A stretch of DNA of 46,890 bases from Caldifarciminota bacterium (GTDB taxonomy: Bacteria > Hydrothermota > Hydrothermia > Hydrothermales > JAJRUZ01): assembly GCA_024277525.1 (NCBI GenBank), contig JAJRUZ010000077.1:1-46890 (forward strand), given 5' to 3'. Position 1 is the stretch's first letter; every line of letters starts with the position of its first letter. The notes beneath the pieces were generated by a model. The model had not been told where the DNA came from, did no database searches, and was given only the letters and a program-made list of their open reading frames with translations. Positions 1 through 46,890 of the stretch are shown here, piece after piece. The position numbers and the translations under genes were made by a program.

Positions 1-178
1 GAGATTTAAATCTTCCTTTTACAAACTGGTCTCTTTCAAAATTAAGGGATTATCTTATAAAGAAGAAGGTTGTAAAAAGTATTTCTATTGAAATGTTAAG
101 GATTATATTGAATAAAGAGGGAATAAAATTTAAGAAAATGAGGACATATCTTTCTTCAAGGGATCCTCAATATGAGTT

Positions 179-187
179 AAAAAAAAC
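179..187 (+). other. A-run resembling a -1 frameshift site
   Basis: Eight A followed by C sit exactly where the transposase frame changes. In the upstream frame the run reads TTA AAA AAA ACA. A -1 slip gives AAC AAG ATA and leads directly into the frame carrying the first catalytic Asp, with no missing residues relative to the family pattern. Some IS630 relatives are known to use programmed frameshifting. A one-base insertion in the homopolymer would look the same. Confidence 0.4.
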
Positions 188-380
188 AAGATATTAAGGT
201 TTTATAACAATCCTCCTTCTGATGGAAGGGTTTTATGTTTTGATGAGATGGAACCTATTCAACTTATTCCGCATGGAGGGGTGCATTGGGCAAAGAAAGG
301 AAAGGAGTATAGGGTTCCTGCAAGATATGAGAGGAAAGGGACATATAATCTTTTCGGAATAAAAGATTTAAAAACAGGTG

Positions 381-478
381 AAATTTTTGGAGAAGTATAT
401 GAGAGAAAAACTTTTTCTTTAAAAATTTTTCTTCTTTGTTTTGAATAAAATTTTCGGAGAAGTATATGAGAGAAAAAC
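381..478 (+). repeat. Direct repeat pair, 31 bases, offset 67
   Basis: Bases 381-411 recur at 448-478 with one mismatch (T388 versus C455). The repeated part encodes the IFGEVYERKT region of the transposase. The 67-base offset is not a multiple of three, so it shifts the frame and adds a stop at 446-448. It looks like a local tandem duplication with a diverged AT-rich 36-base spacer. Confidence 0.8.
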
Positions 479-833
479 CCACAGAGAATTTTTGGATTTT
501 TTGAGGAGAATTTTAAAGAAATACAGGGATGAGAAGCTATACATAATTTTAGACAATCTTTCTTCTCATAAACATAAAAAAGTAAAAGAGTTTTTAAAGA
601 AACTTAACGGGAGAATTGAATTTGTTTTTCTTCCGACAAATGCCTCCTGGCTTAACAAAATAGAACCTGATTTTAAAGACATAAAAAGATTTGCAATAAA
701 CGGAAGCAATTATAAAAGCATAGAGGAAGCAAGAAAAGCAATCAAAAAATACATAAATTACAAAAATAAAAAACTAAAAGAAAATAAAAAGAGAAAGAAT
801 TTATTTGAAAAAATTAATATATTTCTAAATTGA

Positions 834-1062
834 TGATGCACTATTTTTTAGAAAAGTATACATTGGAGAACACAAAAAAGAAATATTTAAAAGAAGAATT
901 TTGAAGTTTTCGAAGATTAATTAAAAGGGGCACGGGGTTGAAAATAAAGAGAAAATATTTTATAATAAAAATATGAAGGAGAATCCGATGGAAGAGGATG
1001 GGCAAATTTATTATTTAAAGCACCTGAAAAATTATGTGAAAAAGTAAAAATAAAATATTTAA
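834..1062. other. Gap between transposase remnant and tRNA
   Basis: This stretch of about 230 bases is AT-rich and carries no convincing gene. A 24-codon ATG frame at 973-1047 has no recognisable similarity. The right end of the IS630 remnant should lie here, but I see no clear inverted repeat because its partner is outside the window. Confidence 0.5.
1051..1056 (+). promoter_or_regulatory. -10-like box of the tRNA gene
   Basis: TAAAAT ends six bases before the first base of the mature tRNA at 1063. Transcription could therefore begin at or next to the mature 5' end. No good -35 box is visible 17 bases upstream, so this is a modest call. Confidence 0.35.
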
Positions 1063-1137
1063 GGGCGGGTAGTTCAGCCTGGTTAGAACGCCTGTCTCAC
1101 ATACAGGAGGTCGCAGGTTCAAATCCTGCCCCGCCCA
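1063..1137 (+). tRNA. tRNA-Val(CAC)
   Basis: A 75-base cloverleaf. The acceptor stem GGGCGGG pairs with CCCGCCC (1130-1136), with discriminator A1137. The D-arm stem is GTTC/GAAC. The anticodon stem CCTGT/ACAGG encloses loop CTCACAT, giving anticodon CAC for valine. The T-arm is GCAGG-TTCAAAT-CCTGC. The 3' CCA is not encoded. The convergent TonB receptor gene ends one base beyond the tRNA, leaving no room for a terminator between them. Confidence 0.95.
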
Positions 1138-1138
1138 T

Positions 1139-3499
1139 TCATTTTAATGTCATCCTTAATCCACCATAAATTATCCTTCCGATTAGAGGGGCATATATAA
1201 AAGCAGCATCATCAAGGTGCCTCTCGGGTTGAGTAAAATCAAATAAATTTTTTCCTCCAATATAAACCTCAAATTTATCAGAAAAGAATTTACTTATTTT
1301 TCCGTCAAAAATCCAGTAGGGCTCTGTCTTTTTAATCTTTGCGGGAACTTCCTCATTTTCATAATAATCAATATACATAGAACCTTCATATTTTATATTT
1401 AATACAAATTTCCAGCCCGGAGGAATAAATTTTAACCTTATATTCCCGGTTAATTGCGGAAATCTTGAAATATATTTACTCTCTTTTTCATACGGAGTTC
1501 CAATCCAGTCTTCTCTGGGATTTTCATATTCACCTTGATTAAAATTGAAACTCCCTTCAAAAATTAAATTTCTAACAGGTGAAAAAACTCCATAAATTTC
1601 CAACCCTCTTGTCCACGCATTATCAATATTCTTCCACTCATACGTGTATCCAAGACTTTTTGCTTTCTCACCTGCCTCCGTAAAACCTATTTTATCCCTG
1701 AGATAAATTTGGAAGATATTTACACTAAAAGATATTTTTTCCATTTCATAGTCTAATGAGAGATTGAAACTTATTGATCTTTCAGGTTTTAAATTTTCTC
1801 CTTTCCATACCCTGGGAGAACCGCTACACAGATGTAAATCTTCAGAAAAACCGTAAGGAACCCTGAATCCTGTTCCTATGGAACCCCTCAAATTGAAGAA
1901 ATTAAAGACTCTATACCTGAACGCAAAACGAGGATTTAAACTCTCTTCTTTATACTTAACAGGGGGAACACCCGGAAAAGTTATTTTACCTGAGCCACGA
2001 AAATTATCCTCTGATTTATGAATATCATACCTTATACCCCCTACTATTTCTAAATTTTCATGAATATAAAATTCGTCTTGAAAATATAAACCGAATTCAT
2101 GTGCATGTTTTTTACTTTGGGAAATATAAGGAATACCGTAATTGGGGTCTTCTTTATCCACACTAATATACTTTCCGCTTTCTCTTAATTTGTTATAAAA
2201 ATATTGAGCTCCTACCAAAATCCTGTGGGTTTTAAAAACAGGATGAAGGTAATTAATATTAAAAGCACAAATGTTTTCATCTGCAAGATAAGGAATCATT
2301 TCATCAACAGGGGGAAGACTGTCATGGTGAGTTATTTTGTAATCATTTAAAAAAGCATCATTTGTTGCATTCCTTTTATGAAAGGTTAATGCCCAAGAAA
2401 AATTGAATTCATTCCCATGATAAAATCTTTTTTTATAATTGAGCTCCAGTTCATACCTCTGAGTGATGATTCTTTCTGTTCCTTCGGTGAAGGGATTTTC
2501 ATACATTTCTCCGGTAAGACAACCACCTTGTCTGTATTCATATACTGTTTTTGCCCTTAAGTTTAACTCTCCTTTTAAAAGATTATAAAAACTTAAATTA
2601 AATCCTGCATTAAAATCTCTTGTTTTTACCCGATCAGAAAAACCATCAGGTTCCTTCCCTTTTTCTCCTGTTACGTCAACTGCATCTCCTTCGGAATACT
2701 GCATTGTTAAAATAAGCCCTGTATTATTTTTCCTTTTTGAAGCATAAAATTCATAATTATTTGTGTTGTATGCTCCGATTTCAAGGGACATGCTTACTAT
2801 TGGCTCTAAGGACGGTTTTTTTGTGATTATATTTATTGCACCCGCGATTGCTCCTGCTCCATAAAGAGCAGAGCCGGCTCCTTTTACAATTTCTATTCTT
2901 TCTATATCTGCTGTCCCCAACTGCTGAAGACCGTACACACTCGCAAGCCCTGAATAGACAGGCTGACCGTTAATTAAAATCTGGGTATGATCAGGACCGA
3001 GTCCTAATAACCTTACGGTTGAAAAATTACAATAGGAACATCGGGTTTCTACTCTTAAACCACACCCACATTCAAGGGCTTCATAAATATTTTTTGCACC
3101 TGCTTCTTCAATAGCACACCCTGAAATTACTTCCGTCCTTATAGGAACATCTTTTATATATCTGGGAGTCATGGTTCCTGTAACCACCACCTCCTCCATC
3201 ACAATCGGGGTTCCTTTAAGATAAAACTCCAAATTGAGGATCTCTCCGGATTTAACCTCTATTTGTTTTCCAGTGCTTTTATACCCTACTCTTGATATAA
3301 TAATCTTATACCTACCGGGCGGAACATCCAAAATTACAAAATCTCCTTTTTCATCAGTGGAGCTGACCAAATTTGTTCCTTGGATCCATATAAATGCATT
3401 CGCTAATGGCTCTTTGGTGATTGCATCTTTGACTTTACCTTCTATTTTGGCATTTTTTGATACCCCAAATAAATAGATTACCAATAATAAATGCATCAT
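1139..3499 (-). CDS. TonB-dependent outer-membrane receptor
   Basis: Outer-membrane active-transport receptor of about 786 residues that needs TonB/ExbBD. A short hydrophobic N-terminus (MMHLLLVIYLFGV) is followed by a carboxypeptidase-regulatory-like beta domain (about 18-95), a TonB-box-like EEVVVTGT (about 102-109), a plug (about 113-225, with QILINGQPVYSG and IERIEIVKGAGSALYG) and a long beta barrel ending in an aromatic-rich strand. I chose the ATG at 3499 because AGGAGG lies eight bases upstream; a longer frame to 3550 has no such site. The plug holds a cysteine cluster (about C128, C144, C146, C154, C157). The substrate cannot be read from sequence; metal chelates, cobalamin or oligosaccharides are all possible. 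It is a single-gene unit, divergent from nothing, with the histidine kinase upstream on the same strand. Confidence 0.93.
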   Translation of the reverse strand: MMHLLLVIYLFGVSKNAKIEGKVKDAITKEPLANAFIWIQGTNLVSSTDEKGDFVILDVPPGRYKIIISRVGYKSTGKQIEVKSGEILNLEFYLKGTPIVMEEVVVTGTMTPRYIKDVPIRTEVISGCAIEEAGAKNIYEALECGCGLRVETRCSYCNFSTVRLLGLGPDHTQILINGQPVYSGLASVYGLQQLGTADIERIEIVKGAGSALYGAGAIAGAINIITKKPSLEPIVSMSLEIGAYNTNNYEFYASKRKNNTGLILTMQYSEGDAVDVTGEKGKEPDGFSDRVKTRDFNAGFNLSFYNLLKGELNLRAKTVYEYRQGGCLTGEMYENPFTEGTERIITQRYELELNYKKRFYHGNEFNFSWALTFHKRNATNDAFLNDYKITHHDSLPPVDEMIPYLADENICAFNINYLHPVFKTHRILVGAQYFYNKLRESGKYISVDKEDPNYGIPYISQSKKHAHEFGLYFQDEFYIHENLEIVGGIRYDIHKSEDNFRGSGKITFPGVPPVKYKEESLNPRFAFRYRVFNFFNLRGSIGTGFRVPYGFSEDLHLCSGSPRVWKGENLKPERSISFNLSLDYEMEKISFSVNIFQIYLRDKIGFTEAGEKAKSLGYTYEWKNIDNAWTRGLEIYGVFSPVRNLIFEGSFNFNQGEYENPREDWIGTPYEKESKYISRFPQLTGNIRLKFIPPGWKFVLNIKYEGSMYIDYYENEEVPAKIKKTEPYWIFDGKISKFFSDKFEVYIGGKNLFDFTQPERHLDDAAFIYAPLIGRIIYGGLRMTLK

Positions 3500-3519
3500 T
3501 TGTAATACCTCCTTTTTGG

Positions 3520-3536
3520 TCAGGAATTGAACCTGA
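3520..3536 (-). promoter_or_regulatory. T-arm-like hairpin in receptor leader
   Basis: On the minus strand, TCAGG-TTCAATT-CCTGA forms a perfect 5-bp stem with a 7-base loop, 20 bases before the receptor start and just upstream of its Shine-Dalgarno. Stem length and loop match a tRNA T-arm, but no acceptor stem or other tRNA arms are present. Confidence 0.5.
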
Positions 3537-3584
3537 ATTTTTAAAAACAAAATTCATAATAAGTTTAAGATAACAAAATTGTAA

Positions 3585-3636
3585 AAGTCAAAAAATGATA
3601 ATAAATTTAAATTTAATTTAAATAAAAATTTGACTT
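3585..3636. promoter_or_regulatory. Inverted repeat upstream of TonB receptor
   Basis: AAGTCAAA (3585-3592) and TTTGACTT (3629-3636) are perfect 8-base inverted copies separated by 36 AT-rich bases. Each arm contains TTGACT in one orientation. The minus-strand copy could act as a -35 box for the receptor gene or as paired operator half-sites. No regulator is identified. Confidence 0.35.
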
Positions 3637-3646
3637 AATGAAATTT

Positions 3647-5311
3647 TTAAATAATTATCAAAAATTCTGCTCCCTTACCTTCTTCGGATAAGACTTTTAT
3701 TTCAAAACCATGACTTTCTATTATCCTTTTTACTGTAAAAAGCCCAAGACCTGTACCTGCTTTTTTTGTAGTAAAATAAGGTTCAAAAATTCTCTCCATA
3801 TTCTCTCTTTTTATACCGATTCCATAGTCTTTTATACTGATTATAAATTTATTATCTTTTTCGTAAAGTTTTATCTCTATTTTTCCTCCTTCAGGTTGTG
3901 CCTCTATTCCGTTTTTTATAAGATTCGTAAATACCTTCTCCATCTGCATTTTATCAAAATAAACCTCTCTCTCTTCTCCTTCAATTGAAACCTCAATGTC
4001 ATTTTGTCTCAATAAATTGCTCATTTTTTCCACAATCTCTGTTATAAACTCCTTAACTTTTACTTTTTCTTTTTTTATATAAAAGGGACGCAAAAGATTT
4101 ATAAATTCCTCAATGGAACCGGATAAAGTGTCAAACGCCTTCTCAATCTCAAAATACTCTTCTCCTATCTTGTTTTTTATTTTATAAAGATATAATTTTA
4201 AAGTATTCAAAGGATTTTTAATCTCATGTGCAAAACCCGATAAAACCCTCAAAATTCCTTCCTCTTCTCTCCTTTTCTCCTTTTCTTTTATGCTCTCAAT
4301 CACCTCGTTAATTTTTAAAAAAAACAAAATATCTTTTTCCCTTATTCCGAAGTAAAAATCTCCGTTTTCTTTTATTAAAAACCTGTTCTTATCTCCTATA
4401 TGTGAAAAGTTCAATTTTAATTTAACTCCGGAAATGTTCACAAGGCTTTTTCCCTTAATTTTATAAAGGGAATAACCCGAACCCGTTATGAGAGAACCGA
4501 CAAGCTCTTTTTTGGCACTCCTTATGTTTAAAATTATTAAAATCGCCACAAAAATCACAAAACAAAGGGAAATGAAAAATAGAGTATTCAATATTTGCAT
4601 TCTTCCTTTGAATCTGTTAAGGGATAATCCGAGACGCAAAATTCCAACAGGCTTACCCTTAAAAGAAAAAGATTTTAAAACTTCAAGAACTTCCTTATCG
4701 GATATCCTGTTTTTTCTGATTATGACTTCATTTCTTGAAAATACTCTTTCTCTTATTTTCTCATCTTCCAAGAGCTTAATTTTCTTTGTACTGAAAACCG
4801 CCTCTCCGTTACTTTCAAGGGTAAGATATTCAATTCTTTCTTCTTTGCCGATTTTCTCAAGCATCTTCTTTAAGCCTGCTTCTCTTTTTTTATTCTTTAA
4901 GTCAGAAACATCTTTTATGAGGAAAACATTATAATCTTTTTTTTCTCTTAAATAAAAAAGGGAATCACCTTCAATTTCCTCATTTTTGCCTTTTTTTATT
5001 AATTTATCACTCAATATTTCCCCTTTTTTCCTTGATGTGGAAATTAAAACCTTTTTATTTTTGTCAAGAATTGTTATTTCAAAGAAATTATTAAAAAGTG
5101 CTATTTTTAATATTGAATCCTTTTTTAAGTCCTTTTTTAAAATTTCTGCTATGTTATCAAGATTTTCATAATAAAGTTCATCTATAAAATAAGAAGAATA
5201 AAGAATGGACTCAAAAGGGGGTTCAAATAAAGAAATGAGCTCTTTCGCTTCTTTTTTAATAGACGTTTCTTCTCTTTTTTTTAATATCAACAAAAAAATC
5301 AAAATACACAA
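3647..5311 (-). CDS. Membrane sensor histidine kinase
   Basis: Two-component sensor kinase of at least 554 residues. It has an N-terminal membrane helix, an extracytoplasmic sensor region (about 20-238), a second helix (about 239-262), a PAS-like or linker region, a HisKA domain with phospho-acceptor His in FAHEIKNPLNT (about H362), and a HATPase domain with an N box (NLIKNGIEA), DYGIGI and GTGLGLF. No response regulator gene lies nearby. The start is unsure. TTG at 5311 cuts into the first hydrophobic helix and has no Shine-Dalgarno. The frame stays open about 18 codons further, with a basic residue-rich start to the helix, but offers only CTG at 5356. It follows the ccmE-like gene by 34 bases and is probably co-transcribed with it. 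Confidence 0.9.
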   Translation of the reverse strand: MCILIFLLILKKREETSIKKEAKELISLFEPPFESILYSSYFIDELYYENLDNIAEILKKDLKKDSILKIALFNNFFEITILDKNKKVLISTSRKKGEILSDKLIKKGKNEEIEGDSLFYLREKKDYNVFLIKDVSDLKNKKREAGLKKMLEKIGKEERIEYLTLESNGEAVFSTKKIKLLEDEKIRERVFSRNEVIIRKNRISDKEVLEVLKSFSFKGKPVGILRLGLSLNRFKGRMQILNTLFFISLCFVIFVAILIILNIRSAKKELVGSLITGSGYSLYKIKGKSLVNISGVKLKLNFSHIGDKNRFLIKENGDFYFGIREKDILFFLKINEVIESIKEKEKRREEEGILRVLSGFAHEIKNPLNTLKLYLYKIKNKIGEEYFEIEKAFDTLSGSIEEFINLLRPFYIKKEKVKVKEFITEIVEKMSNLLRQNDIEVSIEGEEREVYFDKMQMEKVFTNLIKNGIEAQPEGGKIEIKLYEKDNKFIISIKDYGIGIKRENMERIFEPYFTTKKAGTGLGLFTVKRIIESHGFEIKVLSEEGKGAEFLIII

Positions 5312-5345
5312 AGAAAGAATAAAAAGGAAAAAGTTGATTAAAAGT

Positions 5346-5756
5346 TTATTTTTCAGATTCTTTTAATTCTTTGCCCTGATATTTCGAAGGGCACTGGGTT
5401 AATAAAAAAGTTGCTTTAAAAATATTCTCATCAGGATAATACTTTCCTTCCACAACAACCTGAGCACCGGGTTGGAATAGTAAATCAGGAGCAGTGCCTT
5501 TGTAAATGACCCTGATTTTTTTGTTGGGTTCCCCTATTTCAAATTGAACAATATTTCCTTTTTTTTCAATTGTACCCTCCACAACTTTACCTTGAAGCCT
5601 TATTACCTTCCCATCAATTTTTGGATTTTTTTCAAAGAATTCATCTACGGTGTAATAATACACCCATGTTTTTCTTAAACCTGTAAAAATTAAATAAGCA
5701 GTTCCGAGAAAAAAAAGCAAAGTAATTAAACCAATTTTTATTTTTTTATTTTTCAT
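5346..5756 (-). CDS. ccmE: CcmE-type haem chaperone, Cys variant
   Basis: A 136-residue protein with one N-terminal membrane helix (about 8-25) and a periplasmic OB-fold typical of CcmE, which carries haem to apocytochrome c in the Ccm (system I) pathway. The family signature near the C-terminus normally contains a haem-binding histidine followed four residues later by tyrosine. Here it reads LLTQCPSKY, with C122 in place of His and Y126 kept. This CxxxY form is known from archaeal and some bacterial Ccm systems. No other ccm gene is in the window, and a histidine kinase gene follows. It is probably translated from a leaderless mRNA, because TATAAT ends seven bases before the ATG. Confidence 0.88.
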   Translation of the reverse strand: MKNKKIKIGLITLLFFLGTAYLIFTGLRKTWVYYYTVDEFFEKNPKIDGKVIRLQGKVVEGTIEKKGNIVQFEIGEPNKKIRVIYKGTAPDLLFQPGAQVVVEGKYYPDENIFKATFLLTQCPSKYQGKELKESEK

Positions 5757-5763
5757 TGTTTTT

Positions 5764-5769
5764 ATTATA
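5764..5769 (-). promoter_or_regulatory. -10 box, leaderless start of ccmE
   Basis: TATAAT on the minus strand is separated from the ccmE ATG by seven bases. A start point 6-7 bases after the box would fall on or next to the ATG, and no Shine-Dalgarno is present. Confidence 0.6.
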
Positions 5770-5855
5770 TCATTATCTTGTGTTAATTCTCAAATACCTT
5801 ATTTATACTGAAAACATGAGGCTTATGCTCTTTGTTAATTCTATGCCCTTTAAAA

Positions 5856-7274
5856 TCACTGTTTATAAACTTTTTTATATCTCACAATCCCTCCACCGAA
5901 AGCATAAGCCTTTATACCCTTTTTTCTTAATTTTAAGGCAACTTCCTGAGAAAAAAGTCCGTAATTGCAGAAAAATATGTAGGTTTTATTTTTATCAAAC
6001 TCATAATTATCAATTTCTTTATAGGAAATCTGTAAATCAGACTCAAAAGGTAAAATTTCTCTTTCCATTTTATCCCTTATATCAACCTTTATTGCAGAAT
6101 CAGGTATTCTCTCTATTTCAATATTCTCTTCCCCTATCTCATAAGGCGGTTCAATTACCCTCATTGTTTTTATAACAAGCGGAATAAGATTTTTTTCAAG
6201 TAAAAGTTCTATTTCTTCAACTTTTTTTAATTCAGGCTTTGTAACGGGTTTATCAGGGACAATTGCGCAGTATTCTTTAATTTTCTCCGAGATTTCATAA
6301 GTTCCGATTTTTCTTGAAATATTTATTATTTCCTCTTTGTCAAAACCCACAAGGGGTCTTAAACATATAACATCCTGCAAGATTTTCTCTATAACATAAA
6401 GGGAATCAAGGGTCTGTGACGAAACCTGTCCTAATGCCTCCCCTGTTACAATTGCTTTAAATCCCCTGTTTTTTGCGATTTTTTCTGCGACCTCAAACAT
6501 TTTTCTTTTTAAAATAATCCCCCAGTATGATTCGGGAATAGATGTTCTTATATCCTCAACAATAGGTCTGAAGTCAACGGCAAAAAGATAAGGAGAAATT
6601 CCGTACAAATAATTTTTCCAGAAAAAATTTAAAAGATTTGTTACCTCTTTTAAATGAGTAAATCCTCCGAGATTGAAAAATAAAAAGGAAATCTCTGTTC
6701 CCCTTTTTGCAATCATGTAAGAAGCAACAATTGAATCAAATCCGCCTGAAACAAGACAGAGAGCGGTTCCTTCTGTTCCTATCGGAAGTCCACCTGCCCC
6801 ATCAATTTCCCTCTCTATAAGATATGCCTTATTTCCTTCTATCTCCAGTTTCACCCATATATCAGGATTATCAAGATTAACCTTTCCGCCTTTTTTAACA
6901 AGTTCTGCCCCTATCTCTCTTTCTGCTGTCAGGGAATTAAATCTATGTTTACCCTTTCTTTTAACCCTTACTCCGAATGTTTTTTTTCTAACTTTATTAC
7001 CCATAAATTTTACAACTTTTTTCTTTAAATTATTTAAATCTTTGAAATCTATCTCTTCAACAACAAGTATTTTTCTTATTCCGAAAATTCTCTCAAAAAA
7101 ATCTCTGTATTCTGAACATTCAACAATTATCTTATCCCTTTTTAAAATAACTTTTGCTTTAAAATTTTCCCTTTCAAAAGCGGATTCAATATTTCTTTTA
7201 AGAATATTTAAAAACCTTTTTCTCACCCTTTTTGTTTTTGTAAATATTTCCGAGAATTTAAGAAAGATGAGCAT
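5856..7274 (-). CDS. thiI: tRNA 4-thiouridine synthase ThiI
   Basis: About 472 residues. It transfers sulfur to uridine 8 of tRNA, and in many bacteria also supplies sulfur for thiazole synthesis. It has an N-terminal ferredoxin-like and THUMP region, a PP-loop ATPase with SGGFDS (about 176-181), a conserved Cys in EYCAIVPDKP, and a C-terminal rhodanese domain with catalytic Cys in FFCNYG. The two cysteines match the persulfide/disulfide pair of the E. coli enzyme, so this is the rhodanese-containing form. The ATG at 7274 gives the expected start (MLIFLKFSEI) and lies one base after the stop of the upstream GTPase gene, which suggests translational coupling. Confidence 0.95.
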   Translation of the reverse strand: MLIFLKFSEIFTKTKRVRKRFLNILKRNIESAFERENFKAKVILKRDKIIVECSEYRDFFERIFGIRKILVVEEIDFKDLNNLKKKVVKFMGNKVRKKTFGVRVKRKGKHRFNSLTAEREIGAELVKKGGKVNLDNPDIWVKLEIEGNKAYLIEREIDGAGGLPIGTEGTALCLVSGGFDSIVASYMIAKRGTEISFLFFNLGGFTHLKEVTNLLNFFWKNYLYGISPYLFAVDFRPIVEDIRTSIPESYWGIILKRKMFEVAEKIAKNRGFKAIVTGEALGQVSSQTLDSLYVIEKILQDVICLRPLVGFDKEEIINISRKIGTYEISEKIKEYCAIVPDKPVTKPELKKVEEIELLLEKNLIPLVIKTMRVIEPPYEIGEENIEIERIPDSAIKVDIRDKMEREILPFESDLQISYKEIDNYEFDKNKTYIFFCNYGLFSQEVALKLRKKGIKAYAFGGGIVRYKKVYKQ

Positions 7275-7275
7275 T

Positions 7276-8262
7276 TTAAATATGAAATTCAACAATATCC
7301 TTATCTTTTAAAACATAATTTCTTTCAACCCTCTGACCCGGAAATTTTGCAGAACCCCATACTTTTGCATATTTTAATTTTTTTGCAAAATCTTTATGCA
7401 ATTCTTCTGCTGCATCTAGAACAGTGCTACCCTCCTCTAAAATCATAGGGTCTTCCATGTCAGGCTCTTTTCCGGGTTCTTTTGTGTAAACTCTGATTAT
7501 TTTCAAAGATTTAAATATTTCATTTTTCAAAGCATTTTTATTAAATCCGTTTAAAGAGGAATAGGGAATAAATTTTTCATCATAAAAGCTATCTGTTAAA
7601 ATTTTAAACCTTTCCTCAGCCCCATCTGAGTCAAATTTATTCAAAACAAAAAACCCTTTCTTTTTAATAATACCCGAAAAAGAATACTCATCCCTGTCCG
7701 AAAGTTCAACCTTGATCTCTTTAAGCACCTCTTTTAATTCATAATAATCATCAAGAACATCATCACTTGATATGTCAAGAACAATCATGATTGCATCTGC
7801 ATTCCTTACAATTTCCCTCTGCCACCATTGAAATTTTGATTTTAAAAAAGGAGGAAGGTCAACGAGTTGTATTTGAATATCCTCAAATTTCATCATACCC
7901 ACCCTTGGAAGAACCGTTGTAAAAGGATAATCCGCTATCTCGGGATTTGCATTTGTAAGGGATTTTAAAATTGACGACTTTCCTGAATTGGGTTTTCCAA
8001 CAATGGCAACCTGACCCGCTCCTTCCTTCTCAGGGAATAAAAATGAGGGCGCACCTCTTTTCCTTCTCTGCCTTTCTTCTTCTATTTCCTTTTTAATCTG
8101 AGAGATTCTTCTTTTAATATCTGCCTGAAGTTTATCAGTTCCCTTGTGTTTGGGAAGGGTAGCCCACATTTCTTTAAGAGCTTTTAACTTCTCTTCCAGA
8201 GTTTTTGCTTCCCTGTATTTTTTCTCCGCAGCAAGGTATTCAGGAGTTAAATTTGCAGGCAT
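7276..8262 (-). CDS. DRG/Obg-like GTPase with TGS domain
   Basis: A 328-residue translation-factor-class GTPase. A charged, helical N-terminus (1-70) precedes the G domain: G1 GKPNSGKS (89-96), G3 DLPP (about 134-137) and G4 NKFD (about 218-221). A C-terminal TGS domain (about 250-328, ending KDKDIVEFHI) follows. This layout is that of archaeal/eukaryotic DRG proteins and their bacterial relatives, thought to act on ribosomes or RNA. It lacks the glycine-rich Obg fold, so it is not ObgE, and it is not YchF because G4 is NKxD. It heads a unit with thiI one base downstream. No strong promoter box or Shine-Dalgarno is visible before it. Confidence 0.9.
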   Translation of the reverse strand: MPANLTPEYLAAEKKYREAKTLEEKLKALKEMWATLPKHKGTDKLQADIKRRISQIKKEIEEERQRRKRGAPSFLFPEKEGAGQVAIVGKPNSGKSSILKSLTNANPEIADYPFTTVLPRVGMMKFEDIQIQLVDLPPFLKSKFQWWQREIVRNADAIMIVLDISSDDVLDDYYELKEVLKEIKVELSDRDEYSFSGIIKKKGFFVLNKFDSDGAEERFKILTDSFYDEKFIPYSSLNGFNKNALKNEIFKSLKIIRVYTKEPGKEPDMEDPMILEEGSTVLDAAEELHKDFAKKLKYAKVWGSAKFPGQRVERNYVLKDKDIVEFHI

Positions 8263-8418
8263 GATTATTGCTTCTGTTTGTTCTGTTCACAATGTTTCAA
8301 AGATAAAACCGAAATAATTTCCCTTCTCATTGTTTAAATTATACAAAAATATTGTAATTTTCTTCAAGAACGGCAGAAATAGGCTCAAAAATTCGCAAAA
8401 TTTATATAAAGCATTTCT

Positions 8419-8424
8419 TATAAT
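8419..8424 (+). promoter_or_regulatory. -10 box, leaderless start at 8431
   Basis: TATAAT is followed by exactly six bases and then the ATG at 8431, so transcription should begin at the start codon. There is no Shine-Dalgarno. It lies in the 168-base divergent region shared with the GTPase gene. Confidence 0.65.
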
Positions 8425-8430
8425 TAAATA

Positions 8431-9465
8431 ATGTTAAACATAAAAATAATAAAAGATAAAAACGAATGGGAAAAAGTTTTATCAGATTTTAAAATAAAGG
8501 ACATTTTTTACACTTATGAATTTATTGAGGCAAACTGTATAATTGAAGGTGGTTTTCCAGAAGCAATTCTATGGGAGGGAGAAAACGGAAAGGTTTTTTA
8601 TCCTTATATTAAAAGACCCTTATATAATCTTGAATATGTGCCTGATAAATACAGAGAATATTTTGATATCACTTCCCCATACGGAGCAGGTGGTGTTATT
8701 TTTGAAGGTGATACAAGGGGATTTTTAAATGATCTAAGAGATTTTTTTATTGATGAGAAAATAATTTGTGAATTTATAAGATTTCATCCTTTAATTGAAA
8801 ACCATAAAATTTTTGAAAAAGACTACAAAATAATTGAAGTTTCTCCTATTGTTTATATTGATTTAAGGAAATTTAAAAATGAAAAAGAAATATTAAAAGG
8901 TTTCAGAAAAGGGCATAAAGCGGATATTAAGTATGCGATCAAAAAGGAGTATTTAATTAAAAAAAACAAAGAAAAAGAATGGATTAAAAAATTTTATGAT
9001 TTCTTTATAAAGACCATGAAAAGGGTTGGGAGTGATAAAAGGCATTTTTTTCCTCTGGAATTTTTTATAAAATTGAGTAGAATTAAAGGAGTCAATTTTT
9101 ATTATGTTCTCTTTGAAGGAAATATATTATGCTGTGCAATTTTTCTTAAATTTTATCCATTCGGGACATATTTTCTTTCTGCTTCAAACATTTTAAAAAG
9201 GGGGGGGACCCATTTTATGTTATGGAATTTTATGGAAGAAATTTATAAAGAAAGATTTGAATTTTTTTGTCTCGGAGGAGGGTTAAGTAAAGGAAATGAT
9301 TCTCTTTTACATTTCAAATTGGGTTTTTCAAAAAATATGAAGCCATACTTTATATCAAGAAAAATCTATTTTAAGGAAATTTATGATGAATTAACGAAAG
9401 AATTTATGAAATATAAAAGTTTAAAAGAAAAACCATCCCTTTTCCCTCAGTACAGAGACATTTGA
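8431..9465 (+). CDS. FemAB/BioF2-like acyltransferase (GNAT fold)
   Basis: A 344-residue protein with tandem GNAT-like halves. The C-terminal half (about 145-300) matches the BioF2-like acetyltransferase / FemAB type: a central RKGHKADIKYA segment, a region around YVLFEGNILCCAIFLKF and a late GGGLSKGNDSLLHFKLGFS. Family members add aminoacyl or acyl groups to peptidoglycan precursors or surface sugars. The substrate here is not known. No membrane helix is evident. It opens the plus-strand envelope cassette and is followed after 33 bases by a membrane alkaline-phosphatase-superfamily gene with its own probable promoter. Confidence 0.8.
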   Translation: MLNIKIIKDKNEWEKVLSDFKIKDIFYTYEFIEANCIIEGGFPEAILWEGENGKVFYPYIKRPLYNLEYVPDKYREYFDITSPYGAGGVIFEGDTRGFLNDLRDFFIDEKIICEFIRFHPLIENHKIFEKDYKIIEVSPIVYIDLRKFKNEKEILKGFRKGHKADIKYAIKKEYLIKKNKEKEWIKKFYDFFIKTMKRVGSDKRHFFPLEFFIKLSRIKGVNFYYVLFEGNILCCAIFLKFYPFGTYFLSASNILKRGGTHFMLWNFMEEIYKERFEFFCLGGGLSKGNDSLLHFKLGFSKNMKPYFISRKIYFKEIYDELTKEFMKYKSLKEKPSLFPQYRDI

Positions 9466-9484
9466 AATAGTATAAATAATTTTA

Positions 9485-9490
9485 TATAAT
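9485..9490 (+). promoter_or_regulatory. -10 box, near-leaderless start at 9499
   Basis: TATAAT is separated from the ATG at 9499 by eight bases, with no Shine-Dalgarno. The predicted leader is 0-2 bases. Confidence 0.55.
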
Positions 9491-9498
9491 TTCTACTT

Positions 9499-11394
9499 AT
9501 GTTTAAAAGATATTTCCATTTCTTGTTATTTTTTATCTTTTCGGTATTTACATGTTATTTGTTTGTCCTCTTATATTATATTAACACTTTCCTTCTCTAT
9601 TTCAAAATTAAAGAGATTCTTTTATCACTTCTTTTTATCTTATTTTCAATAACTATTCTCGGGGCACTTATTTCTTTTATTGTATTTCTACCGAGACATA
9701 GATTTTTTATAACAATACTCTTCCTTCTCCTTTTTATTCCCACTTATTGGAACACTGTAAGAATTATAAAATTATGGCTCTTTCACTTTTTGAAAAATAT
9801 AAAATTTATAGGTATTATTTTAGTAAAGATTCCTTTTATATATTGGATTCTGAGGATATTTTTACTTCTAATTACAATTTTGCTTTTAATTTATTTTATA
9901 AGAAAATTTAAAAGCAACTTCATTGAGGAATTCGTAAAGTTTTTCTCACCTTTACCTCAAATATGTTTCTTATTAGCTGTTTTCTCTTTATTAATATTTT
10001 TACCCAGATTTTTTCAAAGAGATTCTTATATTGAAAAATATACAAAAATTGTGCTAAATGACGATTTACCTAATATCATTTTTATTGTATTTGATGCTTT
10101 ATCTTCCGAACACATGTCTCTTTACGGCTATAAAAAAGAAACCACCCCTTTTATAGAAAAATTTGCGAAAGATGCGTATGTGTTTGAACCATTAATAACT
10201 GTTTCAACTTACACTCCCCCGAGTGTAATGAGTATTTATACTTCTTTATATCCTGAAAAACACAAAGTATATGGATTCTATCAGTACCCAAGTGAGGAAG
10301 TTATCAAGGAAAAGAATATGTTCAAGTATTTTAAAAATAAAGGTTATAAAATATTCGGAATCATTCAAAATCTTCTTGTTCATCCTTATGCTTTTAAACT
10401 TGAAGACTATTTTGAATATTCCTTTTTTTCATATTTTAACAAATACCCAATTCCTAAGATTCTTTATATTATTTCTCTCTGGAGTAGAGAATTTAAAATT
10501 TACACTTTTTCTTTTATTTATATGTTTTTAAAAAATATATTGAGAGAATACAGGCACGGATTATTTTATTTAAATTATAAAAGAGAAACTCCATTTCCTA
10601 TAGATGCAGTATTTAGAGAAGCTCTTAATATACTCAAGACAGAAAAAAAACCTGTTTTCCTTCTTCTACATTTTTATTGCCCTCATGACCCTTACCTGCC
10701 TCCTGGTATTAACATACCTTCTAAGTTTGACAACTCAGCAAAACAACTGAATTATTTATATCGTTCACATCCTCCGAGAGATTCAAATAATATTAAAATT
10801 CTTGAAAATTTATATGATGAAAATATCAAATATCTTGATAAAGAGTTTGAAAAATTTGTTGAAGATTTAAAAAGAATTAAAAAATACGATAATACTCTTT
10901 TTTTAATAACATCGGACCATGGAGAAAGTTTTGATTACAGATATGTTGGACATGGAGCACCTGAACTTTTTACAAATGAACTTATAAAAGTTCCATTTAT
11001 AATAAAAACCCCTGATTCTAAGCACAAATATATAAAAAAAAGGGGAAGTATTATAGATATTTTTCCGACCCTACTTGATGTTTTAGGATTTGAAAAACCC
11101 GAATGGGTTGAAGGAATCTCACTTCTTGATGAAAAAGAAAATCATACTTATTTTAAATGCGGGTATTATCCGGACGAGAACAAATTTACCGAAAAATTAA
11201 AAAAGTCCACTTTATGTATTGTTAAAGACTCGCTCAAATTTTATTATAGCATGAAAAAAGACGAATATTCTCTTTATAATTTTTATACCGACCCTTATGA
11301 TAAAAAGGACCTCTCAAAGATTTATCCTCAAAAAACAAAAGAATTTCTTGAACTAATTAAGAAAAATCTTTATGTTTCCGTGCAAGAATTATAA
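9499..11394 (+). CDS. Membrane sulfatase-fold enzyme, copy 1
   Basis: A 631-residue protein with five or so hydrophobic helices in residues 7-172, followed by an alkaline-phosphatase-superfamily domain (about 190-600). Metal-site motifs are FDALSSEHMSLYG (D199), SDHGESF and GHGAPELF. The nucleophile position reads TYTPPSV with Thr239. There is no CxPxR sulfatase signature, so a formylglycine sulfatase is unlikely. The design (helices plus Thr nucleophile) resembles LtaS and phosphoethanolamine transferases, which modify lipids or surface glycans outside the membrane. The exact substrate is unknown. The copy downstream is about 60 percent similar by eye across the catalytic region. Confidence 0.85.
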   Translation: MFKRYFHFLLFFIFSVFTCYLFVLLYYINTFLLYFKIKEILLSLLFILFSITILGALISFIVFLPRHRFFITILFLLLFIPTYWNTVRIIKLWLFHFLKNIKFIGIILVKIPFIYWILRIFLLLITILLLIYFIRKFKSNFIEEFVKFFSPLPQICFLLAVFSLLIFLPRFFQRDSYIEKYTKIVLNDDLPNIIFIVFDALSSEHMSLYGYKKETTPFIEKFAKDAYVFEPLITVSTYTPPSVMSIYTSLYPEKHKVYGFYQYPSEEVIKEKNMFKYFKNKGYKIFGIIQNLLVHPYAFKLEDYFEYSFFSYFNKYPIPKILYIISLWSREFKIYTFSFIYMFLKNILREYRHGLFYLNYKRETPFPIDAVFREALNILKTEKKPVFLLLHFYCPHDPYLPPGINIPSKFDNSAKQLNYLYRSHPPRDSNNIKILENLYDENIKYLDKEFEKFVEDLKRIKKYDNTLFLITSDHGESFDYRYVGHGAPELFTNELIKVPFIIKTPDSKHKYIKKRGSIIDIFPTLLDVLGFEKPEWVEGISLLDEKENHTYFKCGYYPDENKFTEKLKKSTLCIVKDSLKFYYSMKKDEYSLYNFYTDPYDKKDLSKIYPQKTKEFLELIKKNLYVSVQEL

Positions 11395-11442
11395 AAATAT
11401 GTTAAAAAGATATTTCCATTTCTTGTTATTTTTTATCTTTTC
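9505..11442 (+). repeat. 38-base identical segments at two paralogue starts
   Basis: Bases 9505-9542 and 11405-11442 are identical. They encode the first membrane helix (KRYFHFLLFFIFS) of the two tandem paralogues. The rest of the genes has drifted far more at the DNA level, so this patch suggests either gene conversion or strong constraint on the 5' end. Confidence 0.8.
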
Positions 11443-13279
11443 AGTGTTTACTTATTATATGTTTCTTCTTTTCTATAACATAAAAGCTTTCTTACTTTAT
11501 ATGGAAATTTCTGAGATTCTACTTTCCACATTTTTTATTTTGATTTTAATAACCATCTTAGGAGTTTTCATCTCTCTCATTGTATTTTTACCTAAATCCA
11601 AAATTTTTACAAACATAATGTTCTTTATAATTTTTGTTCCTGTATCTTGGAGTGCCCTCAAAATTTTCCGACACTGGATAATTGGAACATTACGGAATAT
11701 AAAATTTATAAACTTTTATTTAAGTAATTTTAAATTTCTCTATTGGGGACTAAAAATTCTTCTTTATCTTATTGCACTTTTGATCATCGTTTATTTTATT
11801 ATAAGACTCAAAAAAAATTTTGTTGAAGAGTTTATAAAATTCTTCTCCCCCTTACCTTATGTTTATTTTTTAACATTCATTGTTTCTTTATTTGTAATTC
11901 TTCCGAGAATTTTTATATCAGAACATTCTTCTCAAAAACACGAAGAAATTCATGAAAATCCTGATAATTCTCCGAACATAATTTTTATAATCTTTGATGC
12001 TTTATCTGCTGAGCATATGTCACTTTACGGATATAAGAAAAAAACCACTCCTTTTATTGAAGAACTTGCAAAAACTTCCTATGTTTTTAAATCTTTAATA
12101 ACTGTTTCAAATTATACTTCAACGAGTGTAATGAGTATTTATTCTTCTTTATATCCTACCTCTCATAGGGTTTATGCCTTTTATCAATTTCCGATCAAAG
12201 AAGTGATTGAAGAAAAGAATATTTTCAAATTTTTTCATGATAAAGGATATAAAATATTTACCATAATTCAAAACCCCTTAGTCCCGATATATTCCTTTAA
12301 ACTTCATAAGTATTCAAATTATGTATTTTTTTCTGATTTTATAAAATATCCGATTCATTTTCTTACATATATAAGTTCCATGTTGGGGTATAAGTTCAAG
12401 GTTAATGTGTTTCATCCTGTTTTTATATTTTTAAAAGACCTCTTCCGGGACGAAAGAACAGGGTTATATTTTTTAAGTTTTTTGAGAAAAACTCCCTTTC
12501 CTATTGATAGGGCCTTTGATGAAGGATTAAAAATAATTAAAAAAGAAAAAGGACCCTTATTTATCCTTATGCATCTCTTTTGTCCTCATGATCCTTTCTT
12601 ACCTCCGGGCATAGAAATTTCTTCAAAGTTTGATAACTCATTTAAACAATTTAAATATCTGTATCGTTCACACCCTGTTAAAGATTCTTCTGATATTAAA
12701 ATCCTGGAAGATTTATATGATGAAAATATAAAATATGCTGACAGGGAATTAAAAAAATTTGTAGAAAAATTAAAAGAAATGAAAAAATTTAAAAATACAG
12801 TTTTTGTGATAACCTCGGATCATGGCGAAAGCTTTATACCCGCATATGTCGGGCATAACACACCTTATTTTTATACTAACGAGCTTATAAGAGTGCCTTT
12901 AATAATAAAATTTCCTGATTCAGGACACAAATATATAGAGAAAAACGGAAGCATTGTGGATATTTTCCCCACACTACTTGATTTATTAAAATTCGAAAAA
13001 CCTGATTGGATTGAAGGGAAATCTCTTCTTGATTCAATAGAAAATGACTTTTTATACTCGGGCTTTTTTCAGGAAGAAAGCAGGTTTTATCCGGGATTGA
13101 AAAATTCTACTTTATGTATTATTAAAGATTCTTTTAAGTTTTATTACAACATGGAAACAAAAGAATATTCTCTTTATGATTTTATAAATGACCCTTATGA
13201 TAAAAAGGATATTTCAGCTTTTTACCCGGATAAAGTTGAAGAGTTTATTGAATTAATCATGAAAAGATTTTATAATTAA
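11399..13279 (+). CDS. Membrane sulfatase-fold enzyme, copy 2
   Basis: A 626-residue tandem paralogue of the preceding gene, starting four bases after its stop. The chosen ATG (11399) matches the paralogue start; an upstream TTG frame adds nine unrelated codons. The helices lie in about 7-170. The catalytic domain has FDALSAEHMSLYG (D200), Thr240 in NYTSTSV, SDHGESF and GHNTPYF. The last differs from the GHG of copy 1, where the second metal-site His context is altered. Like copy 1 it lacks the sulfatase CxPxR motif. The two may act on different substrates or as a pair. Confidence 0.85.
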   Translation: MLKRYFHFLLFFIFSVFTYYMFLLFYNIKAFLLYMEISEILLSTFFILILITILGVFISLIVFLPKSKIFTNIMFFIIFVPVSWSALKIFRHWIIGTLRNIKFINFYLSNFKFLYWGLKILLYLIALLIIVYFIIRLKKNFVEEFIKFFSPLPYVYFLTFIVSLFVILPRIFISEHSSQKHEEIHENPDNSPNIIFIIFDALSAEHMSLYGYKKKTTPFIEELAKTSYVFKSLITVSNYTSTSVMSIYSSLYPTSHRVYAFYQFPIKEVIEEKNIFKFFHDKGYKIFTIIQNPLVPIYSFKLHKYSNYVFFSDFIKYPIHFLTYISSMLGYKFKVNVFHPVFIFLKDLFRDERTGLYFLSFLRKTPFPIDRAFDEGLKIIKKEKGPLFILMHLFCPHDPFLPPGIEISSKFDNSFKQFKYLYRSHPVKDSSDIKILEDLYDENIKYADRELKKFVEKLKEMKKFKNTVFVITSDHGESFIPAYVGHNTPYFYTNELIRVPLIIKFPDSGHKYIEKNGSIVDIFPTLLDLLKFEKPDWIEGKSLLDSIENDFLYSGFFQEESRFYPGLKNSTLCIIKDSFKFYYNMETKEYSLYDFINDPYDKKDISAFYPDKVEEFIELIMKRFYN

Positions 13280-13282
13280 AGT

Positions 13283-13456
13283 ATGAATGGGTTAAGTCTT
13301 ATTATCTTTAATTATATTGACCCTAATACAGGGGGCACAATTTTCCAGTTCCTTCTGCCTTTCATCTCTGCGATAGGTGCAGGAATAATAATCTTCTGGA
13401 GAAGGATAAAAGAAACCTTCAAGAAAATAATCGGAAAAGGTGGGGAAGGAGAATAG
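13283..13456 (+). CDS. Small membrane protein with YIDPNTGG motif
   Basis: A 57-residue frame starting three bases after the stop of the previous gene and overlapping the next by 17 bases. It has a short N-terminal hydrophobic stretch, the motif YIDPNTGG at residues 11-18, one membrane helix (about 20-39) and a basic tail (RRIKETFKKI). A YIDPGTG-type motif in front of a single helix is a recurring pattern in small proteins encoded beside alkaline-phosphatase-superfamily and O-acyltransferase genes. That neighbourhood fits here, so I consider it real. Its function is unknown; it may be a membrane anchor or partner for the adjacent enzymes. Confidence 0.75.
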   Translation: MNGLSLIIFNYIDPNTGGTIFQFLLPFISAIGAGIIIFWRRIKETFKKIIGKGGEGE

Positions 13457-15176
13457 GAAATTAGTAATTCTCGGAATAGATGGAATGGATTTTCGGTTGA
13501 CTCAGAAATGGATAAGTGAAGGAAAACTGAGGAATCTGGAGAAGATAATAAATAAAGGTGAATTTTTACCGCTCATATCTTCAAATCCCTCTCAAAGTCC
13601 TGTTGCATGGGCTTCTCTTGCAACAGGGGCTGACCCCGGAAAGCACGGAATTTTTGACTTTATAAAAATTGAAAGGAAAAACTATGTTCCTTTTCTTTCA
13701 ATTCATAATTTAAAAAAAAGTTTTTTTTCCCTGAATCCCCGATACGAGAGAATAATAGAAGAAAAGACTTTCTGGGAAAAGTTATCCGAAAGAAATAAAA
13801 GGGTAAGAATTCTGAAATGGCCCTGCACTTTTCCTCCTTTTAAAGTCAACGGAGAATTCCTTTCGGGCTTCGGAGTCCCTGATATTAAAGGAGGACTCGG
13901 CAGATATACTCTTTATGCCTCTTTTGATTTTAATCCAGAAAATAAAAGGGGAGATTTTATAAAAATTGAATTTAAAAATAAAAAGACAAAAACTCATATT
14001 AAAGGGCCTTTTAAACAAACACTTCAGGGAAGAAAAGAAATAAGTATTGAATTTGAATTAATACTTAATGAGGACGAAATAATTATTTTAATCAACAACA
14101 AAAAAATTATCCTCAGAAAAAAAAATTGGAGTGAATGGGTGGAATTTGAGTTTAAAATAGGCGGAATAAAATATAAAGGAATAGGAAAGTTTTATTTAAT
14201 TTCTATTAAACCTGAATTCAAATTATATCTCTCCCCTATAAATCTTTCTCCTTTAAATGAAGTTTTAAATCTGACTTTCCCGAAGGATTATTCAAAAAGG
14301 CTTTTTAACAAATACGGAGATTTTTCAACCTTGGGAATGAGTGAAGATGTCAATGCATTGAATGACGGAATTTTTGAAGATGAAGACTTTTTATCAATGG
14401 TTGATTTTTTATTTGAAGAAAAGAGAAAAATGTTCTTAGGAGAAACTCCTGCTAATGATTATTCAGTTTATGCCTTTGTATTTGAAACACTTGACCGAGT
14501 TCAACACATGTTCTGGAACAGAAACGAAAACATTATTGAAAGCTATTATATGAAATTTGATGAACTCGTAGGAGAACTTTTGAATGTAATAGAAGATTAC
14601 GAACTTATAATAATCTCTGATCATGGATTCGGTTCTTTGGATAAATATGTTGATTTGAATGCTTTTTTAAGGGATAAAGGATATCTTGTTTTAAAGGGAA
14701 AAGAAAAAAGTCCCCCGCTTTTTAAAAATGTTGATTTCAAAAAAACAAAAGCATTTGCTTGCGGTTTTACAAGTATTTATTTAAATAAAAAAGGTAGGGA
14801 AGGGAAGGGAATTCTCAATGAGGAGGAATATTTAAAAGAAAAAGAAAATTTAAAAAATATATTAAAAAATTTGGACGATAACGGAAGAAAGGTAATTAAA
14901 GAAGTATATGATACAAGTAATATTTACACACAAAAAAATTCAAAAAATATGCCTGATTTGATTATAGGATTTGAAGAAGGTTATAGGACGGAGTGGGAAA
15001 GTGTGATAGGAGGGGTTGGTAAAGATGTTATAAAGGAAAATAAAAACAAGTGGAAAGGGGACCACATATTTGACCCTTCATTTGTGCCCGGAGTTTTTAT
15101 TTCATCTTTTAAAACAGGGGAAAAAGAAATAAAAGCAGAGAATTTCAGTGAAATTATATTGGATTATTTAAAATAA
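13440..15176 (+). CDS. Type I phosphodiesterase / AP-superfamily enzyme
   Basis: A 578-residue cytoplasmic-looking enzyme with no membrane helix. It shows the nucleotide-pyrophosphatase/phosphodiesterase form of the alkaline-phosphatase fold: GIDGMD (D14 as metal ligand), SQSPVAWASLATG with a Ser nucleophile at about 51-53, PGKHGIFDF, DRVQHMFW (about 350), SDHGFG and GDHIFDP near the C-terminus. Start is GTG at 13440, inside the end of the small membrane gene. An inserted beta-rich segment (about 165-260) lies between the N-terminal and C-terminal halves of the fold. The family splits phosphodiester or pyrophosphate bonds of nucleotides, nucleotide sugars or lipids. In this cassette an activated sugar or lipid carrier is likely. 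It ends in TAATG, coupling it to the aminotransferase gene. Confidence 0.85.
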   Translation: MGKENRKLVILGIDGMDFRLTQKWISEGKLRNLEKIINKGEFLPLISSNPSQSPVAWASLATGADPGKHGIFDFIKIERKNYVPFLSIHNLKKSFFSLNPRYERIIEEKTFWEKLSERNKRVRILKWPCTFPPFKVNGEFLSGFGVPDIKGGLGRYTLYASFDFNPENKRGDFIKIEFKNKKTKTHIKGPFKQTLQGRKEISIEFELILNEDEIIILINNKKIILRKKNWSEWVEFEFKIGGIKYKGIGKFYLISIKPEFKLYLSPINLSPLNEVLNLTFPKDYSKRLFNKYGDFSTLGMSEDVNALNDGIFEDEDFLSMVDFLFEEKRKMFLGETPANDYSVYAFVFETLDRVQHMFWNRNENIIESYYMKFDELVGELLNVIEDYELIIISDHGFGSLDKYVDLNAFLRDKGYLVLKGKEKSPPLFKNVDFKKTKAFACGFTSIYLNKKGREGKGILNEEEYLKEKENLKNILKNLDDNGRKVIKEVYDTSNIYTQKNSKNMPDLIIGFEEGYRTEWESVIGGVGKDVIKENKNKWKGDHIFDPSFVPGVFISSFKTGEKEIKAENFSEIILDYLK

Positions 15177-16363
15177 TGAAAAAACCGGCGATTCTCGGTG
15201 GAGAGCCTGCTTTTAATAGATTAATACCTATAACAAAACCATTTTGTCCTTCACCAAAGGATATTGAAAAAGAGCTTTCCGAAATTTTTTCTTCAGGACA
15301 GATTACTAACGGAAAATATGTAAAAAAACTTGAGGAACAAATATGTGAATACTTAGGCGTTCCTTATGCGGTTTGTGTTTCAAGTTGCACACTCGGGCTT
15401 ATTTTAACTCTTAAAGCGCTTGAAATAAAAGGAAAAGTTGTAGTTCCCTCTTTCACATTTCCCGCAACACTTAACGCATTGATATGGAATAACATAAAAC
15501 CCAAGCTTTGTGAATGTGAGTTAGACACTTTTAATATAAATCCTGTTGAAGTTGAAAAGAACATTGATGAAGAAACAAAAGGAATAATGGGGGTTCACGT
15601 TTACGGAACAGCCTGTAATATTGAAAAACTTGAAGAAATTGCAAAAAAATATAATTTGATGCTGATTTTTGATGCTGCGCACGGTTTCGGAGGAAAGTAC
15701 AAGGGAAAATTTTTGGGCAATTTTGGTGAAGCCGAAGTTTTCAGTTTGAGTCCCACAAAAACACTTGTCGCAGGAGAAGGGGGAGTTATTACGACCAAAA
15801 ACAGGGACCTCGCGGAAAAATTGAGAATTCTGAGAAATTACGGAGATCCGGGTACAAATGATTTTGAACTTATAGGACTTAACTCAAGAATGAGTGAGTT
15901 GCATGCAATTTTGGGTTTGTATTCAATTAAAAGGGTTGAAAAAGAAATAGAGAGAAGGAATGAAATTGCTCAGATTTATATGGAAAATTTAAAGGAATTG
16001 CCGGGGATTTCTTTTCAAAAAATTGAAAATTTTATAAAAAGCACTTTTAAAGATTTCTCAATTGTGATAGATGAGGAGGAATTCGGGTTAAAAAGAGAAG
16101 AGTTAAAGATTTCTCTTGAGAGGGAAAACATACAGATAAAAAGATATTTTTATCCGCCTGTTCACAGACAGAAAGTATATAAAAAAATGTTTGACGGAAT
16201 TTCTTTACCTGTGACTGAAAAAATATCTGAAAATGTGATAAGTTTGCCAATATACTTTTCTTTAAGGGACGAAGAGGTTAAAAAGATCTGTGAATGTATA
16301 AAAAAAATTTACGATTACAGGAAAGAAATTAAAGAATATTTAAAAAATGAGAAAAAAAATTAA
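15176..16363 (+). CDS. DegT/DnrJ/EryC1 PLP aminotransferase
   Basis: A 395-residue fold-type I PLP enzyme that aminates keto-sugars bound to nucleotides. Visible motifs are SSCTLGLILTLKAL, VVVPSFTFPATLNAL, FDAAHGFGGKY (D166) and FSLSPTKTLVAGEGG with the PLP lysine K195, then RNYGDPGTNDF and GLNSRMSELHAILG. Length is normal for the family. Start overlaps the preceding stop by one base and its end overlaps the next gene by 17 bases, so it is clearly in an operon. With the following epimerase it points to synthesis of an amino-deoxy sugar for the cell surface. Confidence 0.92.
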   Translation: MKKPAILGGEPAFNRLIPITKPFCPSPKDIEKELSEIFSSGQITNGKYVKKLEEQICEYLGVPYAVCVSSCTLGLILTLKALEIKGKVVVPSFTFPATLNALIWNNIKPKLCECELDTFNINPVEVEKNIDEETKGIMGVHVYGTACNIEKLEEIAKKYNLMLIFDAAHGFGGKYKGKFLGNFGEAEVFSLSPTKTLVAGEGGVITTKNRDLAEKLRILRNYGDPGTNDFELIGLNSRMSELHAILGLYSIKRVEKEIERRNEIAQIYMENLKELPGISFQKIENFIKSTFKDFSIVIDEEEFGLKREELKISLERENIQIKRYFYPPVHRQKVYKKMFDGISLPVTEKISENVISLPIYFSLRDEEVKKICECIKKIYDYRKEIKEYLKNEKKN

Positions 16364-17699
16364 AAAATACTGTATCGGTCCGGATTATACAATTTTAGAA
16401 GCAATGAAGGTGATAAGTGGGGGAGGAATAAGGGGAGCATTTGTTGTAGATAAAAACCTGAGACTCGTAGGGATTGTATCGGATGGAGATATAAGAAGAG
16501 CTATTTTAAGAGGAAAAAATCTAAATACTAAAATCAAATATGTTATGAATCCTGATCCAATTTTCCTATTAGAGGAAAAAAAGGTTGATTTAATAAAATT
16601 GATGGTTGAAAAAGATATTTTAATTTTGCCTGTTGTTGATAAAAATGGAATTTTAAAAGATTTTCATTACCTTCCTGAACTTATTACAAAAAACAAAGTC
16701 AAAAAGAAAAAAGAAAAAGTCCTTGTAATAGGAGGAGCGGGATATGTAGGTTCTATACTTGTGGATATTTTAAAAAGTAAAGGACATGATGTTAGAGTAT
16801 TAGATATTCTTCTATATGGGGAGGGTTCTATAAAAAAATTAAAAAGAAAATATCCCACACTTGAATTTATAAAAGGTGATATAAGAAATATTGAGGACAT
16901 AATGAAGGGCTTACAGGGTGTAAAAATAATTGTTCATTTAGGAGAGATAGTGGGTGACCCTGCATGCAATATTAATCCAAATTACACAATTGAAATAAAT
17001 TACATAGCAACAAGAACCTTAGCAGAGATAGCAAAAGAAAGCGGTGTTGAGAAATTCATTTATATTTCAAGTTGCAGTGTCTACGGGTTCGGAGAAAAGA
17101 CATTTAATGAACAAAGTGAATGTAATCCCCTCTCCCTTTATGCTAAATGTAAACTTGAATCCGAAAGAGCCCTCAAAGAGTTGCAAAACAATTCTTTTAT
17201 CACGGTTATATTGAGACTTGCTACAGTGTTTGGCATTTCTCTCAGACCGAGATTTGATCTCATAGTAAATTTATTAACTGCGCAAGCAGTAAAAGACAAA
17301 AAAATAAAAATTTTCGGTGGCGAACAATGGAGACCTTTTATACATGTAAGAGACGCAGCTAAAGCAATCACAACAATAATAGAGTATCCTCATAAAGATA
17401 TAGGAGGAGAAATATTCAATGTGGGAGCAGATAATTTAAATTACAAAATAAAACATATTGGTGAAATAATAAAGAAAACACTCCCCGATACAAAGGTTGA
17501 AATCCTTGATGAAATCACAGATGAAAGAAGTTACAAGGTTTCGTTTAAAAAAATAAAAGAATATTTCAATTTCACTCCTGATTTTGATTTACAGAGAGGT
17601 ATAAAGGAAATTGTGGAATTTGTGAAAAAAAATAAAATAGACTATCGAAAAAAAGAATACAGTAATTATCTGAACTTAGTTGAAAAAATTGAAGTTTAG
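16347..17699 (+). CDS. CBS-pair fused to NAD-dependent sugar epimerase
   Basis: A 450-residue fusion. Residues 5-115 form two CBS motifs (GAFVVDKNLRLVGIVSDGDIRR and LPVVDKNGILKDF). A basic linker (115-124) leads to an extended short-chain dehydrogenase domain: GGAGYVGS (129-136) for NAD binding, SSCSVYG, YAKCK (the YxxxK catalytic pair) and WRPFIHVRDAA. The SDR part is of the nucleotide-sugar epimerase/dehydratase type. CBS pairs usually sense adenine nucleotides and are common on sugar nucleotidyltransferases; fusion to an epimerase is unusual. It follows the aminotransferase with a 17-base overlap, so they probably serve the same sugar pathway. Confidence 0.88.
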   Translation: MRKKIKKYCIGPDYTILEAMKVISGGGIRGAFVVDKNLRLVGIVSDGDIRRAILRGKNLNTKIKYVMNPDPIFLLEEKKVDLIKLMVEKDILILPVVDKNGILKDFHYLPELITKNKVKKKKEKVLVIGGAGYVGSILVDILKSKGHDVRVLDILLYGEGSIKKLKRKYPTLEFIKGDIRNIEDIMKGLQGVKIIVHLGEIVGDPACNINPNYTIEINYIATRTLAEIAKESGVEKFIYISSCSVYGFGEKTFNEQSECNPLSLYAKCKLESERALKELQNNSFITVILRLATVFGISLRPRFDLIVNLLTAQAVKDKKIKIFGGEQWRPFIHVRDAAKAITTIIEYPHKDIGGEIFNVGADNLNYKIKHIGEIIKKTLPDTKVEILDEITDERSYKVSFKKIKEYFNFTPDFDLQRGIKEIVEFVKKNKIDYRKKEYSNYLNLVEKIEV

Positions 17700-17778
17700 T
17701 TGTGCTTTGGAAGAAAATATAAAAATTATTCCGATAGTTTTTCCGAGCCTTTTCAGGAGATTATATTCTATCTAAAAA

Positions 17779-18639
17779 ATGGATAATAAAGAAATAAAGA
17801 AAAAAGTATACAATAAAATCAAATACCTAACCGAACAAAATGAAGACTGGATGAGATTATCTATTAAGAATTGGGACGAAGGCGGTAAAGAAGAATATCT
17901 AAAAGCGAAAGTCTCTTTAAAAAGGAGATACGCATACTTTGTTGAATATCTTGACAAAAAATTCAATTTAAAAGATAAAAAAATTCTCGATTTGGGTTGT
18001 GGATTCGGTCAGCATTCTTTCTCTTTGTGTGAAAAAAAAGCAAGAGTCTTTTCCCTTGATATTGAAAAGGAATTTGTGCATATTGTTAATTTAAAGAAAA
18101 GAATTCATAAAGACAGTAAAGATATATTTTGCATTGCCGGTAACGGCTTTTATCTTCCGTTTAAAAATTGTGTGTTTGATGGTGTTATATGCACTCATAC
18201 AATTGAACATATCAAGGAACCTCTGAAATTTCTAAAAGAAATATACAGGGTTCTTAAAAATAACGGTTTTTTGTATCTTACACTTCCGAATTATCTTTTG
18301 CCTTATGAACCTCACTTCAGAGCCCTTAATTTATCATTTTTATCAAAAAAGACCATGAAAATTTATTTAAAATATTTTTATTATCGTGAAAGATTAAAAA
18401 AGATAAAAAAAAGATGGGAAGATATACCGTTTTTGGATGAATTTTTAAATGAATTAAATTTTATTTTACCTTTCTCTTTGGAAAAATTACTTTTAAAAGC
18501 AGGTTTTAAAAAAATAACAGAAATCGGTCTTTTTGAAGAAGAAAAAAAGGGGAGCTTCTTAAAAGGAAAATTAAAAAAAATCCTCTTTCTTTTAAAACTT
18601 TATCCTTTTGAGCTGAGATTTATTGCTTTTAAGAGTTAA
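17779..18639 (+). CDS. Class I SAM-dependent methyltransferase
   Basis: A 286-residue protein with a Rossmann methyltransferase core. Motif I is ILDLGCGFGQHSF (about 73-85), followed by an acidic SLDIE strand end, GNGFYLPFKNCVFDGVICTHTIEHI and LKEIYRVLKNNGFLYLTLPN. The C-terminal third is basic and helix-rich. The substrate is unknown; position at the end of the cassette suggests a surface glycan or lipid. It starts 79 bases after the epimerase gene. An AGGAG 24 bases before the ATG is too far away to be its ribosome site. Confidence 0.85.
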   Translation: MDNKEIKKKVYNKIKYLTEQNEDWMRLSIKNWDEGGKEEYLKAKVSLKRRYAYFVEYLDKKFNLKDKKILDLGCGFGQHSFSLCEKKARVFSLDIEKEFVHIVNLKKRIHKDSKDIFCIAGNGFYLPFKNCVFDGVICTHTIEHIKEPLKFLKEIYRVLKNNGFLYLTLPNYLLPYEPHFRALNLSFLSKKTMKIYLKYFYYRERLKKIKKRWEDIPFLDEFLNELNFILPFSLEKLLLKAGFKKITEIGLFEEEKKGSFLKGKLKKILFLLKLYPFELRFIAFKS

Positions 18640-18764
18640 ATACGAGTTAGAGACAGACCTTACGGGTACTTCACAATAAATTGCTCTTATAATTTTTTAT
18701 TTACCCCCAAGGCATTAGGAAAGACGGTGAATGATATTTGTGTTAAATTATTAAATTCTTATCT

Positions 18765-18770
18765 TATAAT
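18765..18770 (+). promoter_or_regulatory. -10 box, leaderless start of deoC
   Basis: TATAAT is followed by exactly six bases and the deoC ATG at 18777, the same geometry as at 8431. The 137-base gap before it shows nothing else I can name. Confidence 0.65.
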
Positions 18771-18776
18771 TTATAA

Positions 18777-19422
18777 ATGGATCTAAGAAAACATATTGAA
18801 GCAACTTTATTAAAACCCGAAAAAACATGGAAGGAATATGAAGAATTTGTGGAAAAAGCAATAAGATACGAGGTGTTCGGAGTATGTATTCCTCCTCCGA
18901 GGATTATCTCTGTTAAAGAAATGATAAAAAATACAAACCTTAAATTGATCTCCGTATGTGATTTTCCTTTCGGTTATGGAAACTCTGATATTAAGAGGAG
19001 AGAGACAGAAAAACTTCTTGAACTCGGATGCGATGAGATTGACATGGTGATGAATATTCAAAAATTTAAAGATGGTGATTATGGAACCGTAAGAAAAGAA
19101 ATTGAAGAAGTTGTTAAAATTTCAAACGGTAAGATTATAAAAGTAATAATTGAATGTGGTCTTTTATCCCGGGAAGAGATTTCTCTTGCAACAAAAATTG
19201 TGTGTGAAGCGGGGGCAAATTTTGTAAAAACTTCAACGGGTGTTTTAGCGAGAGGGGTAAGATTGAGTGATATAAGAATAATTAAAAATTCAATAAAAGG
19301 AAATGTAAAAATAAAAGCAGCGGGCGGTATAAGAACAAAGGGATTTGCCCAGATTTTGATTGAGATGGGGTGTGAAAGACTGGGCACATCTTCTGCTTTT
19401 GATATTTTAAAGGAGAAAAAAG

Positions 19423-19442
<20 letters not shown>
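18777..19442 (+). CDS. deoC: Deoxyribose-phosphate aldolase
   Basis: A 221-residue TIM-barrel class I aldolase that cleaves 2-deoxyribose 5-phosphate to glyceraldehyde 3-phosphate and acetaldehyde. Catalytic residues are in place: D89 in EIDMVMN, Schiff-base K151 in FVKTSTG and K180 in IKAAGGIRT. Length matches the short bacterial and archaeal form. It leads a long run of overlapping genes (18777-24584). Its last 20 bases overlap the following small gene, whose AAGGAG site lies within deoC. Confidence 0.95.
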
Positions 19443-22297
<2,855 letters not shown>

Positions 22298-22305
<8 letters not shown>

Positions 22306-22786
22306 GACAAGATTCATAGAGGAAACATTTAAAAAGGTTGAAAATATTTTAAAAAAATTAAAAGAAACATCAAATGCAAATGCGGTTTTGTTAATTGATA
22401 AGGCAGGTCAACTTATAACATCGATAGGAGATATAAAGGATCTGGATTTAACCTCTTTTGCAACGCTTTCTGCTGCTGATTTCGGAGCAACGAGTCAGCT
22501 TGCAGAATTGATAGGAGAAAAGAAATTTTCCTCTCTTTACCATCAAGGAGAAAAAAATTCCCTTTATATTTCTCTTGTTGCAAACAGGGTAATTCTTGCG
22601 GTCTTGTTTGACAGTAAAACAACACTCGGACTTGTGAAAGTGAGAACCAGGCATGCTTCAATAGAACTCGAAAAAATACTGGATTCTCTTTTTGAAAAAT
22701 TAAAAGTCTCTCCGAAAAAGGAAATTTTTGATAAAACATTTCTTAAAGAAGCGGAAGAAGAACTTGACAAATTGTTCGGACCATGA
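22298..22786 (+). CDS. Roadblock/LC7 protein, MglB-like
   Basis: A 162-residue protein with a roadblock/LC7 domain (about 20-125): NANAVLLIDKAGQLITSIG, LSAADFGATSQLAELIG and a beta-helix core ending VKVRTRHASIELEKIL. Such proteins are GTPase-activating partners of MglA-type GTPases and define cell polarity in gliding or twitching bacteria. The mglA gene follows after 17 bases, which supports the pairing. The C-terminal helix (about 126-162) is charged. I call it MglB-like rather than MglB because roadblock proteins are hard to subdivide by eye. Confidence 0.85.
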
Positions 22787-22803
22787 AAGGAGGTTTTTTT
22801 TGA

Positions 22804-23397
22804 ATGGCACTTATAAACTACGCTGCAAGGGAAATAAATGTTAAGATTGTTTATTACGGACCCGGTCTTTCGGGCAAGACTACGAATATAAAGTATATTT
22901 ATGAGAAACTTGCTCCGAATTTAAAGGGTAAACTTGTGTCAGTTGCGACAGAACAGGAAAGGACGCTTTTCTTTGATTTTCTCCCGATAGACTTGGGCGA
23001 TGTAAGAGGTTTTAAAACACGATTTCATCTTTACACGGTTCCCGGACAGGTTTTTTATAACGCATCAAGAAGACTGATATTAAAAGGTGTGGATGGTATT
23101 GTTTTTGTTGCTGATTCCCAGATCGAGAGAATGGATGAAAATATTGAGAGCTTTGAAAACATGCTTGAAAATCTTGAGACTTACGGTTTAAGGCTCGAGG
23201 ATATTCCTTATGTAATGCAATATAATAAAAGGGATTTGCCGAATATCGCATCCGTTGAGGAATTGGAGAGAAACCTGAATAAGGACGGTGTCCCTTATTT
23301 TGAAGCAATTGCAACAAAGGGGGTTGGGGTATTTGAAACATTAAAAGAAATTTCAAAAAGGGTAATCAAAGCATTATCCACAAGAGCCCGTACGTGA
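22804..23397 (+). CDS. mglA: MglA-type Ras-like GTPase
   Basis: A 197-residue small GTPase of the MglA family, which switches pilus or gliding machinery between cell poles. Motifs: P-loop GPGLSGKT (19-26), a switch region [39 protein letters not shown] and base-recognition NKRD in MQYNKRDLP. The threonine in HLYTVPGQ replaces the Asp of Ras, which is typical of MglA. GGAGG lies about eight bases before the ATG. The stop overlaps the cinA GTG by four bases. Pilus motor genes follow, in keeping with its role. Confidence 0.95.
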
Positions 23398-24584
23398 AAA
23401 AATTTGCCTGTGTTACCATAGGGAACGAAATTCTCCAGGGTTTCAGAATAGATACGGACTTTTTACATTTAACAAAAAAATTAAAGGAAAAGGGATTTTA
23501 TTGTGTCTTTCATATCACGGTTTCTGACTCAATTGAAGATATTAAAAAAGGGTTAAAGTATGCATCCTCTGAAAGTGATATTATTTTTACAATAGGGGGA
23601 CTCGGTCCGACCCCGGATGATTTAACAAGAGAGGCAATAGCAGAGTTTTTTGATTTAAATCTTGAGTTCAGAGAAGACCTTTTTAAAGAGATAAAAGAAA
23701 AAGAGCCGATGCGTGATAGGGAAAAACATAAAAAATACGGTCTTTTCCCCAAGGGTGCGAAAGTTTTTGAAAATAAAAAGGGACTCGCCTTTGCTTTTTG
23801 TGTTCAAAAAGATAAAAAATGCATTTATTCATTACCGGGTCCGAAAGACGAATTTGAATCCACACTTGAAGAAATAATGAAAGATTTTAAACCTTTTGAA
23901 GATTTCTTTATTTTATATTTTGATTTACCAATGAAAAAAGAAATAGAGATTCAGGAAAGATTAAAGGGAAAAATTAAGGAGGAAAACATTTTCTTTTTGC
24001 CTTATACAGCAGGGGTTATCCTCGGTATAAAGGGAAAGTCCTCTGACAAAGAAAAATTAAAGGAAGTTATTATAAATGAATTTAAGGAAGAAATTTCTTC
24101 GGAGGGGCCGGAAACGCTCGAAAAGGTAGTAGGGGAATTATTGAGGAGGAATAAAAAAACTTTAAGCATTGCTGAAAGTTGTACCGGAGGTCTTCTGGCT
24201 TCAAGAATTACAGATGTTCCGGGAAGTTCGGATTATTTTATAGGTGGAGTTGTTGCTTACAGCAATGAAATAAAGAAAAGAATATTAAAAGTAAAGGAGG
24301 AAGACCTTATAAAATACGGTGCTGTTTCCGAGTCTGTGGTAAAGCAAATGGCAGAAGGGATAAAAAATCTTTATCAGACCGATTTCGGACTCGCAATTTC
24401 CGGAATTGCGGGTCCAACAGGAGGAACCCCCCAAAAGCCTGTCGGAACAGTCTTTCTTGCTGTTTCCTATAGTGATACAACAAGGGTTTTTAAGGAATTT
24501 TTTAAGGGTTCAAGAAAAGACATAAAGTTTAAAAGTTCGCATTTTTTGTTAAATGAGTTGCGAAAAATACTTTTGAAAGTGTAA
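23394..24584 (+). CDS. cinA: CinA family protein
   Basis: A 396-residue two-domain protein. The N-terminal MoaB-like domain (about 1-165, [14 protein letters not shown]) belongs to the COG1058 ADP-ribose pyrophosphatase type. The C-terminal domain (about 240-396, [22 protein letters not shown] and [18 protein letters not shown]) is the nicotinamide-nucleotide amidase part. Together they clear damaged or released NMN, here possibly made by the NAD-dependent ligase encoded upstream. Start is GTG, overlapping mglA by four bases. Confidence 0.94.
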
Positions 24585-24599
24585 TATATTTTTAGAGGT

Positions 24600-26471
24600 A
24601 TGAAAAGGATAAAAAGACTCGGTGAGATGCTGATTGACGCAGGTGTCATAAATGAAGAACAGTTGAAGAAAGCACTCGAAATACAGAAAAAAAACGGAAA
24701 AAGGCTTGGTTCAATATTACTTGAACAGGGATGGGCTACCGAGGATGATATTCTAAAAGTTCTTTCCGAACAATACGGGAATGTACCTGTTGCAAAGAGT
24801 AAGCACCTTCAGAATATACCCGAAGATGTGATAAAACTTGTTCCTCCTCATATTGCAGCAAGATATGATGTCATTCCTGTTGCGAAAAAGGGAAACAATT
24901 TGTTTCTTGCAATGGTGAATCCGGGTGACCATTTTGCGGTTGAAGATGTGAGATTTGTAACGAAGATGGATGTTGTTCCGCTTATTGCCCTTGAAGAAAA
25001 CATACGGGATGCAATCAAAAAATATTACAAAGTTGAAGACATGATGGATCAACTTGTAAAAGTTGAAGATGAAGACCTTGATATAGAGGTTATCGGCGGT
25101 GAAAAAGAAATTGAGAAAACCGGCGAAGCAGGGCTTATTGAGGGCAAGACAGAAGTAGGAGCAGTTGAAAAAGCAGGAGAGAAGGGAGAAATCCAAGAAA
25201 CCCTGGAAGATTTAATTATTTCAGGGGAAATGGAAGAAATAGGAGGAGCAGGAAGCAAGGCGGAGGAAGAGGAGGCAGAGGATATCACTGCTATAACCGA
25301 TGAAAAATCTCCTATTGTGAAACTTGTTAATGTTATTTTATATGAATGAATAAGAAGAAGGGCATCGGATATTCACATAGAACCTTATGAAAAAGAATTA
25401 AGAGTGAGATACAGAATAGACGGTGTTTTACAGGAAGTTCTTAAAAGGGATGTAAAGTTAATAAGACCCATAGTTGCGAGAATTAAAGCAATGGCAAAGA
25501 TGAAATTGGAAGAAAAAAGAAGACCGCAGGACGGAAGAATAAGATTAAAAATGGGAGAAAAAAGAATAGATGTTCGTGTTGCAACAATTCCGACCGTGTA
25601 TGGAGAAAAGGTTGCAATGAGAATTCTTGATAGGTCGGCTATTGAATTAAAATTAGATACCTTGGGTTTTGAGGAAGAATCCTTAGAGGCTTTCCGAAGG
25701 GCTATCAGGAATCCGAATGGAATTATATTGGTCACCGGCCCTACAGGTAGCGGAAAAACAACGACCCTTTATTCCGCACTTCAAGAATTGAATTCAATTG
25801 AAGTTAATATTTCCACGGTTGAAGACCCTGTTGAGTTCACACTTCACGGGATAAATCAAGTTCAGGTAAAAGAAGATGTGGGTATGACATTTGCAGCCGG
25901 GTTGAAAGCATTTTTAAGGCAGGACCCTGATATAATAATGGTGGGAGAAATCCGTGACCTTGAAACAGCGGAAATCGCTATCAGAGCTTCTTTAACAGGA
26001 CACCTTGTTTTATCAACCGTTCATACAAACACTGCTGCCTCAACGGTGACAAGACTTATAAACATGGATATAGAGCCGTTCTTGATTGCATCCACACTCT
26101 TGGTTGTTGCTTCTCAGAGATTGGTAAGGAAAATATGTGAAAACTGCAAGACAGAATATGAGCCGGATAAAAGTGTATTAATGGACCTTGACCCTGAAAA
26201 TCCTGATAGATTTGAAGGAGTCAAATTTTACATAGGTAAAGGATGTGAAAAATGTTTCGGCACAGGGTATAAAGGAAGAGCAGGATTATTTGAAGTAATG
26301 CCGATAACCAAGAGAATAAGGGAATTAATTTTAAAAAAGGCACCTACATTTGAAATTGAGCAAGCAGCAATAGAGGAAGGGATGATTACTTTAAGGGAAG
26401 CAGGAATAAGAAAGATATTAAGGGGTATTACAACCCCTGATGAAGTTTTAAGGGAAACAAAAATGGAGTAA
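24600..26471 (+). pseudogene. PilB/GspE-type ATPase with in-frame TGA
   Basis: One reading frame of 623 codons interrupted only by TGA at 25347-25349 (codon 250). Before it: an MshEN domain (1-145, two RLGxxL-type c-di-GMP motifs, RLGEMLIDAG and RLGSILLEQG) and an acidic linker (145-235). After it: IRRRASDIHIEP, Walker A GPTGSGKTTT (about 380), DPDIIMVGEIRD, HTNTAAST and a four-Cys zinc site (CENC, CEKC). The neighbouring paralogue aligns across the TGA with no gap, having Ala there. No frameshift or other lesion is visible. It is either a recent nonsense mutation, a sequencing error, or a recoded codon. If translated in two pieces, the second has no good start before GTG 25404. An AGAGG site precedes the ATG. 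Confidence 0.8.
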
Positions 26472-26475
26472 AATC

Positions 26476-28233
26476 ATGGCATTAAAAATAGGAGAACTTT
26501 TGGTAAAATCCGGTCTTATAACAAAGGAACAACTTGAAGAAGCATTAAAAAAACAAAAAGAACTCGGAAAAAGATTAGGTTCAACCCTTGTTGAGCTGGG
26601 TTATATTACTGAGAAACAGCTTGTAGAAGTTCTTGCAAAACAGCTCGGGGTGCCTGCAATTGACCTTTCAACAGTTGAGGAAATCCCCGAGGATGTATTG
26701 AAATTACTTCCTCCGGAGATATGTTATCAATATCAGGTAATCCCGCTTGCAAGAAAGGGTAATGTTTTGTTTGTTGCTATGGTTGACCCATCAAATCTTC
26801 AGGCACTTGAAGATATAAAATTCAGGGTCGGAATAGATGTAGAACCCGTGATAGCAGTGGAGTCTTCTTTAAGAAAGGCGCTTGAAAGATTTTATCCGGA
26901 ATATGAAAAAACCCTTGTAAAAGTTGAGGAAGAGGAAGAAAAGGAAAAGGAAGAAGAACTTATAGGATTTGATATTGAGGAAATACAGGTTGAAGATTAT
27001 GAGGATGAAATGGATGAGAAAGAATTGCTGAAGCAAGGGAAGGATACCCATATAACGCGTCTTGTTAATAAAATTATAAAGGATGCTGTAACAAGGAGAG
27101 CATCCGATATTCATATAGAGCCGTTTGAGAAAATATTAAGGGTAAGATTGAGAATTGATGGTGTTTTACAGGTTTATGCGGATTTGCCTCAAAGATTAAA
27201 GGCTGGGGTTGTTTCAAGAATAAAACTCATGTGTTCTCCTAACCTTGACATATCTGAAAGAAGAAAACCACAGGACGGAAGAATACAGCTTAAATTAAAG
27301 GATAACGACGGTAAAGACAGGATGATTGATTTCCGTGTATCTGTGGTTCCTACTGTTTTCGGAGAGAAAGTTGTTATGAGAATCCTTGATAAATCAGGTT
27401 TATCCCTTGATTTGAGGGTTCTGGGTTTTGAAGAGGACGACCTTGAGAGGTTTATGAGGGCAATTCACTCCCCTTACGGTATTATACTTGTAACAGGTCC
27501 GACAGGTAGTGGAAAGACAACGACTCTTTATTCTGCACTTTCAACTTTAAATACACCGGATAAACAAATTGTTACAATAGAGGACCCTGTTGAATATAAC
27601 ATTGAGGGAATAAATCAGGTTCAGGTAAACAGGGAGGTGGGGCTTGATTTTGCAAATGCTTTAAGGGCATTTTTGAGACAGTCGCCCGATGTAATTCTTG
27701 TGGGTGAAATAAGGGACTCCGAAACAGCAGAAATTGCAATAAGAGCAGCTCTAACAGGACACCTTGTTTTTTCCACAATTCATACAAATGATGCACCTAC
27801 AACGGTTGATCGTCTTGTTGATCTCGGAATCCAGCCTTATCTTATTGCTTCCTCTGTAATCCTTATTCAGGCACAGCGTCTTGTAAGAAGAATCTGTAAA
27901 AATTGTAAAAGGGAGACAACTTATGATCCGGGTGTATTGAAAGAATTGGGAATTCCTGAGGATAAATTGATGGAAATGAAGTTTTATAAAGGTGAGGGAT
28001 GTCCGGAGTGTAACGGTACCGGTTATAAAGGCAGAATAGGAATTTATGAAGTCATGAGTATTACTCCGAAATTAAGGGAACTTATTCTTAAAGGAGCAAC
28101 TTCAGATGAAATAAGGGAAGCAGCAAGGGAAGAAGGAATGCGAACATTAAGGGAAGACGGTATTGTTAAAATTGCAAAAGGAATTACAACCGTTGAGGAA
28201 GTTTTAAGAGTGACAGCAGCAGGTGAGGAGTAA
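26476..28233 (+). CDS. pilB: Type IV pilus assembly ATPase PilB
   Basis: A 585-residue hexameric motor that powers pilus extension. It has an N-terminal MshEN domain (KIGELLVKSG and RLGSTLVELG motifs, about 1-145), an acidic linker (about 150-185), an N2 domain starting TRRASDIHIEPFEK, Walker A GPTGSGKTTT, an Asp box in EDPVEYNIEG, Walker B ILVGEIRDSETAE, a His box HTNDAPTT and a zinc site with CKNC and CPEC. All are intact. It sits four bases after the stop of the interrupted paralogue and may carry the pilus-extension function alone. PilT follows. Confidence 0.93.
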   Translation: MALKIGELLVKSGLITKEQLEEALKKQKELGKRLGSTLVELGYITEKQLVEVLAKQLGVPAIDLSTVEEIPEDVLKLLPPEICYQYQVIPLARKGNVLFVAMVDPSNLQALEDIKFRVGIDVEPVIAVESSLRKALERFYPEYEKTLVKVEEEEEKEKEEELIGFDIEEIQVEDYEDEMDEKELLKQGKDTHITRLVNKIIKDAVTRRASDIHIEPFEKILRVRLRIDGVLQVYADLPQRLKAGVVSRIKLMCSPNLDISERRKPQDGRIQLKLKDNDGKDRMIDFRVSVVPTVFGEKVVMRILDKSGLSLDLRVLGFEEDDLERFMRAIHSPYGIILVTGPTGSGKTTTLYSALSTLNTPDKQIVTIEDPVEYNIEGINQVQVNREVGLDFANALRAFLRQSPDVILVGEIRDSETAEIAIRAALTGHLVFSTIHTNDAPTTVDRLVDLGIQPYLIASSVILIQAQRLVRRICKNCKRETTYDPGVLKELGIPEDKLMEMKFYKGEGCPECNGTGYKGRIGIYEVMSITPKLRELILKGATSDEIREAAREEGMRTLREDGIVKIAKGITTVEEVLRVTAAGEE

Positions 28234-28237
28234 AATG

Positions 28238-28260
28238 TTAAAAGGTTCTATCCCTTTAAA
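28238..28260 (+). promoter_or_regulatory. T-arm-like hairpin before pilT
   Basis: The core stem AAAGG/CCTTT closes a 7-base loop TTCTATC, with two more pairs beyond one mismatch. It fills the 43-base gap between pilB and pilT and ends 16 bases before the pilT ATG. No Shine-Dalgarno is present in that gap. Confidence 0.45.
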
Positions 28261-28276
28261 AGAAAAATAAAATAAA

Positions 28277-29425
28277 ATGCAAGGAAATATACCACCAAAA
28301 CCCGGACTTAAAAAGCCGGCTGCAAAGCCTGAGGCAGAAGATAAAAAGACCAGGGTCCAGATGGTTTCCCTATTACAGGAGATGGTTCAGAGAGGAGCAA
28401 CCGATTTACATATTTCGGCAGGTTCACCTCCGATGTTCAGAATTGATGGAGTTCTTGTTCCCTCTTCTTACCCACCCGTTACTCCCGAACAAGCTCAGGC
28501 ACTTGCATATTCGGTTATGAGAGATGAACACAAAAAGAAATTTGAAGAGGAGTGGGAATGCGACTTCTCCTTCGGAATATCAGGACTTTCAAGATTCAGG
28601 GCTAATGTTTATAAACAGAGGGGAACTGTCTCAATTGCAATAAGAACGATTCCTTTCAGAATAAGAACTTTCAAAGAACTCGGAATTCCTCCTGTTGTTG
28701 CAGAACTTGCTTCAAGACCCAAGGGGCTTATTTTGGTTACAGGACCAACAGGATGCGGTAAATCAACCACACTTGCAGCTATTATTGATAAAATAAATGC
28801 GGAAAGAAGGTGTCATATTATTACAATTGAAGACCCTATTGAGTATCTCTTTGCAAATAAAAAAGCATTAATTTCCCAAAGACAGGTTGAGAGTGATACA
28901 AAGAGTTTTAAACATGCTTTAAAGTATGCACTGAGACAGGATCCTGATGTTGTTATGATCGGTGAGATGAGGGACTATGAGACCATTGCAGCTGCATTAA
29001 CAATTGCAGAGACAGGACACCTGACACTTGCAACACTTCATACAAACTCCGCTGTTGAGTCAATTAACAGAATAATTGATGTCTTTCCCCCGCATCAACA
29101 GCAACAAGTTAGGGCACAGCTTGCATTTGTATTACTCGGAACAATAACTCAGGCGCTTTTACCGAAAGTGGGAGGAGGAAGAGTTCTTGCAGCAGAAGTG
29201 ATGGTTGCGACCCCTGCTATTAAAGCTCTTATAAGAGATAACAAATTGCACCAAGTTTATGGCGTAATGCAGGCTTCCCAGAAATACGGAATGCAAACGA
29301 TGAACCAAGCGATATTTAAATTGTATATGGAAAGGAAAATAACACTTGAAACCGCTCTCAATTACTCCCCCAACCCCGAAGAACTGGAACAGATGATAAA
29401 AGAAAAAATACCCGCAATGAGATAA
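28277..29425 (+). CDS. pilT: Pilus retraction ATPase PilT
   Basis: A 382-residue motor that retracts type IV pili. After a short proline/lysine-rich leader comes the PAS-like N domain (GATDLHISAGSPPMFRIDG), then Walker A GPTGCGKSTT, EDPIEYLF, Walker B VVMIGEMRDYETI, HTNSAVESINRIIDVFP and the PilT-specific C-terminal block resembling AIRNLIRE (AIKALIRDNKLHQ). It lacks the MshEN domain of the two PilB proteins, as expected. The zinc-binding cysteines of PilB are also absent. Its partners PilC, PilM-Q and pilin are not in this window. Confidence 0.95.
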   Translation: MQGNIPPKPGLKKPAAKPEAEDKKTRVQMVSLLQEMVQRGATDLHISAGSPPMFRIDGVLVPSSYPPVTPEQAQALAYSVMRDEHKKKFEEEWECDFSFGISGLSRFRANVYKQRGTVSIAIRTIPFRIRTFKELGIPPVVAELASRPKGLILVTGPTGCGKSTTLAAIIDKINAERRCHIITIEDPIEYLFANKKALISQRQVESDTKSFKHALKYALRQDPDVVMIGEMRDYETIAAALTIAETGHLTLATLHTNSAVESINRIIDVFPPHQQQQVRAQLAFVLLGTITQALLPKVGGGRVLAAEVMVATPAIKALIRDNKLHQVYGVMQASQKYGMQTMNQAIFKLYMERKITLETALNYSPNPEELEQMIKEKIPAMR

Positions 29426-29441
29426 AAGTTATCGAAACTGT

Positions 29442-31514
29442 TTGGAAATCGGACTTTTTGAATCCCGCTTATATGCTTATTCACTTTTAAAAAGAACCGA
29501 GCTTATTGAAAAGTTAGAAAAGGGAAGTGAAGATTTATTAAGTAAGGATACAAAAAAAATCATAAGTGATTTTTATAAAGAATTCAATTCACCGGTTGTT
29601 GCTGTTGATATCGAACATCTCAAAGATTATGAGAAATTGTTCGAAATTTATAAAAAGTATAAAAAAGAACTCAAAGGTATATGGAGTGAGCTATGGAATA
29701 TAGTGTTTTTTAAAATAAGTGATAAAATATTTAAGAGGAAAGCAAATTTTGAAACAGGACTTGAAAGTATTTTGAATGTGAAAGAAAATTTTGAATTTAT
29801 TGATTTATCAAGCATAAGTGAAATATTGCACGAAGAAGGAATCTCTCACAACCTCTTTATTGTATTTTTAAGTTTTATCATTTACGAACTGAAAAAGTTT
29901 GGTCTCTTTGAAAAATTGGATGAGAAAGAGAAAGAAATTGCATTGAGATATGTTTCCTGGAATCCGCGTTTAAGTAAAATTCTGAGCATAAAAGAGGAAA
30001 AAAAAGAAGAGATAACACCGAAAAAAAAGGAAGAAATCATAAAATTCTTTAATGATAAATTAAAAGAATTAAAAGATATTGTAAATAAAAAAGAAATAGA
30101 TGAGATTCCGGATATATTAAGCAGAGAATTCACAAAAATTTTAAGATTTTGCGCAATTACGGTTCAGGAGACAAAAAAAACACATAATCTTCAAAATTTT
30201 GATATCTTTCCTGATAATCATATTTATTATTTACTTAAATTTTATAAACTTTACGAGGGACTGAAACCTGATTTAAAAGATATAATTAAAGATTTAACCC
30301 TCATATTTGCGGAAGGATATAAGATTTTTAAAGGAGAAAAGGATGTGTTTTTCAAGAACTTTATAGAAAAGAAAATTTTGGGAATTGATTTAAAAATGGA
30401 AGAATTTTATTCAAAAATGACTCATTTCTTTAATAATGTATTACAAAAAATATTTGATTATAAATTACTCGAGAAAAAAATTCTTTTACATCCTTATGAA
30501 AAAATTTATGAGGATGATAAAAAAGAAAATCATTTCATATACTTTTCTCTTATTCCGAACGGTGCATTTGTGAAATTAAAGGACTTAAAAAGGGTAAAGA
30601 TTAAAATAGAGCATGATAAAAAATTTGAAAACTTTATAAGGAGAAATCAAAAAGTAGTTTCAATTCTGGTTTACGATATAAGGGGTTCAACATTCATGTC
30701 ACTTTCTTTATTTAATGCAAATAAAGAATTGTCAATAAAGAAGAAATTTCAAGAAATGATGAAGAGCATCATAATATCAAACGGAGGTTTTCCTGTTAAG
30801 GAGACCGGAGATGGTGGAATTGCTTTTTTTTCGGAAAATGCCCGTGAGTTATACATGGAAATTTATGAAGAAACCGTAGTAAGCGGGCAGAAAATGCGAT
30901 TTCAAAAAGCATTGTCAGAATTTAAGAAAATAAAACCCTTTAAAAAGGCAGGAGAAAGGGCTTTATTGTGTGCGATTGAGATGCTTGAAAAATCGGAGGA
31001 ATTCATAAGAAAAAATTATCCTGAATACAGGGGTTGGTTTCCTGATGTTCTGGGAAAAGATTCACCTCTAAAAAGTTTATTTCGCCTGGGTATAGGCATT
31101 TTTTCAGGAGAAGAGGGAAGGGATATATTTCTTTCCTTTAATGCTTTCGGTGACTTTGATATTCAGGGTCCTGCATCTAATCTTGCTTCAATTCTTTCGG
31201 AAATAAGATTTCCAGATGTCTCAAGTATCTTAATGGACATAAATACATTTGCAAATCTTCTTTTAAATTCGGAAATTGTTGAGATTGTTCAGGACATTAA
31301 AGAGTATGATATAAAAGATTTGATGTTAATAAAAAAAGAGTTTAAGATTAAAAATAAAAATTTTAAAATTAAAAACTTCGGGTTTCTTGACCTTGAAGAA
31401 GCAAATAAATTAAAAATATTTAAACAGGAAGGGATTAAAAATATAGAATTTGACACCGATTTTATAAAAATTAACGGAAAAAAAGGGGTGCCTGTTTATG
31501 GAGGAAAAAGATAA
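29442..31514 (+). CDS. Class III cyclase-like protein, degenerate site
   Basis: A 690-residue protein. The N-terminal 400 residues are helix-rich, charged and not recognised. The C-terminal part (about 405-630) resembles a class III nucleotidyl cyclase domain: SILVYDIRGSTFMS (first metal Asp), GGFPVKETGDGGIAFF (Lys and second metal Asp), RLGIGIFSGE and FGDFDIQGPASNLASIL. The last motif keeps the Asn, but the Arg four residues on is Ile, so ordinary cAMP synthesis is doubtful unless another subunit supplies it. Start is TTG at 29442; no ATG or GTG lies nearby in frame. It follows pilT by 16 bases and overlaps the GGDEF gene by 17 bases, so it probably belongs to the pilus control group. Confidence 0.7.
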   Translation: MEIGLFESRLYAYSLLKRTELIEKLEKGSEDLLSKDTKKIISDFYKEFNSPVVAVDIEHLKDYEKLFEIYKKYKKELKGIWSELWNIVFFKISDKIFKRKANFETGLESILNVKENFEFIDLSSISEILHEEGISHNLFIVFLSFIIYELKKFGLFEKLDEKEKEIALRYVSWNPRLSKILSIKEEKKEEITPKKKEEIIKFFNDKLKELKDIVNKKEIDEIPDILSREFTKILRFCAITVQETKKTHNLQNFDIFPDNHIYYLLKFYKLYEGLKPDLKDIIKDLTLIFAEGYKIFKGEKDVFFKNFIEKKILGIDLKMEEFYSKMTHFFNNVLQKIFDYKLLEKKILLHPYEKIYEDDKKENHFIYFSLIPNGAFVKLKDLKRVKIKIEHDKKFENFIRRNQKVVSILVYDIRGSTFMSLSLFNANKELSIKKKFQEMMKSIIISNGGFPVKETGDGGIAFFSENARELYMEIYEETVVSGQKMRFQKALSEFKKIKPFKKAGERALLCAIEMLEKSEEFIRKNYPEYRGWFPDVLGKDSPLKSLFRLGIGIFSGEEGRDIFLSFNAFGDFDIQGPASNLASILSEIRFPDVSSILMDINTFANLLLNSEIVEIVQDIKEYDIKDLMLIKKEFKIKNKNFKIKNFGFLDLEEANKLKIFKQEGIKNIEFDTDFIKINGKKGVPVYGGKR

Positions 31515-32451
31515 AATTAAAATTCTGATTCAAAATTTTCCATACATTATAAATTTTTTCTGGGATAGAAACAAAATAAAGGAGATTATAAAAAATTTAA
31601 TATCGGATATAAGGAAGGATTTAGAGATTTTTATATATAAAAAATACAGATCAAAATATATTCTTATTGAATACTTCGGAGACAGAAAGGAGGAATTAAA
31701 AGAAGAGATTGATTATATCAATATACCTTTTAAAGAAGAGCCTTATAATGCGGAACAAATCTTTGATGATATAAAGAATGCTTATATATTTCCTTTTTAC
31801 GGAACAGATGGCACAACGGGGTTTATCGGGGTAAGGGATTTTAAAGGAGAAATTGAGGAAACCGATTCTCTTATTCTTTATCTTATTTCCTTTTTATATG
31901 AAATTTCGGATTTTCAGGAAAAAGTTGAAGAGATTGTTTCAAAGGATGATTTAACAGAGCTCAAGAATTCAAAATTTTTCTTGGTATCTTTAAGAAAGAT
32001 TGTGAGTTTAAAAGAAAACTTACCGGTCACTGTTATTTTCATGGATTTGGATAATTTTAAGGAAATAAATGATGTTCACGGACATTTTGTAGGAGGAAAA
32101 GTGTTGCAGAAAATAGGGGAATTTTTAAAAACCCTTTTTTCTTCTTCTGATTTTTCATTTGCTATTATTTCAAGATACGGGGGAGATGAATTTGCTTTTC
32201 TTTTACCCAAAACCGACCTTGAAGAAGGGGTTATGGTTGCGAATATGGTAAGAGAAAATTTGGAGGAATACGAAATAAAAATTTCGGATACCCTTAAATT
32301 TAAAATAAATGCAAGTTTCGGTGTTGCGAGTTTCCCTGTTTCTACCGATAAACCCGAAAAGCTTCTTGTACTCGCGGATAAGGCACTTTTTGAAGCAAAA
32401 AAAACAGGCAAAAATAAGGTATTTTCCATTCCTCCTCTTGAAAAATTGTGA
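31498..32451 (+). CDS. GGDEF diguanylate cyclase
   Basis: A 317-residue protein. Residues 1-140 form a GAF-like or other sensor region without membrane helices. The GGDEF domain follows (about 150-315): DDLTELKNSKFF, MDLDNFKEINDVHGHFVGG, the intact signature RYGGDEFAFLLP and a C-terminal ASFGVASFP. The inhibitory I-site (RxxD before the signature) is absent, so product feedback is not expected. The enzyme should make c-di-GMP in the cytoplasm. The PilB proteins encoded upstream carry MshEN domains, a known c-di-GMP receptor fold. Start overlaps the cyclase-like gene by 17 bases. Confidence 0.92.
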   Translation: MEEKDKIKILIQNFPYIINFFWDRNKIKEIIKNLISDIRKDLEIFIYKKYRSKYILIEYFGDRKEELKEEIDYINIPFKEEPYNAEQIFDDIKNAYIFPFYGTDGTTGFIGVRDFKGEIEETDSLILYLISFLYEISDFQEKVEEIVSKDDLTELKNSKFFLVSLRKIVSLKENLPVTVIFMDLDNFKEINDVHGHFVGGKVLQKIGEFLKTLFSSSDFSFAIISRYGGDEFAFLLPKTDLEEGVMVANMVRENLEEYEIKISDTLKFKINASFGVASFPVSTDKPEKLLVLADKALFEAKKTGKNKVFSIPPLEKL

Positions 32452-32466
32452 AAAAAGAATTTATAT

Positions 32467-32490
32467 TTAAATGGGTTCAAATCCATTTAA
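32467..32490 (+). promoter_or_regulatory. Hairpin with TTCAAA loop before HU gene
   Basis: TTAAATGG and CCATTTAA form a perfect 8-bp stem around GTTCAAAT, ending 14 bases before the HU ATG. The loop is the consensus tRNA T-loop sequence. No T-tract follows on the plus strand, so it is not a simple terminator. Confidence 0.55.
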
Positions 32491-32504
32491 AAGATTAAAA
32501 AAAA

Positions 32505-32777
32505 ATGACAAAACATCAGATTGTTCAGATAATACACAAGGAGACCGGGTTACCGCGGAAGGATGTGCTATTGATTGTTGAAAAATTTATTGAAATAATG
32601 AAGAGAGCATTGCTTTCAAAAGAAAAAGTGTCCTTAAAGGGATTCGGAATATTTAAGGTTAAATACAGAAAAGCACGTGTCGGTAGGAATCCTGCTACCA
32701 GGGAGAAAGTTCCTATTCCGCCGAGATGGAGGGTAGTATTTGAGCCTTCTCCGAAAATGGAAATACCGGAGGATTAA
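32505..32777 (+). CDS. HU/IHF-family DNA-binding protein
   Basis: A 90-residue nucleoid protein that binds and bends DNA as a dimer. It has the N-terminal helical dimer region (TKHQIVQIIHKETGLPRKDV), the beta saddle signature GFGIFKVKYRKARVGRNPATRE with the Pro used for intercalation in RNPATRE, and a C-terminal helix. HU and IHF subunits cannot be told apart here. Upstream it has only an A-rich stretch and the hairpin at 32467-32490, with no Shine-Dalgarno. Confidence 0.95.
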   Translation: MTKHQIVQIIHKETGLPRKDVLLIVEKFIEIMKRALLSKEKVSLKGFGIFKVKYRKARVGRNPATREKVPIPPRWRVVFEPSPKMEIPED

Positions 32778-32779
32778 AA

Positions 32780-32798
32780 ATGGGGTTCAAATCCCTAT
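32780..32798 (+). promoter_or_regulatory. T-arm-like hairpin after HU gene
   Basis: ATGGGG and CCCTAT pair (six pairs, one G-T) around the loop TTCAAAT, directly after the HU stop and about 30 bases before the next small gene. It repeats the loop of the hairpin in front of HU. Confidence 0.45.
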
Positions 32799-32829
32799 AT
32801 AACATATATTTTACAAGGAGGTAAGAACT

Positions 32830-32922
32830 ATGCCGTGTGGTAGGAAAAGAAAACTTAAAAAAATAAAAAAACATAAACTTAAAAAAAGAAGAAAAAAAAT
32901 GAGACATAAAAAGAAGAGGTGA
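32830..32922 (+). CDS. COX24/AURKAIP1-type small ribosomal protein
   Basis: A 30-residue, extremely basic protein (MPCGRKRKLKKIKKHKLKKR then MRHKKKR at the end). Small-subunit proteins of the COX24/AURKAIP1 type (mS38/bS22-like) have this size, a G(R/K)KRK start and an RHKKK end in several bacterial groups. AAGGAGG lies about eight bases before the ATG, and the stop overlaps the next GTG by four bases, so it is translated. Binding to 16S rRNA near the decoding site is known for relatives and inferred here. Confidence 0.8.
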   Translation: MPCGRKRKLKKIKKHKLKKRRKKMRHKKKR

Positions 32923-33410
32923 AAAAATATATCATTATTTCCGATACTCATATTCCCAGAAGAGCAAAAGAATTGCCTAAGGAGGTTTTAGCGGAAATAG
33001 AAAAAGCGGACGGTATTATTCATGCAGGAGATTTTATATCAGAAGATTTTTACAAATTTTTGGAAAAAAATTTTGAAATTTTTGCTGTCCATGGAAACAT
33101 GGATGAGCCTTCCTTATTTGAAATTTTACCCGAAAAAAGGGTTTTTGAGATAGAAGGAGTCAGAATAGGACTTTATCACGGAACAGGTGCTCCTTTCGGA
33201 CTCGAAAAAAGAGTTTTAAGGAAATTTCGAGATGATGATGTAGGACTTATAATTTTCGGGCATTCTCACAGAACCTTTAATAAAAAAATAGAAAATGTGC
33301 ATCTTTTCAATCCCGGCTCAACATGTGATAGAATTTTTTCTTTTGTAAATACATTCGGAATATTAGAGATAGAAAAGAAAGAGTTTTCTCTGAAAATAGT
33401 AAAAATTTGA
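32919..33410 (+). CDS. YfcE/MJ0936-type metallophosphoesterase
   Basis: A 163-residue calcineurin-like phosphodiesterase. Metal-binding motifs are complete: SDTHIP, HAGDF, VHGNMDEP (usually GNCD), YHGTGAPFG and GHSHRTF, with the closing NPGST. Relatives hydrolyse model phosphodiesters, and the natural substrate is unknown. Start is GTG overlapping the small ribosomal gene by four bases. priA follows after six bases. Confidence 0.92.
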   Translation: MKKYIIISDTHIPRRAKELPKEVLAEIEKADGIIHAGDFISEDFYKFLEKNFEIFAVHGNMDEPSLFEILPEKRVFEIEGVRIGLYHGTGAPFGLEKRVLRKFRDDDVGLIIFGHSHRTFNKKIENVHLFNPGSTCDRIFSFVNTFGILEIEKKEFSLKIVKI

Positions 33411-33416
33411 TATTCA

Positions 33417-35537
33417 ATGAGATTCTATGATTTCCTTGTATCAGGTATCCCGATTCCCCTTACTTACAAAAGTAAAAGAGAACTAAATAAAGGAGATATT
33501 TATCTTTTAAGAGTTTCCGGTAAAAAAAGAATAGGAATTCTATTTAATGAAAGTAAATACCTGAACAAAAAAAAGAAGGACATTTTGGAAGTTGAAGAAT
33601 CGGATTATATGGGATTTACCTTTCCGGAGAGTTCGCTTAAATTAGTTGAATGGATGAAGGATTATTATAATACCACCTATGATAAAGTCATATCTCTTTT
33701 TTTACCATCCTCAATAACATATATAGAAAAGACATATTTTGTAATCAAGCAAAAAAGAGAAGATATTAAAGATAAAGAAAAAGAAATTTTTGAATACATA
33801 AAGAAAAGAAAAAAAGTTTCCCTTAAAAGCTTAATAATAAAATTCGGGGCATCTGTGAGAAAGATAATTTTGAATCTTGAAGAAAAGAAAATAATCGAAA
33901 GAAGATATTTCATTAAAAGGAGTATCAAAAACAGGGTTTTTATGCCGGAGATGATGAATTTAAAAATTCCTGAGAGACCGACCGAAAAGCAAAGGGAAAT
34001 AATTCAGGCTTTTTTTAAAAATTACAAAAAGAACAAAATTTTTTTAATTCACGGTGTCACGGGAAGCGGTAAAACATTTATTTATCGGGAGATTTCAAAA
34101 AAAATTTTAAATGAAGGTAAAAAGGTTCTTATTCTTGTTCCCGAAATATCCCTTATTCCTCAGATTGCTCCTTATTTTAAGTTTGAGGAATACAAACTTT
34201 TTATCTGGGGTTTTATATTAAATGCAGATGAGAAATGGAATGTTATTGAGAATACATTGAAAGATGAACCATGTATAGTAATAGGACCCAGGTCTGCTGT
34301 TTTTATCCCTTTTAAAAATCTGGGTCTGATTGTAATTGACGAGGAACAGGAAGATAGTTATAAAGAGAAGGAAAGGGAGCCTTTTTATCATATAAGGGAT
34401 ATAGTGATGAAAAGAATAGAGATAGAGAATGTGCCTTTAATAGCCGGTAGTGCAACTCCTTCACTTGAGATTTATAAAGATTCAAAGGAAAGGGGAATTT
34501 ATTTTTATATTCCGGAAAAAATAAAAGGTTATGAAAACCCTGAGATACAAGTGATTTCCCTTCAAAATGAACCGGGTAGATTTTATTTAACAAGTGAACT
34601 TCTTGAGAGTCTTGAAGAGGCATTTAAGAAAAATAAAAAAGCAATTTTATTTTTAAATAGAAGAGGATTTGCACATTTTCTTCAATGTAGGAATTGTGGT
34701 TTTGTTCCTGTATGTATCAACTGTTCAATTTCTCTTACTTATTATAAGAAAAAAAACATTCTTTTATGTCATTACTGCGGATGGAAGGAGGAACCCCCTG
34801 ATTTGTGTCCTAAGTGTAAATCCTTTGATATAAAAATTTCTTCTTACGGAACAGAAAAAATTGAGGAAGAACTTTCGGGATTATTCCCGGACAAAAAAAT
34901 AGCAAGAATGGATAGGGAGGCAATTTCAGGAAGAAAAAAAGTTTTTGAAGTTTTTGAGAAATTTATGAAAGGAGAAATTGATATATTAATAGGTACGCAG
35001 ATGGTTGTTAAGGGGCTGGATAACCCTCTTGTGGGTCTTGCCTGTGTTTTATATGCGGATCAGGATATAAATTTCCCTGACTTCAGGGCAAGAGAAAAGA
35101 TGTTTTCAAGGCTTATTCAAGTAGCAGGAAGGGTAAGGAAGAAGGGTAAAACAATTGTTCAGACATTTAATCCTGATGATTTTATTTTTGAAAAAATTAA
35201 AAAATTTGATATAAGGGGATTTTATGAAGGGGAACTCAAGGAGAGAAAAAAGAATAATTATCCTCCTTTTTCGAGTCTTACTCTTATCGAGGTAAATACG
35301 AAGATAAAAGAGGATGGGGAAGAAATCCTTTTTTTTGTGAAAAAGAAGATAGAGGAGAGTACCAAAAAAGTGGAGATTTTGGGACCGGCACTTGCACCGA
35401 TTGAAAAAATTAAAGGTTTTTACAGAACAAGACTTTTATTGAGGTCCTCTGTGAGGGATGAAATAAAAAAAGTGCTTTCCGGTTTACCCGAAAATATAAA
35501 ATTAAAAATAGATTTTAATCCTTATGACTTTTTGTGA
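33417..35537 (+). CDS. priA: Primosomal helicase PriA
   Basis: A 706-residue 3'-5' helicase that restarts stalled replication forks. It has an N-terminal 3'-end-binding and winged-helix region (1-185), Walker A GVTGSGKT (213-220), a Walker B box DEEQEDSYK, and a zinc domain inserted between helicase lobes (CRNCGFVPVCINC, CHYCG, CPKC, eight Cys in all). Motifs V/VI read GTQMVVKGLD and RLIQVAGRVRKKG. In most PriA proteins the box is DEEH; here the His is Gln. The rest looks intact and the length is usual. It is the last gene of the plus-strand run and converges on the TPR genes. Confidence 0.96.
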   Translation: MRFYDFLVSGIPIPLTYKSKRELNKGDIYLLRVSGKKRIGILFNESKYLNKKKKDILEVEESDYMGFTFPESSLKLVEWMKDYYNTTYDKVISLFLPSSITYIEKTYFVIKQKREDIKDKEKEIFEYIKKRKKVSLKSLIIKFGASVRKIILNLEEKKIIERRYFIKRSIKNRVFMPEMMNLKIPERPTEKQREIIQAFFKNYKKNKIFLIHGVTGSGKTFIYREISKKILNEGKKVLILVPEISLIPQIAPYFKFEEYKLFIWGFILNADEKWNVIENTLKDEPCIVIGPRSAVFIPFKNLGLIVIDEEQEDSYKEKEREPFYHIRDIVMKRIEIENVPLIAGSATPSLEIYKDSKERGIYFYIPEKIKGYENPEIQVISLQNEPGRFYLTSELLESLEEAFKKNKKAILFLNRRGFAHFLQCRNCGFVPVCINCSISLTYYKKKNILLCHYCGWKEEPPDLCPKCKSFDIKISSYGTEKIEEELSGLFPDKKIARMDREAISGRKKVFEVFEKFMKGEIDILIGTQMVVKGLDNPLVGLACVLYADQDINFPDFRAREKMFSRLIQVAGRVRKKGKTIVQTFNPDDFIFEKIKKFDIRGFYEGELKERKKNNYPPFSSLTLIEVNTKIKEDGEEILFFVKKKIEESTKKVEILGPALAPIEKIKGFYRTRLLLRSSVRDEIKKVLSGLPENIKLKIDFNPYDFL

Positions 35538-35542
35538 AAATC

Positions 35543-35559
35543 ATTTCAAAAGTTGAAAT
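35543..35559. terminator. Possible shared hairpin between convergent genes
   Basis: ATTTCAA-AAG-TTGAAAT is a perfect 7-bp stem with a 3-base loop in the 8-base gap and tail between priA and the convergent TPR gene. It is AT-only except for one pair. A seven-T run lies 12 bases further on the plus strand. A weak bidirectional terminator is possible. Confidence 0.3.
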
Positions 35560-37192
35560 AATTGAATGAGTATTTTTTTAAATTCTCAATTTCTCTCAAA
35601 AAAGGAACCAATCCCATTATCTTTGAAAGTTTTATGGCTTTGGTGAGGTCTTTTTTGAATTCTTTTCCTTTTCCGAAGGCAATCAAAGAAGAAAAATACA
35701 GAATTGAGGGATAAAATAATTTCAATCTATTTTTATAAACAATATTTTTCATTTTCAAAATACATTTTTCGGCTTTATCATATTTTTGCATTTTTAAATA
35801 ATAATGCAATTCACACTCATAAAGGTAATAAAGTGTTTCAGGATTGTTAATTTTTTTACACATTGTCCTTATATCCTTTATGTGGTTGATATATTCCTTA
35901 TTCTTTATATCCATTTTTATTAAACATTTTACAATGCCTGATTTTGATTGTGCTATTAAAACTGTTGAATTTATAGAGGTTGAAATCTTAAATGATTCTT
36001 TATAAAGTTTTAAAGCTTTATTGATTTTTCCCTGCTGAAAAAAATAATCACCCTTTACGAGGAGAATCTGGACTAAGGTGTTCCAATTTTGCATCTTCTT
36101 TGAAATTTCCTCAATTTCTTCCAATTTTTCTATGTCGATTTTTTTGCCTGTTAGGAGGGATATTTTTGTTATAAATACTAAAACTTCCATAATGCCATCT
36201 ATACTGTTTAGATTTTCGTATAGACGAAGCCCCCTTTTATAATATTTCAGTGCTTTTTTGAGTGCTCCCGAAAGATAATAAAGGTATGCTATATTTGTTA
36301 ATACAATTGCATAGCCCCATAAATCTTTTATTTCTTTTTTTAAAAATCCTGCGGATTCAAAATACTTTATAGCTTTTCCGTAATTTCCTTTCAGGTTGTA
36401 GATTATTCCTATGTTATGTATTGCTCTTGACATGCCTCTTTTATTTCCCATTTTCTTTTCTATTTCAAGGCTTTTATAAAAAAGCTTTAATGCTTCATTA
36501 TATTTTTCTTGATGTAATTTAACTCCTCCTAAATTATTATAAAGAAAAGCCAGTGCATATTTGTTTTGTATTTTTGTAGCTATCCGCAGACATTCGTAAT
36601 ATATTTCAAGGGCTTTTTTGTATTTTCCTTTGTAAAAGTAAACTCCTGCAATTGCGTTTAAAACATTCAAAAACGAAACTTTATTTCCTGAATTTTTTAA
36701 TATTTTTAAACTCTTATAATACCAGTGTAAAGCATTTTTATAATCTCCTATTCTGTAAAAGTAGGTTCCCATTATTTTATATCCTTCGGCTATAATTTCG
36801 TAAGATCCAATGTTCTTTTTAATTTTCTTTAAGTTCTTAATAATATATTCAGAAATTTTTTTGGATTTAGTAAATTCGCCCTTTCTTATAAAAAGAAGAC
36901 TTTTCAGGGTTAATATTTTTACTTTTTCCGACAGCAGATTCTCTTTCTCTGCAATTTTTAAAGCTTTATTTACATAATTTAAGGACTCTTTAAGTCTACC
37001 CCTCATTTCCTCAACTTGAGCGCATTTATATAGACTTTGTGATTTTATAAGAGGTCTTTGAGATATTTCCCTCATTTTTTTAAAATCCTTTATAGATTTT
37101 TCGAATTCACCTACGAGCATATATACTTCTCCTCTTCCTTTCAGTGCTTTAATATAAAGTATTTTTTTATCTTCAAATTTTGACTTTCTCAT
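35546..37192 (-). CDS. TPR-repeat protein, distal copy
   Basis: A 548-residue protein made almost wholly of tetratricopeptide helices (recurrent YxxKGxYxxALxxYYxxLxI patterns from about residue 20 to 400), then a more divergent helical tail. No enzyme domain or membrane segment. The beginning (KKILYIKALKGRGEVYMLVGEFEKSIKDF) is like that of the adjacent TPR gene, so the two are tandem duplicates. The 20-base overlap with the upstream gene implies coupled translation. It is likely a protein-interaction module serving the cyclase-ATPase encoded upstream. Confidence 0.88.
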   Translation of the reverse strand: MRKSKFEDKKILYIKALKGRGEVYMLVGEFEKSIKDFKKMREISQRPLIKSQSLYKCAQVEEMRGRLKESLNYVNKALKIAEKENLLSEKVKILTLKSLLFIRKGEFTKSKKISEYIIKNLKKIKKNIGSYEIIAEGYKIMGTYFYRIGDYKNALHWYYKSLKILKNSGNKVSFLNVLNAIAGVYFYKGKYKKALEIYYECLRIATKIQNKYALAFLYNNLGGVKLHQEKYNEALKLFYKSLEIEKKMGNKRGMSRAIHNIGIIYNLKGNYGKAIKYFESAGFLKKEIKDLWGYAIVLTNIAYLYYLSGALKKALKYYKRGLRLYENLNSIDGIMEVLVFITKISLLTGKKIDIEKLEEIEEISKKMQNWNTLVQILLVKGDYFFQQGKINKALKLYKESFKISTSINSTVLIAQSKSGIVKCLIKMDIKNKEYINHIKDIRTMCKKINNPETLYYLYECELHYYLKMQKYDKAEKCILKMKNIVYKNRLKLFYPSILYFSSLIAFGKGKEFKKDLTKAIKLSKIMGLVPFLREIENLKKYSFNYFNF

Positions 37193-38558
37193 AATTACTT
37201 ATTTGTTCTAAATATAATTTTGCTCCGGCTTTTTTAAATATTCTTCTTGCTGTTTTTAAACATCTGTCACCTTCCTTTTCTTTATTGAGTTTCAAATAAA
37301 TCTTACCGAGTTCAAAAAGAGACTTCGCGTATTCCAGATTCATCTGATATTTTTTTGCGAGAAAAATTGATTTTTTAAGATATAAGATTGCTTGATTATA
37401 TTTATTAACTTCTAACAGTATTCTACCCAGAACTCCTAAGGCAATTATTATTTCCTTTCTGTCTTGTGCCTCCTTTGCAGAAATAAGAGCATTTTTTGCT
37501 GATTCAAGAGCTTTTTCATAATTCTTTAATGTGGTATATAATTCTGCCACACCAGAATAGACCATAGAAATAATTACTTTATCTTTTATTTTAATTGACA
37601 TTTCTTCAGCTCTTTTAAAGCAACCCTTTGCCCTTTCATATTCATCCAATTCTAAATAGACTTTACCAATGTTATTATAAGTAGAAGCAATTCCCTGTTT
37701 ATATCCGATCTTTTCCGATATTTCCAAACATTTGCAAAAACATCTTAATGCTTTATTTAATTCTCCCTTTTTAAAATAAATTTCTCCTATATTATGAAAT
37801 ATTATACAAATTCCCAATTTATATTCTATTTCTTGAAGTATTTTAAGACATTTTTTATAATATTTAAGTGCCTTTTCTATTTCTCCTCTGTTATAATATA
37901 CTATCCCAACATTGTTAGATGCCTGAACAATTGCAAGTTTGTACCCGATTTCTTCATATATTTTTAAACATTTCTGCCAGTACTTCAATGCTTTATCTAA
38001 TTTACCTTTTTGACGGTATATTATTCCTATATTTTGAAACGCCATGGCAATCCCTTTCTTATCCTCCGTTTCTTCATACATTTTTAAATATTTTCGAAAA
38101 TATTTTAACGCATTATCTAATTCGCCTTTACTCCAAAATACCCCTCCGAGAGTGCTATAAATAGCCCTTATGCCTGCTTTGTTCTTTATTTTTTTGTAAA
38201 TTAGAAGTGCCTCTTTACAATATTTTAAAGCCATGTCATATTCACCCTTATGCCGATATACAATTCCGAGTTTTCTTAAACCATCTGCATAGACTGGTGA
38301 GAATTTATATTTTTTTATCTTATTAAGTGCTTTTTTTATAACTGTCTTAGCTTCTTCATATTCATTTTTACCCTCACATAAAAAATATCCGTAATCTATA
38401 AGTATTTCGGATAAAATATGAGGATTTGAATGAAAATTTTTTTTGCAATATGAAATCAAATTCTCATAGTCATTTGTTACCCTCTGATATTTACCTATCA
38501 AAAAATAAACTTCAGCCCTTCCCTTTAATGCCCTTACATAAAGCATCTTCTTATCCAT
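37173..38558 (-). CDS. TPR-repeat protein, proximal copy
   Basis: A 461-residue protein with about ten TPR units (for example YRHKGEYDMALKYCKEAL, FWSKGELDNALKYFRKYL, YRQKGKLDKALKYWQKCL). It starts with KKMLYVRALKGRAEVYFLIG, a phrase that in related single-chain proteins sits directly after the cyclase-ATPase part. It lies in the same reading frame as that upstream gene, 24 bases beyond its stop, with a second in-frame stop between. I read it as the detached TPR arm of a soluble-cyclase-like protein. Confidence 0.88.
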   Translation of the reverse strand: MDKKMLYVRALKGRAEVYFLIGKYQRVTNDYENLISYCKKNFHSNPHILSEILIDYGYFLCEGKNEYEEAKTVIKKALNKIKKYKFSPVYADGLRKLGIVYRHKGEYDMALKYCKEALLIYKKIKNKAGIRAIYSTLGGVFWSKGELDNALKYFRKYLKMYEETEDKKGIAMAFQNIGIIYRQKGKLDKALKYWQKCLKIYEEIGYKLAIVQASNNVGIVYYNRGEIEKALKYYKKCLKILQEIEYKLGICIIFHNIGEIYFKKGELNKALRCFCKCLEISEKIGYKQGIASTYNNIGKVYLELDEYERAKGCFKRAEEMSIKIKDKVIISMVYSGVAELYTTLKNYEKALESAKNALISAKEAQDRKEIIIALGVLGRILLEVNKYNQAILYLKKSIFLAKKYQMNLEYAKSLFELGKIYLKLNKEKEGDRCLKTARRIFKKAGAKLYLEQISNYEKVKI

Positions 38559-38582
38559 TTTATTGAATTCCAGTTATATAAA

Positions 38583-41267
38583 TCATTTTTCTTCCTCTTC
38601 CATTTTTTCGTAGCTCTCAATTGCTCTTGTAAAAAATTCAATTGCCTCATAATTAGCATAAACTTTTTTTGCCTTCTCGCCCGCTTCAACAGAATAAAAA
38701 AGCGCTCTTTCCCAATCGTTTGCATTATAAAAATGATGAGATAGTATTCCCAGAAATTCTTCTTTTCTGTCTTTGAAATTTTCCTCTATGAATTCTCCGA
38801 CCTTTAAATGCAGAGCTCTCCTCCTTTCAAAGGAAATACTGTTATATGCAACTTCCTGAGTAAGAATATGTTTGAAAAAATACTTTGCACTACCTTCTTT
38901 TCTTTCAATTCGCACAAGGTCAAGCGAATTTAAGTCTTTTAATGCTTTAGGCAAAAATTTTACATCAGGATATATCCCTTTTATTAAAAATTCATCAAAC
39001 TCCCTTCCCAGAACCGATGCGACCTGCAATACATCCTTTGTTCTGTAATCCAACCTGTCAATTCTTGACATTATCACCCCTTCAACCCTATCCGGTAATT
39101 TCACCTTTTTTATTTCACCTTTGAAATACCATTTTCCCTTTCTTAAAACAATAAAACCCGCTTCTATAAGGGACTTTATAATTTCTTCAATGTAAAAAGG
39201 ATTTCCTTGCGATTTCTGAAAAATAAGCTTTTTTAGATGTTCCGGTAATTCCTTAACATCAAGTAAATTTTTAATCAAATTCATCGTATCATCTTCGGAA
39301 AGTTCCTTTAATTTAAGAGGTGTAAACCATTTCTTTTCCATAAATTCCTGTCTTTCAGGCAAAGGTCGTGATACTAATGTAAGAATAATGGGACGATTTT
39401 CTATATTTCTTGCAATATAATTAAGAAGTTCAATACTCGTGGAATCAGCCCATTGTAAATCTTCTATCACGATACATACGGGATGTCTTTTTGCTTCATA
39501 TTTTAAAAAGTCAAAGGTCAGGTCGAAAATTCTTTGCTTTTTCAACTTTGCATCAATGAATTTTGTGAGGGATGTCTGAGGAAAGGTAATACCCAAAGGT
39601 TCTCCTATTACGGGAAGCCATTCCTTTAATTTTTTGTTTATTTTTGATACCTTATCCGTTATCTTTTTCTTTTTTGTCTCTACATCATCAATGGGTGAAA
39701 TTTCAAAAAAATCATTTAAAATCTGCGCCCAGGGATGATATGAAAATGATGAACCGTAAGAAATACAATCACCCTCGAATACTTTAAGATTCTCTTTCAA
39801 GCATAAATTTACGAGTTCCCTTGCAAGTCTTGACTTTCCTATACCCGCTTCTCCTGTTATAAAAACAATTTGCCCTTTTCTGTTTTTCACTTTTTTAATT
39901 ATTTCTTTAATTTCCTTTACCTCTTCATTCCTCCCCACCATTATTGCACTTTCAGAGACCCATTTTTCTATCATTCTAATTCTTACTGCTCTCTTTTTCT
40001 TAACACGAAATACACTTATTTCTTTCACCTTGCCCTTGAACTTAATCCTCCCTTTTCTTTCGGTTTCAAAAATTCTCTCAATTTTTTTATTAATTTGTTC
40101 TGATATTAAAATTTCTCCCTTCTTTGCTTTAGATGCTAAACGTGCTGCTAAATTCACTGCATCTCCCATCACCGTAAATTCACTCCGCAATTCCGAACCC
40201 ACAGGACCTGCAAATACATAACCGGAATTTACTCCGATTCTTAAATCTATATCTTTTAAACCTTCATCATTTAAAATCTCATAACAAAAATTAATAGCTC
40301 TTATTTCATCATCCTCCATTGCCCTGGGGAATCCGAAAGTTATAAAAACCCTCTCACCCTTATCAGCAATATCAAATTTATTAACATAACCACCGTATAT
40401 TTTACAGTTTTCTTTCAGAACTTTATAGAATTTTTCAAGTAATTTTGCCGAATATAAAGGCTTTTTATCAAAATCAAAACCCGCAAGGTAAATAAATACA
40501 TTTGTAACCTTCCTGTGCTCTCCGTCCCGCGGTTCAAAGAACGGTTTTATACCGAGCCTTTCAATTATAAAATCAGGGATATAACCTTTAAGTTCATTAA
40601 ATATTCTTTCATCGTATTTAATTTTATCTGTTTGGGTTTCAGGAATTTTGATTTTTTTCAGTCTTTTAAGAAAATAAATTCTTTTCTTCTTTGAAAAATC
40701 AAACTCCTTTAATTTTTTGACTGTATTCGGACAGAGCGCAATATTTCCTTTTTCCGTTTCGGATACAATTTGAGAAACAATTCGGAGGGTTTTTCCTCCC
40801 ATGAAATCATCGGTTCCGAAATCTTTGAAAAATACCTTTCCCGTTGCAATTCCCGTATGCATACCTATTCGGAAAGTATATTTAAATTTTTTTATTTTTT
40901 TGTTTTCATTAACAAAATTCATCATTGCAATTGCACATTCTAAGGCTCTTTTTTCCTTGTTTTTGCCTTCAAAAAATGCGAATATCGCATCACCGCCGAA
41001 ACCGTAAATATCTCCTTTAAAACTTTTTATTATTTCTATGAGTTTCGAGAAGAACTTGTTGATTATTTTTGTTAATTCTTCTGCGCCTTCCCTTCCGTAT
41101 TTTGAAAGTCTTTCGGACATTCTTGTAAAGCCTGAAATATCAGCATAGAGAAATGAAAGGTCCAGAATCTCAAAGGCTTTTATTTTTTTCCCTTCTTGAA
41201 TTCTTTTAAAAACTATTTCAGGGACAAGGCTTTTAAAAGCCCTTAGAATTTCATTTTTTTTATTCAT
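38583..41267 (-). CDS. Soluble-adenylyl-cyclase-like protein with NTPase
   Basis: An 894-residue protein with the order cyclase domain 1 (about 35-190), cyclase domain 2 (about 250-425), P-loop NTPase (GEAGIGKS 472-479, later IVIEDLQWADS) and a short start of a TPR region. Domain 1 has both metal aspartates (D43 in YADISGFT, D93 in FGGDAIFAFF) but no NxxxR motif. Domain 2 lacks the first aspartate (YLAGFDF) but has K297, T365, N372 and R376 in TVMGDAVNLAARL. Together they form one complete site, as in mammalian soluble adenylyl cyclase. GGAGGAG lies five bases before the ATG. Two TPR genes follow. cAMP as product is inferred from the Lys/Thr pair. Confidence 0.92.
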   Translation of the reverse strand: MNKKNEILRAFKSLVPEIVFKRIQEGKKIKAFEILDLSFLYADISGFTRMSERLSKYGREGAEELTKIINKFFSKLIEIIKSFKGDIYGFGGDAIFAFFEGKNKEKRALECAIAMMNFVNENKKIKKFKYTFRIGMHTGIATGKVFFKDFGTDDFMGGKTLRIVSQIVSETEKGNIALCPNTVKKLKEFDFSKKKRIYFLKRLKKIKIPETQTDKIKYDERIFNELKGYIPDFIIERLGIKPFFEPRDGEHRKVTNVFIYLAGFDFDKKPLYSAKLLEKFYKVLKENCKIYGGYVNKFDIADKGERVFITFGFPRAMEDDEIRAINFCYEILNDEGLKDIDLRIGVNSGYVFAGPVGSELRSEFTVMGDAVNLAARLASKAKKGEILISEQINKKIERIFETERKGRIKFKGKVKEISVFRVKKKRAVRIRMIEKWVSESAIMVGRNEEVKEIKEIIKKVKNRKGQIVFITGEAGIGKSRLARELVNLCLKENLKVFEGDCISYGSSFSYHPWAQILNDFFEISPIDDVETKKKKITDKVSKINKKLKEWLPVIGEPLGITFPQTSLTKFIDAKLKKQRIFDLTFDFLKYEAKRHPVCIVIEDLQWADSTSIELLNYIARNIENRPIILTLVSRPLPERQEFMEKKWFTPLKLKELSEDDTMNLIKNLLDVKELPEHLKKLIFQKSQGNPFYIEEIIKSLIEAGFIVLRKGKWYFKGEIKKVKLPDRVEGVIMSRIDRLDYRTKDVLQVASVLGREFDEFLIKGIYPDVKFLPKALKDLNSLDLVRIERKEGSAKYFFKHILTQEVAYNSISFERRRALHLKVGEFIEENFKDRKEEFLGILSHHFYNANDWERALFYSVEAGEKAKKVYANYEAIEFFTRAIESYEKMEEEEK

Positions 41268-41329
41268 ATTTCTCCTCCCGATTTTACAGTAAAATTTTAA
41301 AGTTTTTAAATTATTTTAATCAAATTTAG

Positions 41330-42796
41330 TCAATCTTTTTTAATATCTGTTTTCCCGGGAACATATCCCCATAATTCTCTTATCACTCTTCTGATTCTTT
41401 CAATGCACCTTTCCTTTCCGAGTAATTCCATAAGTGCAAAGAGTGAGGGTCCTACTTTTCTGCCTGTCATCGCAAGTCTTAAAGGATGAATAAGAAATGC
41501 ATGTTTAACATCCATTTTATCTGCTACATTTCTTATAACTTTTTCAATGTTAGTTTGGCTCCATTCATCTACATTTTCGAATTCACTTTTTATTTCCTCC
41601 AAACCCTCAAATACCCTTGAATCAGCAAAATATCTTTCAATGGCTTCAATATCATATCCAAAATCTTCCTTATAAAAATATTCAATCAAATAAGGAATAT
41701 CTTTTAAAACTTTTGCTCTTTCCCTTGTTAATTCTATTGTTTTTTTCAGATACTCAAGGTCCCTTTCAAATTCTTCCTTCCACCATTTCTCCATCCTCAA
41801 AAAAGGAAGCGAAGCCTTTAAAAGTTCATTTATATCTTTCATTTTTATATATTCCGAATTCATCCAGAGAAGCTTCTGTCTGTCAAAGATACTCGCACTT
41901 TTCCTGCAATCCCGGATATCAAAAATTTTTATCATTTCTTCCTTTGAAATTATCTCCCTGTTATCTTTGGGTGACCATCCGAGAAGGACAAGAAAATTAA
42001 ACAATGCTTCGGGTAAGAATCCCTGTTCTTTAAATTCCAAGACACCTGTTGCACCGTGTCTTTTTGATAATTTCTTCCTGTCGGGTCCGAGGATCATCGG
42101 TAAATGTGCAAATTCGGGTTCTTTCCAACCGAATGCTCTGTATAAAAGAATTTGCTTGGGTGTGTTCGGTATATGGTCATCCCCCCTTATGACATGAGTT
42201 ATACCCATTTCATGGTCATCTATAACACACGCAAGATTATAAGTGGGTGAACCGTCACTTCTTAAAATAATAAAGTCCTCTATTTCCTCGTTTTTGAATT
42301 TTATTTTACCGTGAATTATATCTTTAAATTCTGTTTGACCTTCAGGAACAAGAAATCTGATTGCTTTTTTCCTTCCTTCTTTTTTTACAAGCTCTTCAAT
42401 TTCTTCTTTGCTTCTGTTTAAGCATTTTCTGGAATACTTTAAATGTTTTTTCTGCAATCTTTGAATTTTCTTTTCTTCTTCAAGTTCTTCCTCCGTGCAT
42501 ACACAATAATAAGCTTTTCCCTCTTTGAGTAATTTTTGTGCATATTTATGATATACGGAAATTCTTTTGCTCTGAAAAACAATTTCATCATCCCACTTGA
42601 TTCCGAGCCAGGAAAGACCCTCTGTAATGACTTTGATCCATTCTTCCTTTGACCTTTCAGGGTCGGTATCCTCTATTCGGAGTAAGAATTTTCCACCCAT
42701 TCTTCTTGCGTAAAGGTAATTGTATATTGCAGTTCTTACACCTCCTACATGAAGAACACCCGTAGGTGAGGGAGCAAATCTTAATCGGACATTCAT
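41330..42796 (-). CDS. gltX: Glutamyl-tRNA synthetase
   Basis: A 488-residue class I synthetase that charges tRNA-Glu (and tRNA-Gln where the amidotransferase route is used). The HIGH motif appears in PSPTGVLHVGGVRTA and KMSKS as KLSKRHG. The active-site block RIEDTDPERS and a C-terminal anticodon-binding helical domain are present. Length is normal for bacterial GltX. The -10 box on the minus strand at 42805-42810 suggests a near-leaderless transcript. It precedes the cyclase gene by 62 bases on the same strand. Confidence 0.97.
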   Translation of the reverse strand: MNVRLRFAPSPTGVLHVGGVRTAIYNYLYARRMGGKFLLRIEDTDPERSKEEWIKVITEGLSWLGIKWDDEIVFQSKRISVYHKYAQKLLKEGKAYYCVCTEEELEEEKKIQRLQKKHLKYSRKCLNRSKEEIEELVKKEGRKKAIRFLVPEGQTEFKDIIHGKIKFKNEEIEDFIILRSDGSPTYNLACVIDDHEMGITHVIRGDDHIPNTPKQILLYRAFGWKEPEFAHLPMILGPDRKKLSKRHGATGVLEFKEQGFLPEALFNFLVLLGWSPKDNREIISKEEMIKIFDIRDCRKSASIFDRQKLLWMNSEYIKMKDINELLKASLPFLRMEKWWKEEFERDLEYLKKTIELTRERAKVLKDIPYLIEYFYKEDFGYDIEAIERYFADSRVFEGLEEIKSEFENVDEWSQTNIEKVIRNVADKMDVKHAFLIHPLRLAMTGRKVGPSLFALMELLGKERCIERIRRVIRELWGYVPGKTDIKKD

Positions 42797-42804
42797 AATG
42801 TTTG

Positions 42805-42810
42805 ATTATA
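42805..42810 (-). promoter_or_regulatory. -10 box, near-leaderless start of gltX
   Basis: TATAAT on the minus strand is eight bases before the gltX ATG at 42796. It sits in a 40-base divergent spacer with the gcvPB promoter facing the other way. Confidence 0.55.
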
Positions 42811-42824
42811 AATTAAAAAAGACT

Positions 42825-42830
42825 TAAAAT
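42825..42830 (+). promoter_or_regulatory. -10 box, leaderless start of gcvPB
   Basis: TAAAAT is followed by six bases and then the ATG at 42837. No Shine-Dalgarno is present. It overlaps the region where the divergent gltX promoter would have its spacer. Confidence 0.45.
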
Positions 42831-42836
42831 TAAAAT

Positions 42837-44264
42837 ATGACGGTTATTTTCTTGAAGTATAAACACAGGATTAAAAATGGCGAACTCAATTTTCCCGTTT
42901 CTCTTCCCGGGAATTTAAAAAGAAGTAAGGAGCCGAAAATACCCGAGCTCGCGGAGATGGAGGTAATAAGACATTTTGATAGACTTGCAAGGAAAAATTA
43001 TTCCGTTGATTTCGGATTTTATCCGTTGGGTTCCTGCACAATGAAATATAATCCGAGGTTAAATGAAGAACTTGCTTCTCTTGAGGGGTTCATTTCCCTT
43101 CATCCTCTTCAGCCCGAGGAGACCTGCCAGGGTATCTTGAAGCTGGCAAAAAAACTCGAGGAATTTTTGTGTTTAATTTCAGGGCTTGATGCCGTGACTC
43201 TTCAACCCGCGGCAGGGGCGCATGGAGAATTAACGGGTATGCTTATTGTGAGAAAATACCATACCGAAAAAGGAAACCCGAGAAAGTATGTTTTGATTCC
43301 GGACTCGGCACACGGTACAAACCCTGCATCAGTAACACTTGCAGGGTATGAGACAGTTGAGATTAAATCAAATGAGGAAGGGCTTGTTGATATTGAAGAT
43401 TTAAAATCGAAGATAAGTGAGGAAGTTGCAGCATTTATGATTACAAATCCGAATACACTCGGATTATTTGAATCAAATATCAAAAAAATTGCGGACTTAT
43501 TACATGAGAAAGATATTCTGCTTTATATGGACGGAGCCAATTTGAATGCCTTACTTGGAATTACCCGGCCCGGAGATGCAGGAGTGGACATTCTCCATTT
43601 TAATTTGCATAAAACCTTTTCCACTCCCCACGGTGCAGGAGGACCGGGTTCGGGTCCTTTGGGAGTAAAGAAACATCTTGAAAAGTATTTGCCTGTTCCC
43701 AGGATAGTTGAAAAAGATGGAACATTGAGACTTTCTTATGATTTTCCTCATTCAATCGGTAAAGTCCATACTTTTTACGGACATCCTTCTGTATGGGTCA
43801 GAGCATTTGCTTATATTTTAAGAATAGGTAAAGAAAACCTCAGAGAAATTGCCGAATTTTCAATTTTAAATGCAAATTATTTAAGGAAAAAACTTGAGAA
43901 ATTTTTTGAAAATCCTTATCCTCATAGACCTTCAATGCATGAATTCGTGTTGTCTGCGGAAAATATAAAAAAGAAATACGGAGTAAGGGCTCTCGATATT
44001 GCAAAAAGACTGCTTGATTATAATTTTCATGCTCCTACAATGTATTTTCCTTTAATTGTAAAAGAGGCATTAATGATTGAACCCACCGAAACCGAATCAA
44101 TTGAAACACTTGATGAATTTGCGGAGGTTGTTGAAAAAATCATAAATGAAATAAAAGAAAATCCTGAAATTGTAAAGAATGCACCCCATAACACACCTTG
44201 TAAAAGACTGAACGAAGCAAAAGCAAACCGGGAACTTGATGTAAGGTATAATTTTAATGAATAA
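42837..44264 (+). CDS. gcvPB: Glycine dehydrogenase subunit 2 (P-protein)
   Basis: A 475-residue PLP-dependent subunit of the glycine cleavage P-protein in the two-chain form. It contains the family block [31 protein letters not shown], the carboxylate-binding stretch [11 protein letters not shown], and the PLP lysine in [16 protein letters not shown]. The partner subunit gcvPA and the T and H proteins are not in the window. Length is usual. It is followed with no spacing by an unknown small gene and a GlmL-type gene. Confidence 0.95.
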
Positions 44265-44603
44265 ATGGATGTAAAAAAATATATTCCTTCGGAGAAAGAG
44301 GATAAATTTGATGATTTGATTGAAAGAATAGCAAGGAGAATAGTAAATATGCGACTTGAAATTCCCTTTATAATTGTTTTTGAATCCATGAAACCCCTAT
44401 CCTTTATAGGTTCAAGTATTTTGGTTGCTTTTGAGCCTATAATTCAGCCGATTTTTTCATTTAAAGATTACAGAAGATTTTATGAGATGCTTGAGAATAG
44501 GGATAACATTGAAAAGCTGATACAAAAAATTGAAGAGCTTGCGGATGAAAGGGATTCAAAAAAGGTTCAATCCCTTGAAAAAGAAAAAAATAAAAATGGA
44601 TAA
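44265..44603 (+). CDS. Unknown protein before GlmL-like gene
   Basis: A 112-residue protein I cannot name. It has a charged N-terminus, a central hydrophobic stretch of about 30 residues (IPFIIVFESMKPLSFIGSSI then LVAFEPIIQPIF) and a charged C-terminal coiled segment with many Glu and Lys. The middle could be one membrane hairpin. The ATG lies directly after the gcvPB stop and the gene overlaps the GlmL-like gene by eight bases, so it is very likely translated. The tail holds an AAGG-TTCAATC-CCTT hairpin motif within its codons. Confidence 0.7.
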   Translation: MDVKKYIPSEKEDKFDDLIERIARRIVNMRLEIPFIIVFESMKPLSFIGSSILVAFEPIIQPIFSFKDYRRFYEMLENRDNIEKLIQKIEELADERDSKKVQSLEKEKNKNG

Positions 44604-46413
44604 GGATTTAAAAAGAATTCTTGCTACGGATTGTGGAAGTACTACAACGAAGGCGATATTAATTGAGAAGAAAGGTGAACATTACAGATTAATTGCAAGG
44701 GGTGAGGCTCCTACTACTGTTGAGAAGCCTTTTGAAGATGTAACAAAAGGTGCTTTAAATGCCTTCAGGGAACTTGAAGAGCTGACCGGAGTCAAAATTT
44801 TGGAGGGTGAAAAGATTATAAAGAATGCAAAAGAAAAAGAAGGTGTTGATTTATATGTTTCTACTTCTTCTGCCGGAGGTGGGCTCCAGATGATGGTTGC
44901 AGGTGTTGTAAAGAGTATGACTGCTGAATCTGCTGCAAGGGCTGCGCTCGGAGCAGGTGCAATTGTTATGGAGACAATTGCATCAAATGACGGAAGGTTA
45001 CCTTATCAGAGAGTAGAACTCATAAGAAATTTAAGACCCGATATGATTCTTTTAGCAGGAGGTGTTGACGGGGGAACAAAAAAGCATGTAATCGAGCTTG
45101 CGGAACTTATAAGAGCAGCAGAGCCGAGACCCAGGTTCGGAATAAGTTATGAATTGCCTGTAATTTATGCAGGAAACAAGGAAGCAAGGGAGGATATAAA
45201 AAGTATTCTCCAGGATAAGGCTGCACTTTCAATCGTTGACAATATAAGACCTGTTCTTGAAATTGAGAATTTAAGACCTGCAAGGGATAAGATTCATGAG
45301 CTTTTTCTTGAACATGTTATGGCTCATGCTCCGGGTTATCCCAAACTCATGTCTTGGACGGATGTACCGATTATGCCTACACCGGGTGCAGTAGGACTTT
45401 TAATGCAAAAGGTTTCCGAAATCGAAGGTCTTGAAGTTCTGGGAGTTGACATAGGGGGTGCAACAACCGATGTATTCAGTGTATTTCAGGGTGTATTTAA
45501 CAGGACTGTAAGTGCAAATCTCGGTATGAGCTATTCAGTCTCCAATGTTATGGTGGAAGCAGGTGAAAAGAATATTTTAAGGTGGATTCCTTTTAAAATT
45601 AAGACGAGCGAATTGAGAAACAGGATAAGAAACAAGATGATAAGACCGACGACAATTCCTCAGACCCTTGAGGATTTGATAGTGGAGCAGGCGATTGCAA
45701 GGGAGGCACTTCGTCTCGCACTTGAACAGCATAAGCAGATGGCTGTGGGACTTAAAGGAGTTCAGCAGGAGAGGACAATTTCTGATGCATTTGCGCAAAC
45801 AATGACAGGAGAAACACTGGTAAATATGATGACACTTGGAATAATAATCGGTTCAGGAGGTGTTCTTTCACATGCTCCGAGAAGGAATCAGGCGGCTTTA
45901 ATGATGATAGATGCTTTTCAGCCCGAGGGTTTTACTTTTATTACCGTTGATTCCATTTTCATGATGCCTCATCTCGGCGTTCTTTCAACCGTACATGAGA
46001 GATCCGCAATGGAGGTATTTGAAAGGGACTGTTTGATATGGCTCGGAACCTGTATAGCACCGAAAGGGAAGGGTAAAAAAGGTAAGAAAATTATGAGTGC
46101 AAAAATTGTAAAAGAAAATGGGGAAGATATTGATGTGGAACTTTATTACGGTGAAATAAAGAGAATTTCGCTGGGGGTAGGTGAAAAGGCAAAAGTTATA
46201 GCCGAGCCTGAGAGAGGATTTGATTTAGGAGAGGGTTCGGGAAAGAAAGTTGAACGGGAAGTAAGAGGTGGTGTTGTTGGGCTTATTTTTGACGGAAGAG
46301 GGAGACCACTTGAGTTACCCGAAGACGAGTCCGAAAGGGTGAATTTATTATCCGAATGGATTTTTGCCCTTGATGTGTATCCTAAGGAAAGATATAAAGA
46401 GCTTCTTGGGTGA
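44596..46413 (+). CDS. GlmL/MutL-family ASKHA protein
   Basis: A 605-residue actin-like ATPase-fold protein of the glutamate mutase accessory family (GlmL/MutL). Visible are ATDCGSTTTKAILIE (phosphate 1), STSSAGGGLQMMVAGVVKSMTAESA, LLAGGVDGGTKKH, GVDIGGATTDVFSVF (phosphate 2) and IIGSGGVLSHA. Relatives are encoded with B12-dependent mutases and may reactivate them, but no mutase subunit is in this window. I chose the ATG at 44596; an earlier one at 44530 lies within the neighbouring gene and adds 22 unrelated residues. Confidence 0.92.
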   Translation: MDKDLKRILATDCGSTTTKAILIEKKGEHYRLIARGEAPTTVEKPFEDVTKGALNAFRELEELTGVKILEGEKIIKNAKEKEGVDLYVSTSSAGGGLQMMVAGVVKSMTAESAARAALGAGAIVMETIASNDGRLPYQRVELIRNLRPDMILLAGGVDGGTKKHVIELAELIRAAEPRPRFGISYELPVIYAGNKEAREDIKSILQDKAALSIVDNIRPVLEIENLRPARDKIHELFLEHVMAHAPGYPKLMSWTDVPIMPTPGAVGLLMQKVSEIEGLEVLGVDIGGATTDVFSVFQGVFNRTVSANLGMSYSVSNVMVEAGEKNILRWIPFKIKTSELRNRIRNKMIRPTTIPQTLEDLIVEQAIAREALRLALEQHKQMAVGLKGVQQERTISDAFAQTMTGETLVNMMTLGIIIGSGGVLSHAPRRNQAALMMIDAFQPEGFTFITVDSIFMMPHLGVLSTVHERSAMEVFERDCLIWLGTCIAPKGKGKKGKKIMSAKIVKENGEDIDVELYYGEIKRISLGVGEKAKVIAEPERGFDLGEGSGKKVEREVRGGVVGLIFDGRGRPLELPEDESERVNLLSEWIFALDVYPKERYKELLG

Positions 46414-46486
46414 AGAAAAGGAATTAATAATTTAATTTGTTGTTTAGAGACATTTTTTAATCTTGAAATAATGACAGATATGTTTT

Positions 46487-46504
46487 AACTTCTTCTTAGA
46501 AGTT
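46487..46504 (+). repeat. Stem-loop at the 3' end of the window
   Basis: AACTTC-TTCTTA-GAAGTT is a perfect 6-bp stem with a 6-base loop. It is followed by TCGGGGACAC and then a second, longer hairpin. The TTCGGGGACAC string resembles sequences I have seen near small transposon or REP-type elements; that is recollection, not proof. Confidence 0.35.
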
Positions 46505-46514
46505 CGGGGACACA

Positions 46515-46536
46515 TGTAAATGTCAAAACATTTACA
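46515..46536. repeat. Perfect 9-bp inverted repeat
   Basis: TGTAAATGT and ACATTTACA flank the loop CAAA. No T-tract follows. It may be an operator, a mobile-element end or a terminator remnant. Confidence 0.55.
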
Positions 46537-46819
46537 GATTGATTCTGATTTCAGGAAAAACTATAATAAAAATATGGAAATTTTTATTTTTCTTTTTGTT
46601 TATTATGTAGAAGGTTATATATCCAAAGATTCATCAAAAATAATGATAGAGTATTATTTGAGAAAGGGACTTGATAAGGTTGAATTGATTTACAATTACA
46701 AGGGTAAAGACTATCTTGTGGGGTTTCACAAAAATATTTATCTTGAGAGAGGAAACTTTTATAAAAAATTGTGTAATATTTTTTATTATATGTTATCATT
46801 TTGGTATTCCTCAAGTTGA
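46520..46819 (+). CDS. Doubtful hypothetical ORF
   Basis: An ATG-started frame of 99 codons in otherwise gene-free DNA. It has a hydrophobic patch (MEIFIFLFVYYVEG) and a region IEYYLRKGLDKVELIYNYKG that reads like protein. The chosen ATG lies inside a hairpin, without Shine-Dalgarno or promoter box; an ATG at 46574 is an alternative. It could be a fragment of a mobile element or just open by chance in AT-rich DNA. Confidence 0.3.
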   Translation: MSKHLQIDSDFRKNYNKNMEIFIFLFVYYVEGYISKDSSKIMIEYYLRKGLDKVELIYNYKGKDYLVGFHKNIYLERGNFYKKLCNIFYYMLSFWYSSS

Positions 46820-46834
46820 AATTTTAAGTTAAAG

Positions 46835-46847
46835 AGGGAGCCTCCCT
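46835..46847. repeat. GC-rich palindrome near window end
   Basis: AGGGAG-C-CTCCCT is a perfect 6-base inverted repeat around one base in very AT-rich surroundings. As RNA it would form a 5-bp stem with a 3-base loop. It may be a weak terminator or an element end. Confidence 0.35.
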
Positions 46848-46890
46848 TGATTAGTGTGTAATTTTATATTCAAATTTTCTGTTGTGGAGA

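Follow-up and report, generated by a model that had tools for sequence, protein, structure and literature searches.

PilB proteins, the extension ATPases of type IV-A pili (TIGR02538), combine an MshEN domain (PF05157) with a T2SSE ATPase domain (PF00437). The gene described here, pilB-1, encodes a protein that, if read through its one interruption, likewise has a complete T2SSE domain. It resembles PilB further in an N-terminal MshE-like motif (NF053729), predicted by profile to bind c-di-GMP, and in adjoining a second PilB gene and a gene for a PilT-like ATPase. It differs from PilB of the TIGR02538 type in a single in-frame TGA codon and in a long, Glu-rich and poorly conserved linker at about residues 150-240; its score of 668 bits lies just below the TIGR02538 cut-off of 676.

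Two other kinds of described case are relevant to the TGA codon. With bacterial selenoproteins, which depend on UGA, a SECIS element and SelA, SelB and SelC, pilB-1 shares an in-frame UGA within a conserved protein; unlike them, it comes without the machinery, a SECIS or Cys-containing homologues. The second kind is the false stop that arises from a consensus base error in a draft assembly. Here there is likeness in two respects: the three stop types occur in the proportions of random substitution, and conserved and essential genes are struck while showing no other decay. Unlike false stops confirmed with reads, the present case rests on sequence comparison. A literature search found nothing. 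Of the options listed in the preliminary description, a read or consensus error now stands first and a recent nonsense mutation second; selenocysteine is rejected and stop-codon readthrough is unsupported. Very probably, the gene is intact, and the TGA arose because one base of the assembled consensus is wrong or because the consensus adopted a minority allele there.

The interrupted gene and its tandem neighbour

The window analysed is the entire contig C68 (46,890 bases) of a draft genome, G000, which comprises 2.34 Mb in 102 contigs of up to 194 kb. pilB-1 occupies positions 24600..26471 of the forward strand. It starts with ATG at 24600 and amounts to 623 codons when read through the TGA, which is codon 250 (25347..25349, forward strand). 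As first described, this codon is followed by 373 sense codons; the frame then ends with TAA at 26469-26471. The description of the product as an otherwise intact PilB/GspE ATPase also holds: T2SSE (PF00437) matches residues 234-618 over profile positions 3-370 of 370 (E = 1e-140), and the Walker A motif GPTGSGKTT is present, as are the MshEN domain and the MshE-like motif at the N-terminus. The TGA falls within the T2SSE domain. What pilB-1 lacks in the assembly, for a gene of this type, is an uninterrupted frame. So clean an interruption in a gene is not chance, although about 13 of this kind occur in the portion of the assembly covered (see below).

Directly downstream lies pilB-2 (26476..28233, forward strand), an intact tandem paralogue that, in agreement with the preliminary description, has Ala at the codon aligned to the TGA. 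The PilT-like ATPase gene follows at 28277. The wider neighbourhood (22298-29425) places genes for a Roadblock-domain (MglB-like) protein and a small Ras-like (MglA-like) GTPase directly upstream of cinA, the two tandem pilB genes and the pilT-like gene; small GTPase matches are also found close to pilB in the three same-family relatives. The linker between the MshEN and ATPase domains is evolving fast, with an identity of about 36% vs about 81-92% in the flanking domains (comparison with G001 and G003).

Sixty related genomes were searched for pilB-1, and the four nearest are referred to as G001-G004. Three of these belong to the same family. Candidatus Hydrothermus pacificus is a relative from the same order; its locus L045 lies on a contig of 82,771 bases that is apparently contig C9 of G004. 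In all four, pilB-1 is uninterrupted, with 70-81% identity across its full length, and no homologue in any aligned relative has an internal stop. The proposed check of homologues at codon 250 yields sense codons throughout the four: two of the same-family genomes have GGA and the other one GCA, while the same-order genome has GCT. GGA and TGA differ by a single base. Among 28 homologues, a tally that excludes the stop of the window itself, the residue at this site is Ala in 20, Gly in five, Ser in two and Val in one; Cys occurs in none of them.

Both sides of the stop are under purifying selection. Past the stop, pN is 0.065-0.069 and pS about 0.7 (vs G001 and G003), and this pN is similar to that between intact relatives compared with each other. 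No further lesions were found in pilB-1, nor any departure after the stop from otherwise invariant columns. With normal purifying selection and no odd residues after the stop, pilB-1 either still works or lost its function only very recently. An older pseudogene is rejected on the lack of further lesions together with a pN after the stop like that of intact relatives. The preliminary description had envisaged a plain pseudogene in the event of sense codons in relatives and accumulating lesions; only the former are found.

A very young pseudogene would show no other lesions, and it could have arisen from the GGA of two relatives by one base change. The main alternative to an error is accordingly a genuine, very recent nonsense mutation by which the sequenced population has lost pilB-1 function, a loss that the adjoining paralogue pilB-2 might make tolerable; it is nevertheless unlikely. 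The two pilB genes are kept adjacent in all four nearest relatives, which suggests that they are non-redundant, and the stray stops found throughout the assembly, single-copy essential genes included (see below), make an error likelier.

The stop might also divide pilB-1 so that the MshEN and ATPase portions are made as two proteins. The first common in-frame start past the TGA is a GTG at 25404..25406 (forward strand), 18 codons downstream of the stop. A restart at this position would lie inside the T2SSE domain and lose the conserved ASDIHIEP stretch; moreover, the gene is split in no relative, and by-eye inspection reveals no obvious ribosome-binding site before 25404. Such a split is highly improbable.

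Decoding of the TGA codon

Before and after the stop, the frame stays open and conserved, as it would be if the TGA were decoded. Selenocysteine insertion, a suppressor tRNA, or near-cognate or programmed readthrough would then give a full-length ATPase plus a short product. The machinery for such decoding was looked for in G000, and the check for selA, selB and selC proposed with the selenocysteine option returns nothing above cut-off. The best match to SelB (TIGR00475) reaches 162 bits, below the cut-off of 242, and is a 407-codon frame of EF-Tu length. SelA (TIGR00474) has no match in G000-G003 and only a weak, sub-cut-off match in G004. For tRNA-Sec (SelC, RF01852), nothing in G000 exceeds the cut-off, and the top three matches are tRNA-Ser and tRNA-Leu. 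None of the 47 tRNA matches in G000 has a UCA anticodon. A normal prfB (RF2; 475 bits) is present, and TGA terminates 137 of 358 long frames, which bears out the earlier view that the code is not globally changed.

The pairing of TGAATA with TATTCA across a 17-base loop (25347..25375, forward strand) exists as originally pointed out, and the doubt expressed there about a convincing bacterial SECIS is justified. The stem is weak, not SECIS-like and no more stable than shuffled sequences (fold z = -0.02; of 200 shuffles, 93 equal or exceed it in stability), and no Rfam SECIS family matches after the pilB-1 TGA. A selenoprotein is rejected on every count, namely SelB, SelA, tRNA-Sec, the SECIS hairpin and Cys or Sec in homologues. 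A code with reassigned TGA is rejected as well, given the lack of a UCA tRNA, the retention of prfB and the use of TGA as a stop. Absence is not absolute in a draft genome, yet the independent decoding tests all agree. The relatives, which carry Gly or Ala at the site and not Cys or a stop, argue in the same direction, as does the lack of TGA bias among the stray stops of G000. Decoding of the TGA is accordingly very hard to credit.

Stray stops across the assembly

A coding-potential scan alone proved too noisy, because same-frame neighbour genes mimic interruptions, and a census based on a relative was used instead. With tblastn, ORFs from G001 (1.2 Mb), a genome of the same family, were aligned to 1.04 Mb of G000, a span of under half of G000. 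A stop was counted if it was isolated and had 15 aligned columns on each side with at least seven identities. This gave 15 automatic matches. Inspection by eye removed two that did not seem to fall in true coding sequence: C20:9136 is apparently located before the real start, and C20:3361 apparently belongs to an antisense frame. Their removal can only lower the count.

The remaining 13 isolated in-frame stops lie in otherwise intact genes, within 134,329 aligned codons of G000. The reciprocal control, which is one genome, contains none in 132,043 codons of G001; at the rate of G000, zero stops would be expected there with P = 3e-6. Eight of the stops are TAA, three TGA (pilB-1, C21:9780 and C54:17237) and two TAG. 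Random single-base substitution in the codon usage of G000 predicts 49% TAA, 25% TGA and 26% TAG; the observed mix fits, and TGA is not in excess among the census stops (p = 1). This implies about 6e-4 substitutions per base. At such a rate, a gene of pilB-1 length is predicted to contain about one wrong base, and about 6% of such genes a false stop. The census also contains two frameshift candidates (C56 and C22).

The stray stops outside the window are found on contigs C11, C7, C26, C54, C83, C20, C21 and C4 (loci L296, L305, L217, L225 and others). CTP synthase (pyrG, C11) has two TAA codons in the only full-length copy in G000, and Obg (obg, C7) has one TAA in its sole full-length copy. 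RmlA (rmlA, C26) is interrupted by a TAA and an M42 peptidase (C54) by a TAG. All four genes are intact in G001-G004. Most bacteria cannot live without CTP synthase and Obg. Since truncation of the sole CTP synthase and the sole Obg is implausible in a living population, assembly errors must account for most of the stray stops. Genuine pseudogenes could be present among the 13. Isolated TAA and TAG codons in G000, again including single-copy essential genes, also leave programmed readthrough, or a change specific to TGA, without support. These same stops could be accommodated if unusually leaky termination let the organism translate through isolated TAA, TAG and TGA codons in many genes, pyrG and obg among them, with pilB-1 made at full length; this is the most improbable of the readings considered.

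Stops of all types thus occur elsewhere in G000, in essential genes too, and not in the control (13 vs 0). With such a rate of false stops across the assembly, the TGA of pilB-1 needs no further explanation. Judging from the relatives and from the assembly-wide stops, this particular base is very probably wrong in the assembly and not truly mutated. Against an error, it may be said that estimated completeness (96.5%) and contamination (0.6%) of G000 are good, and that real recent nonsense mutations look identical gene by gene. The census does not distinguish sequencing error from strain-variant mixing or amplification damage. If the consensus is wrong at this base, codon 250 is most likely a sense codon in the living organism, and the pilB-1 protein would be made in one piece, by no special mechanism.

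In the assembly of G000, roughly one codon in 10,000 seems to be a false stop. Any gene break, pseudogene call or claim of recoding drawn from this assembly needs read support, and pilB-1 serves mainly as a warning. The interruptions would be remarkable if real; nothing found favours that. A further feature of the assembly concerns tRNA-Pro: there are two genes with anticodon GGG and two with CGG, all of them near contig ends (C35, C95, C44 and C23; loci L177, L187, L162 and L166), perhaps because contig ends are duplicated or overlap.
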